Shown here: positions 1-46,549 of the stretch, in pieces
How positions within the stretch are numbered: the first letter of the stretch is position 1
Layout: every line of letters begins with the position of its first letter
Source: a virus
IMG/VR virus record: IMGVR_UViG_3300050016_000026
Coordinates: 1 to 46,549 of that record
DNA: 46,549 nucleotides
Strand: one strand, 5' to 3'
Program-made: the position numbers and the translations under genes
The notes under the pieces: generated by a model
What the model saw: the letters and a program-made list of their open reading frames with translations, nothing else
Databases searched by the model: none
What the model was told of the DNA's origin: nothing

Positions 1-1275
1 GATGGCCTGATCCTCGGCGTCCGCGCCGCCTACGCCAACCTCACATCGACACCTACCTTCTCCCCTGACGGGCTCACCGCGTACACCATCGTCAAGGGTG
101 CGCTTGACGAGCTTCGCCCCGGTGACATCCCCGGTGCCGGCGCCGACATCCTTCTGCGCTTCGATCTTGCATCGACGGTATGGGTGCTGCTCAACCCCTA
201 CGTCTACTCTCGTGAGCCTGGCTACGACTGGGTGATTGCAGGTGGAGCGGCTGATGCTCTCACGGCCACTTATGTGCCGGCTCACGACGAGGTTCTCGAC
301 GGTGAAGTTGTGCGCGTGCGCGCCGCTGCCGCCAACACTACCACGGCCCCGACGCTGGCCGTCGACACCTTCTCCGCTCTGGTCATCTATAAGAACGGGA
401 AGCTAGCCCTGGTGGCGAACGACATCTTGATCAACCACGACATGATCCTCGTCTACCACGCCACTGGCACCTGGTGGGAGTTGCTGAACCCGTGCGCCTC
501 CTATGTAGCTGGCATCTGGTCTGTAGCCACAGGCGTAGATACAATCGCTGCCACCTACTCCCCCGTCACCACTGCGCTGGTCGACGGCATGCTGCTTGGC
601 TTCCGTGCAGCCGGCGTCAACCTGACTTCGGCCTCGACCTTCAACCCTGACAGCCTTGGCGCCGGCCGCATCTATCGCCGCAACAAGGCCCTGATCTATG
701 TCGGTGACATCATCGGCGAACACCTCCTGCGCTACCACGCTACTGGCACCTGGTGGGAGATACTGAACCCGGCTGGCGGCGTCCAGACCCAGGCGTTGGC
801 TGCCGACGACACCTCTGCCACCGACGTCGCCACCGCCCTCAACTGGTTCCCCAGTGGCTACGGCGGCATCACCTTGGGCAACGGCAACGAGTACGAGTTC
901 GAGGGTGAACTTCACCTGTCGCGAGCAGCCGGCTCGACCTCGCACACCACTGCCACCTTGTTCGGTGGCACCGCAACCTTCGACTACATCAGCGGATGGA
1001 CTGAGGCACTGGTCGGTGACGCAGCCACGCTGGGCGCCTTCAACGGCCTCCCCTTTGCGGTGGCGACTGCTATCGTGGTCAAGGCAGCCTCGACCTCAGG
1101 CACTGAGCAGACTGTCATCCGCATCCGCGGGCGCCTGCGAGTGGCTGCTGCCGGCACAGGCAGCTTCATCCCGCAGTGGATACTGTCGGCTGCCGCTGGC
1201 GGCGCCGCAACCCGCAAGGTTGGCTCCTACTTCCGCATGTGGCCGGCCGCGGTGGAAGGGACTTGGACAGGCTAA
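1..1275 (+). CDS. Tail fibre / receptor-binding protein, 3' part (gene continues from 46394-46549)
   Basis: This is the downstream part of a frame that starts at 46394 and crosses the window ends. Once the 12-base terminal overlap is merged the protein has 472 residues. It is built from three repeats of about 86 residues: one across the junction and ending at 198, one at 229-492, one at 517-771. Each begins with a Trp-containing strand, carries a DG-x6-RAA-type core and ends in W-E/V-L/I-LNP; copies two and three share HATGTWWE. The last 165 residues are a non-repeated, Thr/Ala/Gly-rich beta-type domain, probably the trimeric tip. Such repeats are known from phage tail fibres. It follows the internal virion genes and has its own promoter at 46313. 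It stops in TAA overlapping the next ATG. The receptor is unknown. Confidence 0.82.
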   Translation, partial: DGLILGVRAAYANLTSTPTFSPDGLTAYTIVKGALDELRPGDIPGAGADILLRFDLASTVWVLLNPYVYSREPGYDWVIAGGAADALTATYVPAHDEVLDGEVVRVRAAAANTTTAPTLAVDTFSALVIYKNGKLALVANDILINHDMILVYHATGTWWELLNPCASYVAGIWSVATGVDTIAATYSPVTTALVDGMLLGFRAAGVNLTSASTFNPDSLGAGRIYRRNKALIYVGDIIGEHLLRYHATGTWWEILNPAGGVQTQALAADDTSATDVATALNWFPSGYGGITLGNGNEYEFEGELHLSRAAGSTSHTTATLFGGTATFDYISGWTEALVGDAATLGAFNGLPFAVATAIVVKAASTSGTEQTVIRIRGRLRVAAAGTGSFIPQWILSAAAGGAATRKVGSYFRMWPAAVEGTWTG

Positions 1276-1658
1276 TGGCACTCGGTAACCCCCTCGAGCA
1301 TCCTATGCAGGCAAGTATTGATGGCGGCGTAGCTGTCATCATCTTCACATCGTTCGTGGGCATCCTCCCGGCCCTCGCCGCCATCATCGGTATCTGCTAC
1401 TACGGCATCCAGGTGTGGGAGAGCAACACCGTGCAGACCTGGATGCATGCTAGGAAGGCCAAGCATGCAGCCAAGAAACTTGCCAAGCTCCGCAACAAGC
1501 AGCAAATTCTGCTGGCCGAGATTGATGCCGCCGAGCTAGTGCGCTCAGCTTCGGTTGCAGCCCATGAGAAGGTGGTGGCTGCCCACCTCGAGGCGGTCAA
1601 GGTCCTGGCTAAGGGTGACCCACAGGAAGTTCCTACCGAGGGTGGGAACCTACCTTAA
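1275..1658 (+). CDS. Small membrane protein with coiled-coil tail, possible holin
   Basis: 127 residues from the ATG that overlaps the tail-fibre stop (TAATG); a longer in-frame extension upstream lies inside the fibre gene and is rejected. One strongly hydrophobic segment spans about residues 18-44. It is followed by a basic Ala/Lys/Glu-rich helix (about 55-112) with coiled-coil character and a short acidic tail. The single membrane helix followed by a charged helix, and its place after the tail fibre, resemble the class II holin position of T7-like phages. The length is greater than the usual 65-95 residues, and the other lysis genes sit 23 kb away. Holin is therefore a guess; a membrane-associated virion or accessory protein is the alternative. 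Its last bases overlap the end of the opposing gene at 1650. Confidence 0.6.
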   Translation: MALGNPLEHPMQASIDGGVAVIIFTSFVGILPALAAIIGICYYGIQVWESNTVQTWMHARKAKHAAKKLAKLRNKQQILLAEIDAAELVRSASVAAHEKVVAAHLEAVKVLAKGDPQEVPTEGGNLP

Positions 1659-2054
1659 TACCCCAAGGTGTCCTGCAGTGTCATGATACACGGTCTTGAC
1701 CGACTCGGCATCAGCCTTCAGCTTGGCGATGTACTCCGCGTAGGACAAGCCCTGCGCTCGGGCCTCATGCACCATCTGCGACAGTGCCAGCGCCCGCCAT
1801 GCTAGCTTGTCAACGTGCAGGGCGCCATCCGTATCTTCCTCCTCGAAGTCCATCAGGTGACGCTTCACACAGTCAGAGTGGTCGGTTGACTTGTGCTTGG
1901 CCCAATGCAGTGGCTCACCTGGATTGTGCTGCTCGTTGCCCTTGAAGGATGTCTCAGCTACCCCGATAAGCGCATCAGGGAAGTAGGCATCGACGCCGCT
2001 GTAGAGCGGGACGTTCTTGCGGGCCTTGGCGTCTGTGGGGAGCTTACTTGGCAT
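1650..2054 (-). CDS. dATP/dGTP diphosphohydrolase-like protein (DUF5664 type)
   Basis: 134 residues. Visible family signatures are a KNVPLYSG-type start, GNEQHNPG at 39-46, the acidic HLMDFEEEDTDG at 66-77 and WRALAL at 86-91. These match the DUF5664 / dATP-dGTP diphosphohydrolase N-terminal family of all-alpha, MazG-like NTP pyrophosphohydrolases. The acidic clusters would bind Mg2+ and the protein would hydrolyse dNTPs to dNMP plus pyrophosphate. In S-2L-type phages such an enzyme (MazZ) feeds PurZ in 2-aminoadenine synthesis, but no PurZ homologue is visible here, so a general dNTP-pool role is more likely. It is the last gene of the early strand, overlaps the HAD gene by 11 nt and ends in TAG, 9 nt inside the opposing late gene. 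Confidence 0.75.
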   Translation of the reverse strand: MPSKLPTDAKARKNVPLYSGVDAYFPDALIGVAETSFKGNEQHNPGEPLHWAKHKSTDHSDCVKRHLMDFEEEDTDGALHVDKLAWRALALSQMVHEARAQGLSYAEYIAKLKADAESVKTVYHDTAGHLGVLR

Positions 2055-2451
2055 CGAAATGTATCCCTTGCTTGATGTACCATTTGCTGTGTCCCGAGGG
2101 CGGCAACACGCTGCCCCGGTATTTGTCTGTGAGCCGCCATGCCTTCAACTTGTTAGGGTCGTGCATGGACGAGCCGTGAACAATGGAGTGCGGATTGTCG
2201 TCGATCCACACGTCGAACTTCTCGCCCATCGCCTCGCAGAACTCTTTCTTCGGATGGCCGTCGCACCATATCACGGGGCACGGCGCACCATTGATCAAGT
2301 TGACCGCCGACCAGTTGATGCCATCGTGATGTTCATCACGGATCGTGACGATGGCGACGTAATGGGCCTGATGCTCCGCCAACTCTATGAAGGCCAGCCA
2401 CAGAGGCGGGTCCTTGGTGAACGTTTCATCGAAGTCGAGGGCTATGCGCAT
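2044..2451 (-). CDS. HAD-superfamily phosphatase-like protein
   Basis: 135 residues. It begins with the HAD motif I DFDET (Asp6 nucleophile, Asp8 acid/base). Motif II is in VTIRD (Thr36). A Lys at 68-69 fits motif III, and WIDDNP at 82-87 is motif IV with the paired Mg2+-binding aspartates. The full catalytic set is therefore present in a minimal, cap-less fold. The substrate could be a nucleotide or a 3'-phosphate DNA end. Between a dNTP hydrolase and a metallophosphoesterase, a nucleotide or nucleic-acid phosphatase is the reasonable inference. Its start directly abuts the stop of the preceding gene. Confidence 0.75.
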   Translation of the reverse strand: MRIALDFDETFTKDPPLWLAFIELAEHQAHYVAIVTIRDEHHDGINWSAVNLINGAPCPVIWCDGHPKKEFCEAMGEKFDVWIDDNPHSIVHGSSMHDPNKLKAWRLTDKYRGSVLPPSGHSKWYIKQGIHFDAK

Positions 2452-2883
2452 TTAGTGTTGCTCCACGTTGACGGTGGCCTTGTCCTTGGGCTCAGCGATC
2501 ACGACCTTGGCGTTGTCGCCGGTGATGTTGATCGACTTGTCATCGCCCTTGATCATTTCATTGACGACGTTGCCGTAGACCTCAGTGTGGCTGACCTTCT
2601 CTGCGATCATCCACGGCACCGGATAGGGTGGGAACGACATGACGAAGGCGCGAACCTTCGCCAGATCGTTGAGCGATAGCGCCGACAGCACGAAGCCGTT
2701 GATGCCACCGACATCCTTGACCACGCGCTGTATGTGCTCGTCAATACTGGCGATCATGTCCTGCTTGAGGATGAAGGCCGTAGGATGGTTCTTGTCTGGC
2801 ATGTGCGTCCAGTCCCCATTTATGAGTTCGTAGGCTTCGCCTGCTTCACTCGGTGGAAAGAAAGTCGTACCTTTAGTGTTCAT
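2452..2883 (-). CDS. Hypothetical early protein
   Basis: 143 residues. The ATG at 2883 overlaps the TGA of the metallophosphoesterase gene (ATGA). This decides the start over an in-frame codon 33 nt upstream. The protein is soluble and mixed alpha/beta. Its C-terminus is rich in Lys/Asp/Val and ends in NVEQH. I recognise no family. It is co-transcribed between a phosphoesterase and a HAD phosphatase, which suggests nucleic-acid or nucleotide metabolism, but this is only context. Confidence 0.7.
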   Translation of the reverse strand: MNTKGTTFFPPSEAGEAYELINGDWTHMPDKNHPTAFILKQDMIASIDEHIQRVVKDVGGINGFVLSALSLNDLAKVRAFVMSFPPYPVPWMIAEKVSHTEVYGNVVNEMIKGDDKSINITGDNAKVVIAEPKDKATVNVEQH

Positions 2884-4115
2884 AATTGAACACTCCGCTT
2901 CTCCCATGTCAACCACTCACTGCTGTCAGCCGAAGTAAGTTTCGGCTCAAGGTAAATAGGCCAGCGTGCAGTGAGGCCGTACTTGGGGTGGACGAAGAAC
3001 ATGACCTGCGACGGACGCGAGTAGCGAGCCCTGAGGAACAGGCGGGCGTACTCGTCGTAGCCCTTCAGGGTACCATTGACGATGACCGGCACCGCTTCGC
3101 CACCGTCGATGTAGGTATGCCAGTGACCGATAAGCAGAGTGTCAAAATCGCGGCCGATTTGAGCTTCCGAGCGCCCAACTTTAATAGTGCCGCGCGCAAT
3201 CGGCCCGAGGGCTCCAATGATGCCATCGCCTCCCTTAACTCCAAGGGTGTCACCGTGAGTGAGCATGAAGCGGTGACCAAAGACTTTGAAGTGAACGTCG
3301 GTCTCTTCCGGGATGGCGAACCTGAACCGTTTGTCATTTCTGAAATGTCTTTCTAGTTGACAGTAGAGGATGAACTCGTAGCTCTCGAAGGTGTGGTTCT
3401 TGGCCCGCATCTTGAGAGTGTTGCGTCCGTGATTGCCGACGACACACGGCACGAACACGTTGCCGAACACGTCAGCTATGCGGGTGAGGGCAGAGATAAG
3501 CACCTCCTGCACCATGAGCAGGCTGACTGCCACCGGGTCCTCATTGGTAGCCACTAGCTCCTCATGGATGTTGCCAGTGATCATGTCGCCACCGAGGCAG
3601 ACGACGATGCCAGGGTAGTTTGGCTTGACCATGTGATGCTTGGCAAGTTCGATGGTGGTGTCCACCAAGCGTGTGACGCGGGCCTTGGCGATGTCGTTGT
3701 CGAACTCGTTGACGCCACCAGTCTGCGCCTTAAACACCCGCTCACCCCAGTGCCAGTCGGACCAGATGGTGACAGGGACACCGGTGATACCAACCCGCGG
3801 TGGCTTGATGATCCAGGCCGGCGGGCTAGGGGTCTCATTGGCGAGCCCGAAGATAGTCTCGCGAATGTTGGCGCAGCTAATGTTGTCCTTGATGATGGAG
3901 GCAAGTTCGCGCTCAAGGGTCTTGACCTTGGTTTCCAGCTTGGCCTTCTCGTCAGTGACTACAGTTGAAACAAAGAGCCCACGAGACTTGGCAAGGCGGA
4001 TACTGGTGCGCCATGCGCCATCACCAACCCCGTAGCTCCTAGCCGCAGGACCGGGACCAAGTTCTGCTTGCCTCTGCAAGCGTGCAACTAATTCAGCGTC
4101 GGATAACGTGTTCAT
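2880..4115 (-). CDS. Calcineurin-like metallophosphoesterase with N-terminal HTH
   Basis: 411 residues. Residues 1-47 look like a helix-turn-helix, and 52-80 is a charged helical linker. The phosphoesterase core carries all five metal-binding signatures: SDWHWGE (Asp120, His122), GGD (175-177), GNH (228-230), THGD (286-289) and GHWH (330-333). Such phage enzymes are Mn2+-dependent nucleases or phosphatases; SbcD and lambda phosphatase are well-known relatives. The HTH suggests DNA as substrate. It lies in a tight run with a resolvase-like and an HNH nuclease, with ATGA overlaps on both sides, so a role in DNA recombination or host DNA breakdown is likely. Confidence 0.85.
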   Translation of the reverse strand: MNTLSDAELVARLQRQAELGPGPAARSYGVGDGAWRTSIRLAKSRGLFVSTVVTDEKAKLETKVKTLERELASIIKDNISCANIRETIFGLANETPSPPAWIIKPPRVGITGVPVTIWSDWHWGERVFKAQTGGVNEFDNDIAKARVTRLVDTTIELAKHHMVKPNYPGIVVCLGGDMITGNIHEELVATNEDPVAVSLLMVQEVLISALTRIADVFGNVFVPCVVGNHGRNTLKMRAKNHTFESYEFILYCQLERHFRNDKRFRFAIPEETDVHFKVFGHRFMLTHGDTLGVKGGDGIIGALGPIARGTIKVGRSEAQIGRDFDTLLIGHWHTYIDGGEAVPVIVNGTLKGYDEYARLFLRARYSRPSQVMFFVHPKYGLTARWPIYLEPKLTSADSSEWLTWEKRSVQL

Positions 4116-4444
4116 GGCCGGTCCTTTATCAGGTTGAGAAATTCGTCAAGCCCGAGGATTACGACCCAGGGCTTATTGCTTCGACGGTGAATGACAATTG
4201 GTACAGAAGACCACCCCGCGTCATGCTGGCTTTGAGCCAGCCAGGTGTATGGACTGCCAGCCTCAACTCGCTTGCATTCGATATGAAAGCCAGGAAGTCC
4301 AAGAACATCGGGACTGTCACATCCCCCTGCAAACTGTTGGCCGCGTCTTGCGTCATAGCCGTGTTCCTTCAGGTAGTTGGCAAGCTCGCGCTCGCCTTGA
4401 GCCCCTTTAGCTCTACTATTTATCCGAGCTTTCTTTACAGGCAT
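4112..4444 (-). CDS. PD-(D/E)XK nuclease, Holliday-junction-resolvase-like
   Basis: 110 residues. The arrangement is typical of small Hjc-like phage resolvases: a basic N-terminus, GERE with Glu18, SPDV with Asp46, then ECK with Glu56 and Lys58. These residues would bind Mg2+ and cleave branched DNA. Its length suits a single-domain enzyme. It overlaps the phosphoesterase gene by ATGA and the HNH gene by 10 nt. It would resolve replication/recombination intermediates before packaging. A role as another structure-specific nuclease cannot be excluded. Confidence 0.8.
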   Translation of the reverse strand: MPVKKARINSRAKGAQGERELANYLKEHGYDARRGQQFAGGCDSPDVLGLPGFHIECKRVEAGSPYTWLAQSQHDAGWSSVPIVIHRRSNKPWVVILGLDEFLNLIKDRP

Positions 4445-5043
4445 TGGAGCCTCCGGTCAACTGCATCGGCGATGCGGCGAAGCTCTTGAGGAGTGCTGTC
4501 ACCCTTAAGGGCATTGCACCGGAAACAAATCACCCACACATTCCCTGGCACGTACCCTCGACTGTTGTCCAGCCGGTCTAAGGAGGGTGCTGTCGGAGCG
4601 GTTCGACTCACGCCTTGAAGCAAGGTACTGCTACAACAAGGGCAAGCTACGGGCACCACTATATCAACAGACGAGATAGAAAACTGTATACCGCTTCGCC
4701 CGGCTCGTGCTTTAGCTGCCGCACATAGTCTAACTTCAGGGTGGTCTCGCCGCCACTGATTTTTCTGTGCCCGTACATGAGGCTGTCGCTGTCGAACAAG
4801 CTGGCGTTCACGCACTTCAGGATGGGCGTGGTAATAAGCAAGATTGCGGGCAGCGTGGCCGGCGGCGCCCTTCTGTCGGCTGTTGATACGCTTGTTGGCC
4901 GGTCTTTTGGCCGATGTTTTCTTCACCATGATCGGGATCGACATCATCGGACCCTTGCCATAGTTTGCGATCTGCCTTGCAACGCGCGCAGCAGACGGAA
5001 CGCGCGTCCCGTCAAACACACGCTTACTCGTATACTGCTTCAT
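4435..5043 (-). CDS. HNH endonuclease
   Basis: 202 residues from the ATG at 5043, which overlaps the TGA of the small upstream gene (ATGA). The N-terminal 110 residues are basic and helical, probably DNA-binding. The C-terminal HNH/zinc domain has a CPCC knuckle at 134-137, SLDRLDN at 154-160, GYVPGNVW at 163-170, and a second knuckle C173-x2-C176 followed by Asn177. Homing-type HNH enzymes of this kind are common in phages. Because it is cotranscribed within a run of nuclease genes with coupled starts, it may be a resident gene rather than a recent insertion. Confidence 0.82.
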   Translation of the reverse strand: MKQYTSKRVFDGTRVPSAARVARQIANYGKGPMMSIPIMVKKTSAKRPANKRINSRQKGAAGHAARNLAYYHAHPEVRERQLVRQRQPHVRAQKNQWRRDHPEVRLCAAAKARAGRSGIQFSISSVDIVVPVACPCCSSTLLQGVSRTAPTAPSLDRLDNSRGYVPGNVWVICFRCNALKGDSTPQELRRIADAVDRRLQCL

Positions 5044-5192
5044 GGCTTCGATCCGCACTTCGGGCACCAGATCAGGATGACAGGGCCAAAGCCAATGAAC
5101 GTGGCTTCGTTGAACTCGTTGCTGACCCCGAACCAAAAGCTCTTGGGTGCCCACTGAACCCACCAATTGCGTGCGATGCGCCTCATACTCAT
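5040..5192 (-). CDS. Small Trp-rich protein ending in a CPKCG motif
   Basis: This 50-residue frame starts at the ATG overlapping the DNA polymerase stop (ATGA). It ends in a TGA overlapping the ATG of the HNH gene (ATGA). The double coupling and the exact filling of the gap are good evidence that it is a gene. It has four Trp in the first 20 residues and ends in C-P-K-C-G, a half zinc-knuckle. It could bind metal as a dimer or modulate the polymerase or nuclease beside it. No family recognised. Confidence 0.6.
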   Translation of the reverse strand: MSMRRIARNWWVQWAPKSFWFGVSNEFNEATFIGFGPVILIWCPKCGSKP

Positions 5193-7201
5193 TTCTTGTA
5201 CCTATCGTTGACCCAGGTTTCTACCTTCACTGGAAACTTGATGGCCTTAGCCCACTCGGGACGCTCAGTCATGATTTGAGCAAACGCCTTTTCGTCGGCA
5301 TTGTCAAGGGTCGGCTCACCAACTATTTCATCGTGGACCGTGAGGATCACGGGGAAGCCATTGGCCTCGAGCTTGATCATGGCATATGCCAGCAAGTCGC
5401 GAGCATTTCCCTGGGTGATGATCCCGGTGAGCATGCCACCGAAGGCGTTAACGTCCTTGAGGAGGCCGTTCTTCACGGCGATGTAGCGCCACTGCCGGCG
5501 GATGTCAGGCTTCTCCTTGGTGCTCCACCGCATTTCCTGCATGTAGTGGCTGGGTTCGAAGAAGTAGAGCTTGCGTCCTGACAGAAGGCGGACGGTCAGG
5601 AACTCCCCCTCCATCTTGAACTCGATGCCGGCGTGTTCGGTGGGGTGCTTGGTCATCACAGCCTCGAGGGAAGCCTCACCGAAGCCGGCCCAAAGCGCTG
5701 GCACCCGTGGCGCCATATCGTGGCGATAGATGCCGACGACATCCTCACAGAACTCCTGATCCTTGTCGGGAGCGTAGCGATGTTGGAAGGTTTCCCAGCC
5801 CATCTGGTAGCCGAGGCCGAGGACGCCATGCTTGCCCATGTCGTACTCCACCGGGTCCTTCTTCTTGTCGATGGGGCGCTTGTAGACGCGCGCCGCCAGG
5901 TCCTGGTACGGCATCTTGCCGGCCTCTAGCTGAGCTACGATGTCATCCTGTCCAGCGTGGGCCATGAGGCCACGTAGTTCAACCTGCACATAGTCACCCG
6001 ATATGAAGCACCGGCCCTTATCGGCGATCAGCGCGTGGCGCAAGCCGTTGACCACCACCTCAACGGCTGGCCCAATCATCGCTTCGACCCAGCGCCAGTC
6101 GCCGGTCATCAACGTATCAACCAGAAGCTCCTGGCTGATCAGTTCATCATCACCGTCCTTGTATGTGGGCCTTGGAAAATTTTGAGGTTGTAGAAGTCGC
6201 CCGCTCCAACGTCCCGAATTGGTCCCACAATACTGCAGGATACCACGCGCCCTACCATCGGCGCAGACACAAGATTGCATTCGAGGCAACTTTTTAATAC
6301 TTGCTGAGCCAATGAGTTGTCTAATCTCAAGGGCGCGTCTGATGTGTTCTGGAAGGTCAGTACCGTCCTTGTCGACACCAACTGCGTCGAAAGCTCCTCC
6401 ATCATTATCGGCATTGTCGATGTCCTTTCCTAGGGCTCGAGCCACCGTCTCCTTGCTGAGGTCGGGAAGCCCCGACCACGCGGTGACCTTGGCAATTTGT
6501 GTGAACCTGAGCCCACCAGTCAGGGCGGCGAACTCGGCGGCAAGCGGAACGGTGGCACCCTCCACGATCTTCATGCAGGCACGCACGTAGTCCTGATCAA
6601 TCCTGATGCCGCGCTGGTTGATCTTCTGATCGAGGAGCCACACGGTGCGCTCGCCAGACTGCAGTAGCCCGAGGCGGTCATGTACTCTACGCTCGTCGGC
6701 GACATCCTTCTCGCAGTAGTCGTAGACGCGCTGCATCACTTCCGGTGTGCGCTTCACCAAGTAGTTGCCATGCTTGTCCAGCTTCGACAGGCTGATGGTG
6801 AGCTTGCTGCCCTCCATGTCCTTGCCGGGAAGGTCGAGGGCTATGGTGAGCGTGTCCAGGTCAATGGGCAGTGCCTTCATGGCGGCGACAGCCTGGATGT
6901 CATGCCAACGACTGTCGGGAATGTCGGGGAAGCCATAGACAGGGACCATAATGTTGCGCCAGATCGCCTTCTCGAAAGCGGCGAAGCAACAGAAGACCAC
7001 CTCGGGGTCATTGATAAGAACGAGCAAAGGGCTAGTGCCGCCGACAAGTTGGGGGGTCCAAGTGTTTATGCGGGGCGCACCAAACTCGTAGGACAGGCAC
7101 AACACTTCTGTGGACACGTCCTCGCTGTAACGCCAGGCGCCTGCGTCCTTCAGGTCGCAGAGGCTGGCAGTTTCAAAATCGAGGACCCTAAGTACCGGCA
7201 T
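5189..7201 (-). CDS. Family A DNA polymerase with 3'-5' exonuclease
   Basis: 670 residues, the usual size of phage PolA enzymes lacking the 5' nuclease domain. The exonuclease has DFET (Asp8, Glu10), Asp101 in the Exo II region and Exo III YCEKD (Tyr162, Asp166). The polymerase domain shows the LLQPQNFPRP entry region at 336-345. Motif A is GDYVQVELRG (Asp403, Glu408); motif B is KHGVLGLGYQMG (Lys457, Tyr465); motif C is VHDE (His623-Asp624-Glu625). It is the replicative polymerase and would work with the ssDNA-binding protein, primase and helicases of this strand. It overlaps the upstream small gene by 14 nt and is coupled by ATGA to the next. Confidence 0.95.
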   Translation of the reverse strand: MPVLRVLDFETASLCDLKDAGAWRYSEDVSTEVLCLSYEFGAPRINTWTPQLVGGTSPLLVLINDPEVVFCCFAAFEKAIWRNIMVPVYGFPDIPDSRWHDIQAVAAMKALPIDLDTLTIALDLPGKDMEGSKLTISLSKLDKHGNYLVKRTPEVMQRVYDYCEKDVADERRVHDRLGLLQSGERTVWLLDQKINQRGIRIDQDYVRACMKIVEGATVPLAAEFAALTGGLRFTQIAKVTAWSGLPDLSKETVARALGKDIDNADNDGGAFDAVGVDKDGTDLPEHIRRALEIRQLIGSASIKKLPRMQSCVCADGRARGILQYCGTNSGRWSGRLLQPQNFPRPTYKDGDDELISQELLVDTLMTGDWRWVEAMIGPAVEVVVNGLRHALIADKGRCFISGDYVQVELRGLMAHAGQDDIVAQLEAGKMPYQDLAARVYKRPIDKKKDPVEYDMGKHGVLGLGYQMGWETFQHRYAPDKDQEFCEDVVGIYRHDMAPRVPALWAGFGEASLEAVMTKHPTEHAGIEFKMEGEFLTVRLLSGRKLYFFEPSHYMQEMRWSTKEKPDIRRQWRYIAVKNGLLKDVNAFGGMLTGIITQGNARDLLAYAMIKLEANGFPVILTVHDEIVGEPTLDNADEKAFAQIMTERPEWAKAIKFPVKVETWVNDRYKK

Positions 7202-7406
7202 CCCATACCTTGACGATCATTCGTCGGTTGGCAGCTACAGCAGCATCCATGTCACGCTTAGCATTTTCCACAGCCATGTTCAAGAAGGATTTGTTTCCTG
7301 TCCTCTGATCGCGGTCGATCTTGTAGGCTTGATAGATGTCGCAGCACCGACGAGCTTCCTCGAGGGTGTCAATCGGCTGTCGACTGAACGGGCTGCGTTC
7401 CATCAT
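7188..7406 (-). CDS. Small hypothetical protein upstream of DNA polymerase
   Basis: 72 residues, beginning Met-Met, with a strong Shine-Dalgarno (AAAGGAG, 5-7 nt spacing) just upstream. It is charged and largely helical, with a central EEARRCCDIYQAYK stretch. No known domain recognised. It overlaps the start of the polymerase gene, so the two are translationally linked. It ends in TAG. The leader follows a GC-rich hairpin at 7425-7456. Confidence 0.7.
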   Translation of the reverse strand: MMERSPFSRQPIDTLEEARRCCDIYQAYKIDRDQRTGNKSFLNMAVENAKRDMDAAVAANRRMIVKVWDAGT

Positions 7407-7424
7407 GGTAGCTCCTTTAAGTGA

Positions 7425-7456
7425 CCGGGGCTCCTAAAGGAGTAAAGGAGCCCCGG
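7425..7456. other. GC-rich intergenic hairpin (possible terminator or RNA-processing site)
   Basis: Perfect 10-bp inverted repeat CCGGGGCTCC / GGAGCCCCGG with a 12-nt loop, in the 108-nt gap between the ssDNA-binding protein gene and the small gene before the polymerase. No U-tract follows on either strand, so a simple intrinsic terminator is doubtful. The rest of the gap shows nothing else. Confidence 0.6.
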
Positions 7457-7514
7457 CCCACCCGGTTGTCTATAGCTCACGGGTCTATGCCTCGTGGCCG
7501 ACGCTACCCGGGTC

Positions 7515-8186
7515 TCAGTAGGCGATGTCGTCCTCGTTCCCCGTAGTCGGGTCCTCGTGAGTGACACTGCCGTAAACCGATGTCAGATTGACACCACCGG
7601 CCAGGCGTTCGCCCTTGCCGGTAGAGACGACACCGCCGAGGTAGGCCTTGACGCCATCCCGCTGCGTGTCGTTCTTCTTCTTGTAGAACTTCAGCCGCAC
7701 GACGCCACCGGCAATCGCACCACTGTAGAACCAGCCGCCACCGTTCTTGTTGCCGGTGTACTGCGAGTACAACGTGCCGCTGGTGCCCAGGTCGATGACG
7801 CCCTGCTTGGCGTCGTGATCCTTGAACACACCCAGCGCCGGCGGATACTGCTCGCCGGTACCAGCCTTCAGGATGACCTTGCCCCTGTAATAAGCGGCGA
7901 CATCGCGCCCATTGCTCTTGGGCTTGGCCTTCTGCTTGTCGGCTTCCCGATTACCATCCTTGAACGGGCTGTTCATCGAGGCGAACGGCTCCTGGCTTTC
8001 GGCCCGAGCTACTGCCTTGAACAACTCCTTCAGGGCGATAAGGTCTTCCCCATCGGGGTCGAGCAGCCAGTCCACCGAGTAACTGAGGGGTGGCTTCTTC
8101 TCGAACCCTTCCGGCGTGACCAGCTTCGGCCACACCATCTGAACGGGGTGCTTGAGTACGTACTGTCCGTTGATTTCTTCGGTCAT
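7515..8186 (-). CDS. Single-stranded DNA-binding protein (DUF2815 / T7 gp2.5-like)
   Basis: 223 residues. The body resembles the DUF2815 phage family, with an OB-type beta-rich fold and a Lys-rich internal loop near 78-92. The last residues (about 210-223) are strongly acidic and end in DDIAY. An acidic tail closed by an aromatic residue is the hallmark of gp2.5-type SSBs, which use it to touch polymerase and helicase. It would coat replication-fork ssDNA and promote annealing. A leader with AAAGGGA precedes the ATG. It stands alone between two hairpin-containing gaps, which would suit separate, high expression. Confidence 0.8.
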   Translation of the reverse strand: MTEEINGQYVLKHPVQMVWPKLVTPEGFEKKPPLSYSVDWLLDPDGEDLIALKELFKAVARAESQEPFASMNSPFKDGNREADKQKAKPKSNGRDVAAYYRGKVILKAGTGEQYPPALGVFKDHDAKQGVIDLGTSGTLYSQYTGNKNGGGWFYSGAIAGGVVRLKFYKKKNDTQRDGVKAYLGGVVSTGKGERLAGGVNLTSVYGSVTHEDPTTGNEDDIAY

Positions 8187-8217
8187 GATCTATCCCTTTC
8201 AAGGGTGCTGATGTTCA

Positions 8218-8249
8218 CCGGCTAGTCACTGTGATGGCAAACTAGCCGG
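8218..8249. other. Intergenic hairpin
   Basis: Perfect 9-bp inverted repeat CCGGCTAGT / ACTAGCCGG with a 14-nt loop, in the 99-nt gap between the protease and ssDNA-binding protein genes. It lies 31 nt upstream of the latter's start. No T-run on the early strand follows it. Confidence 0.55.
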
Positions 8250-8285
8250 CTATTAGTTCCCAACCATCCTGGGTCACCTTCCAAT

Positions 8286-8939
8286 TTATGCCACCTCTCC
8301 AACCAAGTCAAGTGCCTTACACAAGGTGGAAGCTGGGACCACAATGGCAAACTCACCTGAAATTTGCATGGGCGTGGCAACCATCCCGACTAGGATGCCG
8401 ACCACCTTGCCAGAAGCGTTGAACACGGGGCCACCGCTGTTACCAGGGGCCACCGCGTCCTGAATGAAGTACACCTTGCGCCAGTCAGCCAGCTTAGTAG
8501 CTGTAGCCGGCTTAGAGGCTACGCGACCCCAGGTAGTCGTCTCACCCAGGATTAGGGGATAGCCTACCATGCTGACTTCATCCCCAATCGAGGGATCAGT
8601 ACACTCGATTGATGCCACTAGGGCGGGGACAGCCGCAGAAGTCTTCCAGATAGCCAGGTCGTTGACCTGATCAACCAGGACAGGCTTGCCATCCAGCTTG
8701 GTACCATCCTCAAGCACGGCCTGCAAATTACCCCCATCGACCACAACGTGGGCCGCGGTGACGAAGTAGCCATCGCCGATGTAGAACCCGGAACCGTGCC
8801 CAGCATCACCCTGGAACAAAACTGTGGGTCCAGGAATTACACTGATCACATTGTCGTCGTCAGCCGCTACTAGCTCGGGTGAGCATGAGGCTAACAGCAA
8901 AATGCTGGCGGGCACTGCCCACCTAATAAACCTATTCAT
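8286..8939 (-). CDS. Lipoprotein trypsin-like serine protease (HtrA-type catalytic domain)
   Basis: 217 residues from ATG at 8939; a GTG three bases upstream is an alternative, with GAGGGG at fitting distance for both. Residues 1-19 form a signal peptide with lipobox LASC (lipidated Cys19). The chymotrypsin-fold domain has a complete triad: His64 in TAAHVV, Asp94 in NDLAIWK and Ser168 in GNSGGPVF. There is no PDZ domain, unlike DegP. The protein should be anchored in the envelope, facing the periplasm. It lies in the replication operon, so it would be made early. Possible roles are cleavage of a receptor or envelope protein (superinfection exclusion) or envelope weakening; the sequence does not decide. 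Confidence 0.85.
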   Translation of the reverse strand: MNRFIRWAVPASILLLASCSPELVAADDDNVISVIPGPTVLFQGDAGHGSGFYIGDGYFVTAAHVVVDGGNLQAVLEDGTKLDGKPVLVDQVNDLAIWKTSAAVPALVASIECTDPSIGDEVSMVGYPLILGETTTWGRVASKPATATKLADWRKVYFIQDAVAPGNSGGPVFNASGKVVGILVGMVATPMQISGEFAIVVPASTLCKALDLVGEVA

Positions 8940-8952
8940 CACGGCATTCCCC

Positions 8953-10107
8953 TCACGTAGCCGGGTACATTTGACCCAGTGACTTGACCACTACAGCAGC
9001 TTTCTTGTCAGATGTCAAGGCTACGGTTAATCCAGTGTCAGGAATGTAGGCGTACTCCTTCACAAGTTCCTGGGCGAAGCCGCTGATCTTCTCCATCTGC
9101 GCCGGGGAACGTAGTTCACGCTCGGTGTACGCCTCGTCGCCGAAGCGGGTTGGGAACAGGGCCGCGGCCTCAGGCTTCCACACCCGGTCAGCCTTCTTGC
9201 GCACCAGCTTGATCCGTTCGAAGTCAGTAGCGCCAGCACTCAGGCGTCGGAAGGCTTCACCCTCGAGAGCCTTGATATACTGCTTGGCGTTTGCCAGCAG
9301 CGGGTAGTCGCGGTCGATGTCACTGTCCTTCAGGTCCACTATCTGCCGCGGGTCAGCATGGGCTACGGCGCCGAACAGGCCGACCATAAGGGGGCACACC
9401 AGCTTGGCTGGGCAGAAGATGCACCAGTCGCCTAGCTGCAGCCCCTTATCGTGCTGTGTGCGCACCATAGCCGGCTTCAGCGTGCCCTCGGCCCACGCTG
9501 TCAGGTCTTCCGCCGACAGTTCGAACGTGCGGACTACGGGACCGGCCCAGGTGATGCGCGGCTGTACGATGGTGCAGCGGACCCACTCCACCTCGGGGTG
9601 CAACAGGAGCATGCCGTAGGCGTAATACAGGGCCTGCGGGTTCCACTCCACATCGACGTAGACACCGGCTCCATACTTGAAGTCGATCACGTCGAGGATG
9701 ACATGATCTGTGTGCCCATCCTCGTTGTCGTTGGGTAGTCGGTCGGTACCGACAACTGCGAAGTCCACAGTGCCGAAGAAGCCGGGGTGGAACTCAGGCG
9801 CCGCCATCGGGTACTCAATGTAGGGAATACCGTATGAGCGGCGGACGCCACCGAGTGTGGTGAGGGGGCGGGCTACGTCGAGGAACACCTGGATGGCGTC
9901 CATCATTTCGGGATCATCAGCCACCTCCCAGGCATCGAGGTGTTCGGTGAGGCAGCGCGCTAGGGCAGCGTGGGCTTGGGTGCCCTCAGCGCGGTACTCG
10001 GGTTCAGCTTCCTCCTCCCACTTGAGGGTCTTGATCAAGGCGACGGAGCCGGGACAATTCATCCACCTATGTGCGCCCGAGGCGCCAGTGTCGCTATGGC
10101 CGGTCAT
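8953..10107 (-). CDS. Cas4/RecB-like PD-(D/E)XK nuclease (DUF2800)
   Basis: 384 residues. An N-terminal HRWMNCPGS (Cys18) and a later CIFCPAKLVC cluster (Cys229, Cys232, Cys238) would ligate a 4Fe-4S cluster, as in Cas4 and AddB. Nuclease residues fit EGTQAH at 41-46, GTVD (Asp115), DFK (Asp142, Lys144) and Gln158. This is the DUF2800 family, common in phage replication modules beside DUF2815. It would act as a recombination exonuclease partnered with the ssDNA-binding protein. It has a strong leader with AAAGGAG and a start 10 nt from the protease gene's opposite side. The C-terminal 130 residues are helical. Confidence 0.82.
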   Translation of the reverse strand: MTGHSDTGASGAHRWMNCPGSVALIKTLKWEEEAEPEYRAEGTQAHAALARCLTEHLDAWEVADDPEMMDAIQVFLDVARPLTTLGGVRRSYGIPYIEYPMAAPEFHPGFFGTVDFAVVGTDRLPNDNEDGHTDHVILDVIDFKYGAGVYVDVEWNPQALYYAYGMLLLHPEVEWVRCTIVQPRITWAGPVVRTFELSAEDLTAWAEGTLKPAMVRTQHDKGLQLGDWCIFCPAKLVCPLMVGLFGAVAHADPRQIVDLKDSDIDRDYPLLANAKQYIKALEGEAFRRLSAGATDFERIKLVRKKADRVWKPEAAALFPTRFGDEAYTERELRSPAQMEKISGFAQELVKEYAYIPDTGLTVALTSDKKAAVVVKSLGQMYPAT

Positions 10108-10130
10108 GGTAGTTCTCCTTTGGTAAGCGC

Positions 10131-10170
10131 GGCCGGCAGAGGCCTTCTAGGGGCTATCACTCTGCCGGCC
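10131..10170. other. GC-rich intergenic hairpin
   Basis: Perfect 10-bp inverted repeat GGCCGGCAGA / TCTGCCGGCC with a 20-nt loop in the 92-nt gap upstream of the DUF2800 gene. No U-tract adjoins it. The remaining bases of the gap hold only the leader with AAAGGAG. Confidence 0.55.
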
Positions 10171-10199
10171 AGGAGGTTTCCCGTTTCGAGCGGGCGCTC

Positions 10200-10781
10200 C
10201 TACTTCAGTTCAGCGAGCTTCTTGACGAACAAAGCACGAAGCTCGGGGGTAGTCAAGCCCGTCAATCCGACATTGGGCTGTCCGTGAACCTCGGCGAGCA
10301 ACTGGCGAACCCGAAGGCCACCATTGTCACCGAGCTTGCGGGCTACGACATTGCACTGGGTGCTGATGTCCTTGTCGGATATGACCGGCAGGACTTCCTT
10401 ATCGGTCAAGAAGTCTTCCTCAATCTCAACCGACGAGGATGGCGCCGTAGTGGTAGCTCCACCAATCGGAACCTCCTCGGATTGAGCCTTCTGGAAAGCT
10501 GCCTGCTCCTCAGAGTGTTTCTCGGCCTTGGTCTTGCCCTTCTTCGGCTCCTTGACGACAGTCTTGGCAGCGATTGCCGTAACCTGCTCGTCGGTAAGAG
10601 CAGCGTCCGAATTGGGGGACGGTGCGCCTAGGAGCTTGGCGACTGCGTTTAGGGCAATTCCTTGGGCCAACGCCAAATCATCGGCCGCATCGAAGCTGAT
10701 AGTAGCCTCAGCCTTGGCACTGTTGTAGTCACCCAGGTTCTTGGTGCGACCGTAAGTGACGCTTCCACCTTGAATTGACAT
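10200..10781 (-). CDS. Hypothetical early protein, acidic middle region
   Basis: 193 residues from the ATG at 10781, which has AAGGAG at good spacing; a longer in-frame start lies across the hairpin and is rejected. The N-terminus (about 1-60) is beta-rich with GSVTYGRTKN, a pattern I associate with uncharacterised phage replication-region proteins. A Lys-rich stretch at about 80-95 is followed by a Ser/Thr/Glu linker and a helical C-terminal domain (about 125-193). Its position next to the nuclease and SSB genes suggests a DNA-metabolism accessory. It ends in TAG. Confidence 0.7.
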   Translation of the reverse strand: MSIQGGSVTYGRTKNLGDYNSAKAEATISFDAADDLALAQGIALNAVAKLLGAPSPNSDAALTDEQVTAIAAKTVVKEPKKGKTKAEKHSEEQAAFQKAQSEEVPIGGATTTAPSSSVEIEEDFLTDKEVLPVISDKDISTQCNVVARKLGDNGGLRVRQLLAEVHGQPNVGLTGLTTPELRALFVKKLAELK

Positions 10782-10807
10782 GGTAATTCTCCTTGTTGTT
10801 GTCAGGT

Positions 10808-10841
10808 GACCGGCTTGGCTTAGACTACCACCAAGCCGGTC
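10808..10841. other. GC-rich intergenic hairpin
   Basis: Perfect 11-bp inverted repeat GACCGGCTTGG / CCAAGCCGGTC with a 12-nt loop, 12 nt after the stop of the upstream gene. The downstream early-strand sequence is A/C-rich rather than U-rich. Confidence 0.6.
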
Positions 10842-10853
10842 GGGCACGTACCT

Positions 10854-11087
10854 CTACGCGCCGGTTGTTGGTTGCGGGACTGCTGCGGGAGCAGGCACCA
10901 GCGTAAGAGCCGCGGCATCAGCCGAAGCAATAGCGGGTGTTGCACTGACGACCTGTGTGGCTGCAATCTGCTTGATGCCTATGGCAACGATCAGGTCATG
11001 GATGGCAGTGGCGACTTCCTCGCTCACGTAAGCCTTGAGCTTCGAGAATGCGGCCTCCACTGCGGCGATGTCTGTTTGAACGGTCAT
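10854..11087 (-). CDS. Small Ala-rich hypothetical protein
   Basis: 77 residues from the ATG at 11087, which follows AAGGAG; a longer start has no support. The first 45 residues form an amphipathic helical region. The rest is low-complexity Ala/Pro/Val/Thr and probably disordered. No family recognised. It ends in TAG before the hairpin at 10808-10841 and follows a 250-nt gap. Confidence 0.6.
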   Translation of the reverse strand: MTVQTDIAAVEAAFSKLKAYVSEEVATAIHDLIVAIGIKQIAATQVVSATPAIASADAAALTLVPAPAAVPQPTTGA

Positions 11088-11337
11088 GCTACTCTCCTTG
11101 GTTAGAGGTTGCCGCGGGTATGGTAACCCCAGGAACCTCGCGATGTTCCTTGCTTTGAGGGGTCCCAATCACCGACTGGCCCTCACCGGCCCTGCCGGCA
11201 GCAACTTCAACACACCTTCCCTTCCTAAGCTCCCTGGTACCCACCTAAGGGTCTACTGCTGCGCCAGGGTCACCTCTTGGATCACATCGGTTGGCGTTTG
11301 TCAATAGCCGCCAAATAGGTGGGGTGGACAGCCTGGA
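11088..11337. other. 250-nt early-strand gap without a supported gene
   Basis: This stretch holds the leader of the 77-residue gene, short imperfect inverted repeats (GAGGTT/AACCTC near 11105-11140; CCCTGG/CCAGGG near 11231-11268) and the first copy of a 56-bp tandem repeat. I see no reading frame with a credible start, no tRNA and no convincing promoter. The TTGACA-like boxes inside the 56-bp repeat lack a matching -10. Confidence 0.6.
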
Positions 11338-11390
11338 TCACATCGGTTGGCGTTTGTCAATAGCCGCCAAATAGGTGGGGTGGACAGCCT
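11279..11390. repeat. 56-bp tandem duplication (two identical copies)
   Basis: Copies 11279-11334 and 11335-11390 are identical by eye, followed by four bases of a third (GGAT). The unit is not a multiple of three. The second copy encodes the C-terminus of the 69-residue gene, whose TGA falls at the copy boundary, so the first copy is untranslated. This looks like a recent duplication just beyond a stop codon. Confidence 0.9.
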
Positions 11391-11547
11391 GGATGCGCTG
11401 CACATGCTTCTTCTTCTTCTTCTCACCATCCACCCAGCGCCACACCTTGTGGACTATCTGCTTGAGGCCAGCCAGGCGCCAGGCGCGGATGCCGGTCTTG
11501 CGGACTGCATTGCGGCGGGCGCCGCGATAGCTACTCTCCGAACGCAT
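11338..11547 (-). CDS. Small very basic hypothetical protein
   Basis: 69 residues with high Arg/Lys content, including a run of five lysines near residue 45. This suits nucleic-acid binding. The ATG at 11547 has AGGAG about 8 nt upstream. It overlaps the preceding 46-residue membrane gene by 17 nt. Its last 17 codons lie in the second copy of the 56-bp duplication. No family recognised. Confidence 0.55.
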   Translation of the reverse strand: MRSESSYRGARRNAVRKTGIRAWRLAGLKQIVHKVWRWVDGEKKKKKHVQRIQAVHPTYLAAIDKRQPM

Positions 11548-11671
11548 TGTCGAGGCTCCTGTTCAGGTTGGCGTACAGGCCGGTGACGTAGTGCTGGGCC
11601 TGGGTCCCAATGTAGACGGCCAGCGTCATCGACAGCGCGATGATCATTGCGTAGGCGACTAGAGTTCTCAT
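11531..11671 (-). CDS. Small single-pass membrane protein
   Basis: This 46-residue frame begins at an ATG overlapping the helicase stop (ATGA) and ends in TAG inside the next gene. Residues 4-21 form a hydrophobic helix rich in Met, Ala, Leu and Ile. The rest is polar and ends FGE. The ATGA coupling and clear membrane segment support it as a gene. Function unknown; small early phage membrane proteins often alter host membrane functions or exclude other phages. Confidence 0.55.
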   Translation of the reverse strand: MRTLVAYAMIIALSMTLAVYIGTQAQHYVTGLYANLNRSLDNAFGE

Positions 11672-13308
11672 AGTATTTTCCTATCGAGCACTTTATCCGT
11701 GGTCTGGTACTTCTTCAATGCCGTGGCGAGGATGCGTTCAGCGACTGAGCCCTCGACCACGAAGATGTCTCCCTGCACAGTACGCGTTTGCCCGCCCCTG
11801 TCAAGCCTGTCGAAAGCCTGCACGTTATTGCCGGCTACCCAGTCGGGCTCAGCGATCAGCGCGTGCCAAGCGATGTGCTGCAGGTCGTCGGTGCCTATGC
11901 CCAGGGTCATCATGTTGCCCATGATGATTTTCTTGCTGGGGTCCTTGATGAACCGCTTGACCTTCTGCGCCTTATCGCCGGCGCCCATCACACGGCAGAC
12001 CCCGTGGTGAGCCAGTCGCTTCTCGAGGATGTTCAGCACCTCGATGTGCCATGCGAACAGCACCAGCTTATCTTCGCCGCCGTCGATCAGCATGTTGATG
12101 TGTTCGGCGACACCCGGCGCCATAGCCAGGCCCATCTCGAGCCTGACGGTGGACATCTCACCGAAGATGTCGGCGTGCCGGCCCTTCAATGTCTCCGGGT
12201 CGATGTCGAGTAGCTGCTCCTTGTCGAGCGCCATCTTGCAGGAGCCGGTGGGCTCGAGCTTGATCAGGTCGTAGACCGGCATCTTCAACTGCGTCATCAC
12301 CTCGCGCTTGAGGTGACGCGTCATGAAGTTAGTGCGCAGGCGGGCCTGAAGTTCCCAATGGCGCCCCGAGCGCTCGTCGTTGTAGGTGACCAGCTTAGTC
12401 TTGCCGGTCAAGGGGTCCATCTTTTGAACTGAAACCTGCGCCGAGGGGTTGAACCGCTCTTTGAAACGGTCTTCTGACACCCAATCAATACTTTCAAAAC
12501 AGAGGCCGCGAGCAAGCGTGTAAGCCTCACGTGGACGATTGGGTAGGGGAGTTCCAGTGAGAGCAATAATGTGGTCTGCTCGGCTGGCGATAGCTGCGAA
12601 TAGAGGAGCATCACCTCCTCCGAATATTGCTTGAGTTCTGGCTCGGTCAACACCTTTGAGATAGTGGGCTTCATCCAGAATGAGTAGGTCATAGTGGTTA
12701 GCTGCAAGAGCGCTACCGATACCCTGAGTTCGGGCGAGGTCGTAGCTGACAACTGTCCAGTGCGCATGGGGGTTCACTCCTTGGGTGCCATTGTCTATTT
12801 GGTGAATGGTGTAGGGCCACGGCAATGTCGTCCACTGATTAATACGCTCCACCCACTGCACCCTTATTGAAGCCGGAACGATACATAAAACACGTTGGGC
12901 CTGTATTTCGTTGGCGTAGACGATTGCCACCTCGGTCTTTCCGAGCCCTGGCTGATCACCGACGAGGGTGTTGGTGCGCGGGCGGATGTAGTCCAGGTCG
13001 GCCACCTGGAAGCCCCATAACTCCTTGTCATAGGGTACAGGGTAGTGGCCGGTGCCGACAGAGGTCTGCGATAGCTCTATCTGCCGCAGGAGGTGAGCTA
13101 GGTTTGCTTTGGCTCGGGCGGTACCGTACTTGGGAGCGAATAGCGCAGCCGCATACGGTTCATGGGTGACGAGTACCGCACTACTAGCAGTGGTCGCAGT
13201 GTCGGATAGGTCGAGGCCGTGCTCCTTGATAAGGCGGTCGACATCCGCTTCACCGCGGCCAACGCGGAGCCAGTAGGCACCAGTACTCGGGTTCCAGTCA
13301 AGTATCAC
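11668..13308 (-). CDS. SNF2-family DNA helicase/translocase
   Basis: 546 residues starting at GTG 13308, which overlaps the TGA of the upstream gene (GTGA). Motifs run in order: Q-type WGFQ near 98, Walker A GDQPGLGKT at 117-125, DEAH at 212-215, LTGTP at 250-254, and a C-terminal QAFDRLDRGGQT resembling SNF2 motif VI. It resembles the SMARCAL1/HARP-like phage helicases, which remodel forks or anneal strands rather than unwind processively. It would act at the phage replication fork with the RepA-type ATPase. The N-terminal 90 residues are a separate small domain. Confidence 0.9.
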   Translation of the reverse strand: MILDWNPSTGAYWLRVGRGEADVDRLIKEHGLDLSDTATTASSAVLVTHEPYAAALFAPKYGTARAKANLAHLLRQIELSQTSVGTGHYPVPYDKELWGFQVADLDYIRPRTNTLVGDQPGLGKTEVAIVYANEIQAQRVLCIVPASIRVQWVERINQWTTLPWPYTIHQIDNGTQGVNPHAHWTVVSYDLARTQGIGSALAANHYDLLILDEAHYLKGVDRARTQAIFGGGDAPLFAAIASRADHIIALTGTPLPNRPREAYTLARGLCFESIDWVSEDRFKERFNPSAQVSVQKMDPLTGKTKLVTYNDERSGRHWELQARLRTNFMTRHLKREVMTQLKMPVYDLIKLEPTGSCKMALDKEQLLDIDPETLKGRHADIFGEMSTVRLEMGLAMAPGVAEHINMLIDGGEDKLVLFAWHIEVLNILEKRLAHHGVCRVMGAGDKAQKVKRFIKDPSKKIIMGNMMTLGIGTDDLQHIAWHALIAEPDWVAGNNVQAFDRLDRGGQTRTVQGDIFVVEGSVAERILATALKKYQTTDKVLDRKIL

Positions 13309-13715
13309 CTGTGAGCCCAGCGGTAGATATGCGGCAGGATGGGAATGTCCTTAGCTTCATCCTCAAGGATGCGCCGACACACGTTGATCTTGGCACGCGC
13401 GAGCCCAGCACGCAATACAGGTACACCTTCATGGCGCATGACATGGATGGCGTAAAGCTCAGCCTCATACTCTTCGACGTGCGCAGGCGGATTGTCCTTG
13501 TGATGCTTGATGCGGACGTGTCCAACTTCATGCAAGAAAAGTTGCAACCACCACCGATTTGTCACCGGTAGGTCCATGACAATTTCCTTGCGCTCGGCAT
13601 GCGCGTAGGCCCAATAACGTGTCAAACCACTGAAGGCAATGCGCAGCTTCCATCCCCGCGGGAGGTGCCGGCGCACGATGCCGTCAATCTGCTTCTGATT
13701 TATCGAATGTGACAT
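13305..13715 (-). CDS. HExxH metallopeptidase-like protein
   Basis: 136 residues from the ATG at 13715; a longer start has less support. HEVGH at 62-66 is a zinc-peptidase motif, and Glu84 or Glu86 could be the third ligand. The size and HExxH-x17-E spacing recall SprT-like or minimal gluzincin folds found in phages, but no zinc-ribbon is seen. It is coupled to the SNF2 helicase (GTGA), and SprT/Spartan proteins act on DNA-protein crosslinks, so a DNA-linked protease role is attractive but unproven. Confidence 0.65.
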   Translation of the reverse strand: MSHSINQKQIDGIVRRHLPRGWKLRIAFSGLTRYWAYAHAERKEIVMDLPVTNRWWLQLFLHEVGHVRIKHHKDNPPAHVEEYEAELYAIHVMRHEGVPVLRAGLARAKINVCRRILEDEAKDIPILPHIYRWAHR

Positions 13716-13866
13716 GAAGGCCCTCTCCTTCTCGGGCTTCATCGAACTCGGCGTCCACTGCATACTCGTGACCGTAGGCATTCTCCTCCTTACGAACACG
13801 GGTTGCAAGTAAATTCACAATCTGCTTTGGGGTCCGCTTCTTCGGCGGCTTCTTCTTAACTGAAAT
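13684..13866 (-). CDS. Probable small basic protein with non-standard start
   Basis: An open frame of 60 codons fills the gap between the ATPase and metallopeptidase genes. It overlaps the ATPase end by 11 nt and the peptidase start by 32 nt. It has a protein-like composition: a KKKPPKKRTPKQ start, a helical middle, then an acidic end. No ATG, GTG or TTG stands near its beginning. An ATT at 13866 has GGAAG 6 nt upstream; a GTG lies further in. It could instead be reached by a frameshift from the ATPase gene. The coding nature is likely, the start is not known. Confidence 0.4.
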   Translation of the reverse strand: MSVKKKPPKKRTPKQIVNLLATRVRKEENAYGHEYAVDAEFDEAREGEGLHVTFDKSEAD

Positions 13867-15259
13867 CTTCGTCTTCCTTCTCTACGCTTTCAGGGATGTA
13901 CCAGGTACGCTTGCCGCCATCGTCACCCTGCTCGAACACATAGTCAGCGAACAATTTCTTAACCCCTCGATTGAGGGCCTGGGTCACCGTGTTGATTTGA
14001 GGCAGTTCAGGATTGTCCGACACCATCTGCTCAGCCAAAGCCTTGGTAAGCACAGGCTTGCCCTTCCACAGGTGCCCGAGCGCGATGTGGATGGCGGTGC
14101 GGTTGACGCCGTTGCTGTTGCCCTTGCCCGCCTCAGACCATGCCAGTACTTCGCCGTATGGCGTAGCCACGACTGCAATGTAGAATGGTGTACTCTCGAA
14201 CCCACGATCCTGACGAGTGAACAGGCGAGCGTCACCCACCTCCGAAAGGTTTGAGTTGGTGTCGAAGTTGCCTTCGGCTGAGTTGTTGCCGCGTAGCCCG
14301 CGGCTGGCATCCTTGCCTACGTGGGCAATCGTCCAGCAGGAGCAGTTGAAGACGCGCATAATCTCTCGCGTCAGGTCCTCGTAGAGGTTCATGGTGGCGG
14401 CACTGTTCTCGTCGTTGGCGCCGAGGGCTCGGGACATGGTGTCGACGATGATCAGCGCCGGCCGCGTGGTCCCTATCTTGGCGCGGATAGCGTCGACGTA
14501 GGACTGTAGCTCAGTGGGGTTGCCAATCGGCGGCACCTTGGGGACGTAGAACCAATTGTCTTTGACGTTGGCGCGCTCTAGCTTGCGAGCCTTCAGCCAG
14601 GCGTTGACGCGCTTCGACAGGAAGCTGGTGCCTTCACCCGACAGGTAGACCACGGGGCCCGAGCGCAGAACCTTGTACTTATCCAGCACGGGGATACCGG
14701 CGCAGATCGATAGCGCCACCTCGAGGGTGAACAGGCTCTTGCCCTTCTTCGGCGGCCCGTAGATCACGAAGTTTTCGTCTTCGCTGACGATGTTTTCGAC
14801 AAGCCAGGTCGGCGGCGGCTGCGAGAGGGTTTCGTCGATGTCCCAGACCGGGATAAGGTCCGAAGGTCGGGCAGTGGATGCGGCGACGGTCGTGTAGATT
14901 TCTCCAAGCACGACCGGCTTAACTCCTGCAGCCGAAAGGCCGGTATATCCGCCATCACGAGCAAGGTGCAGAAGCGATCCATATCCCAAACCACCTTCTT
15001 TCGGTGGCATCGTGCGCCAGATCGTATCGAGGTCACCGTGGTACGCCTTGTCGATTTTGTCTTTGAGGAGGTCATAGCGGGCACCATCCCTTCCTGAGTT
15101 GGTATTTTGAACGGCAGCTATCAGATCACGCCAACCTGTGCGATTAGTCGGCTTGATATGCTCCAACAGTGTGACCAGGTGATCCCACGCCACAGGAGCG
15201 CCGACGAGGGGCGACACCTCGATGGGCGGCAGATCAGGGAGGTTATCGTAGACGCTCAA
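13856..15259 (-). CDS. RepA-like AAA ATPase / replicative helicase with PriCT-like N-terminus
   Basis: 467 residues starting at TTG 15259, within the end of the primase gene. Residues 25-108 resemble a primase C-terminal (PriCT-2-like) helical domain. The RecA-type core has Walker A GPPKKGKS at 168-175 and Walker B LIIVD at 269-273, as in RSF1010 RepA-like hexameric helicases. The C-terminal 100 residues look like a winged helix. With the separate primase just upstream it would form a split primase-helicase. It is the best candidate for the replicative helicase; no DnaB-type protein is visible. Confidence 0.82.
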   Translation of the reverse strand: MSVYDNLPDLPPIEVSPLVGAPVAWDHLVTLLEHIKPTNRTGWRDLIAAVQNTNSGRDGARYDLLKDKIDKAYHGDLDTIWRTMPPKEGGLGYGSLLHLARDGGYTGLSAAGVKPVVLGEIYTTVAASTARPSDLIPVWDIDETLSQPPPTWLVENIVSEDENFVIYGPPKKGKSLFTLEVALSICAGIPVLDKYKVLRSGPVVYLSGEGTSFLSKRVNAWLKARKLERANVKDNWFYVPKVPPIGNPTELQSYVDAIRAKIGTTRPALIIVDTMSRALGANDENSAATMNLYEDLTREIMRVFNCSCWTIAHVGKDASRGLRGNNSAEGNFDTNSNLSEVGDARLFTRQDRGFESTPFYIAVVATPYGEVLAWSEAGKGNSNGVNRTAIHIALGHLWKGKPVLTKALAEQMVSDNPELPQINTVTQALNRGVKKLFADYVFEQGDDGGKRTWYIPESVEKEDEDFS

Positions 15260-15824
15260 AGGTCACCAGCTTGGGTTCAGCTTTCAAATGATTGGTACCA
15301 GGTAGCCTCAGAATGCGCGACAGATTGCAGACCGCGGGATCACTGCCATACTTGGCAATGATGCGCCGGCAGACCGGCTTGAACTCTTTAAGCGGAAAGT
15401 CTTGGGTCACCTTCCACAGGGCTTGACCGCGGCCGGGACTGGTATGCACCAGCAGATCGGGCAACGTGTGCCACTCAGTGGGTATGCCGTGATCGAAGTC
15501 GGCGGGGATGGCGCGCACGCGCAGCACATCGTAGTCGTGGGCATAGGTGACGCCTTCGGCCACCTCATTCAGGAAATAGAAACAGGCGTAGCCATCAACT
15601 TGCCGCTCTAAGATGGTATCCCATGCTTGGTCGATGGTGTCAGAGAACTCATGAGCGTATGAACTCTTTACGCGGTCGTGGATCATGCGGAAGCGGAGGG
15701 GCAAGTCGGCCCCTCCGGTTATTGCTTCAGCGAAGGCTTTGGCTATCGCCTTATTAGGTACCAAGGCCGCGTTCCACGTTCGAACGATAGGGCCGCTTGC
15801 CCATAGTCTTTTCAACCATGTCAT
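15243..15824 (-). CDS. Archaeo-eukaryotic-type primase (RepB-like)
   Basis: 193 residues as drawn from ATG 15824. The catalytic region shows ADFDHG with Asp109 and Asp111 as the metal-binding pair, HTSPGRGQALW at 127-137 as the nucleotide-binding strand, and LPGTNH at 174-179, a frequent AEP C-terminal motif. It would synthesise primers for the phage polymerase. It overlaps the upstream gene by 71 nt, so the true start may be an internal codon before about residue 25; the catalytic core is unaffected. The ATG lies inside a 46-bp repeat. Confidence 0.8.
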   Translation of the reverse strand: MTWLKRLWASGPIVRTWNAALVPNKAIAKAFAEAITGGADLPLRFRMIHDRVKSSYAHEFSDTIDQAWDTILERQVDGYACFYFLNEVAEGVTYAHDYDVLRVRAIPADFDHGIPTEWHTLPDLLVHTSPGRGQALWKVTQDFPLKEFKPVCRRIIAKYGSDPAVCNLSRILRLPGTNHLKAEPKLVTFERLR

Positions 15825-16278
15825 CTAAGGCTTCTAGACTAGGCGTCGGCGTCTTGAACACTTCGTCAATGAACCTGGCGAAAGCGTCGGCGCTGTCCTC
15901 ACGATGCCCTTGGGGCACCTCAGTGTGAGTGTCGCGCGTCCCTTCGACGTGCGTGGCAGCCTCGACGTCGCTGACAGTCTTCTCGGCCTTCTCTTGCCCG
16001 TCACGCTTGCCGGTGATGGCCTTCTCCAACTTGTCCGACTGAGCATCACCGATGCCGCGGGTGAAGAAACCAGGGCGCTTGCCCATAGTCTTTTCAACCT
16101 TGTCATCTAAGGCTTCTAGACCAGCACTGATGCCGGCGCCAATAGAGGCCGTAAACAGAAGTGACGACATATGGAGGTCACCGTCTCCTTTGATCCAAAG
16201 ATTGGTGGCCTTGATGGCGCCATCAAGGATGGCAAGCTCCATCGCCCTGGCGACTTTGGTCATCAATGAGTTATCCAT
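15754..16278 (-). CDS. Hypothetical protein with an internal repeat
   Basis: 174 residues from the ATG at 16278, preceded by AAGGAG. A hydrophobic stretch at about 38-53 (Leu/Ile/Ala/Gly) could touch a membrane. A 16-residue motif, LEALDD-x-VEKTMGKRP, occurs at 54-69 and again at 148-163, encoded by 46-bp repeats. The middle is highly charged and probably disordered. No family recognised. Its end overlaps the primase gene by 71 nt. Confidence 0.6.
   Translation of the reverse strand: MDNSLMTKVARAMELAILDGAIKATNLWIKGDGDLHMSSLLFTASIGAGISAGLEALDDKVEKTMGKRPGFFTRGIGDAQSDKLEKAITGKRDGQEKAEKTVSDVEAATHVEGTRDTHTEVPQGHREDSADAFARFIDEVFKTPTPSLEALDDMVEKTMGKRPYRSNVERGLGT
15794..15839. repeat. 46-bp direct repeat, copy 1
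   Basis: Matches 16076-16121 with one mismatch (A15818 versus T16100). The copies are 282 nt apart, a multiple of three, so they encode the same peptide in the 174-residue gene. This copy also contains the annotated ATG of the primase gene. Confidence 0.9.
16076..16121. repeat. 46-bp direct repeat, copy 2
   Basis: The upstream partner (in early-strand direction) of the repeat at 15794-15839, encoding the first copy of the peptide motif in the 174-residue protein. Confidence 0.9.
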
Positions 16279-16279
16279 T

Positions 16280-16675
16280 TTACACTCCTTCGTTGATAGG
16301 GATAGAAATCCCGGCGACCTTGCGGGCGTGAACCCGCGCGATGGCGTCGGAACGCACTTCACTCGGCAACCACTCACCCGAGCGCATGCGGCGCATGGCG
16401 CGCCCATAGGCATAGGGGTCGGAGTTGTCCGACTGACCATGTAACTGCGCCGCCTGGTGCAGAATGTCAACCTTCTTGCTGTAGTCAGGTCGCGGCGATG
16501 GATTGAACAGCGTAGGGTCAGGAATTTTGTCGATGGTTTCCTTCCATCGTTGCTGCAATAGCTCGAGCAGCGGCGGATGCTTGTAGAGCCGCGCCTCCTC
16601 CTCGCGCGCTGCAATACGTGCAGCCAGGCGCTGCGCCTTGCTGGTGGCCTTGCGTACTTTCTTGCCCTCGGTCAT
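16280..16675 (-). CDS. Hypothetical basic helical protein
   Basis: 131 residues. The ATG at 16675 overlaps the stop of the previous gene (ATGA), which decides it over an in-frame ATG 33 nt upstream lacking a ribosome site. The N-terminal 40 residues are Lys/Arg/Ala/Glu-rich and helical, the middle is Pro-rich, and the C-terminus is Arg-rich. This suggests RNA/DNA or protein contact. No family recognised. Confidence 0.65.
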   Translation of the reverse strand: MTEGKKVRKATSKAQRLAARIAAREEEARLYKHPPLLELLQQRWKETIDKIPDPTLFNPSPRPDYSKKVDILHQAAQLHGQSDNSDPYAYGRAMRRMRSGEWLPSEVRSDAIARVHARKVAGISIPINEGV

Positions 16676-16941
16676 ATGGTCCACTCCACTAAACTTTTTA
16701 TCAGCCATTCATAGATGGCTGGGTGATGCTGTTCCAAACGCCCAATATCACGACTATGGTTAGTGCGCTCCCCATTCCACCCAAACCAGTATGACCGCTT
16801 GGGTAATTCTCCTCCAAAGATGTATAGATGTATGCTGCGCCATTCGGGCGATACGTACGTGTAACGAATAGCAACCTCAAAACCAGCCACTGGGTAGAGT
16901 GCCCCAGTCCTGTATCGCTCGTCTTCCTTGATGCGCCTCAT
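16672..16941 (-). CDS. Small hypothetical protein
   Basis: 89 residues, rich in aromatic residues (Trp, Tyr, Phe) and predicted beta strands at 16-60. It is coupled on both sides by ATGA overlaps. No motif recognised. Confidence 0.65.
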   Translation of the reverse strand: MRRIKEDERYRTGALYPVAGFEVAIRYTYVSPEWRSIHLYIFGGELPKRSYWFGWNGERTNHSRDIGRLEQHHPAIYEWLIKSLVEWTI

Positions 16942-17378
16942 ATGCGGCCAGCTTTCATCGCTGCGTACTTGCCTGACAGGTCCGTTCCGCCCTTGGTGAA
17001 ATCGGTGCTGATGTAGGCGCGAGCCTTGTTGAACAGGTCGGTGGTGTCAGCATCCGATAGCTGCAGGCGCGCCGCAATCTGATAGAGGAATGAGCGATAC
17101 GCCGACAGCGTACAGATGTTGCGGGCGTCCACAGTCTTGCCCTCGCGATTGGTGTAGGCGCTGCGGATCACCTCGTCGGGGGTGACAATCGCTGAGGGGC
17201 CGAACGATGGCCGGCCCTTCTTGCTGCCCAGGATTGCCAGCAGCAGACAGCCCTGCCAGGTGCTGCGGCCCCCGGTTAACAGGATGGCACGCCCCCACCA
17301 TTTCTCGTCTATGTCCATGAATTTGCTGGGGACCATCAGAGGGGGTGGGGGCGCCATGTCAGGCTTTTCGGCTGTCAT
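16938..17378 (-). CDS. Hypothetical early protein
   Basis: 146 residues. A Pro-rich N-terminus is followed by a hydrophobic helix (about 38-52) and a C-terminal helical region with DADTTDLFNKARAYI-type spacing. AAGGG precedes the ATG. No catalytic motif seen. The 31-nt gap upstream holds a short palindrome (CACTTG/CAAGTG). Confidence 0.65.
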   Translation of the reverse strand: MTAEKPDMAPPPPLMVPSKFMDIDEKWWGRAILLTGGRSTWQGCLLLAILGSKKGRPSFGPSAIVTPDEVIRSAYTNREGKTVDARNICTLSAYRSFLYQIAARLQLSDADTTDLFNKARAYISTDFTKGGTDLSGKYAAMKAGRI

Positions 17379-17409
17379 GACGCCCTTGTTTCACGCTTCT
17401 TAACACTTG

Positions 17410-17841
17410 TCAAGTGGCTGTGAGGGTTCGCCGCTGATTTTTGAAACGGTCGCGAGGCGCCTTGGGTGTCCCTTTCGCCCGCTGTTCCTCACGATAGCCG
17501 GCCGCATTCAAGTTGATCTTGTCCTTGCGTGCGCGTGATGCCGGCTTGGCTTTAGGAATGATTTTGATCAGGCTGAAAGTAGCGGTGAAAGTTTCTGCAG
17601 ATTTAGCGTTATCATCGAACGCGATGAAATGCTTGACCGCTTCCAGTGGTGTAGCCCAAAAATATCGAAGGTCATCGCGGGTGTAGGCAATCTGATCCTC
17701 ATAGACCCTAATGTAGTTGTGATCAGACAAACCCAACTCTCGCTTAATGCCGGTAGCACCCCAACAATGCGCCCGGTTGTGACACACGCTTTCGAGCGCA
17801 TCCTTCTTAGTGAACGTGAACTTCTTAAAGACAGCTTTCAT
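17410..17841 (-). CDS. Hypothetical early protein with basic C-terminus
   Basis: 143 residues with AAGGAG before the ATG and ATGA coupling to the upstream gene. The N-terminal 95 residues are mixed alpha/beta, with Cys and His at CHNRAHC (about 20-26) that might bind metal. The C-terminal 40 residues are Lys/Arg-rich and probably bind nucleic acid. No family recognised. Confidence 0.65.
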   Translation of the reverse strand: MKAVFKKFTFTKKDALESVCHNRAHCWGATGIKRELGLSDHNYIRVYEDQIAYTRDDLRYFWATPLEAVKHFIAFDDNAKSAETFTATFSLIKIIPKAKPASRARKDKINLNAAGYREEQRAKGTPKAPRDRFKNQRRTLTAT

Positions 17842-18323
17842 TTCCTAACTCCTTTTCCTAATTTCTGGTGTTCCCGCTTAGTCTTGAAGTGATCGCGAGC
17901 GGTCGCGACAAATTCTTTAAGTTCAGCATTAGACATGCGCTTGACGTAGGACATCAAGCTAGTCAGCAGGCGCTGACGCGCCAAACCCTCTTTATCTGTG
18001 GGTTCGAGTTCAGCGCCGCGCGGCACTGAACTCACTTCTTTATGTCCATGATCCCTATCGCGGACCTCGGTCAACGTAGTGACACCGGTCGCAATGCGGA
18101 TCAATTCGTCCGCACGGGATTGGCCTAGGTCAAATTTTTCTCGTGCGAAGTCTTCCCAGGTCGGGCGCGACCGTTGCGGCAACGCCATGACAAGCGTCTT
18201 GCACTCTGCCAATTCGAGGCCGGCCGAAACATAGAACTGCTCGGCCTTGTCGGCATATTGCGCCGCTCTGCCCAAAGTTACATTGATACGGTCCACCAAT
18301 GTATCTAGCTTATTCACTGGCAT
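17838..18323 (-). CDS. Hypothetical helical protein, possible DNA-binding
   Basis: 161 residues, strong AAGGAG leader. The segment WEDFAREKFDLGQSRADELI (about 56-75) is shaped like a helix-turn-helix seen in DUF3102-like and KorB/ParB-neighbour proteins. The rest is a charged coiled helix ending in Lys/Arg. It may be an early regulator or replication accessory. The call is based on pattern only. Confidence 0.6.
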   Translation of the reverse strand: MPVNKLDTLVDRINVTLGRAAQYADKAEQFYVSAGLELAECKTLVMALPQRSRPTWEDFAREKFDLGQSRADELIRIATGVTTLTEVRDRDHGHKEVSSVPRGAELEPTDKEGLARQRLLTSLMSYVKRMSNAELKEFVATARDHFKTKREHQKLGKGVRK

Positions 18324-18326
18324 GAG

Positions 18327-18527
18327 TTACTCCTTCACTCTTTTCCTATCTCTTTCGATTTTGGCTGTCAATAGGGCGGCGGCAGTACCATGATCAGGAG
18401 CCAAAATTTTTGGCGTCAGGCTGCGCCAATTCTCCCACCCCAAATTTTCGGAACCTGGGGGACGTTGCAGAAATTTAGGAATGTCAGGACACTCTGCCAT
18501 CACGTAGCCTTTATCCGAGCAGCGCAT
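18327..18527 (-). CDS. Small hypothetical protein
   Basis: 66 residues from ATG 18527; a TTG at 18536 is an alternative. Neither has a good ribosome site, and the sequence starts 22 nt after the previous gene's stop. The N-terminus has MRCSDKGYV and the C-terminus is helical and basic. Coding is supported by its tight fit between neighbours. No family recognised. Confidence 0.5.
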   Translation of the reverse strand: MRCSDKGYVMAECPDIPKFLQRPPGSENLGWENWRSLTPKILAPDHGTAAALLTAKIERDRKRVKE

Positions 18528-18548
18528 GAAGCGCAAGCCCGGCCGGAA

Positions 18549-18878
18549 TTAGACTTCCAGAATTGCGCCACGCGAGACCGCGAACACCTCGTTTCGCAAG
18601 CGTTGCATAGCATCAAATCTGTCATCGCGTCGGGCCTGATAATGGAAAGCCGACAAGCCTGTGTCTGCTTCCTTAAGGCCGGTATTGCAGTTTGGATAAG
18701 AGCGGCCGGCGCGCTCCCCTGTCAGATACCGGGCAGGCGCGCGACAATCCATTGTGCGGTCTACCTTGTACCCTAAGACTTTGAAGCGCGCACCAAATTC
18801 CGCGACGCTTAGCAATTCGTACCCAAGCGATTTGCGATAAGCAATTTCTGTGGCTAGCAACTTGCTGTCGATATTCAT
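18549..18878 (-). CDS. Hypothetical early protein
   Basis: 109 residues from the ATG at 18878, which overlaps the stop of the upstream gene (ATGA) and has GAGGGG upstream. A longer frame lies in the upstream gene. N-terminal helix with IAYRKSLGYELLSVAEFGAR, then a basic region with YLTGERAGRSYP. No family recognised. Confidence 0.65.
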   Translation of the reverse strand: MNIDSKLLATEIAYRKSLGYELLSVAEFGARFKVLGYKVDRTMDCRAPARYLTGERAGRSYPNCNTGLKEADTGLSAFHYQARRDDRFDAMQRLRNEVFAVSRGAILEV

Positions 18879-19432
18879 ATGCGTTCCCCTCGAACGTGTG
18901 CCACCTCGGTGGCGCCATTCTCCTGCAGCTTGTGCCAGGTAGCATCGAACAGCCCCGCAGCAGTAGCGTAGACTTCTAGCTGCGTTGCCTGCCACGATCC
19001 TAAGGCGCCGTGTTCCCTGATGTCGCATGAAACTTTCCAGCGGCCTGTCGAATGAGCGCGATAGTGCTGTTCCCATTCCGCCCGTGACAGGGGGTACGCT
19101 ACCGAACCCGGAAACGCATGCCCACGATCGATCGAAGCTAACTCTTCGAAGGAATAGTTAGGCGTAGGGTCTTCCGGGGTTTCGGGTGAGAACTTGCTAA
19201 GTTCCTGCGTGGCAGTGAACAGGGTCGCAAGCGCGCTTGCCTGTTCAACGTAGTCGCAAGCATGGCGAACATCCCGCAGACGCATATTCAGGCGCCACGC
19301 ACGATCGCTTGCCGCATGTGCGATCGCTGTCAGACGTTCGAACAATCGAACGCCACGATCGTAGTCGGTATCACGGGGCGCCCCGAGTGCTGCGCCATAG
19401 TTGAAACCGACTTTCTTTGGGTCTTGCGTCAT
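18875..19432 (-). CDS. Hypothetical early protein
   Basis: 185 residues, with AAAGGA before the ATG. Largely helical N-terminal half (about 25-80). A Trp-rich C-terminal half contains WEQHYRAHSTGRW near 125, and HTSPGR-like motifs are absent. No family recognised. The gene lies in the stretch with clustered CGATCG sites. Confidence 0.65.
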   Translation of the reverse strand: MTQDPKKVGFNYGAALGAPRDTDYDRGVRLFERLTAIAHAASDRAWRLNMRLRDVRHACDYVEQASALATLFTATQELSKFSPETPEDPTPNYSFEELASIDRGHAFPGSVAYPLSRAEWEQHYRAHSTGRWKVSCDIREHGALGSWQATQLEVYATAAGLFDATWHKLQENGATEVAHVRGERI

Positions 19433-19488
19433 TTTGCATTCCTTTCCTGTTTTCCGAACTCATTAGGAGGCGCTAACGCTCGATTTGA

Positions 19489-19526
19489 GAGGGGCTTGGC
19501 TAGGTAGGTCACCCATCAAGCCCCTC
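19489..19526. other. GC-rich intergenic hairpin
   Basis: Perfect 10-bp inverted repeat GAGGGGCTTG / CAAGCCCCTC with an 18-nt loop, starting 5 nt after the stop of the 107-residue gene. No U-tract follows. It occupies much of the 99-nt gap. Confidence 0.6.
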
Positions 19527-19531
19527 GCTTT

Positions 19532-19855
19532 TCAAGCCTCGATCAATTCCACCTCACCCGTCGCATAGACGACATACGCCGCCTTTTGCTTCATGGCATG
19601 GCACACAAGCGAACGCGCAATTTCAAAAATGGTTTCGCGTGAGTGTTCGGGGTCGCAAGCGAACGTGTAGGTGTAGACCGTTTCGCAAACTGGGTGCGCC
19701 GGGTCGCTAGGGTCAATCCACCAGCCTGTTGCTTCAGTAACAGTTGCGCCCCCGAACTCGGCAACGATCGTACACACAAGCGCAGCACGCGCCTTGTCAG
19801 TCCGGGTATCGCCCCGCGAAAACTTAGGGGCGATTATCTTAGCTTCGCGTAACAT
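19532..19855 (-). CDS. Hypothetical early protein
   Basis: 107 residues from ATG 19855, preceded by the leader AAGAGGTGCAAC. A longer frame has no support. The sequence alternates strands and helices and contains TGWWIDPSDPAHP and a YTYTFACD strand, so it looks like a small globular alpha/beta protein. No family recognised. Overlapped by the 57-residue gene upstream. Confidence 0.65.
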   Translation of the reverse strand: MLREAKIIAPKFSRGDTRTDKARAALVCTIVAEFGGATVTEATGWWIDPSDPAHPVCETVYTYTFACDPEHSRETIFEIARSLVCHAMKQKAAYVVYATGEVELIEA

Positions 19856-20012
19856 GTTGCACCTCTTTGTTGACGTTATCCGACCATGTGCCGCCGTGAG
19901 AGATTGGCACACAATCGCCTTGCTGATCAAGCGCACGGCGCTCTACCATGCGACGTTCGACGCCACGATATGCGGCGCCGATGACACGCTCTAACTCGTC
20001 CCTCGGGTTCAC
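19839..20012 (-). CDS. Small hypothetical protein with GTG start
   Basis: 57 residues. The GTG at 20012 follows AGAGGTGCAATC and overlaps the TGA of the upstream gene (GTGA). It reads through to a TAA 17 nt inside the next gene. The same leader sequence precedes the next upstream gene, which supports this start. Charged, Arg-rich helix (about 5-28). No family recognised. Confidence 0.55.
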   Translation of the reverse strand: MNPRDELERVIGAAYRGVERRMVERRALDQQGDCVPISHGGTWSDNVNKEVQHVTRS

Positions 20013-20212
20013 GATTGCACCTCTTTCTTAGTTGTCGCCACGCGCACATTGCGGACTATGCGATAGGTGTCGACAACCCCGTAACGATCGCGCTGTTCTA
20101 CCTGCACCCTGCGAACCCCATAGAAGAAACGCGGGTTCGAGTGCGCTGTTTCGAACCGGGCCCGCTTGTAAGCCCCGCCATATGTTTTGAAAATCTGTTT
20201 CAGGACTAGCAC
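20009..20212 (-). CDS. Small basic hypothetical protein with GTG start
   Basis: 67 residues from GTG 20212, chosen because it has the same AGAGGTGCAATC-GTG leader as its neighbour; the in-frame ATG 36 nt upstream has no ribosome site. Arg/Val-rich, predicted beta-rich C-terminus with RDRYGVVDTYRIVRNVRV-like alternation. No family recognised. Confidence 0.55.
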   Translation of the reverse strand: MLVLKQIFKTYGGAYKRARFETAHSNPRFFYGVRRVQVEQRDRYGVVDTYRIVRNVRVATTKKEVQS

Positions 20213-20249
20213 GATTGCACCTCTCAAGCGAAAAAGTCTAGTTGTCATT

Positions 20250-20275
20250 CCAACGGGCTCACCCCAGCCCGTTGG
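20250..20275. other. GC-rich intergenic hairpin
   Basis: Perfect 10-bp inverted repeat CCAACGGGCT / AGCCCGTTGG with a 6-nt loop, 8 nt after the stop of the upstream gene. On the early strand a T5 run occurs about 13 nt beyond the stem, so it is the most terminator-like of the series, but still atypical. Confidence 0.6.
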
Positions 20276-20283
20276 CAGGAAAA

Positions 20284-20646
20284 CTAGTCTAGACTACTGC
20301 CGACGCTCACGGTGAGCCCGGCGATGCATGCATGGTGCACTAGGACATCACGGAATGCTCGAGCCCCAGCCTCTTTAGTCCCAATGGATTGCGTAGGATG
20401 TTGCGAGGGGTTCCATATGTGCCAGCCACCATTCCAGCCTTTCGAACCGTGTTCGCGACCGTGCGGAATAGCCTTAAGCCACCTAACGAATGGGTGAGTA
20501 GCGGGGCGCAATTCTACCCATGCGAACCCGCAATCAAAGCCCCTTGCCGTTTCGGCGCCAAGCTTTGCATCGTGGGCATTTGCGGCCGCCTTTGCCGCCG
20601 ACAATGCCTCTTCATAGGCTAACTCAAAATCATCTGTATTCTTCAT
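20284..20646 (-). CDS. Hypothetical early protein
   Basis: 120 residues from ATG 20646, 7 nt after AAGGAG; an ATG six bases upstream abuts the ribosome site and is unlikely. Acidic N-terminal helix, then a Trp/Gly/His-rich region (HGREHGSKGWNGGWHIWNP) and a C-terminal helix. No family recognised. Ends in TAG. Confidence 0.65.
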   Translation of the reverse strand: MKNTDDFELAYEEALSAAKAAANAHDAKLGAETARGFDCGFAWVELRPATHPFVRWLKAIPHGREHGSKGWNGGWHIWNPSQHPTQSIGTKEAGARAFRDVLVHHACIAGLTVSVGSSLD

Positions 20647-20674
20647 GGTCATTCTCCTTTGCTGACATTCCGTT

Positions 20675-20699
20675 CTAGTTGCGATTGCCTCGCAACTAG
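20675..20699. promoter_or_regulatory. Palindrome CTAGTTGCGA-N5-TCGCAACTAG, site A
   Basis: Perfect 10-bp inverted repeat with a 5-nt loop in the gap between the first two early genes. The same arms and spacing occur at 21200-21224, and a half-conserved copy lies at 21525-21545. It could be an operator for a DNA-binding protein, or a hairpin of the same type as other early gaps. Confidence 0.6.
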
Positions 20700-20725
20700 C
20701 ACCAGTTGCGGTCACTCGCTTGCGT

Positions 20726-21040
20726 CTATTGCCGATTGACTTCGTGAATAGGGCCGAAAACCTCATAGCAAGAGTACGGCGCGGCCCGGTCGAGGCGCTG
20801 GCGTGCCGCTGCAATGTGTGCCTCGCGGGCGCTTGCGTGGCGGCTCATAACTTGACCGTCTTCGTTGCGAACTTCAAACATCGGTCTAATTCCTGATTGG
20901 TGCTTGCGGTATTGCTCAAGTGCCCATTGATCAAATTCGTCCGCTGTCCTGATCAACGGTTGCTCGACTATAGGGATTGCCTCGCCACGCTCTATCGCTT
21001 CACTGACGTGATAGCGTAAACGTTCCAGAAGCCTGTTCAC
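20726..21040 (-). CDS. First early gene: hypothetical helical protein
   Basis: 104 residues from GTG 21040, 8 nt after AAGGAG; ATG 21046 and GTG 21049 are in frame but sit too close to the ribosome site. The layout matches that of the next gene, where AAGGAG-AATGACC precedes ATG. Charged helical protein with a basic middle (SRHASAREAHIAAARQR). It is the first gene transcribed leftward from the control region, a place often used for host take-over proteins. No family recognised. Ends in TAG. Confidence 0.6.
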   Translation of the reverse strand: MNRLLERLRYHVSEAIERGEAIPIVEQPLIRTADEFDQWALEQYRKHQSGIRPMFEVRNEDGQVMSRHASAREAHIAAARQRLDRAAPYSCYEVFGPIHEVNRQ

Positions 21041-21114
21041 GGTCATCACTCCTTCACGGCGGGATTGCCGATATCGAATAGACGCTTTTTCTAGTCATTA
21101 TGCAAGCGAAAAAG

Positions 21115-21143
21115 TATTTACTCGTTTGTTCCTTGTTTGTTCA
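21115..21143 (-). promoter_or_regulatory. Candidate early promoter (weak)
   Basis: On the - strand TGAACA (21143-21138) and TAAATA (21120-21115) are 17 nt apart, with 4/6 and 3/6 matches to the sigma70 boxes. Transcription would start about 60-70 nt before the first early gene. The match is weak; placement upstream of the early strand is the main support. Confidence 0.3.
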
Positions 21144-21159
21144 CGGTCACTGACGTATG

Positions 21160-21429
21160 CTCGTACATAGCTAAGACATTGATAGTGCAATGCTTTCAGC
21201 TAGTTGCGAACCATTCGCAACTAGGATTAGGTTGAAACACCGTTTAATTGCAACCTATGCGCTAAGACATGTACGAGCGTGCAATCCGTGTTTAAAGCAC
21301 GAATATCGTATCAATTCAATAGCTTGCACATACTCGTACATGTCTCGTACATGTATCGGACATGTCCAAAGGACTAGCTGGGACTGCTCGTACACCACCG
21401 TCACCCCCTGAAGGGGACGGTTGTACGAG
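21160..21429. repeat. Six copies of CTCGTACA / TGTACGAG
   Basis: Forward copies at 21160-21167, 21333-21340, 21344-21351 and 21387-21394; reverse copies at 21270-21277 and 21422-21429. The last forward/reverse pair flanks a strong inner dyad (CCGTC-A-CCCC / GGGGACGG), giving a composite inverted repeat at 21387-21429. Repeated short sites of this density suggest binding sites for a regulator or an initiator. Confidence 0.8.
21200..21224. promoter_or_regulatory. Palindrome CTAGTTGCGA-N5-TCGCAACTAG, site B
   Basis: Arms identical to site A at 20675 with the same 5-nt spacing but a different loop. It lies upstream of the candidate early promoter. The right half with flanks (CATTCGCAACTAGG) recurs at 21533-21546. 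Confidence 0.65.
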
Positions 21430-21684
21430 TATCCCAAGCCCCTCGTAGCATATCCCCATAAATTCGGCCGACCCGAAAACCGTCGTCGCTAAGCGCATAA
21501 AATGATCAGATCGAACAAAGGATATTGCGACGCATTCGCAACTAGGGATCAAAGCATGCTATCGTCAGACTCCACCCTACCCCCAATTTCACGCGCCCAC
21601 CACGAATTTCAACCGCCCTCTGTCCCGCGCGCTAAAAATTTTGGAATTTTTGAAAATGGCGGATTTCCGCGGTTTCTGGAAAAC

Positions 21685-21713
21685 TTGACATTTGGGACCC
21701 AATATGCCAATAT
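21685..21713 (+). promoter_or_regulatory. Late promoter for the terminase genes
   Basis: TTGACA (21685-21690), 17-nt spacer, CAATAT (21708-21713). The -35 box is perfect and the -10 box differs at one base from the TAATAT of the tail-fibre promoter. Initiation would fall close to 21720, which is the A of the terminase ATG, so the transcript may be leaderless. Confidence 0.6.
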
Positions 21714-21719
21714 CCTGGT

Positions 21720-22304
21720 ATGGAAACCCGAGAGCCGACCGTAACCCTCCCCGACCACGCCGAACTGGGTCCCGCGATGCGTGCCCTCCCGACCGAGCGG
21801 ATGCGTCTCTTCGTCGTCGCCATGCACGAGCATGCCGCCGCGGGGCACGGCTCACAACTGCGTGCCGCGGAGGCCGCCGGCTACAGTGGCAACAAAGCGA
21901 ACCTCGCTCACCAGGGCCATATGCTGGCACACGACGAGCGCATCCAGAAAGCCATCCTCGAGGAAGGGCAGCGTCGGATGGGTGCCTTCCTCCCGCTGGC
22001 GACGAGCATCGTCGGTCAACTCCTTCTCGGTGGCAAAGATACCATCAAGCTGCGAGCGGCCGCGATGATCATGGACCGCACCGGCATCATCGCGAAGACC
22101 GAACACAAGGTCACCGTCACCCACCAGCTAACCGAAGACGAGACTGTTGCCCGCATCATGTACCTGGCTAAGTCCATGAACATGGACCCGAAGCTTCTGC
22201 TCGGCCAGGCTGGGGTGTCACCAAACGCTGAAACTCCCTCCACAGTGATGCAGGCTGCCCTTGAGCCGATTGATGACGCCGAGTTCGAGGAGGACTTTTC
22301 ATGA
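21720..22304 (+). CDS. Terminase small subunit
   Basis: 194 residues. Residues 20-65 match the N-terminal DNA-binding helix-turn-helix of phage small terminases, including RLFVVAMHEH and AAEAAGYSGNKAN. A central oligomerisation helix and an acidic C-terminus (FEEDFS) for contact with the large subunit follow. It recognises phage DNA and starts packaging. No Shine-Dalgarno precedes the ATG, which is about +1 of the promoter at 21685. It is coupled to the next gene by ATGA. Confidence 0.82.
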   Translation: METREPTVTLPDHAELGPAMRALPTERMRLFVVAMHEHAAAGHGSQLRAAEAAGYSGNKANLAHQGHMLAHDERIQKAILEEGQRRMGAFLPLATSIVGQLLLGGKDTIKLRAAAMIMDRTGIIAKTEHKVTVTHQLTEDETVARIMYLAKSMNMDPKLLLGQAGVSPNAETPSTVMQAALEPIDDAEFEEDFS

Positions 22305-22528
22305 TTTGGCCCCTGGTGTTCATCCTCCTCCTTGGCGTGATCACCTACCTCGCCGTCCGCATCTTCGACAAAGACGATGACGACGACTACCGTGTTGACG
22401 GCTGGGAGGAACCTGTGGACTTCAGTCCGCCGCCACCCGAGGGCAAGGACCCTTGGCCGATTGAGAAACTGGACGCGCGCTTTCGTAAGTTCGAGGGTGG
22501 CGCCGCATTTGGGGACCCCACCCTTTAA
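22301..22528 (+). CDS. Small single-pass membrane protein between terminase subunits
   Basis: 75 residues. Residues 1-21 form a hydrophobic helix, followed at once by FDKDDDDDY and a Pro-rich acidic tail. GAGGAGG precedes the ATG, and TAATG couples it to the large terminase. The strongly acidic border suggests an N-out or signal-anchor topology. Role unknown. It could be a holin-like lysis factor, since the endolysin lies 1.7 kb downstream. Confidence 0.65.
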   Translation: MIWPLVFILLLGVITYLAVRIFDKDDDDDYRVDGWEEPVDFSPPPPEGKDPWPIEKLDARFRKFEGGAAFGDPTL

Positions 22529-23997
22529 TGGATGCAGCTAAGTTGGCCGAAGTTTTGGCCGATCTTGAATTGCTCTCCGACCGGCGCCGCTTCCACGCCA
22601 TAGACTTCTATGAGCCCTACGCAAAACAGAAAGAGTTCCACTCCCTCGGCGCTAGCAAACGCGAGCGCATGTTCCGCGCCGGAAACCAGGAGGGGAAGAC
22701 TTTCGCCGGCGGCGCAGAAATGACCTATCATCTGACCGGGCGTTATCCGACCTGGTGGGAGGGCCGGCGCTTCAAGAAGCCGGTCAAGGCGTGGGTGGCC
22801 GGTGAAGGTGCGGTCCTGGTGCGCGACGGCCCACAGACCATTCTCTGTGGCGAGCCCGGCGTCGATGATGCCTTCGGTACCGGTATGATCCCAAAGGAAC
22901 TGTTCGCCGACATCCCCTCTAAGTCCCGCGGCGTCACCGATGCCTACGACACTATCCAGGTCTACCACGAGACAGACGGCGTGCGCGATGGTATCTCGAC
23001 CTGTTCGTTCAAGTCGTATGAGGCCGGCCGCAAAAAGTTCCAGACCAAGACCCTCGATATCATGTGGTGCGACGAGGAGCCACCCGAGGACATTTACAAC
23101 GAATGTATCGCCCGCATCCAGGCGACCAACGGCTTCCTATATCTGACCTTCACGCCGCTGCTCGGCTACTCGAAGGTCGTCAACAAGTTCCTCCGCGAGG
23201 TGTCGGTGGATCGTTCCGACACGAAGATGTCGATGTATGAGGCGAAGCACATTCGCCCTGAGGACTACGAAAAAATTCTGGCGTCCTATCCTCCGCACAT
23301 GCGGATGGCGCGGACGATGGGCGAGCCGGTGCTGGGCGCCGGCGCCATCTATCCGGTCGACCCGCTGACGATCACCGAGGACGACCTCGCCTATGTGCCC
23401 GACCACTGGTACAAGCTGTGGGGCATCGACTTCGGCATCGGGCATCCCTTCGCCGCGGTGCTGATGGCGTGGGACAAGGACGCCGACTGCATCCACATCC
23501 TGCACGGGCTCCGCGTGTCGGACACGTTCCCACTGCAGCACGCGACAGCTATGAAGGCAGTCGCCGGCAACATCAAGGTCGCATGGCCGCAGGACGGCAC
23601 CGCCCGTCGTGATGACGGCAAGCCTCTCTCCAACCAGTACAAGACCAACGGCCTGCGCATGATGGATGGACATGCGACCTGGCCGGATGGGTCTATCTCG
23701 ACGGAAGCCGGCATCACCGAAATCAACATGCGAATGACCAGCAACCGGTTCAAGGTTGCACGCTCGATGATGCTGGGCGATTGGGGCCAGGAAATGCGCG
23801 AGTACCATCGCGACGAGGATGGCGTCGACATCATCAAGGTCAGAGACGACCTGATGTCGGCCACCCGTATCGCTGTGATGGCGAAGCGCGCCGCAATGGC
23901 CGGCCCGTACTTCAGCACGCTCGGCTACGGCACCGTCAACAAAGGGCAGCGGATGCCGATGGCGGATGGCGTTGACTTTCCGCTGTTCACCAGATAA
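22528..23997 (+). CDS. Terminase large subunit
   Basis: 489 residues, normal family length. The ATPase has Walker A RAGNQEGKT at 50-58 and Walker B LDIMWCDEE at 176-184, followed by a TFTP coupling motif at 208-211. The RNase H-type nuclease starts with GIDFG (Asp301) and ends with a KVRDDLMSATR-type third acidic motif. It cuts concatemeric DNA and drives it into the prohead through the portal. The start overlaps the previous stop (TAATG). Confidence 0.95.
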   Translation: MDAAKLAEVLADLELLSDRRRFHAIDFYEPYAKQKEFHSLGASKRERMFRAGNQEGKTFAGGAEMTYHLTGRYPTWWEGRRFKKPVKAWVAGEGAVLVRDGPQTILCGEPGVDDAFGTGMIPKELFADIPSKSRGVTDAYDTIQVYHETDGVRDGISTCSFKSYEAGRKKFQTKTLDIMWCDEEPPEDIYNECIARIQATNGFLYLTFTPLLGYSKVVNKFLREVSVDRSDTKMSMYEAKHIRPEDYEKILASYPPHMRMARTMGEPVLGAGAIYPVDPLTITEDDLAYVPDHWYKLWGIDFGIGHPFAAVLMAWDKDADCIHILHGLRVSDTFPLQHATAMKAVAGNIKVAWPQDGTARRDDGKPLSNQYKTNGLRMMDGHATWPDGSISTEAGITEINMRMTSNRFKVARSMMLGDWGQEMREYHRDEDGVDIIKVRDDLMSATRIAVMAKRAAMAGPYFSTLGYGTVNKGQRMPMADGVDFPLFTR

Positions 23998-24022
23998 GCT
24001 GGATGGCTCATAGGAGTTTCCA

Positions 24023-24232
24023 ATGGCTGCAACCCTTTCCCCCGATGCTATCCTCCGCCTCAAGAAGGTGATGCAGGGACAGAACCCCGGTGGCACCACC
24101 GGCGAACCGGCCACGCTTGGCTCCCCGAGCGACCGTGGCCCTAACCAGCCTGGCGCACAGACACCGGTGTTCCCGTCCTCGCAGATGTCGAGCCTGGCTA
24201 AGATCGCCAAGAAGAAATCCAATGTGGGCTAA
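24023..24232 (+). CDS. Small hypothetical late protein
   Basis: 69 residues with AGGAG before the ATG. A short N-terminal helix is followed by a Pro/Gly/Ser/Thr-rich, disordered middle and a Lys-rich end. Its end overlaps the endolysin gene by 11 nt. No family recognised; it resembles the 67-residue protein before the portal gene in composition. Confidence 0.6.
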   Translation: MAATLSPDAILRLKKVMQGQNPGGTTGEPATLGSPSDRGPNQPGAQTPVFPSSQMSSLAKIAKKKSNVG

Positions 24233-24845
24233 ACTCAAGAAGCTCTTTGGCTATGGGCAGGCTGCAGCCGATGTCGGCGGCACTGCCATCACTGTAGCTA
24301 CGACTGTGCCAGCAGTTCTCAAGTTCATCAACCCGGTCGAGAAGGTCGTTGTCTCGGCGTCCGAGGATGGCGTCTTCGTCCAGTCGCGGCTGCGCAACGT
24401 CGCCAAGGTGATGACGATGGCCGTCGCATTGACCGGTTCATTCGAAGGTCTGCGCACTACTGCCTACCACGACCCTGGCAACGGAACCCCGACCGTCTGC
24501 TATGGTGAGACGCGTGGCGTCAAGCTCACCGACAAATATTCACCGACCGAGTGTAAGGCCATGCTCGCCACTGGGCTCGTGCAGTTCGAGACACAGATGG
24601 ACGCGTGCATCAAGGACCCGGCCAAGATACCGGACAAATCCTATGTCGCTTTCCTCGACCTCACGTACAATATTGGCGCATCTGCTTTCTGCCATTCGAC
24701 CGTTGCGAAGGACATCAACGCCGGCAACATCGTAGCCGCCTGCAAAGCTGTCACCGCGTTTGACCGCGCTGGTGGACGAGTGCTTCCGGGCCTCGTGGCT
24801 CGCCGGGCAAAAGAGAAGGCACTCTGCCTTCAAGGACTGACCTAA
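24222..24845 (+). CDS. Endolysin, GH24 lysozyme with hydrophobic N-terminal region
   Basis: 207 residues from ATG 24222, overlapping the previous gene. The lysozyme domain starts near 60: Glu75 in FEGLR, Asp84 in AYHDPGNG and Thr91 in TPTVCYGET match the E-D-T catalytic set of T4/R21-type muramidases. A later DLTYNIG motif is also typical. Residues 14-35 and 61-72 are hydrophobic and may give membrane association or a signal-arrest-release export. It cleaves the peptidoglycan glycan chain at lysis. It is followed directly by the spanins (TAATG). Confidence 0.88.
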   Translation: MWAKLKKLFGYGQAAADVGGTAITVATTVPAVLKFINPVEKVVVSASEDGVFVQSRLRNVAKVMTMAVALTGSFEGLRTTAYHDPGNGTPTVCYGETRGVKLTDKYSPTECKAMLATGLVQFETQMDACIKDPAKIPDKSYVAFLDLTYNIGASAFCHSTVAKDINAGNIVAACKAVTAFDRAGGRVLPGLVARRAKEKALCLQGLT

Positions 24846-25177
24846 TGTTTGGTGTATCAGTCATCCTCGGCATACTCGGAAAGTTGCCCTCTTGGGTCTG
24901 GATACTCGTGGGCTTGCTTATTGGTGCCTTCTTGCTGTATCATAGTGGGGAAGTACATGGCCGCGCGCAGACCCAGGCTAAGTGGGATACCGCGGAAAAA
25001 CAAATTCTAGCCCTAGGGAACCAAGCTCGTGCAGAAGCAGAACTCAAAATTCCTGGTGTGGCTGGCAATCCCGATGTTGCTATCGGTGGCAAGCCTTGCA
25101 GGGTGTCAGACCGCTTCGACCGGGACTGTAAAAAGCCTGTGCGCGCCGTCAAGGTTCATCACATACTCGGGCACTAA
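24845..25177 (+). CDS. Inner-membrane spanin (Rz-like)
   Basis: 110 residues. A membrane helix at about 15-33 is followed by a charged, helical periplasmic domain (about 38-66) and a C-terminal region with two Cys. Position after the endolysin and the nested lipoprotein frame identify it as the i-spanin, which bridges to Rz1 and fuses inner and outer membranes at the end of lysis. It is shorter than lambda Rz but within the known range. Confidence 0.78.
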   Translation: MFGVSVILGILGKLPSWVWILVGLLIGAFLLYHSGEVHGRAQTQAKWDTAEKQILALGNQARAEAELKIPGVAGNPDVAIGGKPCRVSDRFDRDCKKPVRAVKVHHILGH

Positions 25178-25250
25178 GGACACCGCGGAGACAATCCGCG
25201 AGGTCAAGGTACACAACTACACCTACCAGAAGATCGGCTGCAGTGCGTAA
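25029..25250 (+). CDS. Outer-membrane spanin lipoprotein (Rz1-like), nested in Rz
   Basis: 73 residues in a different frame, starting inside the Rz gene and ending 73 nt beyond it. A signal peptide with lipobox LAGC gives a lipidated Cys26. The mature part is short and polar. A nested lipoprotein of this kind is the standard Rz1 arrangement. It works as the outer-membrane partner of the i-spanin and indicates a Gram-negative host. Confidence 0.82.
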   Translation: MQKQNSKFLVWLAIPMLLSVASLAGCQTASTGTVKSLCAPSRFITYSGTKDTAETIREVKVHNYTYQKIGCSA

Positions 25251-25323
25251 GCCCAAACGGTCCCCGCTGTGGGAAGTCTTCGAGGAAGGTTGGGGCGGTC
25301 TGACAGGCGGGCCTAAAGTCTAA
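25243..25323 (+). CDS. Very small protein between Rz1 and the next gene
   Basis: 26 codons from GTG 25243, which overlaps the Rz1 stop, to TAA 25321-25323, which overlaps the next ATG (TAATG). Basic start (RKPKR), then WEVFEEGWGG. The exact fit between two coupled genes is the only evidence; no family recognised. Confidence 0.4.
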   Translation: MRKPKRSPLWEVFEEGWGGLTGGPKV

Positions 25324-25526
25324 TGGCCGTCTCTGATCCGTTCGCCGCAACGTCTGAATTGTTCGGTGCCCCCACGATGGGCGGCAACGTGCAGGATCAG
25401 TTGAAGGCCACGCTGGCGGTGCAAGCCAAGAAGAAGAAACAGGGGCAGCCGATGCCCAACGCAATGTCGTATTTCGCTCCCGGCACTCAAGCCCTTTTCG
25501 GGAACTCCTCTCAAGCATTAGGATAA
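25323..25526 (+). CDS. Small hypothetical late protein before portal
   Basis: 67 residues from an ATG overlapping the preceding TAA. Gln/Lys-rich helix (about 24-41) and a C-terminal tail with FAPGTQALFG, probably disordered. No family recognised. It is one base from the portal TTG, so translation is likely coupled. Confidence 0.6.
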   Translation: MAVSDPFAATSELFGAPTMGGNVQDQLKATLAVQAKKKKQGQPMPNAMSYFAPGTQALFGNSSQALG

Positions 25527-25527
25527 T

Positions 25528-27339
25528 TTGGCAGACAATTTCACGGCCGGCATTGGTTCAAATGGGGCTCAATCTGACGCAGACTACGAGAAGGTGATGG
25601 TGGCAATCCGTCGCCTGAATGCTCTGGCGGCTGATCGTACATTCCTCAACCTGCAGTGCGAAGATATTTCCGCGCTGATCATGCCGTCACACCGCGGCAC
25701 CTTCCAGTTCATGTCTACCCCGGTTCCCTACGACACCAAGACCGATCAGCAGGTGGATGCCACCGGCATGCTCGCGCTCGGCCGCTTCATGGGCATTTGC
25801 GACAGCCTTTTGACACCCAAAAACCAAACTTGGCACTCAGTTGGCGCCAGCGATGACTACGTGATGAAGGATCGCGCCACCAGGCTGTGGTTCTACAACG
25901 CAACGCGCCGGCTGTTCAAGGCCCGCTATTCGCCGCTGTCGAATTTCGTCTCCCAGAACCAGATGATTTGGACTTCACTCGGTGCCTACGGCAACGGTGT
26001 CCTCTACATCGACCAATACTACGATTTCATCGCGCACGAGAAGGCCTTCCGCTACATCTTCGTGCCATTCGGCGAAATCTACCTCGAGCATAATCACCAG
26101 GGCGTCGTCAACGGCTTCATTCGCATCATCCGCTACACCGCGCAGCAGGCTATGGGCATCCCAGGCTGGGCTGAGAAGCTGAAAGACCTGGAAATCTTCG
26201 CCGCCGCGCTCAAAGTGAACTCGATGCAGAAGTTCATCTTCCTGCAGCGCGTCTGCCCGCGCGATTTGGCTGAATACGACCCCAGCCGTATGGACTACAA
26301 GGGCAAACCCTACTCGTCCTACTACATGCACATGGACAGCCGCACTCTCCTGACCGAGGGAGGCTACAACACGCTGCCCATCGCAGCCACCTCGTACATC
26401 ACAGCCCCCGGTGAAATGAACGGGCGCTCGATTGCGATGGAAGTGCTGCCGTCGCTGAAGACACTCAACGAACAGAAGAAGACATTCCTCAAAGTCGGTC
26501 ACCGGCGCGCCGATCCCGTGCTGCTGCTGCCGGATGACGGCCTCGTTGGCATGAACATGAAGCCGGGCTCGCAGAACCCTGGCGGCATGTCGTCGGAAGG
26601 CAAGACCCTTGTCGGCACTCTGCCGATTGGTGATGCTCCCTTCACCAAGGAAATGATGGGGCAAGAAATCGACCTGATCAACGACGCCTTCCTGATCAAG
26701 CTGTTCTCCATTGCTGCGGACCCGCGCAGTGGCACCACAGCCACCGAGGTGATTGAGCGCATCAACGAGAAGGGCATCCTGATCGCCCCGACACTCGGCC
26801 GGCAGGAGGGCTACCTAGGCCTCGTCATCCATCGTGAAATGAACCTCGGTTCGGAAATGAAGATTTTCGATCCGATGCCGCCGCGGCTAGTAGAAGCCAT
26901 TCGTGGTGGCGCCGTCAAGGGCGTCCACATCCAGTACGACAGTCCCCTGTCGCGCGCATCGCGCGCCCAGGAGGCCGCCGGCTTCATGCGCACCGTGGAA
27001 ATGGCGAAGGAACTCTACAATGTGACCGGTGATCCCTCGGTCATGTATCCGTTCGCATTCGACCGCGCCATCCCTGCCATCGCTTCCATTCAGGGCTCGC
27101 CTGAGCCGTGGATGGCGACCAAGGAAGAAATCGCGCAGAAGGTCAAGGCCGGCCAGCAGTCGGCGGCACAGGAGCAGCAGATCAAGGCCGCACCGGGCGC
27201 CGCGCAGATGATCAAGGCTCAAGCCTCGGCGCAAAAGGCTGGTGGTGGACAACAGCAACAGCCTGGTGGCGTAGCGCCGGCGCAGCGTGGGCTCATGCCG
27301 GGCCCCGGTGGACAGCCGCAGCAAGGGATGCAGCAGTAA
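25528..27339 (+). CDS. Portal (head-tail connector) protein
   Basis: 603 residues. The start is TTG 25528, with TTAGGA about 5 nt upstream. The sequence follows the podovirus head-tail connector family (T7 gp8-type): LADRTFLNLQCEDISALIMP near the N-terminus, an aromatic-rich stem, GDAPFTKEMMGQEIDLINDAF in the wing region and TTATEVIERINEKG. The last 60 residues are Gln/Gly/Pro-rich. A dodecamer of it forms the packaging and ejection channel. The length fits the 500-700 residue range. Confidence 0.92.
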   Translation: MADNFTAGIGSNGAQSDADYEKVMVAIRRLNALAADRTFLNLQCEDISALIMPSHRGTFQFMSTPVPYDTKTDQQVDATGMLALGRFMGICDSLLTPKNQTWHSVGASDDYVMKDRATRLWFYNATRRLFKARYSPLSNFVSQNQMIWTSLGAYGNGVLYIDQYYDFIAHEKAFRYIFVPFGEIYLEHNHQGVVNGFIRIIRYTAQQAMGIPGWAEKLKDLEIFAAALKVNSMQKFIFLQRVCPRDLAEYDPSRMDYKGKPYSSYYMHMDSRTLLTEGGYNTLPIAATSYITAPGEMNGRSIAMEVLPSLKTLNEQKKTFLKVGHRRADPVLLLPDDGLVGMNMKPGSQNPGGMSSEGKTLVGTLPIGDAPFTKEMMGQEIDLINDAFLIKLFSIAADPRSGTTATEVIERINEKGILIAPTLGRQEGYLGLVIHREMNLGSEMKIFDPMPPRLVEAIRGGAVKGVHIQYDSPLSRASRAQEAAGFMRTVEMAKELYNVTGDPSVMYPFAFDRAIPAIASIQGSPEPWMATKEEIAQKVKAGQQSAAQEQQIKAAPGAAQMIKAQASAQKAGGGQQQQPGGVAPAQRGLMPGPGGQPQQGMQQ

Positions 27340-27641
27340 TGCACACGCAGGAAACGTGGTATCGCATTCTGGATTTAGTCGGCTTCCGTAAGTCGATCTA
27401 CCAAGGAACATTCAATACGCCGTTCGGTCGTCAGGCCCTCAAGGACCTCGCCCGTGTATGCGGCGCCAACGAAAGCCAATGGAACGAAGACCCGGCACGT
27501 CGGGACGTACTAATCGGCCGCAGAGAAATCTGGCTGTACATCCAGCGCATGCTGAAGATGTCTCCTGATGACCTCGCCAAACTGATGTCTGGCGATCAAC
27601 CCCCGGAAGAGATTGAAGGACAAACGATATGGTCGAAGTAA
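27339..27641 (+). CDS. Bbp19-like late protein
   Basis: 100 residues from the ATG overlapping the portal stop (TAATG). TPFGRQALKDLARVCG, followed by a D-PARRDVLIGRREIWLYI helix, matches the Bbp19-like phage domain found between portal and scaffold genes of many podoviruses. A role in head assembly is inferred from position. It overlaps the scaffold start by 13 nt. Confidence 0.75.
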   Translation: MHTQETWYRILDLVGFRKSIYQGTFNTPFGRQALKDLARVCGANESQWNEDPARRDVLIGRREIWLYIQRMLKMSPDDLAKLMSGDQPPEEIEGQTIWSK

Positions 27642-28519
27642 CAGCAACTGGTGTCGATACCGGTGCCGCGGCTGCTGCCGCTGCTGCCGCCGCTGCCGCT
27701 GCCGCTGCAAATGCGTGGCTACCGTCAACGGTCGGACAGGATGGGTACGATGCCGAACTTGTCGGGCACGCGCAAAACCGTGGCTGGGATAAGCTCGACC
27801 CCAAGAAGGCCGCCCTCGAGGCAACCAAAGCCCACCGTGAAGCTTCACGGATGATCGGACTTCCCGAGAACCGTCTGCTCCGTCTTCCGGCTGATGCCAC
27901 AGATGAAGCCGGATGGAAGGGCGTATGGTCGAAGCTCGGCGCCGGCAAGGAAGCCAAGGACTACGACCTCAATGAGGTCAAGTTCACTGATGGCAAACCT
28001 CTTGAGGTAGCGTTCTCCGATGCCATCAAGGCGAGTGCCTTCAAGAACAATCTGCCGAAGACAGCCGCTACTGAGTTCGCCAAGGATATGGTCAAGTTGC
28101 TCGAGGCCAGCACCACTGCTGCCGCCGCCGACAACACGATCAAGCTGGCGGACGAGCAGCGTAAGCTGGTGGCTGACTGGGGTCCTGGCAACATGGAAAC
28201 CAACACCATCATCGCCAAGGCTGCAGCTACTAAGCTAGGTCCTCAGTTCCAGGCTGCAGTGCAGGCCCTGGAAGGACAGGTCGGCTACGCTGACGTCATG
28301 AAGCTGATGCACAAGATCGGCACCAGCATCGGCGAGGATGTCTTCCTCAAGAACCTGACCCCGGACAAGTCCGGTATCCTCACCAAGGAACAGGCTGTTG
28401 AGAAGCGCAAGGAACTGATGGCTGACAAGGCATGGTCGGCGCGGTATCTCGCAGGTGGCGACAAGTCTGCTGAGTTCCGTGAAATGCAGGCACTGATCCG
28501 CATTGCGCAAGCGGAGTAA
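27629..28519 (+). CDS. Scaffolding (capsid assembly) protein
   Basis: 296 residues, immediately before the capsid gene. A poly-alanine run (15 Ala, residues 13-27) is followed by WLPSTVGQDGYDAELVGHAQ and GWDKLDP, a common start in phage scaffolds. The bulk is Lys/Glu/Ala-rich helix and the C-terminus is charged, suited to binding the capsid. It would direct prohead assembly and leave before packaging. The poly-Ala is encoded by a GCx microsatellite at 27665-27709. Confidence 0.82.
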   Translation: MVEVTATGVDTGAAAAAAAAAAAAAAANAWLPSTVGQDGYDAELVGHAQNRGWDKLDPKKAALEATKAHREASRMIGLPENRLLRLPADATDEAGWKGVWSKLGAGKEAKDYDLNEVKFTDGKPLEVAFSDAIKASAFKNNLPKTAATEFAKDMVKLLEASTTAAAADNTIKLADEQRKLVADWGPGNMETNTIIAKAAATKLGPQFQAAVQALEGQVGYADVMKLMHKIGTSIGEDVFLKNLTPDKSGILTKEQAVEKRKELMADKAWSARYLAGGDKSAEFREMQALIRIAQAE

Positions 28520-28525
28520 AATAAA

Positions 28526-28549
28526 GTGGGGCGCTTGACAGCGCCCCAC
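28526..28549. other. Strong hairpin overlapping the capsid promoter
   Basis: Perfect 10-bp inverted repeat GTGGGGCGCT / AGCGCCCCAC with a TGAC loop, 6 nt after the scaffold stop. No U-tract follows. The -35 box TTGACA of the next promoter lies in the loop and arm ends. It may end or slow scaffold transcription, or protect the transcript 3' end. Confidence 0.7.
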
Positions 28550-28563
28550 CTCTAGCGTAACAT
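28535..28563 (+). promoter_or_regulatory. Late promoter for the capsid gene block
   Basis: TTGACA (28535-28540), exactly 17 nt, TAACAT (28558-28563). It is followed by GGAT-GGTACTCGGCCCCCG, a start region repeated after the tail-fibre promoter at 46313. The leader to the capsid ATG is about 60 nt. Confidence 0.78.
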
Positions 28564-28632
28564 GGATGGTACTCGGCCCCCGATTAGTTGGATACGGCCC
28601 ACGCAATTTGGCACCAACTAGGAACCGGAAAC

Positions 28633-29559
28633 ATGTCCGAGAACCTCATCAATCTGGCCGTCACGCAATTTTCGGCGAACCTTGAACTCAAGGTCCAACA
28701 GCAAGTTTCCAAGCTGCGCGGTCGCGTTGCGGAAGGTCCGCACGTTGGCAAGCAGGCTTCCCCTGTCCAGTACATGGCCCCGATCAAGATGAAGGCCCCG
28801 CAAGGCCGCTTCGCCCCCAAGGCGCGAGTGGATGCGACCTTCGAGCGCCGGTGGGTGTTCCCCCTTGACCGCGAAATCGACCAGTACATCGACACGTTCG
28901 ACAAGCTGCGTCTGATCAGTGACCCCACCGCCCAGTATTCCACCAACGCCGCGGCCTCTGTCGCCCGTGAGTGGGATGACGGCCTAATCGCCGCCGCCAC
29001 TGCCGTTGCCACCCTCGGCACCGACCAGGCCGCGTTCACGACCGAGAGCTTCGACACCACGACCTACGGCATCGCCGCGGCCTTCGGGTCTGGCGCCACC
29101 GGCTCAGGCCTCACTGTCGCCAAGCTCGTTGAACTGAAGCGCAAGTTCCGCCACTACGGGCAGGACGGCAACCCGGACAACGAGGAACTGACGATTGTCT
29201 ATGGCTCGCAACAGGAAGCCAACCTCCTCGGCGAAACCCAGGTGACCAATGCCGACTACAACGGTGACCGTCCGGTCCTCGTTGAAGGCGAAATCAAGCG
29301 CTTCATGGGCTTCAACTTCATCACCTCCGAGCGTCTGGCGACTGATGGAACCAACCGCACTGTTCTCGCGTTCATGAAGTCGGGGCTTTACCTCGGCGTC
29401 TGGAAGGACATGGCGAATGAGGTCTTCAAGCGTGGCGATCTGTCTAGTAACCCGTGGGACCTGAACACTGAAATGACCTACGGCGCAGTCCGCCTTCAGA
29501 AGGGCAAGCTGTTCCAGGTCCTCTGTGCCGACTCGACCGGCGCTTCCATCGTCCCGTAA
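28633..29559 (+). CDS. Major capsid protein
   Basis: 308 residues from ATG 28633, after AGGAACCGG; an upstream in-frame ATG lies in the promoter leader and is rejected. The sequence has features of HK97-like capsid proteins of podoviruses of this kind: a helical N-terminal arm, RWVFPLDREIDQYID in the E-loop/P-domain region, SDPTAQY, and a C-terminal TYGAVRLQ strand. It is placed after the scaffold gene and has its own strong promoter, as expected for the most abundant virion protein. Confidence 0.9.
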   Translation: MSENLINLAVTQFSANLELKVQQQVSKLRGRVAEGPHVGKQASPVQYMAPIKMKAPQGRFAPKARVDATFERRWVFPLDREIDQYIDTFDKLRLISDPTAQYSTNAAASVAREWDDGLIAAATAVATLGTDQAAFTTESFDTTTYGIAAAFGSGATGSGLTVAKLVELKRKFRHYGQDGNPDNEELTIVYGSQQEANLLGETQVTNADYNGDRPVLVEGEIKRFMGFNFITSERLATDGTNRTVLAFMKSGLYLGVWKDMANEVFKRGDLSSNPWDLNTEMTYGAVRLQKGKLFQVLCADSTGASIVP

Positions 29560-29586
29560 CCGGCAAAGAAACCAAGGACAACTACT

Positions 29587-30195
29587 ATGGCTCTGCTTCA
29601 CCAAAAGTCTGGCGCGATCACCGACCTCGACGGCCCTTATGCCGCCACGCCGGTCCCTGCCATTCGAGACACGACTGGCCTGGGTTCAGCCGGTACGCTG
29701 ATCGTCAACGAGGCGACTATTGCCATCGCGGGCGCTTGCGACGTTCACTCGACCTTCCAACTGTTCCGGGTTCCCTCGAACTGTAAGGTCAAGTGGATTG
29801 ACTTCGTTTCGCCCTCTCAGGGTGCCACCGGCATCTTCGACATCGGCGCCGCGTACCCGACCGATCACACCAATTCGAACATGACCGATCCGCTGGTTTA
29901 CAACGGCACCGGCATGATCGACGTTGACTGCTTCGGCCATGACCTCGACACCGATGCCGGCCAGGGCGTGTACGCCCATCTTGAACCGGGTGGTGGTTGG
30001 ACTGTGACGAACGCGACCTTCGCGATCAACACGGCCGATACCTGGACTGCCGCTATGGCGAACACCGAACTGTGGAATGGGCCGCTGGCACTTTCCTCGG
30101 ACCCCGGTGGCAACATCGACATCGTGGCGACCCTCAACGAAGCCATCGCAACCGGCGCTGTCTCTATCTACGCCAAGATCGGCTACATCCTTTAA
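29587..30195 (+). CDS. Probable head decoration / virion protein
   Basis: 202 residues, AAGGAC before the ATG. Predicted all-beta and Gly/Ala/Thr/Asp-rich, ending in SIYAKIGYIL. It directly follows the capsid gene and likely shares its promoter, so a capsid-surface decoration protein is plausible. I do not recognise a named family. Confidence 0.65.
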   Translation: MALLHQKSGAITDLDGPYAATPVPAIRDTTGLGSAGTLIVNEATIAIAGACDVHSTFQLFRVPSNCKVKWIDFVSPSQGATGIFDIGAAYPTDHTNSNMTDPLVYNGTGMIDVDCFGHDLDTDAGQGVYAHLEPGGGWTVTNATFAINTADTWTAAMANTELWNGPLALSSDPGGNIDIVATLNEAIATGAVSIYAKIGYIL

Positions 30196-30204
30196 GGAGC
30201 CGAT

Positions 30205-30663
30205 ATGACAGTCCGTCTCGTAAGCCTGCAGGCAACTCTTGCCCCGAGCGCGGATGCGTCGAAACCCAACTTCGCGCGGGGCATCAAGGTGGTCGGCTAT
30301 GCTGACCTTCCTGATGCTGCAGTGGCGGCTTACGCGACCTATGTCACGGATGCTGCTGCCTACGTTACTGCCGCCGCTACTTTCGCCACCGCGTTGGGGG
30401 TTCTGGTAGCGGACGGCGCGAGCCCGACGCAGGCGCACGTCACGACTGCCAATACAGCCTACACGGCATTGGCCGCGGCCTACACTACTCTGGCTGCCGA
30501 CTGGACAGCCCTCAAAGCTGTCATTGATGGTCAGGTGACCAGCAGCGGCCATGCCCTGACGGTTGTAGCTGACGTGACCGACTTCAAAAGCAGTGGACTC
30601 ATTCGGGCCACCTTCGACAAAATGCTGAAGCAGTTCGCTGCTGATAGCTTGATCGCGAACTAA
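30205..30663 (+). CDS. Ala/Thr-rich probable virion protein
   Basis: 152 residues, AAGGAG before the ATG. Long Ala/Thr/Tyr-rich helical middle (about 35-105) with a short beta N-terminus and C-terminus. Composition suggests a fibrous or bundled virion component. No family recognised. Confidence 0.62.
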   Translation: MTVRLVSLQATLAPSADASKPNFARGIKVVGYADLPDAAVAAYATYVTDAAAYVTAAATFATALGVLVADGASPTQAHVTTANTAYTALAAAYTTLAADWTALKAVIDGQVTSSGHALTVVADVTDFKSSGLIRATFDKMLKQFAADSLIAN

Positions 30664-30674
30664 GGAACTGAGAC

Positions 30675-30899
30675 ATGGCCTCCACCTATTACGGCGTCAA
30701 CCGCGGTGTCAATCATGGCTTCCAGAACTCGGATGTCACTGTCGGCGCCGCCACCGGTTCTACCGACATCGAAATCCGCATCGACAACGGCAAGTCATGG
30801 ACCCGTATGGAAGTCTCCATCGAACTTGACCGGCTCAAGAAGCATATCGAAATGTCAGACCTGATCGCCTCTGGCGCTCCTGACATTCCCCCGAACTAA
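30675..30899 (+). CDS. Small hypothetical late protein
   Basis: 74 residues, AAGGAACTGAG before the ATG. N-terminal YYGVNRGVNHGFQN, then a beta-strand/helix with KSWTRMEVSIELDRLKKHI. Probably a minor virion protein by position; no family recognised. Confidence 0.62.
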   Translation: MASTYYGVNRGVNHGFQNSDVTVGAATGSTDIEIRIDNGKSWTRMEVSIELDRLKKHIEMSDLIASGAPDIPPN

Positions 30900-30907
30900 G
30901 GTGAACC

Positions 30908-31195
30908 ATGCGCGCCACTGACAGTTTCGTAGCCTCCAACATCAGCGCCTCGTCCCCCGCCTTCAGTCTGCATGGCGGGCTCTACGCGATCACGGCTGTC
31001 GCCACCTGGAACAGCAGTGGCTGGACGCTGCAGCGGTACGCGGCCGATGGCACCACGCTGGTCACGGTGATGACGGAGTTCACCGCCAACTTCTACGGCA
31101 CCATCGACCTGCCTTACGGCAAGTACATTCTGACTATGGCTTCGGGCTCCCCCTCGGTGGGGTACATCGAAATCGTTCGCGTACCGGGAGAGTAA
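30908..31195 (+). CDS. Small beta-rich virion-region protein
   Basis: 95 residues, AAGGTG before the ATG. The alternating hydrophobic pattern (LHGGLYAITAVATW and GKYILTMASG) indicates a beta-sandwich. It resembles short decoration or fibre-base proteins of phages. Function inferred from position only. Confidence 0.62.
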   Translation: MRATDSFVASNISASSPAFSLHGGLYAITAVATWNSSGWTLQRYAADGTTLVTVMTEFTANFYGTIDLPYGKYILTMASGSPSVGYIEIVRVPGE

Positions 31196-31198
31196 GTC

Positions 31199-31630
31199 AT
31201 GACTGTTGCATTCACCCTGTTCGACCTGTTCGATGGTGACATCGGTAAGAAGCTGATTGCGCTTCAGACCGACAGCTTCAAGGCTGTTCTCACCAACAGC
31301 TTGCCGTCGCAGACAGCGGCTGAAGTGTTGGCCGACATCACGCAGATCGCCAACGGCAACGGTTACACCACCGATGGTGTTGCCGTCACTACGCCCGCTT
31401 GGTCGCAGGTCTCGGGTGGCACATGGATGTTCAAGTGCGATGCGTTCTCCTGGACTTCTTCGAGCGCGGGTATGGCGACCTTCCGCTACGGTGCCATCTA
31501 CGCTGTGACTGCTGGCAAACTGATTGGCTGGTGGGATCACGGCTCAGGCCTCTCGGTTGCCGTGGGTTCGCAGTACCAGGTCACCCCCGACCAGACCAAC
31601 GGCCTGTTCCGCGTCACGCGGAGCCCGTAA
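31199..31630 (+). CDS. Phage virion-region protein (FKAVLTN / ADITQIANGNGY type)
   Basis: 143 residues. FKAVLTNSLP, ADITQIANGNGYT, FRYGAIY and LIGWWDHG are hallmarks of a widespread uncharacterised phage family encoded beside tail and fibre genes. All-beta. Probably a structural protein of the tail or head exterior. GGGAGAG stands before the ATG, 3 nt after the previous stop. Confidence 0.7.
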   Translation: MTVAFTLFDLFDGDIGKKLIALQTDSFKAVLTNSLPSQTAAEVLADITQIANGNGYTTDGVAVTTPAWSQVSGGTWMFKCDAFSWTSSSAGMATFRYGAIYAVTAGKLIGWWDHGSGLSVAVGSQYQVTPDQTNGLFRVTRSP

Positions 31631-31654
31631 GGCACCCAATAGGAGTGTCCTACG

Positions 31655-32623
31655 ATGACCGCCAAATCTAAAGCTGACCTCAACACTGAAATCACAACTG
31701 ACTTTGCCGACAACACGTCTGGCGCGATCACGGCTGCTCTCGCTCGAACAGTAGCCGGCGACTTAGCCGACAGCGCATACAACGTCCTCACAGATGGTGG
31801 CCCGCCCAGTGGCTTCCGCAACCTGATTTTCAATGGCAATTTTCGTATCAATCAGCGGGCCTATGTGTCGGCTGCAGCGCTTGCGTCTGGTGCCTACGGA
31901 CATGACCGTTTTAAGGCCGGCAGCAGCGGCGGTGACTACTCGTTCACGCAGCTTGCAGGCGACACACAAATCACCATCGCGGCTAGTAAGACCCTCATTC
32001 AAGTTATCGAAGCCGCAAACGTTGTTGGTGGAAGTTATGTGCTGAGTTGGACTGGCACTGCTCAAGCCCGCTACGCGGTCAATAGCGCAACACCGGCTGG
32101 TTCCTATGCAGCTAGCCCGATCCTCATTACTGGTCAGACCGCCGGCACAACAATGTCGGTGGAGTTTGGCAATGGGGCTAGTACTGGAACCCTCGGAGAT
32201 GTCCAACTGGAACTCGGCTCTATCCCCACCGTAAATGAGTTTCGCCCAATTGGTGTAGAGTTGGCGCTGTGTCAGCGGTACTTCGAGACTAATTCTTTCC
32301 AAGCCGCGCCGGGCACGGCCGGCATATATCAAAGCCTTGAGCAAAAAGTTTTGCCGAGCAACACAGTCGCCAACCAGCAATGCTATGGGTCGGTCCGTTT
32401 CATAGTTCCTAAGCGATCTGTCCCAACCATTATTGTTTATGGCTATTCGGGTACGGCTGGGACGGTTTCAAACAACGGCGGAACGGATTTGGCTGCCAAC
32501 AGCGGCGTAGATAACGGCTACGTCGGTAAACTGGGGTTCCTCCCGTACAACAATTCGGGAGGAGTTTTGACGGTTAATCTAAATATAGTGATGTTTAATT
32601 GGTCGGCGAATGCGGAGCTATAA
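31655..32623 (+). CDS. Tail fibre/spike-type protein with carbohydrate-binding-like domain
   Basis: 322 residues, AGGAG before the ATG. After a 50-residue N-terminal adaptor, FRNLIFNGNFRINQRAY opens a jelly-roll domain seen in many fibre and spike proteins, with GHDRFKAG and, near 210, ELALCQRYFE followed by a C-terminal beta domain. It likely binds cell-surface glycan. The second half (about 31970-32620) is visibly more A/T-rich than flanking genes, suggesting acquisition of the tip domain by transfer. Confidence 0.75.
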   Translation: MTAKSKADLNTEITTDFADNTSGAITAALARTVAGDLADSAYNVLTDGGPPSGFRNLIFNGNFRINQRAYVSAAALASGAYGHDRFKAGSSGGDYSFTQLAGDTQITIAASKTLIQVIEAANVVGGSYVLSWTGTAQARYAVNSATPAGSYAASPILITGQTAGTTMSVEFGNGASTGTLGDVQLELGSIPTVNEFRPIGVELALCQRYFETNSFQAAPGTAGIYQSLEQKVLPSNTVANQQCYGSVRFIVPKRSVPTIIVYGYSGTAGTVSNNGGTDLAANSGVDNGYVGKLGFLPYNNSGGVLTVNLNIVMFNWSANAEL

Positions 32624-32625
32624 GA

Positions 32626-32982
32626 ATGTACAAAGCAACGCAAGGCACATCTATTTTCCGCGTCAGTGATTGTGCAACTATCCCGGTCGATCCCGGCAAC
32701 CGGGACTATCAGGACTATCTTGCGTGGGTCGCGAAGGGGAATGTCGCCGATCCGGCAGATGTTCCGATTGTGCCACGGCGGCTCGTGCCGAAATCGACGA
32801 TTATCGATCGCCTGAACGCCGCCGGCAAACTCGTCGCGGCCAGTGCAGCGCTCAACGCCAACCTCTACACGCGCGAACGCTGGTACGCCCCGGACAGACC
32901 GGCGGTCTACGCTGACGATCCCGAGGTGCTGGCATTATTGGCTGCGATTGGTGCCGACCCCGCAGTGGTGCTCGCACCATAA
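32626..32982 (+). CDS. Tail-fibre-assembly-like protein (XkdW-type)
   Basis: 118 residues from ATG 32626, three bases after the fibre stop. IPVDPGNRDYQDYLAWVAKGN near the N-terminus is typical of small proteins encoded after phage fibres, including XkdW-like and fibre-assembly chaperones. A helical C-terminus ends the protein. It probably helps fold or attach the fibre encoded just upstream. Confidence 0.65.
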   Translation: MYKATQGTSIFRVSDCATIPVDPGNRDYQDYLAWVAKGNVADPADVPIVPRRLVPKSTIIDRLNAAGKLVAASAALNANLYTRERWYAPDRPAVYADDPEVLALLAAIGADPAVVLAP

Positions 32983-32994
32983 AGGGTTAGCGTA

Positions 32995-33885
32995 ATGGCT
33001 GGCGCATTTTCTACTGCCTATTCATCCGCCTTCACTGTCACCTTTGCTGAAGCGCTCGCTCAGGCGACAGCCGCTCTGACTGCTTACTCAGTCGGTGAAC
33101 AGGTCAACGTCCTAGAGGCACTGGCCCAAGCCACGGCTGCACTGACTGCTTATGCTGCCACAGAACAGGTCAACGTTTTTGAGGCTCTAGCTCAGGCTAC
33201 TGCCGCTCTAACTGCCTATGGACTTGGAGAACAGGTCAACGTTCTTGAGGCTCTAGCTCAGGCTACTGCCGCTCTAACTGCCTATGGACTTGGAGAACTG
33301 ATCACCATTGAAGAAGCGTTGGCGCAGGCGACGGCTGCTCTAACTGCCTATGGACTTGGAGAACAGGTCAACGTTCTTGAGGCTCTAGCTCAGGCCGTCG
33401 CTGCGTTGACTGCCTATGGACTTGGAGAACAGGTCAACGTTCTTGAGGCTCTAGCTCAGGCTACTGCCGCTCTAACAGCCTATGGACTTGGAGAACAGGT
33501 CAACGTTTTTGAGGTTCTAGCTCAGGCTACTGCCGCTCTAACTGCCTATGGACTTGGAGAACTGATCACCATTGAAGAAGCGTTGGCGCAGGCAACAGTA
33601 GCTCTGACTGCCTATGGCCTGGCTGAAGTAGACGATGTTCTAGAAGCCTTGACCCAGGCCGTCGCTGCACTGACTGCCTACGCAATGATCGACCGGGCCT
33701 TCGATCCCACCCTCGGGGTCACCCACAATCCTGCGCCTAGGAGTGTACGCGCAGCTTCGACACTTGCGGATATACGGAAAGTTGCGCCTACACTCGGTGC
33801 CGCGCGCACCACCGCTGACACGTTGGCAGACATACGGACCAAAGCCGCCAATTTGGTGAAGCGTCATAAGCCGGGGAGTGAGTAA
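32995..33885 (+). CDS. Repeat protein with ten 22-residue repeats
   Basis: 296 residues, AAGGG before the ATG. Residues 19-238 are ten tandem repeats of consensus EALAQATAALTAYGLGEQVNVL, with variants ending GELITIE. Each has a helical half (EALAQATAALTAY) and a strand half. A tail (about 239-296) has THNPAP and repeated TLADIR motifs. It looks like an extended fibrous or solenoid virion protein. The next gene carries four more repeats and a similar LG-x-THNP-x-P end, so the two are paralogous in their C-terminal half. No known function. Confidence 0.75.
   Translation: MAGAFSTAYSSAFTVTFAEALAQATAALTAYSVGEQVNVLEALAQATAALTAYAATEQVNVFEALAQATAALTAYGLGEQVNVLEALAQATAALTAYGLGELITIEEALAQATAALTAYGLGEQVNVLEALAQAVAALTAYGLGEQVNVLEALAQATAALTAYGLGEQVNVFEVLAQATAALTAYGLGELITIEEALAQATVALTAYGLAEVDDVLEALTQAVAALTAYAMIDRAFDPTLGVTHNPAPRSVRAASTLADIRKVAPTLGAARTTADTLADIRTKAANLVKRHKPGSE
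33049..33708 (+). repeat. Ten tandem 66-bp coding repeats
   Basis: Ten in-frame 66-bp units, several nearly identical at the DNA level, for instance those from about 33181 to 33580. Length change by recombination would keep the frame. Confidence 0.9.
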
Positions 33886-34874
33886 TGGCCGTCTCGATTG
33901 TCCAGTTCGCAAAAGGTCTTGCTGGTTCCGGCGTCACATTCGGCGCAGCACCGACCAATGGGAACTATCTCGTCGCCCTCGTCGGCATGGACGTTGGCAA
34001 CACTGCTGCGTCCGGTTGGACCAGAACCGAAAGACTTACTGAAGGCGGCACCAATATCCGTGTTGCAGCTTATTGGAAGCTGTGCGGTGCAGGTGAGAGT
34101 ACCAGTCAGAACCCCTCGACCAGCGACTACCTGGTAGGCATCTGGGAGATTGCCGGCTTCTCAGGTACCTGGGCAACCGACCTTACTTGGGGCGGTGACC
34201 CTAACGGACAAACGTTCGCCAATGCCACGGGGCCGTCAGGTGTTGACTGCTTGGCTCTTATCTGCGTCTCCGAACGCGACAACAGTTCTGGCATAGGTAG
34301 TACTCCCACTTTCCTGACCCCCACTGTCACTACAGACGGTCAAGGAGCAAGCACTGCCGATGGCCGCTTCGGTGCTTGTTGGGGCCACAACATCACTACC
34401 GCTGGCACTGCTGTCAACCCGACCGCGACATACTCGACTGGTGGCGCACCTGGGTCTGGGTGGGAAGCTTACACTGCGGTGCTGATCCCCAAGGGTGCTT
34501 CTGACGTTCAAGAGGCGCTGGCTCAAGCTACCATCACGCTGACATCCTACGGTGTCGGTGACGCCAGCGTGTTCGAGGCGCTGGCTCAAGCGACTACCGC
34601 GCTGACTGCCTACGGCCTTGGAGAACAGGTCAACGTCTTCGAGGCACTCACACAGGCCACCGCGGCGCTGACCTCTTATACTCTCATTGAGGGCTTCCTC
34701 GCCCTTGAGCCTTTGGCGCAGGCGGCTATCCTCCTGACGGCATATGCCTTGCTCAGCAAAGTCAACGACTTGGCCCTAGGCTACACCCACAATCCGCCGC
34801 CGCAGCCGGCCATAACTGAACCCGCCCTAGCGCAGAAGCGGACTACGCCCGGAACCTTGTATTACGAGCAATAA
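33885..34874 (+). CDS. Virion-region protein with beta domain and four 22-residue repeats
   Basis: 329 residues; the ATG overlaps the previous stop (TAATG). Residues 1-205 form a Gly/Thr/Ala-rich beta domain with SGWTRTERLTEGGTN and WGHNITTAG, resembling phage surface-exposed modules. Residues 210-297 are four copies of the EALAQAT-x-LTAY repeat found in the preceding gene. The C-terminus has LGYTHNPPP. The shared repeats suggest the two proteins interlock or attach to the same partner. Function unknown. Confidence 0.7.
   Translation: MAVSIVQFAKGLAGSGVTFGAAPTNGNYLVALVGMDVGNTAASGWTRTERLTEGGTNIRVAAYWKLCGAGESTSQNPSTSDYLVGIWEIAGFSGTWATDLTWGGDPNGQTFANATGPSGVDCLALICVSERDNSSGIGSTPTFLTPTVTTDGQGASTADGRFGACWGHNITTAGTAVNPTATYSTGGAPGSGWEAYTAVLIPKGASDVQEALAQATITLTSYGVGDASVFEALAQATTALTAYGLGEQVNVFEALTQATAALTSYTLIEGFLALEPLAQAAILLTAYALLSKVNDLALGYTHNPPPQPAITEPALAQKRTTPGTLYYEQ
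34512..34775 (+). repeat. Four 66-bp coding repeats related to 33049-33708
   Basis: Same 22-residue motif as in the upstream gene but more diverged, except the second unit (EALAQATTALTAYGLGEQVN), which stays close to the upstream consensus. Confidence 0.85.
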
Positions 34875-34885
34875 TCAGGTAGTAT
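34857..34885 (+). promoter_or_regulatory. Possible promoter before tail tubular protein A
   Basis: TTGTAT (34857-34862), 17 nt, TAGTAT (34880-34885), with the ATG 7 nt after the -10 box, the same spacing as at the terminase gene. The -35 match is only 3/6, and no Shine-Dalgarno is evident. Confidence 0.3.
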
Positions 34886-34891
34886 AGAACA

Positions 34892-36214
34892 ATGGTCAAC
34901 GCAGCATTCAAAGACAGCCTCGACATCGCAAACCGGTCGCTCGATCACCTCGGGCTGCCGCACATTTTGTCGATTGGCGAAGACAGTACCCGCTACCAGG
35001 TCCTGTCTGGTGTCTACGACAAGTTGCGCCAGTACGAACTGCGCCGCAACATCTGGCGCTTCTCGAAGCGCAAGTGTTTCATGCGGCCCATCGACGTCAA
35101 CACGCGCAAGCTCGCGCCTGCGCTGTGGAACTCGACCTACACCTATCAGCCTGGCGCCATCGTGCAATGGAACAACGGCGACCTCTTTGTTACCTTCGAG
35201 ACGGACAACGTTGGCAACGACCCCTCTCTCACTGACCACTGGGAGGCATACTATGGGTCACAGGCAGCCCTTCTCTATGATCCGACGATCAGCTACTACG
35301 AAGGCGAACTGGTCTACATGGCAGGCACTCTGGCGGGAAGCTTCATCGTCTACCTATCGCTGGTCAACGCCAATATCGCGACCGGGGTTCCGGTCACGGG
35401 CACTACTCCGAATGTCGCTACAGCTTGGAGCGCGACCGACACCTACGACCTTGATGACATGTCATACTACGCCGGCCTGCAGTGGCGCAGTACCATCGCG
35501 GTCAACCTGAACAACACACCGGCTGTGGCGCCGAGTGATTGGGCAATCGGGGTCACCTACGGTGCAGCGGCTACTGCCACCGGCAGTGATGGCTATGTCT
35601 ACACTTCCATCGCCGGCAGCAACCTCGGCAATGATCCGGTGGCTGACACCACGCACACCTATTGGACACAGGGCGTTCCCTACGCTTGGTCGCGCGTTCC
35701 GGCGCTGCAGCCGAGTGGCAACACTTGGCTGCCTCTATTCTGCGGACTGAAGCCGCTGGGCATCGACAGCCTGGGCATGGCTATCCCCGCGGCCATCGGA
35801 CAGGACAACAACTACTTCCTTCTGCCGGCCGGCTACCTGCGCGAGGCCCGGCTCAATCCTGACCTGTCGTTGGCATCGAATGATCACCACGTCTACGGCG
35901 ACTACATCATGTCGACTGACAACAACATCCTGTTGGCCTACGCCGCCGATATGACCAAGGTCGTTCGCTTCGATACTATGTTCTGTGAAATGCTGGCGGC
36001 CACGATGGCTTACCAGACTTGCGAGCGGCTGACGCAGAGCACCAGCAAGCAGGGCGCCTGTCTGCAGGCGTACAAGACAGCCGCCAATGAAGCGCGTGAG
36101 GTCAACAGCATCGAGGTCGGTACTCAGGAAGCAGACATGGACGACTGGATTGCAGTGCGCGAGCGTGCCGCTGGGGGTGGAGGCGGTACTGGCCTCGGCT
36201 ATGGTGGCTGGTAA
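34892..36214 (+). CDS. Tail tubular protein A (T7 gp11-like) with inserted binding modules
   Basis: 440 residues, about twice the length of T7 gp11. The N-terminus (DIANRSLDHLGL, then LRQYELRRNIWRFSKRK) and C-terminus (KVVRFDTMFCEMLAATMAY, ending Gly-rich) form the gatekeeper fold. Residues about 85-290 are an insertion of CBM5/12-like modules with Y-x-GD/L-V...Y...N...P...W spacing, including TGSDGYVYTS at about residue 230. It binds below the portal and joins tube protein B. The insertion probably displays carbohydrate-binding domains on the tail. Confidence 0.85.
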   Translation: MVNAAFKDSLDIANRSLDHLGLPHILSIGEDSTRYQVLSGVYDKLRQYELRRNIWRFSKRKCFMRPIDVNTRKLAPALWNSTYTYQPGAIVQWNNGDLFVTFETDNVGNDPSLTDHWEAYYGSQAALLYDPTISYYEGELVYMAGTLAGSFIVYLSLVNANIATGVPVTGTTPNVATAWSATDTYDLDDMSYYAGLQWRSTIAVNLNNTPAVAPSDWAIGVTYGAAATATGSDGYVYTSIAGSNLGNDPVADTTHTYWTQGVPYAWSRVPALQPSGNTWLPLFCGLKPLGIDSLGMAIPAAIGQDNNYFLLPAGYLREARLNPDLSLASNDHHVYGDYIMSTDNNILLAYAADMTKVVRFDTMFCEMLAATMAYQTCERLTQSTSKQGACLQAYKTAANEAREVNSIEVGTQEADMDDWIAVRERAAGGGGGTGLGYGGW

Positions 36215-37932
36215 TGCCGGGCATCAGCAATGCGCAAACAGACTTCCGTGGTGGATTGTGGTCGCCGTCTGCGCAAGGGCGCTTTGACGACCCTCGCTAT
36301 AAGACGGCACTCAATGAAAGCTTCAACGGCTTCCCTGTTCAGGAAGGTCGTTGGAACCGCAGACCCGGATTTCGAGTGGCTAACCACACTCGCGGCTACC
36401 AGCCTGCGCTGCTCCATCCCCTGTCAGTGATCGCTGCCCCTTCCCACGCCCTGGAATTTACCAGCGGCCACATGAGGCTGTTCCAAGGCGCCAACATCGT
36501 CATGGATGACGAGCGTCAGGTTGTCTCCTCATTCTCTACGGCTAACCCGACTGTCTGCACGACCAGTGCCCAGCACGGGTGGAACAATGGTGACGGTATT
36601 ATCTTCAGGGTGGAGGGGATCACCTCTGCCGGCATCATCAGCGATCTAGCCCCCATCCTTCAGCGTGAGTTGTCGATTGCCGTCATCGACGCATTCTCTT
36701 TCTACGTCTATAACTCGGAGACAGGTCGCGGCCTCGACGGCAGCTTGATCGACTTCGACAACACTGACGTGCAGCTTTCTGTAGGCCGCATCACCGACTT
36801 CTCGACGCCCTACGTGAATGACGATTGGGCCGGCGTCGACATCGCGCAGAACGACACCGATGCGTTCCTGCTGCACGGCAGCTACCAACCTCAGGACCTC
36901 ACCATCAAGACAGCGCAACAGCCCTTCACTGTTGTACCGGCAGAGTTTCAGGATGGTCCCTACCTCGACCAAATCAGCGGTGTCGTCGCCACAGTGACGC
37001 AGCCGGCAACATGGTCGAACAGCCACACGTACAACAGTGGAGATACGTCGACTGGCAGTGATGGCTATGTCTACACCTCCTTGATTGTCAGCAATCTGAA
37101 CCATGACCCCACCTCTGATGATGGCACCCATTGGCATAAGGACAGCACCGCGCTGACTGGCGTCATCAATCTGTCGTTCTCCTACACTGCGTGGGATGCG
37201 ACCATTGCGTACTCGATTGGCGACTTCGTAGGTGTGCCAGGTACAGCCTTCGGCTATCAGAGTTTGATCGCCTTAAACCAGAACAATAATCCTGCCGCCT
37301 CGCCCACTGCATGGAAGCAGGTGTCCAACCTAACCGGCTTCGCCAACAAGGGCGCCGGCATCACTGAGGAAGACATCGGCCGCCACATCCGTATCCAGTC
37401 GGAGCCGCCGCTGTGGCTGACCAACACCACCTACGCAGTGGGTGCCAACGTCACGATGGGCACCAGCATGACTGACCCCAGCCGGCAGTATTGGACCTGT
37501 ATCTCAGCCGTCACCAAACAGGTTGTAGCTATTGGCGTCACCGACACCAACCAACCCGGCATCGACCCCACACTGTGGGTGCCGAACCCCAATGCTATGC
37601 GCTTCACCTGGGGCGTGATCGTGCGCTCGGGCCCGCCTGTGCAATCGTCTTCAGTTGCCGCATGGACTATGCCGGGCTACACGTTGACACAGGATTGTGG
37701 TCGCTTGAATGCGGATGGCACCCCTAAGGCCCCGTACACCTATGCCTCCCCCATCAATGACCTGTCGCAGGTAGGGGCTTGCTGGTATCCGAACTGGTTG
37801 CTCGACCACGGTGAAATAGGTAGTACAGGTGGTACAATCGGTGACGCCGATTTCCCACAATCTGGGAGTTTCAGCACTGCGGCTATCGTCTACATCAACG
37901 TGGCTGTGCAGGGGTCAGGCACCTTGATGTAG
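36214..37932 (+). CDS. Tail tubular protein B (T7 gp12-like), N-terminal part ending at an in-frame TAG
   Basis: 572 residues from the ATG overlapping the previous stop. The start (NAQTDFRGGLWSPSAQGRFD, then EGRWNRRPGFRV) is the classic tube-B N-terminus. Residues about 265-440 hold three CBM5/12-like inserts, the first with TGSDGYVYTS as in tail protein A. The frame is stopped by TAG at 37930 and then continues open for 708 more codons (to 40056) with clear tube-B C-terminal sequence. The TAG is the only amber at the end of a late-strand frame. Readthrough, a mutation or a sequence error would each explain it. Confidence 0.85.
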   Translation: MPGISNAQTDFRGGLWSPSAQGRFDDPRYKTALNESFNGFPVQEGRWNRRPGFRVANHTRGYQPALLHPLSVIAAPSHALEFTSGHMRLFQGANIVMDDERQVVSSFSTANPTVCTTSAQHGWNNGDGIIFRVEGITSAGIISDLAPILQRELSIAVIDAFSFYVYNSETGRGLDGSLIDFDNTDVQLSVGRITDFSTPYVNDDWAGVDIAQNDTDAFLLHGSYQPQDLTIKTAQQPFTVVPAEFQDGPYLDQISGVVATVTQPATWSNSHTYNSGDTSTGSDGYVYTSLIVSNLNHDPTSDDGTHWHKDSTALTGVINLSFSYTAWDATIAYSIGDFVGVPGTAFGYQSLIALNQNNNPAASPTAWKQVSNLTGFANKGAGITEEDIGRHIRIQSEPPLWLTNTTYAVGANVTMGTSMTDPSRQYWTCISAVTKQVVAIGVTDTNQPGIDPTLWVPNPNAMRFTWGVIVRSGPPVQSSSVAAWTMPGYTLTQDCGRLNADGTPKAPYTYASPINDLSQVGACWYPNWLLDHGEIGSTGGTIGDADFPQSGSFSTAAIVYINVAVQGSGTLM

Positions 37933-37940
37933 ACGATAGC
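37882..37940. repeat. Perfect 17-bp inverted repeat containing the TAG
   Basis: Arms 37882-37898 and 37924-37940 are exact reverse complements, with a 25-nt loop. The in-frame TAG (37930-37932) is in the right arm, opposite CTA of the left arm. A chance repeat of this length at this spacing is improbable in 46 kb. Confidence 0.9.
37930..37932 (+). other. In-frame amber codon within the tail tubular protein B frame
   Basis: TAG in the same frame as both halves of the gene. Between it and the first possible downstream start (GTG 38008) 25 sense codons remain open (TIAPNAQVWTRNAGYSG...), so translation across it would give a 1280-codon frame. Confidence 0.9.
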
Positions 37941-38007
37941 TCCGAATGCACAGGTATGGACGCGCAACGCCGGTTACTCAGGCGCGCCTAGTAAACCTGT
38001 CTACACT

Positions 38008-40056
38008 GTGACTTCTGTCGGCAACCAGCTTCAGGAAGGTGTGCCCGGTACTCCGATTGGAAACATGACCGGCGGCGCCGGCCTGTCTGCCCTGTTCCGT
38101 CCGGGCACGCTCACCACCTTCGCCAGCAATCCCGGCAACACTGGCTACGCCGGCCTGCAGTTGCTCACCCCGGCATCTATCTCGTCGGGCCGCATCTACC
38201 CTGTCGACATTGCTCCCGGTGGCGCCAGTGCATTGGGCTTCACCCTGAACGGCTTCACGCGCGCGATCACAGTCAACATGTGGGCTAAGGCTACGCTGCC
38301 GGCCAACGAGCATGATGGCACTCTGCTCGGGTCCACCACTGTTGCCGGCCCGGTCACAAGCTCGGCGCCCATCGTTGTCGCATCCACTGATCCTACAACT
38401 TACTCGTATGTGTGGTTCGAGATAGTTGTAACGTCCGACTTCGACACGGTCGCCAGCTTCGAGCCCTTCGGCGGCACCTTCCGCTTCGGTCCCTTCTCTC
38501 AATTCTCGGTGGCGGCCTCCAAGATTTCGTTCTTCACCGACGCCAACAATCCCGCCGGCGCGCAGATTGGTGTCCAACTGAAGGGTGACCCCCTGCTCTA
38601 CACCGGGCTCGTCACCAACTGGCTGCTCGGGCGCTACAACAACCATGAGCCGAATTGGCCGACACACGGTGCCTTCTTCGAAGACCGTCTGTATCTGTCG
38701 TCCGGCGTCACCGCGCACGTTGATGCAAGTTGTGCCAACGGCAACCTTCTCGATATGGCGCCGACGCTGCCGGATGGGACTATCACTGATGCAAGCTCAC
38801 TGAGCTTCGACCTGATGACGGAGAGTAATAGCCCGATCAACTGGCTCAAGGCTGAAATACACGGCGTCCTGGTCGGCACCACCGCGCAAGAGTTCATCAT
38901 CCACTCTCCGGGTGAGACTGGGCCGATCACGCCTACGGCTCGAGCGGCTGATCCTTCTGGTGCATTCGGCACCGCTCCTGTGCTGCCGATTGCCACTACC
39001 ATTGGGCACGTCTTCGTGCAGAAGAACAAGCGCGACGTCTACGAACTATTCCGCGACGTCTACTCCGGGCAACTGACCTCGGTCACGATGTCGGAGTTTT
39101 CGCAGGGGCTTGCCAATCCTGGCCTAGTCCGTCTGGCCTACCAGCGCGGGCTCAGCCCGATCATTTGGGCGCAAACTGAAGATGGGCGCCTGATCGCCAC
39201 CACCTATCGGCGTGACCACAGGTTCAGCTATCAGCCGCCTACCTTCAATGGCTGGTCGCGGCATGCACACGGCGCCGGCCGCAGCATCATCAGCCTGTGC
39301 ATGAACAGTGGTGTAACTGGCGACCTGGATGCACCGACGATCATTTCGCAGGGTGAAGATGGCAAGTGCTACGTCGAGGTCATGGGTGACCTGATGGTGG
39401 ACACCGACAACGTGTACGCCAGCAACTACCTCGACAGTTCCATCACGCCGCACTCGGCCAGCTTCTATTCCGGCGGTGTCTACCTCTACGGCCTCTGGCC
39501 GCTTGAGGGCAAGACCGTCAAGGTTCTGCTGGCCGGCCTCGACTGCGGCAGCCAGTACCCTGTCCTCAACGGTACTGTGACTGTGCCCTTCAAGAGCGAC
39601 AGTGGTGGCTTGCTCACCCAGCGCTACCTGACCGAGCTTACTGGCATCGGCCAGGACTTCGCCGACCTGACTGTGATGATCGACGGCCAATGCCGGGCCC
39701 CGTGCCTGGTGGGCTTCGACTTCACTAGCCAAGGCCAGCGCCTGCGCCCGATGGAAGCTGCTGAGACTGGCAAGCAGAACGGGCCCGCCCTCGGTGCCTT
39801 CCGGCGCAACAACAAGTTCGCCATGTTGGCTACCAACACCCGCAACGTCCTGATCGGAACCGACTTCGGCCGCATGCACAAGGCCCAGTTCGCATCCCCT
39901 GGTGGCCGTGTCTACACACCTACAGAGTTGTGGAACGGTATCTTTTGGGATACTATAGATGATGACAGCACGGTTGACGGCATGATCTGCTGGCAGTCGT
40001 CTGGTCCCTTCCCGGTCAACATCAGCGCCATCGGCGGCTATGTGGAGACGCAGTAA
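38008..40056 (+). CDS. Tail tubular protein B, C-terminal part
   Basis: 682 codons counted from GTG 38008, though the open frame begins right after the TAG at 37932. It contains the conserved gp12-type core: EDRLYLSSG at about 215-223, FVQKNKRDVYELFRD near 335, and QRGLSPIIWAQTEDGRLIATTY near 375. No ribosome site precedes GTG 38008 or ATG 38065, so independent translation is doubtful; it is best read as the second half of the same tube protein. It ends in TAA overlapping the next ATG. Confidence 0.82.
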   Translation: MTSVGNQLQEGVPGTPIGNMTGGAGLSALFRPGTLTTFASNPGNTGYAGLQLLTPASISSGRIYPVDIAPGGASALGFTLNGFTRAITVNMWAKATLPANEHDGTLLGSTTVAGPVTSSAPIVVASTDPTTYSYVWFEIVVTSDFDTVASFEPFGGTFRFGPFSQFSVAASKISFFTDANNPAGAQIGVQLKGDPLLYTGLVTNWLLGRYNNHEPNWPTHGAFFEDRLYLSSGVTAHVDASCANGNLLDMAPTLPDGTITDASSLSFDLMTESNSPINWLKAEIHGVLVGTTAQEFIIHSPGETGPITPTARAADPSGAFGTAPVLPIATTIGHVFVQKNKRDVYELFRDVYSGQLTSVTMSEFSQGLANPGLVRLAYQRGLSPIIWAQTEDGRLIATTYRRDHRFSYQPPTFNGWSRHAHGAGRSIISLCMNSGVTGDLDAPTIISQGEDGKCYVEVMGDLMVDTDNVYASNYLDSSITPHSASFYSGGVYLYGLWPLEGKTVKVLLAGLDCGSQYPVLNGTVTVPFKSDSGGLLTQRYLTELTGIGQDFADLTVMIDGQCRAPCLVGFDFTSQGQRLRPMEAAETGKQNGPALGAFRRNNKFAMLATNTRNVLIGTDFGRMHKAQFASPGGRVYTPTELWNGIFWDTIDDDSTVDGMICWQSSGPFPVNISAIGGYVETQ

Positions 40057-40706
40057 TGGCTAGCACAGACTTCGGCTCCTCCTTCTCTGACTTCGGTACA
40101 GGTATCAGCGACTTGTTTGGCGCTGCAGGGAGTAGTGCGGAAGCGGGTGGCTTTACTCAGGCCGCCGCCGCCGAGCGTTCGGCCGCATCTATTTCGCAGG
40201 CAGCTACCAGCATCGAGGTTGCCGCCAATGACCGCAAGACTGAGAAAGCTGTCGGCCAGAACCAGGCTGAGAGTGGTGCAGCCGGCTTCAAGTTCACCGG
40301 CACCGGTGTGAACGTAGCCGAGGAGAACCAGCGTCAGGGCTCGATCAGTGCAGCGATCACTGAGGACAACGGCGCCATCAATACCCTGGGCTACACCGAG
40401 AAAGCCAATAAGGACACCGCTGACGCCTCGCAGGCTTCCTCCGCGGCAGCCGGTCAAGGCATCGGCGGTCTTATCAGTATTGCTTCCGGCATCTTTGGGC
40501 TGTTCTCTGATCGTAGGCTGAAGGAAAACTTCATACGTGTCGGCGTCGGCCCCAACGGCAAGAACTTGTACGAGTTCAACTACCTTGGACAGAAGGGGCG
40601 CTGGCGCGGTTACTTCGCGCAGGACCTCGACATGAGTGACGTGGTTGACGCGGTTGGCTTCCTGAGCCCGATCAAGCCCGAGGATAGGAGCGTTCAAGTT
40701 GGCTAA
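40056..40706 (+). CDS. Internal virion protein (gp14-like position) with S74-like C-terminus
   Basis: 216 residues, TAATG-coupled to the tube gene. Residues 25-150 are Ala/Ser/Gln/Glu-rich helix typical of small internal/ejection proteins. Residues 151-205 (FSDRRLKENF, then LYEFNYLG and GYFAQDL) look like the start of the peptidase S74 / intramolecular chaperone domain normally found on tail spikes. The catalytic Ser-Lys of the motif (SDRRLKE) is present, though the domain is short. The combination is unusual. Confidence 0.72.
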   Translation: MASTDFGSSFSDFGTGISDLFGAAGSSAEAGGFTQAAAAERSAASISQAATSIEVAANDRKTEKAVGQNQAESGAAGFKFTGTGVNVAEENQRQGSISAAITEDNGAINTLGYTEKANKDTADASQASSAAAGQGIGGLISIASGIFGLFSDRRLKENFIRVGVGPNGKNLYEFNYLGQKGRWRGYFAQDLDMSDVVDAVGFLSPIKPEDRSVQVG

Positions 40707-42885
40707 TCAGAATTTTGAAACCATCGACAACACTGAGAAGCTAAACCCAGAAGGTTTAGATAGGGCTGCTAGTGCCGATGCAGAGGCTGGCAGCTTCGCT
40801 AAGTCGATGATGGATCAGGTTGGCTCTAGCCTCGGCCGCGCAGTCGGCGATGTCGGCAAGGCACTGCAGTTCCACGCCGAGCAGGCGCAGAAGGCGAAGG
40901 ACACACAGGCCACACTCGACCTCACCACGCAGTCGATGAACTTCAACCTGCAGCATAGTGATCAGCTTGATAAGCTGGTAGCTTCGAACCCGCAGGACCC
41001 ACAGGCGGCGCGTGCGAGCTACACTGATGGCGTCCGCTCCGACTGGCAGACTTATTACGATCAAGCTCAGCAAGGTGGTGCCTCTCCTGAGACTTTGGAG
41101 AAGATTGCTACCCATATGGAGACGGCAGTCGGAGAAGCCTCGCGCTCCTCGGCGGCTGAGTTCGCCAACCTCAACGTAGCCAACATGCACTCCAAGGTGG
41201 GTGCAGTGATGGATGCTGCCACCGTGGCAATCGGCAATCACCCCTTCGATGATCAGGCCAATGCCCACGTCAGGGATACGGTCAATGAAGGGATCAACTC
41301 TGCCTTCGGTACCGACCCCTCAGCCAAGATGATCATCAAGGCCGATGGCTCCACGGAGAGCCATGAGACGGCTTTGACACGGGCGCAGTTCGAGGGCGCC
41401 TTGCAGGTTCCCGGTGGACCTCAGAAACTACAGACCAAACTTCTGGCTGGTGACTACGACAAGCTGCCAGGGATGACCGAGACATTGAAGGCTGAGTATG
41501 CCGACAAGGCAGCGACGGCTATTCGTACGCAGGATGCAGCGCAGAAGGCTGAAGTCGAGGTACAGACCAAGGCACAGAAAACTGCCTCTGAAGGTGCAGC
41601 CACCAGCCTGATCATGGGAACGGTTGATCCGGCAACTGGTGTCACCAGCATCGGTGCTGACTTCTTCAAGAAGGCACAAGCGTACGGAGCAATGCCTGGG
41701 GTCACAGCGGATGAAGCCGAGAACGTAGTCAAGTGGGGCGAGGCCATCAAGGATGGCAAGCTCGATCACGTGGTTGACGATAAGGCTACCCGTGATCAAC
41801 TGCAGGCGCAGGCCAATGATCACACGCTCACCGCCAACACCGTGATCCAGGCAACCCTCGACGGTAAGCTGTCCAAGAACAGCAGCGAGTTGTTTGTCAA
41901 GCTGGCTAAGCCGGCTGAAGCTGGTGGCCTCACGCAGGACGACCGTGATGCTATGGCGCAGGCGAACAAGGACTACACTCCTCACATGGCCCTCGATGCT
42001 AACTCGAGTGACATCACTAAGGCGTACGGCACTGATCAGGAGTATCAGACGTGGCTTGGTGCCGCTCTCAATCGTGGGTTCAAGGCCGGGCATACTGCGT
42101 ATGAAATGTTGCAGGACCCGACCAGTCCATTCTACCTACGCAATAAGCCTGACGCCAATGGCAAGATTGCCAACCCCTCGACCACGTTCGACCCCAGTCA
42201 GGTTGACTTGACCAAGCAGCCGATCATGTTCCCGCCCGGTGTCAAAGCGCCGGCTGCATCTGGACCTCAGCAAGCTGCGCCTATCCAGCAGGACAAGGTG
42301 GACAGCATCATGTTCGGTGGCGGACAGAGCAACAATGATACAGTCACTCCCAAGGCCACCCCTGTGGCAACTCCCAAACCCACCAACACCAGCTTTGAAA
42401 TGCCGGCTGATGCTCCCACCATCGCCGGCTACCATGCCCACTTCAATCGCATGAACACCGAGGAGTTCGGTGACCCACATGAAGCTGGTTGGGAAGCAGC
42501 GAACATCACCACGATCAAGGCCGGTGATCAGGATGTACGTGTGAACAAGCAGGCGGCTCCGCATTTCGAGGGGTTCCTCAAGGACTTGGCAGCCTCGGGC
42601 TATAAGCTCGATAACGTCAGTGGCTACGTCCTGCGTGACAAGCGCGGCGGCAGCGGCCTCAGCCAGCACGCCTGGGGCAACGCCATCGACATCAACCCGA
42701 AGCAGAACCCGATGACTGCCAACGGGCAAGTCGTCACCAACTTGCCGTCTCAGATAAGGACTATCGCCGCCAAGTGGGGCCTATCGTGGGGGGCAGACTT
42801 CCGCGGTCAACGCAAGGACAGCATGCACTTCGAGTGGACCGGTAGCCCGCAGACTGGGAAGACCTTTGAGGAAGCCAGCCTCTAA
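40699..42885 (+). CDS. Internal virion protein with C-terminal M15-like peptidase
   Basis: 728 residues from TTG 40699, which has AGGAG 8 nt upstream and overlaps the previous gene by 8 nt. Residues 1-500 are Lys/Gln/Ala-rich coiled helix, as in ejection proteins. After a Pro-rich linker (about 515-570), a peptidase M15/VanY-like domain has SQHAWGNAIDIN (His657, Asp664) and SMHFEW (His710), the zinc ligands. It would cut peptide cross-links locally as the tail passes the cell wall at entry. Confidence 0.85.
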   Translation: MANQNFETIDNTEKLNPEGLDRAASADAEAGSFAKSMMDQVGSSLGRAVGDVGKALQFHAEQAQKAKDTQATLDLTTQSMNFNLQHSDQLDKLVASNPQDPQAARASYTDGVRSDWQTYYDQAQQGGASPETLEKIATHMETAVGEASRSSAAEFANLNVANMHSKVGAVMDAATVAIGNHPFDDQANAHVRDTVNEGINSAFGTDPSAKMIIKADGSTESHETALTRAQFEGALQVPGGPQKLQTKLLAGDYDKLPGMTETLKAEYADKAATAIRTQDAAQKAEVEVQTKAQKTASEGAATSLIMGTVDPATGVTSIGADFFKKAQAYGAMPGVTADEAENVVKWGEAIKDGKLDHVVDDKATRDQLQAQANDHTLTANTVIQATLDGKLSKNSSELFVKLAKPAEAGGLTQDDRDAMAQANKDYTPHMALDANSSDITKAYGTDQEYQTWLGAALNRGFKAGHTAYEMLQDPTSPFYLRNKPDANGKIANPSTTFDPSQVDLTKQPIMFPPGVKAPAASGPQQAAPIQQDKVDSIMFGGGQSNNDTVTPKATPVATPKPTNTSFEMPADAPTIAGYHAHFNRMNTEEFGDPHEAGWEAANITTIKAGDQDVRVNKQAAPHFEGFLKDLAASGYKLDNVSGYVLRDKRGGSGLSQHAWGNAIDINPKQNPMTANGQVVTNLPSQIRTIAAKWGLSWGADFRGQRKDSMHFEWTGSPQTGKTFEEASL

Positions 42886-45800
42886 TGGCCGACAATCCTG
42901 ACGTTATAGCCATCGCCGGAACGCCGCCACCGCCGGCGCCTGATAATCCCGGCGCCAGCCCCCAGCCGCAGCCGGCCGCGGGCGCGCCGGTGGACGGTGG
43001 CACGCAGGTAGCCGAGGCCCAGCCGACCGCTGTAGCGCCTTCCCAGGAGGTTTCCCCGAGGACCCAGGCCGAAGCTGAGGCAGAAGTTGACAAGTTGGGT
43101 ACAACTGGCAATTACTCCAACCCGTTCCAGCAACGCATGGTAGCAGCCCGTCAGGCTGGCGCCTCCTGGGATCAGATCAATTCCAGCATCCGTGACCATG
43201 CTCAGCAGGCCTTGACGGCCGGCGCCACCGAGGACCAGATCAACACGTCTCTGGGCTTCACGGGTGACCCCTCCAACTTCCTCACCATGTCGAAGTCGCT
43301 GGCAGTCCAGCACGCTGAGGGGAACACCATAGACCCTGCCAAGGACCCTCAATCCTTCTATTCATCCTTCGTGGCAGGCCTCGCTGCCAACTCTGCCGGC
43401 GAGGCTACACAGGCCGCTACCGGGATGAAGCTGCCTGAGCCCAGTCAGGATGATCAGTCCTTCGCCAATCGTATCGCCTACATGCTTGGCGTCTCCCCGC
43501 CCATGATCACTGCGGTGGCTGGTGGCGCCCGTGTAGGTGCTATTGCCGGTGCTGCTGCCCTGTCTGAGACTGTCGTTGGTGCTCCTGTCGGTGCCGCCAT
43601 TGGCAGTGTCGTCGGAGCCATCAGTGGCTACTTCCTCAACGACTGGGCGAGGGCCAGCTTCCGTGACATCAACGTTCACGGTGGCATGACCAATGAAGAT
43701 GCTGCTATTCGTCTGGTGATGGATGCCCGCGAGGCTGCCACCAACACTGCAGTGATAGCACCTGCTCTTGCTGTCGGTGGCCCAGCAGCCGGTGCCCTGG
43801 AACGTCTTGGGATCAGTGGTTTAGCCAAGCTGGCCGGTGTCGGTACCGCCGAGGTGGCCTCAATGGCTGTAGCGGCGCGCGTCATCAATGGAGCGACCCC
43901 GCATTGGCAACGCGACATCATCGACAACGCTATCATGATCGGGGTGTTGCACGCTGCCGGCGCTACACCTGATGTCATAGCGAGAGCCCGCGGAGCTTTG
44001 GTTGACACCTTCGCCAACACCGGGGAGCCACCTGCCCACGTTCTGGCTCGAGTACAGGCTGATCCAACTGTCTTCGATGGCGCCACCATCCGTGCGCCGG
44101 GCAAGGGAGAACCATTCGCCCCTAAGGCGCCTGACGTTCCGGCTGTAGCTCCTATCACACCCTTCGAGGTGCCACAGGCGCCGGCAGGCAAGACCCTTGA
44201 GGACCGCCTGTACGGCCTCGGTGGCAATGCCAAGGCTGACGACTTGCAGATGCGTCAGTACATTGCGCAGATGCCCAAGGATGTCGGCGCAGCCCCGGCT
44301 GAAGGTGGCTACGCCTCTCTGAACCAGAAGTTCTATGAGCATACAGAACGGCCTGAAGCCGTCCCTCTCGACGCACATGAACAGCAACTCTACGAGAAGT
44401 GGGCTCAGCCGATGCTCGACTTCCACAACGACCTGTTCAAACAGGCTCGTGAGTTGAAGGCATTGCCCGAGACTGAACAGAACACGCTTGATCCTACCTA
44501 CATCCATCGTCGCGCGATTGGTGTCTCTCCTGAACAGGATCAGCTTGCTTCGGGTCAATCTGCCCTACCCCAGTTCGGTGGCAAGAAGCTGACCAAGACA
44601 GCACCGGCCCTAAAGCCGACTACGTACAACACGCTGGTGGACAATGTGGGCAACCGTTCAGTCGTCAGCCAAGACGAGAATGGGCGCGTCCAGCAGCACG
44701 TCGGAGGCGACAACAAGAACATTCTGAAAGGTGACATCCTTGACGCCAAGGGTGAGCCGGCGACACAGCTTCAGCCCGGCCAGACTTTCGAAACCAAGGA
44801 CGGCATCTACAAGGTGACGCGCTCCAACACGCAGGAGATTGAGGACAACACCAACACCCGCTACTACCACGACTTCGTTGGCAACATGGCTTCCTCGATC
44901 ACCAAGCTGCAGAGAGCTATCCGTAACAAACAGTTGACCGACGACATCACGCACACTCTTGTCGGTAACGGCAAGGCTATGACAGTTGGTGGCAACCAGG
45001 AGGCACCGCCGAACTGGGTTAAGGGCATCCCCGGCTTCGAGAAGTGGGCGATTGATCCTGATGTAGCTGATCAGATCAAGGACTACCTTGAAGGTGGTCC
45101 ACGTGCGATCACTGGTGCAGCGGCTGACATCCTTGGCAACGTCAACAAGCTGGCAGTCGGTGCCCTGTTCTCGACGCCGGCCGGTGTCATTGCCCATATC
45201 AAGAACCTGACCACTATGGACGTCATCGGCCGCGGCTGGGACAATGCCAACATGGAGCGCACCGCGCGCACCGGCTTCAGGGCCATGCAGGAAGTGATGG
45301 CTCAGGGACCCGACTACATCAAGGTCCTGCGCAAGAATGGTGCCCTGCTGTCCAGTGCCATCGGTCAAGACAGCTTAGCCGCATTCGTAGCCAAGAAGAT
45401 GGGGCAGGACATCGTTGCTGACCCCGAGCGGTGGGGACCCATCGCCAAGGCAATGAAACTCAACGGGGTAGCTGACCTTGGGTCACTCTACATGAACGGC
45501 ATGTCGAAAGGCCTCTATGGCTACGGTGACATGCTCTACATGCAGAGGTTCTACGAACTCAAGGAGAAGGGCCTGAACGACGAGGATGCGATTGAGAAGG
45601 TCGAGAAATATCTCCCCAACTATCGTATGTCCTCCAAAGTCGCTGGCTCTCGTGCGCTGGCACAGGCAATGGGCGACATCAACATCATGTCGTTCGGACG
45701 CTTCACCCTGGCCAAGTTCAAAGCCTACTCCAACATGATCAGCAGTTTGAAGACTGAGCCCGGCGAGGCTATGGGCAGGTTCTTCGCGGCCGGCCTGATG

Positions 45801-46310
45801 ATGACTGCCGGCGCCTACGTCATGAATGGTTTCGCTCACCACATGGCAAACCTGCTCGAAGGTGGTGATCACCCTGACGCCAAGTTCCGCTTCGGTGGCA
45901 CCTTGAACCTGCCGATGGATGCAAAGGACTTCGCCGAGAACCCCAGCACGCAAAAGTTCTTCCAGATAGCTGCATCGACATTCACCCCTGCGATTGGATC
46001 ATGGGAAGCACTGCAACAGTTGCCAGGTGTGCGCACTGACTTCTTCACCAAGAACCCGATCAGTCAAGGTGGTCCCCGAGAGCAGGCTGTGGAGAGTGTT
46101 GTCCACGCTGCCAAAGCAACAGCCAGTCCTGAGTACTCTATTGCCACCAACTGGGATAAGTACGTCGAACAGTCGCTAGGTGTAAGCAGCCCCGGCCCGA
46201 GCTATCAGTTCTGGAACACTGGTGGGAAATCCAAGGCTCAGATAATTCAGGAAGCCAAGACTAGGGCCAAACAGTCCGCTTGGCAGAAGTCATTGGAAGG
46301 CGTGCAGTAA
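42885..46310 (+). CDS. Large internal virion / DNA ejection protein (gp16-like position)
   Basis: 1141 residues, TAATG-coupled. A Pro/Ala/Gln-rich disordered N-terminus (1-60) leads to a helical body. Hydrophobic Gly/Ala-rich stretches at roughly 205-250 and 285-330 could insert into the host inner membrane. No lytic transglycosylase motif is seen; the peptidase is in the preceding gene. Size and place, last of the virion core genes, fit the large ejection protein of podoviruses, which extends the tail channel across the envelope. Confidence 0.78.
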   Translation: MADNPDVIAIAGTPPPPAPDNPGASPQPQPAAGAPVDGGTQVAEAQPTAVAPSQEVSPRTQAEAEAEVDKLGTTGNYSNPFQQRMVAARQAGASWDQINSSIRDHAQQALTAGATEDQINTSLGFTGDPSNFLTMSKSLAVQHAEGNTIDPAKDPQSFYSSFVAGLAANSAGEATQAATGMKLPEPSQDDQSFANRIAYMLGVSPPMITAVAGGARVGAIAGAAALSETVVGAPVGAAIGSVVGAISGYFLNDWARASFRDINVHGGMTNEDAAIRLVMDAREAATNTAVIAPALAVGGPAAGALERLGISGLAKLAGVGTAEVASMAVAARVINGATPHWQRDIIDNAIMIGVLHAAGATPDVIARARGALVDTFANTGEPPAHVLARVQADPTVFDGATIRAPGKGEPFAPKAPDVPAVAPITPFEVPQAPAGKTLEDRLYGLGGNAKADDLQMRQYIAQMPKDVGAAPAEGGYASLNQKFYEHTERPEAVPLDAHEQQLYEKWAQPMLDFHNDLFKQARELKALPETEQNTLDPTYIHRRAIGVSPEQDQLASGQSALPQFGGKKLTKTAPALKPTTYNTLVDNVGNRSVVSQDENGRVQQHVGGDNKNILKGDILDAKGEPATQLQPGQTFETKDGIYKVTRSNTQEIEDNTNTRYYHDFVGNMASSITKLQRAIRNKQLTDDITHTLVGNGKAMTVGGNQEAPPNWVKGIPGFEKWAIDPDVADQIKDYLEGGPRAITGAAADILGNVNKLAVGALFSTPAGVIAHIKNLTTMDVIGRGWDNANMERTARTGFRAMQEVMAQGPDYIKVLRKNGALLSSAIGQDSLAAFVAKKMGQDIVADPERWGPIAKAMKLNGVADLGSLYMNGMSKGLYGYGDMLYMQRFYELKEKGLNDEDAIEKVEKYLPNYRMSSKVAGSRALAQAMGDINIMSFGRFTLAKFKAYSNMISSLKTEPGEAMGRFFAAGLMMTAGAYVMNGFAHHMANLLEGGDHPDAKFRFGGTLNLPMDAKDFAENPSTQKFFQIAASTFTPAIGSWEALQQLPGVRTDFFTKNPISQGGPREQAVESVVHAAKATASPEYSIATNWDKYVEQSLGVSSPGPSYQFWNTGGKSKAQIIQEAKTRAKQSAWQKSLEGVQ

Positions 46311-46312
46311 CC

Positions 46313-46341
46313 TTGACCTAGAGCCATTCTCGGAGTAATAT
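46313..46341 (+). promoter_or_regulatory. Late promoter for the tail fibre
   Basis: TTGACC (46313-46318), exactly 17 nt, TAATAT (46336-46341). The following bases GGATACCTCGGCCCCCG and GGATACGGCC nearly repeat those after the capsid promoter. It drives the fibre and the small membrane protein. Confidence 0.75.
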
Positions 46342-46393
46342 GGATACCTCGGCCCCCGCAATTCGGATACGGCCTCAACCTTGAGGCATTGCG

Positions 46394-46549
46394 ATGTCTG
46401 GACCGATACTCACTACCAATGGCCTCATTCCTCAGCCGCAGGGCGCCAGCAATCTGGCCGCTGCCCAATGGGCTGTAGCTGCCGGCACCGCAGACGTGCT
46501 GCAGGCTGCATACTCGTCGCCGAACACTGCGCTCTACGATGGCCTGATC
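46394..46549 (+). CDS. Tail fibre, 5' part (continues at position 13)
   Basis: 52 codons from ATG 46394 to the window end, then continuing in frame at base 13 of the window after the 12-base overlap. It encodes the N-terminal adaptor, which should attach the fibre to the tail, and the beginning of the first 86-residue repeat (QWAVAAGTADVL). The leader from the promoter is about 45 nt. GAGGCATTGCG before the ATG can act as ribosome site. Confidence 0.8.
   Translation, partial: MSGPILTTNGLIPQPQGASNLAAAQWAVAAGTADVLQAAYSSPNTALYDGLI
46538..46549. repeat. 12-base terminal overlap with positions 1-12
   Basis: GATGGCCTGATC ends the window and also begins it. Merging the copies keeps the tail-fibre frame and its repeat spacing; leaving both would add four residues (DGLI) to the repeat. 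This marks a circular map. Confidence 0.85.

Follow-up and report, generated by a model that had tools for sequence, protein, structure and literature searches.

The gene for tail tubular protein B (TTPB, the nozzle protein) in this phage is interrupted by a single in-frame TAG, and the codon patterns around it indicate that the TAG probably originated in the inverted copying of a neighbouring sequence, whether natural or technical, rather than as a programmed signal. We refer to the whole stretch of DNA analysed, a virus record from IMG/VR with 46,549 bases, as the window. The TTPB frame extends on the plus strand from an ATG at 36214 to a TAA at 40054–40056, and its 1281 codons (1280 residues and the terminal TAA, with the TAG counted as a residue) contain one internal stop, at 37930–37932. 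The preliminary description had placed this TAG between ...GSGTLM and TIAPNAQVWTR with the frame open on both sides, and we find the same. It terminates an N-terminal ORF of 572 aa (36214–37932) and is followed in the same frame by a C-terminal half of 707 aa (37933–40056) that comprises most of the nozzle core; a coding signal is present in frame on both flanks of the stop.

The two halves match consecutive segments of the PHROG 376 profile in the correct order (the N-terminal half at profile positions 2–249 with E = 3e-26, and the C-terminal half at positions 261–593 with E = 6e-39), which indicates that they belong to one tail protein. A structural model of residues 213–1280, in which the TAG was read as a residue, is of moderate confidence (pLDDT 64). 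Foldseek with this model gives podovirus tail or nozzle chains for all of the best 17 matches (E = 6e-21 to 3e-11), of which the first are nozzle chains of the T7 gp12 type (E = 6e-21 to 1e-13), although TM-scores are low (0.25–0.40). The earlier assignment of both halves to tube B is thus well founded, and by profile and predicted fold the two sides of the TAG are a single TTPB. The gene lies between those for tail tubular protein A (TTPA; 34892–36214, plus strand, PHROG 394) and an internal virion protein (40056–40706, plus strand, PHROG 6121/418). Among PDB sequences, the C-terminal stretch encoded by 37933–38634, the only part used as a query, has no significant match.

Two other features of the window can be noted here. 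The sequence GATGGCCTGATC is present at both of its ends (1–12 and 46538–46549) and an ORF appears to run across them, which makes a circular or circularly permuted record probable. The segment at 36937–37500 contains a weak repeat similar to carbohydrate-binding module 5/12 (TTPB residues about 264–319), and in many relatives (L094–L144) the repeat is found with 40–57% identity in the TTPA-like ORF directly upstream of TTPB; the sharing of this repeat suggests module exchange between adjacent tail genes.

The TAG lies within a segment that is peculiar to this phage and that the preliminary description did not recognise. Two scans, one based on an alignment and the other on a single relative, together yielded more than 130 TTPB loci, of which the nearest clade (L014, L094–L141 and L150) has a core identity of about 30–38%. 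In this clade TTPB is one unbroken ORF of about 1010–1190 aa in every complete case, and there are about 50 loci in all with both halves in a single ORF. In the relatives a motif W-[TS]-W-G-K-I continues directly into T-S-L-S-N-I; in a 29-row alignment residues 470–599 have a counterpart in 0 of 27 relatives, where I469 adjoins T600. The in-frame insertion, specific to this lineage, thus occupies 37621–38010 on the plus strand (130 codons including the TAG), and is situated at the joint between the N-terminal domain and the propeller half of TTPB. It is coding-like in the frame of the gene (z = 4.3 against Markov shuffles), with one stop in that frame and 3–7 in the others, and its GC3 is lower (0.61) than in the flanks (0.77 and 0.73), as expected of an acquired domain. 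Searches of phage records, IMG/VR, bacterial and archaeal genomes, PHROGs, Pfam and Rfam detected, within their sensitivity, no homologue of the insertion, and in IMG/VR no close relatives of either half, the insertion or the TTPA were found. AlphaFold prediction of the insertion alone is of no use (pLDDT 30), and in the full model the segment is unmodelled. Beyond the insertion 81 of 129 conserved columns are retained, compared with 36 of 48 before it, and the C-terminal half has no clear decay.

Some of the relatives have other TTPB arrangements. The protein is encoded by two ORFs with a TGATG overlap in L007 (12109–14549), in the pair L019 (4708–6884) and L021 (5174–7350), and in L147 (5998–10565); these cases apparently belong to separate lineages with different joints, and the nozzle thus appears to have been split recurrently into two coupled polypeptides. 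In L016 (4684–9294), L144 (5476–10083) and L145 (2731–7185) TTPB is about 1,490–1,540 aa long; close to the C-terminal end of its core it carries an insertion of some 600 aa, and L147 is split at that point.

The TAG also lies within a hairpin, likewise overlooked previously, and no short-range inverted repeat in the window is stronger. Its arms (37882–37906 and 37916–37940, plus strand) are 25 nt long and 92% matched, and 17 bp are perfectly paired, with 37924–37940 being the exact reverse complement of 37882–37898. The RNA folding z-score is −4.4, compared with −1.2 for the next segment of the gene, and a perfect 17-bp stem with a loop of up to 60 nt is expected 0.0002 times per window. Perfect stems of at least 14 bp occur three times in 1.5 Mb of related loci plus the window, and there is no second one in the window. 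The probability that the only premature stop should fall by chance in the 59-nt hairpin is about 59/46549 (~1 in 800), and we therefore consider that the stop and the hairpin belong together. Among the related loci, L130 has a perfect 20-bp stem with a 4-nt loop (14881–14924) at the very end of the contig, which looks like a foldback artefact, and a perfect 15-bp stem in L117 (918–971), within an open coding frame and without a stop, is a possible second template-switch footprint.

The two arms of the hairpin differ markedly in their codons. The five full codons of the 5’ arm (GCT ATC GTC TAC ATC) are ordinary for this genome and score +4.1 bits for coding over antisense, which is the 64th percentile of coding windows and is reached by 0.7% of antisense windows. 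The 3’ arm, which contains the TAG, scores −13.2 bits, and with the TAG omitted it still scores −5.0, below 99.8% of coding windows and below every window of the insertion outside the hairpin. Because the 5’ arm is coding-like and the 3’ arm antisense-like, the copying appears to have run from the former to the latter. Both mismatches of the 25-nt arms adjoin the loop, at which position the original sequence of a foldback primer would be preserved. On these statistical grounds the most likely origin of the 3’ arm is a template switch that copied the 5’ arm in inverted orientation and left the TAG as a by-product; no relative carrying the insertion was found, and hence no pre-event sequence differing in one arm. 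Template switching is reported to perfect imperfect inverted repeats in Escherichia coli with lacZ reporters (PMC7202029), to generate a perfect hairpin in RNA genes in one event (PMC8794818), and to alter codons in coding genes of yeast (PMC8604942).

We propose the following course of events. An ordinary podovirus TTPB would have gained the 130-codon segment at the joint of the N-terminal domain and the propeller, and within that segment a polymerase would have switched template at an imperfect inverted repeat, copying 37882–37898 in inverted orientation onto 37924–37940. A perfect hairpin would result, and reverse complementation of the codon junction GTC|TAC would place a TAG in frame. The TAG would then be a nonsense codon that arose by accident, through recent mutation of the sampled phage or as a product of in vitro steps or assembly, and not a site of programmed recoding. 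Two points do not sit easily with this proposal: the remainder of the insertion, too, has somewhat unusual codons (GC3 0.61), and a nonsense codon fixed in an essential gene would be lethal to a phage whose genome is apparently circular and complete, unless it is tolerated in some way, which argues for an artefact, a minor allele or some form of rescue. TTPB is essential in known podoviruses, its C-terminal half here is not clearly decayed, and no other conserved gene was found broken in the window, as might signal poor sequence. The stop should therefore be of very recent date, missing from the natural population, or rescued by some means; the lack of clear decay and of other broken genes fits a recent or artificial event.

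Programmed readthrough, suppression by a tRNA, a nonsense mutation and a sequencing or assembly error had all been listed in the preliminary description, and it is the last two that we favour, in the form of an inverted copy of the neighbouring 17 nt. Its leaning towards readthrough, with a structural isoform made in fixed ratio, is not borne out: when the codon is compared across related phages, about 50 have neither a stop nor the segment at this site, the hairpin overlaps the stop, and no suppressor tRNA is present in the window. Stimulated decoding of the UAG in some passages of the ribosome, to give a long nozzle protein alongside a short N-terminal one, would agree with the shared frame of the halves, the coding signal on both sides, the lack of clear decay in the C-terminal half and the coincidence of the TAG with a strong hairpin, and the A that follows the stop makes a fairly weak termination context. 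We nevertheless regard it as unlikely, because neither the stop nor the segment is conserved in any relative, a product of 572 aa would be without most of the nozzle core, and the asymmetry of the arms is explained by copying and not by selection for a hairpin. Known readthrough stimulators lie downstream of the stop. There is no significant fold downstream of the TAG, as the only significant one contains the stop itself; a ribosome that has the UAG in its A site spans the entire 3’ arm, so the stem would be melted and could not serve as a downstream stimulator. That the hairpin should be a working recoding element nonetheless, recruited together with a new nozzle domain and passing some ribosomes despite the stop in its stem so that two nozzle forms are made in a set proportion, seems to us quite improbable. 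Reassignment or suppression of TAG throughout the genome, by a phage or host suppressor tRNA, would accommodate a single in-frame TAG in a long essential gene, and we consider it the most doubtful of explanations: the window has no tRNA genes, suppressors included, and only TTPB is plausibly restored when TAG is read through. With TAG read as glutamine no other recognised gene is lengthened, apart from a fusion of two neighbouring ORFs at 10104–11168, and TAG is a normal stop that terminates ordinary genes of this genome and TTPB itself in at least 10 relatives. Reassigned phages hold many in-frame TAGs, as in phAss-1 with 41 such ORFs (PMC10607447).

Removal of 37621–38010, as a self-splicing intron or a bypassed element that drops out no later than translation and leaves the TAG unread, would restore exactly the layout of the relatives. 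This is very unlikely given that the TAG is the only stop within the segment in the frame of the gene, that the other frames have 3–7 stops, that the codon signal is 4.3 standard deviations above chance, and that the length, divisible by three, is what an in-frame domain requires. No group I or II intron or other Rfam family matches the segment at E up to 1; we ruled out an intron on the coding signal of the segment, and for bypass the sequence offers no landing codon that would keep the frame. An intein can presumably be dismissed too, since the ends of the segment do not fit those of inteins. If instead the TAG ended a genuine N-terminal subunit and the C-terminal half started independently, TTPB would consist of two polypeptides, as it does in L007, L019/L021 and L147, of which L019/L021 are split near the same joint, and a GTG at 38008–38010 lies at the edge of the insertion. 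Those splits all have overlapping stop and start codons and a change of frame, however, and in the window the halves share a frame without overlap, the first start is 75 nt beyond the stop, and the sequence between is coding-like in frame. The absence of a credible start for the second half, as described previously, is upheld by the Shine-Dalgarno energies of the in-frame candidates, which are 0 for GTG 38008, −4.3 for GTG 38041 (only 3 nt away) and −3.1 for ATG 38065, with a control median of −2.5; the last of these, the first in-frame ATG after the TAG (38065–38067), is surrounded by sequence homologous to the central part of the protein in relatives. A split gene is thus improbable. Within the inverted-copy explanation there is the narrower reading that a foldback in amplification, end repair or assembly wrote the copy and that the natural phage has a sense codon, which we consider quite possible, if short of an even chance. 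Foldback artefacts with inverted repeats are documented for library preparation (PMC13141652), the L130 contig ends exactly in its 20-bp stem, and an essential gene is broken while the rest of the genome is intact; set against this, the site is internal, the frame is preserved, several reads would be needed to form the consensus, and the window holds no second such stem. Overall, we would give a purely technical origin about one third of the weight and a real but non-programmed mutation one third, with one tenth or less for readthrough.

If the TAG did arise by inverted copying, lone in-frame stops in phage structural genes should be checked for an enclosing hairpin before readthrough is invoked, and comparison of the codons of the two arms with coding and antisense expectations offers a cheap test. 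A stop that does exist in nature would mean that the phage somehow rescues an essential nozzle protein, which would be worth knowing.

Comparison with known systems places the gene in the T7 gp12/TTPB nozzle family (PHROG 376), which it resembles in the sequence and predicted fold of both halves and in its order after TTPA, and from which it departs in the 130-codon insertion and the premature TAG. Coat protein readthrough of the Q-beta type likewise involves a structural gene whose frame stays open beyond an in-frame stop, but there the stop is a conserved UGA, whereas here it is a UAG that is not conserved, lies within a hairpin arm, and yields a short product without the core fold. Translational bypass in T4 gene 60 (reviewed in PMC5009743) also has a stop codon in a hairpin within a coding sequence; the TTPB gene has no matched landing codon that would keep the frame, its flanks already share a frame, and both sides are coding-like. 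Phages with reassigned TAG, such as Crassvirales and Lak phages (PMC11210395, PMC10607447), also have in-frame TAGs in structural genes, but in the window there is only one such gene and no suppressor tRNA, and TAG is an ordinary stop. With quasipalindrome-associated template switching (PMC7202029, PMC8604942, PMC8794818) the differences are that we infer the event with the pre-event sequence absent, and that what it produced is a nonsense codon, in a gene for a structural protein of a phage; the likeness extends to a 17-bp perfected repeat, residual mismatches beside the loop, one arm with the character of an inverted copy of the other, and a change of several codons within a coding gene.

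Follow-up and report, generated by a model that had tools for sequence, protein, structure and literature searches.

An in-frame amber codon within a perfect inverted repeat of a phage tail gene, a probable footprint of template switching

The interrupted tail gene and its inverted repeat

The window analysed here is the whole 46,549-nt stretch of DNA. Its late genes form a row that includes portal, capsid and tail genes, among which lies a frame of 1280 codons with a TAG as its sole internal stop (Table 1). The phrog_376 profile matches the encoded protein in two halves, with profile positions 2–249 aligned before the stop (E-value 3e-26) and positions 261–593 after it (5e-39). Distant phage relatives of this protein carry the annotation tail tubular protein B, and the upstream neighbour of the gene is a phrog_394 tail gene. 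Judged by homology, the interrupted gene is that of a podovirus tail tubular protein B of the phrog_376 family. Its frame downstream of the TAG is intact and has a coding signal. The late genes that could be compared with those of relatives are all full length.

Table 1. Positions in the window of the tail gene and of the features found within it.
Feature	Position	Strand	Remarks
Tail tubular protein B-like gene (phrog_376 family)	36214..40056	+	single frame interrupted by TAG
Extra domain, ~130 residues	37621..38010	+	common only to L104 among relatives found; holds the repeat
Arm 1 (5′ arm)	37882..37898	+	encodes AIVYI(N); perfect arm; probable source copy
Loop, 25 nt	37899..37923	+	ends pair 6/8; possible older quasi-palindrome
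Arm 2 (3′ arm)	37924..37940	+	encodes LM*TI(A); probable rewritten copy
In-frame amber codon TAG	37930..37932	+	within arm 2

The segments GCTATCGTCTACATCAA (arm 1) and TTGATGTAGACGATAGC (arm 2) are perfect 17-nt reverse complements. A sequence-only reading had already placed the amber codon in one arm of such a repeat, with a 25-nt loop and inside a coding gene, and its coordinates proved exact. Pairing continues imperfectly inward of the 17-bp arms, giving arms of 25 nt that are 92% complementary and enclose a loop of 9 nt. No perfect short-loop inverted repeat of the 46.5-kb window is longer than this one of 17 bp, the runner-up having 13 bp, and no other one of at least 16 bp was found across the 1.67 Mb of loci examined. 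The expected number of perfect repeats with arms of at least 17 bp and a loop of 3–60 nt is ~2.4e-4 per window and 0.009 per 1.67 Mb of loci. When the codon order of the tail gene was shuffled (1000 trials), the longest inverted repeat never exceeded 13 bp. Shuffling of synonymous codons often re-forms the hairpin at the same site because the encoded protein already contains the copied arm, and is not an independent null. Folded as RNA, the repeat region reaches −43.2 kcal/mol (z = −4.1). The 17-bp inverted repeat is a real, non-random feature of the sequence. A mobile element was rejected as its source: allowing for as many as 2 mismatches, the window holds no further copy of the arm, and viral contigs lack the arm-loop-arm pattern.

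The extra domain that holds the repeat gave no Rfam family near significance and the codon signal continues through it, results that led us to reject a group I/II intron or another RNA element. Structure predictions of the domain were too poor for use (pLDDT 45 and 42). Elsewhere in the tail protein, at residues ~260–320 (window 36988–37170), there is a W..xY..GD..xxG..Y module with further matching segments in the preceding tail gene of relatives L104, L048 and L051; in the window that preceding gene occupies positions 34892–36214, and the module is a shared, repeat-like one. A large protein of the structural block (40699–42885) carries an M15 peptidase (endolysin-like) domain at its C-terminus. 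The early and late gene blocks are divergent, and between them lies a cluster of direct and inverted repeats (21157–21546) with CTCGTACAT-type units and two occurrences of a TTGCGAAxxxTTCGCAACTAG hairpin, a candidate control region or replication origin.

Comparison with relatives and between the two arms

A homologue of the tail protein is present in 29 of the 39 related virus records searched, and internal stops were seen in none of the matches. The closest relative sampled, L104 (IMGVR_UViG_3300036766_000065), is 45% identical across the whole protein and also carries the extra domain, as one open, stop-free frame (27% identity over 171 residues, E 4e-5). This domain is missing from eight other aligned relatives. 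The 12-kb locus of L104 has no perfect inverted repeat of at least 10 bp, and neither arm was found as a DNA sequence in this sole relative with the domain. Relatives closer than L104 were absent from the collections searched, which may omit records very near the window, and searches of annotated-phage DNA with the repeat region yielded nothing useful. As far as these sequences tell, the tail gene is normally unbroken and neither the stop nor the hairpin is conserved.

A tblastn alignment to L104 passes through the repeat in one frame, the flanks of arm 2 being collinear on both sides. In a MAFFT alignment arm 1 is ungapped (AIVYIN facing VIAQFN), and a 5-residue gap in L104 lies beside arm 2, a weak indication given the low identity (27%) of this stretch. 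Codon adaptation was calculated for both arms and compared with the 6-codon windows of the late genes: arm 1 scores 0.93 (93rd percentile) and arm 2 scores 0.31 (lowest 0.4%). Values of 0.2–0.4 occur in 20% of antisense copies of coding 17-mers in the same phase versus 2.3% of native windows. The unusual codons of arm 2, besides TAG, are ATA, TTG and ACG. Because its codons are unusual and it adjoins an insertion relative to L104, the likeliest origin of arm 2 is antisense copying of arm 1. The opposite order, with arm 2 as the older state, cannot hold for a functional gene unless the stop is translated. A stop codon is found in ~17% of antisense 17-mer copies read in the given phase; with about one copy in six carrying a stop, the TAG needs no special cause.

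A second long inverted repeat in coding sequence was observed in the related phage L162 (918–971). It has 15-bp arms and a 24-nt loop, contains no stop, leaves the frame intact and sits in a small conserved gene after the capsid gene. Residues encoded by both arms deviate from the otherwise conserved family pattern and there is a one-residue insertion at arm 2. This 15-bp repeat is perhaps a tolerated template switch.

Origin of the repeat and of the stop codon

We assign a probability of roughly 0.6 to the repeat having been left behind by a short double template switch as DNA was being synthesised. The polymerase, while copying the downstream stretch, would have briefly taken the nearby arm 1 as antisense template before going back to its proper, collinear template. 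The original sequence of arm 2 would have been replaced in this way by a perfect reverse complement of arm 1, and the TAG would have fallen in the reading frame by accident. We infer both the switch and its direction from the codon usage of arm 2 and the comparison with L104, which also make the rewriting of one arm by template switching the best supported of the three origins put forward in the sequence-only reading. There are documented cases of template switching that yields perfect stems or homogenised arms in coding DNA (PMC8794818, PMC8604942, PMC7202029). Barring suppression of the stop, the assembled genome would encode a shortened tail protein that probably does not function; most likely, the scar inactivates or weakens the tail gene in this assembly. 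Several points speak against a template switch. In a living phage population, the consensus sequence would not be expected to carry a nonsense mutation in a conserved virion gene. A C:C mismatch borders the innermost pair of the perfect arms, and a simple self-primed fold-back at the inner CAC/GTG pairing would have left no such mismatch. Finally, the pre-event state cannot be reconstructed from a single domain-bearing relative that is 27% identical there.

It is unlikely, though well within consideration, that a chimeric molecule or an assembly error wrote arm 2 and that the phage's own gene is intact. On this reading there would be no consensus genome with a broken essential gene to explain: the lesion would knock out a tail gene that is essential, whereas the comparable late genes are all full length. 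The window is moreover a single uncultivated virus record, and chimeric reads tied to inverted repeats in library preparation are documented (PMC10908179). After a fold-back, however, the molecule would run on as the stretch upstream of arm 1 in reverse complement (CGCAGTG...), whereas the contig goes on with TCCGAATG..., which keeps the frame and is collinear with L104. For an artefact, one molecule would also have to switch twice and its product to prevail over the true reads. The simple fold-back chimera that had been suggested from the sequence is disfavoured because the collinear frame resumes immediately after 17 nt, and what is left of that suggestion is a possible error of amplification or assembly.

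We regard it as improbable that the repeat arose separately in a fast-changing domain and that the TAG inside it came from an ordinary nonsense point mutation. The extra domain is indeed poorly conserved and L162 shows that a coding inverted repeat of 15 bp can occur without a stop. Two independent events nevertheless mean that chance must supply a nearly perfect 17-bp repeat and that the TAG needs a hit of its own, and the codons of arm 2 are unusual beyond the TAG itself.

There is very little to recommend a functional recoding, in which the hairpin would cause readthrough or bypass of the TAG to give full-length and truncated tail proteins, and we give marginally less credence to the hairpin and the TAG forming a young, lineage-specific device that makes both forms of the tail tubular protein. 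The frame that stays open past the TAG, the stability of the stem and the absence of TAG at the end of any homology-supported gene of the window are in favour of recoding. L104 and all other relatives seen are, however, without stop and hairpin at this place, a result that also tells against the proposal of a ribosome-slowing RNA element. From the geometry of the repeat, the TAG lies in the 3′ arm and the stem must therefore already be open when it is decoded, so that it cannot be a downstream block. The codon before the TAG is ATG, for which there is no matching in-frame ATG within 130 nt after the stop: the ATGs at 37946 and 37956 lie in other frames, and the next in-frame one is at 38065, a position that is Leu in L104. 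An internal restart after the stop was rejected, as its candidates at 38008 and 38065 are weak ribosome-site matches and the latter is the Leu position just mentioned. There is no tRNA gene in the window. TAG ends 95 of the 502 homologous late ORFs of this group, including two in the L104 record, and by this usage it is an ordinary stop in this phage group. Its reading as a sense codon is excluded by the occurrence of a single TAG in ~7000 late codons. The plus-strand late genes checked in the window (22528–46310) all end in TAA.

Comparison with known systems

The translational bypassing of T4 gene 60 similarly associates a TAG with a hairpin in one phage coding gene. It differs from the present case in that no matched in-frame take-off and landing codons that would restore the frame were found at the locus, the TAG is in the 3′ arm and the arrangement is not conserved. 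The structure-dependent chimeras of sequencing libraries described by the PDSM model produce inverted-repeat sequence through intramolecular pairing, as could be the case here, but such chimeric reads continue into the opposite strand, whereas the tail gene is back in collinear sequence at once. Perfect inverted repeats in coding sequence are likewise found as palindromes in nematomorph mitochondria (PMC6649704); there both arms encode conserved protein, whereas here one arm has a stop.

The scar left by the template switch that we favour has documented counterparts (PMC7202029, PMC8604942, PMC8794818): in E. coli lacZ quasipalindrome reporters, in the arms of inverted repeats in yeast coding genes and in rRNA stems, one arm turns into the reverse complement of its neighbour in one event. 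As in known quasipalindrome and short-range template-switch mutations, several adjacent bases would have been changed across a short spacer. The present case differs from them by having no parental sequence, the codon usage and a distant relative standing in for it, and by its outcome, which is a stop. It would provide a clean example of a single copying accident that writes a multi-base antisense patch, here with a stop, into a phage structural gene. A lone in-frame amber codon in a metagenomic phage should be checked for inverted-repeat footprints before recoding is inferred. Such a scar belongs to a known type of DNA copying accident and is ordinary in kind.
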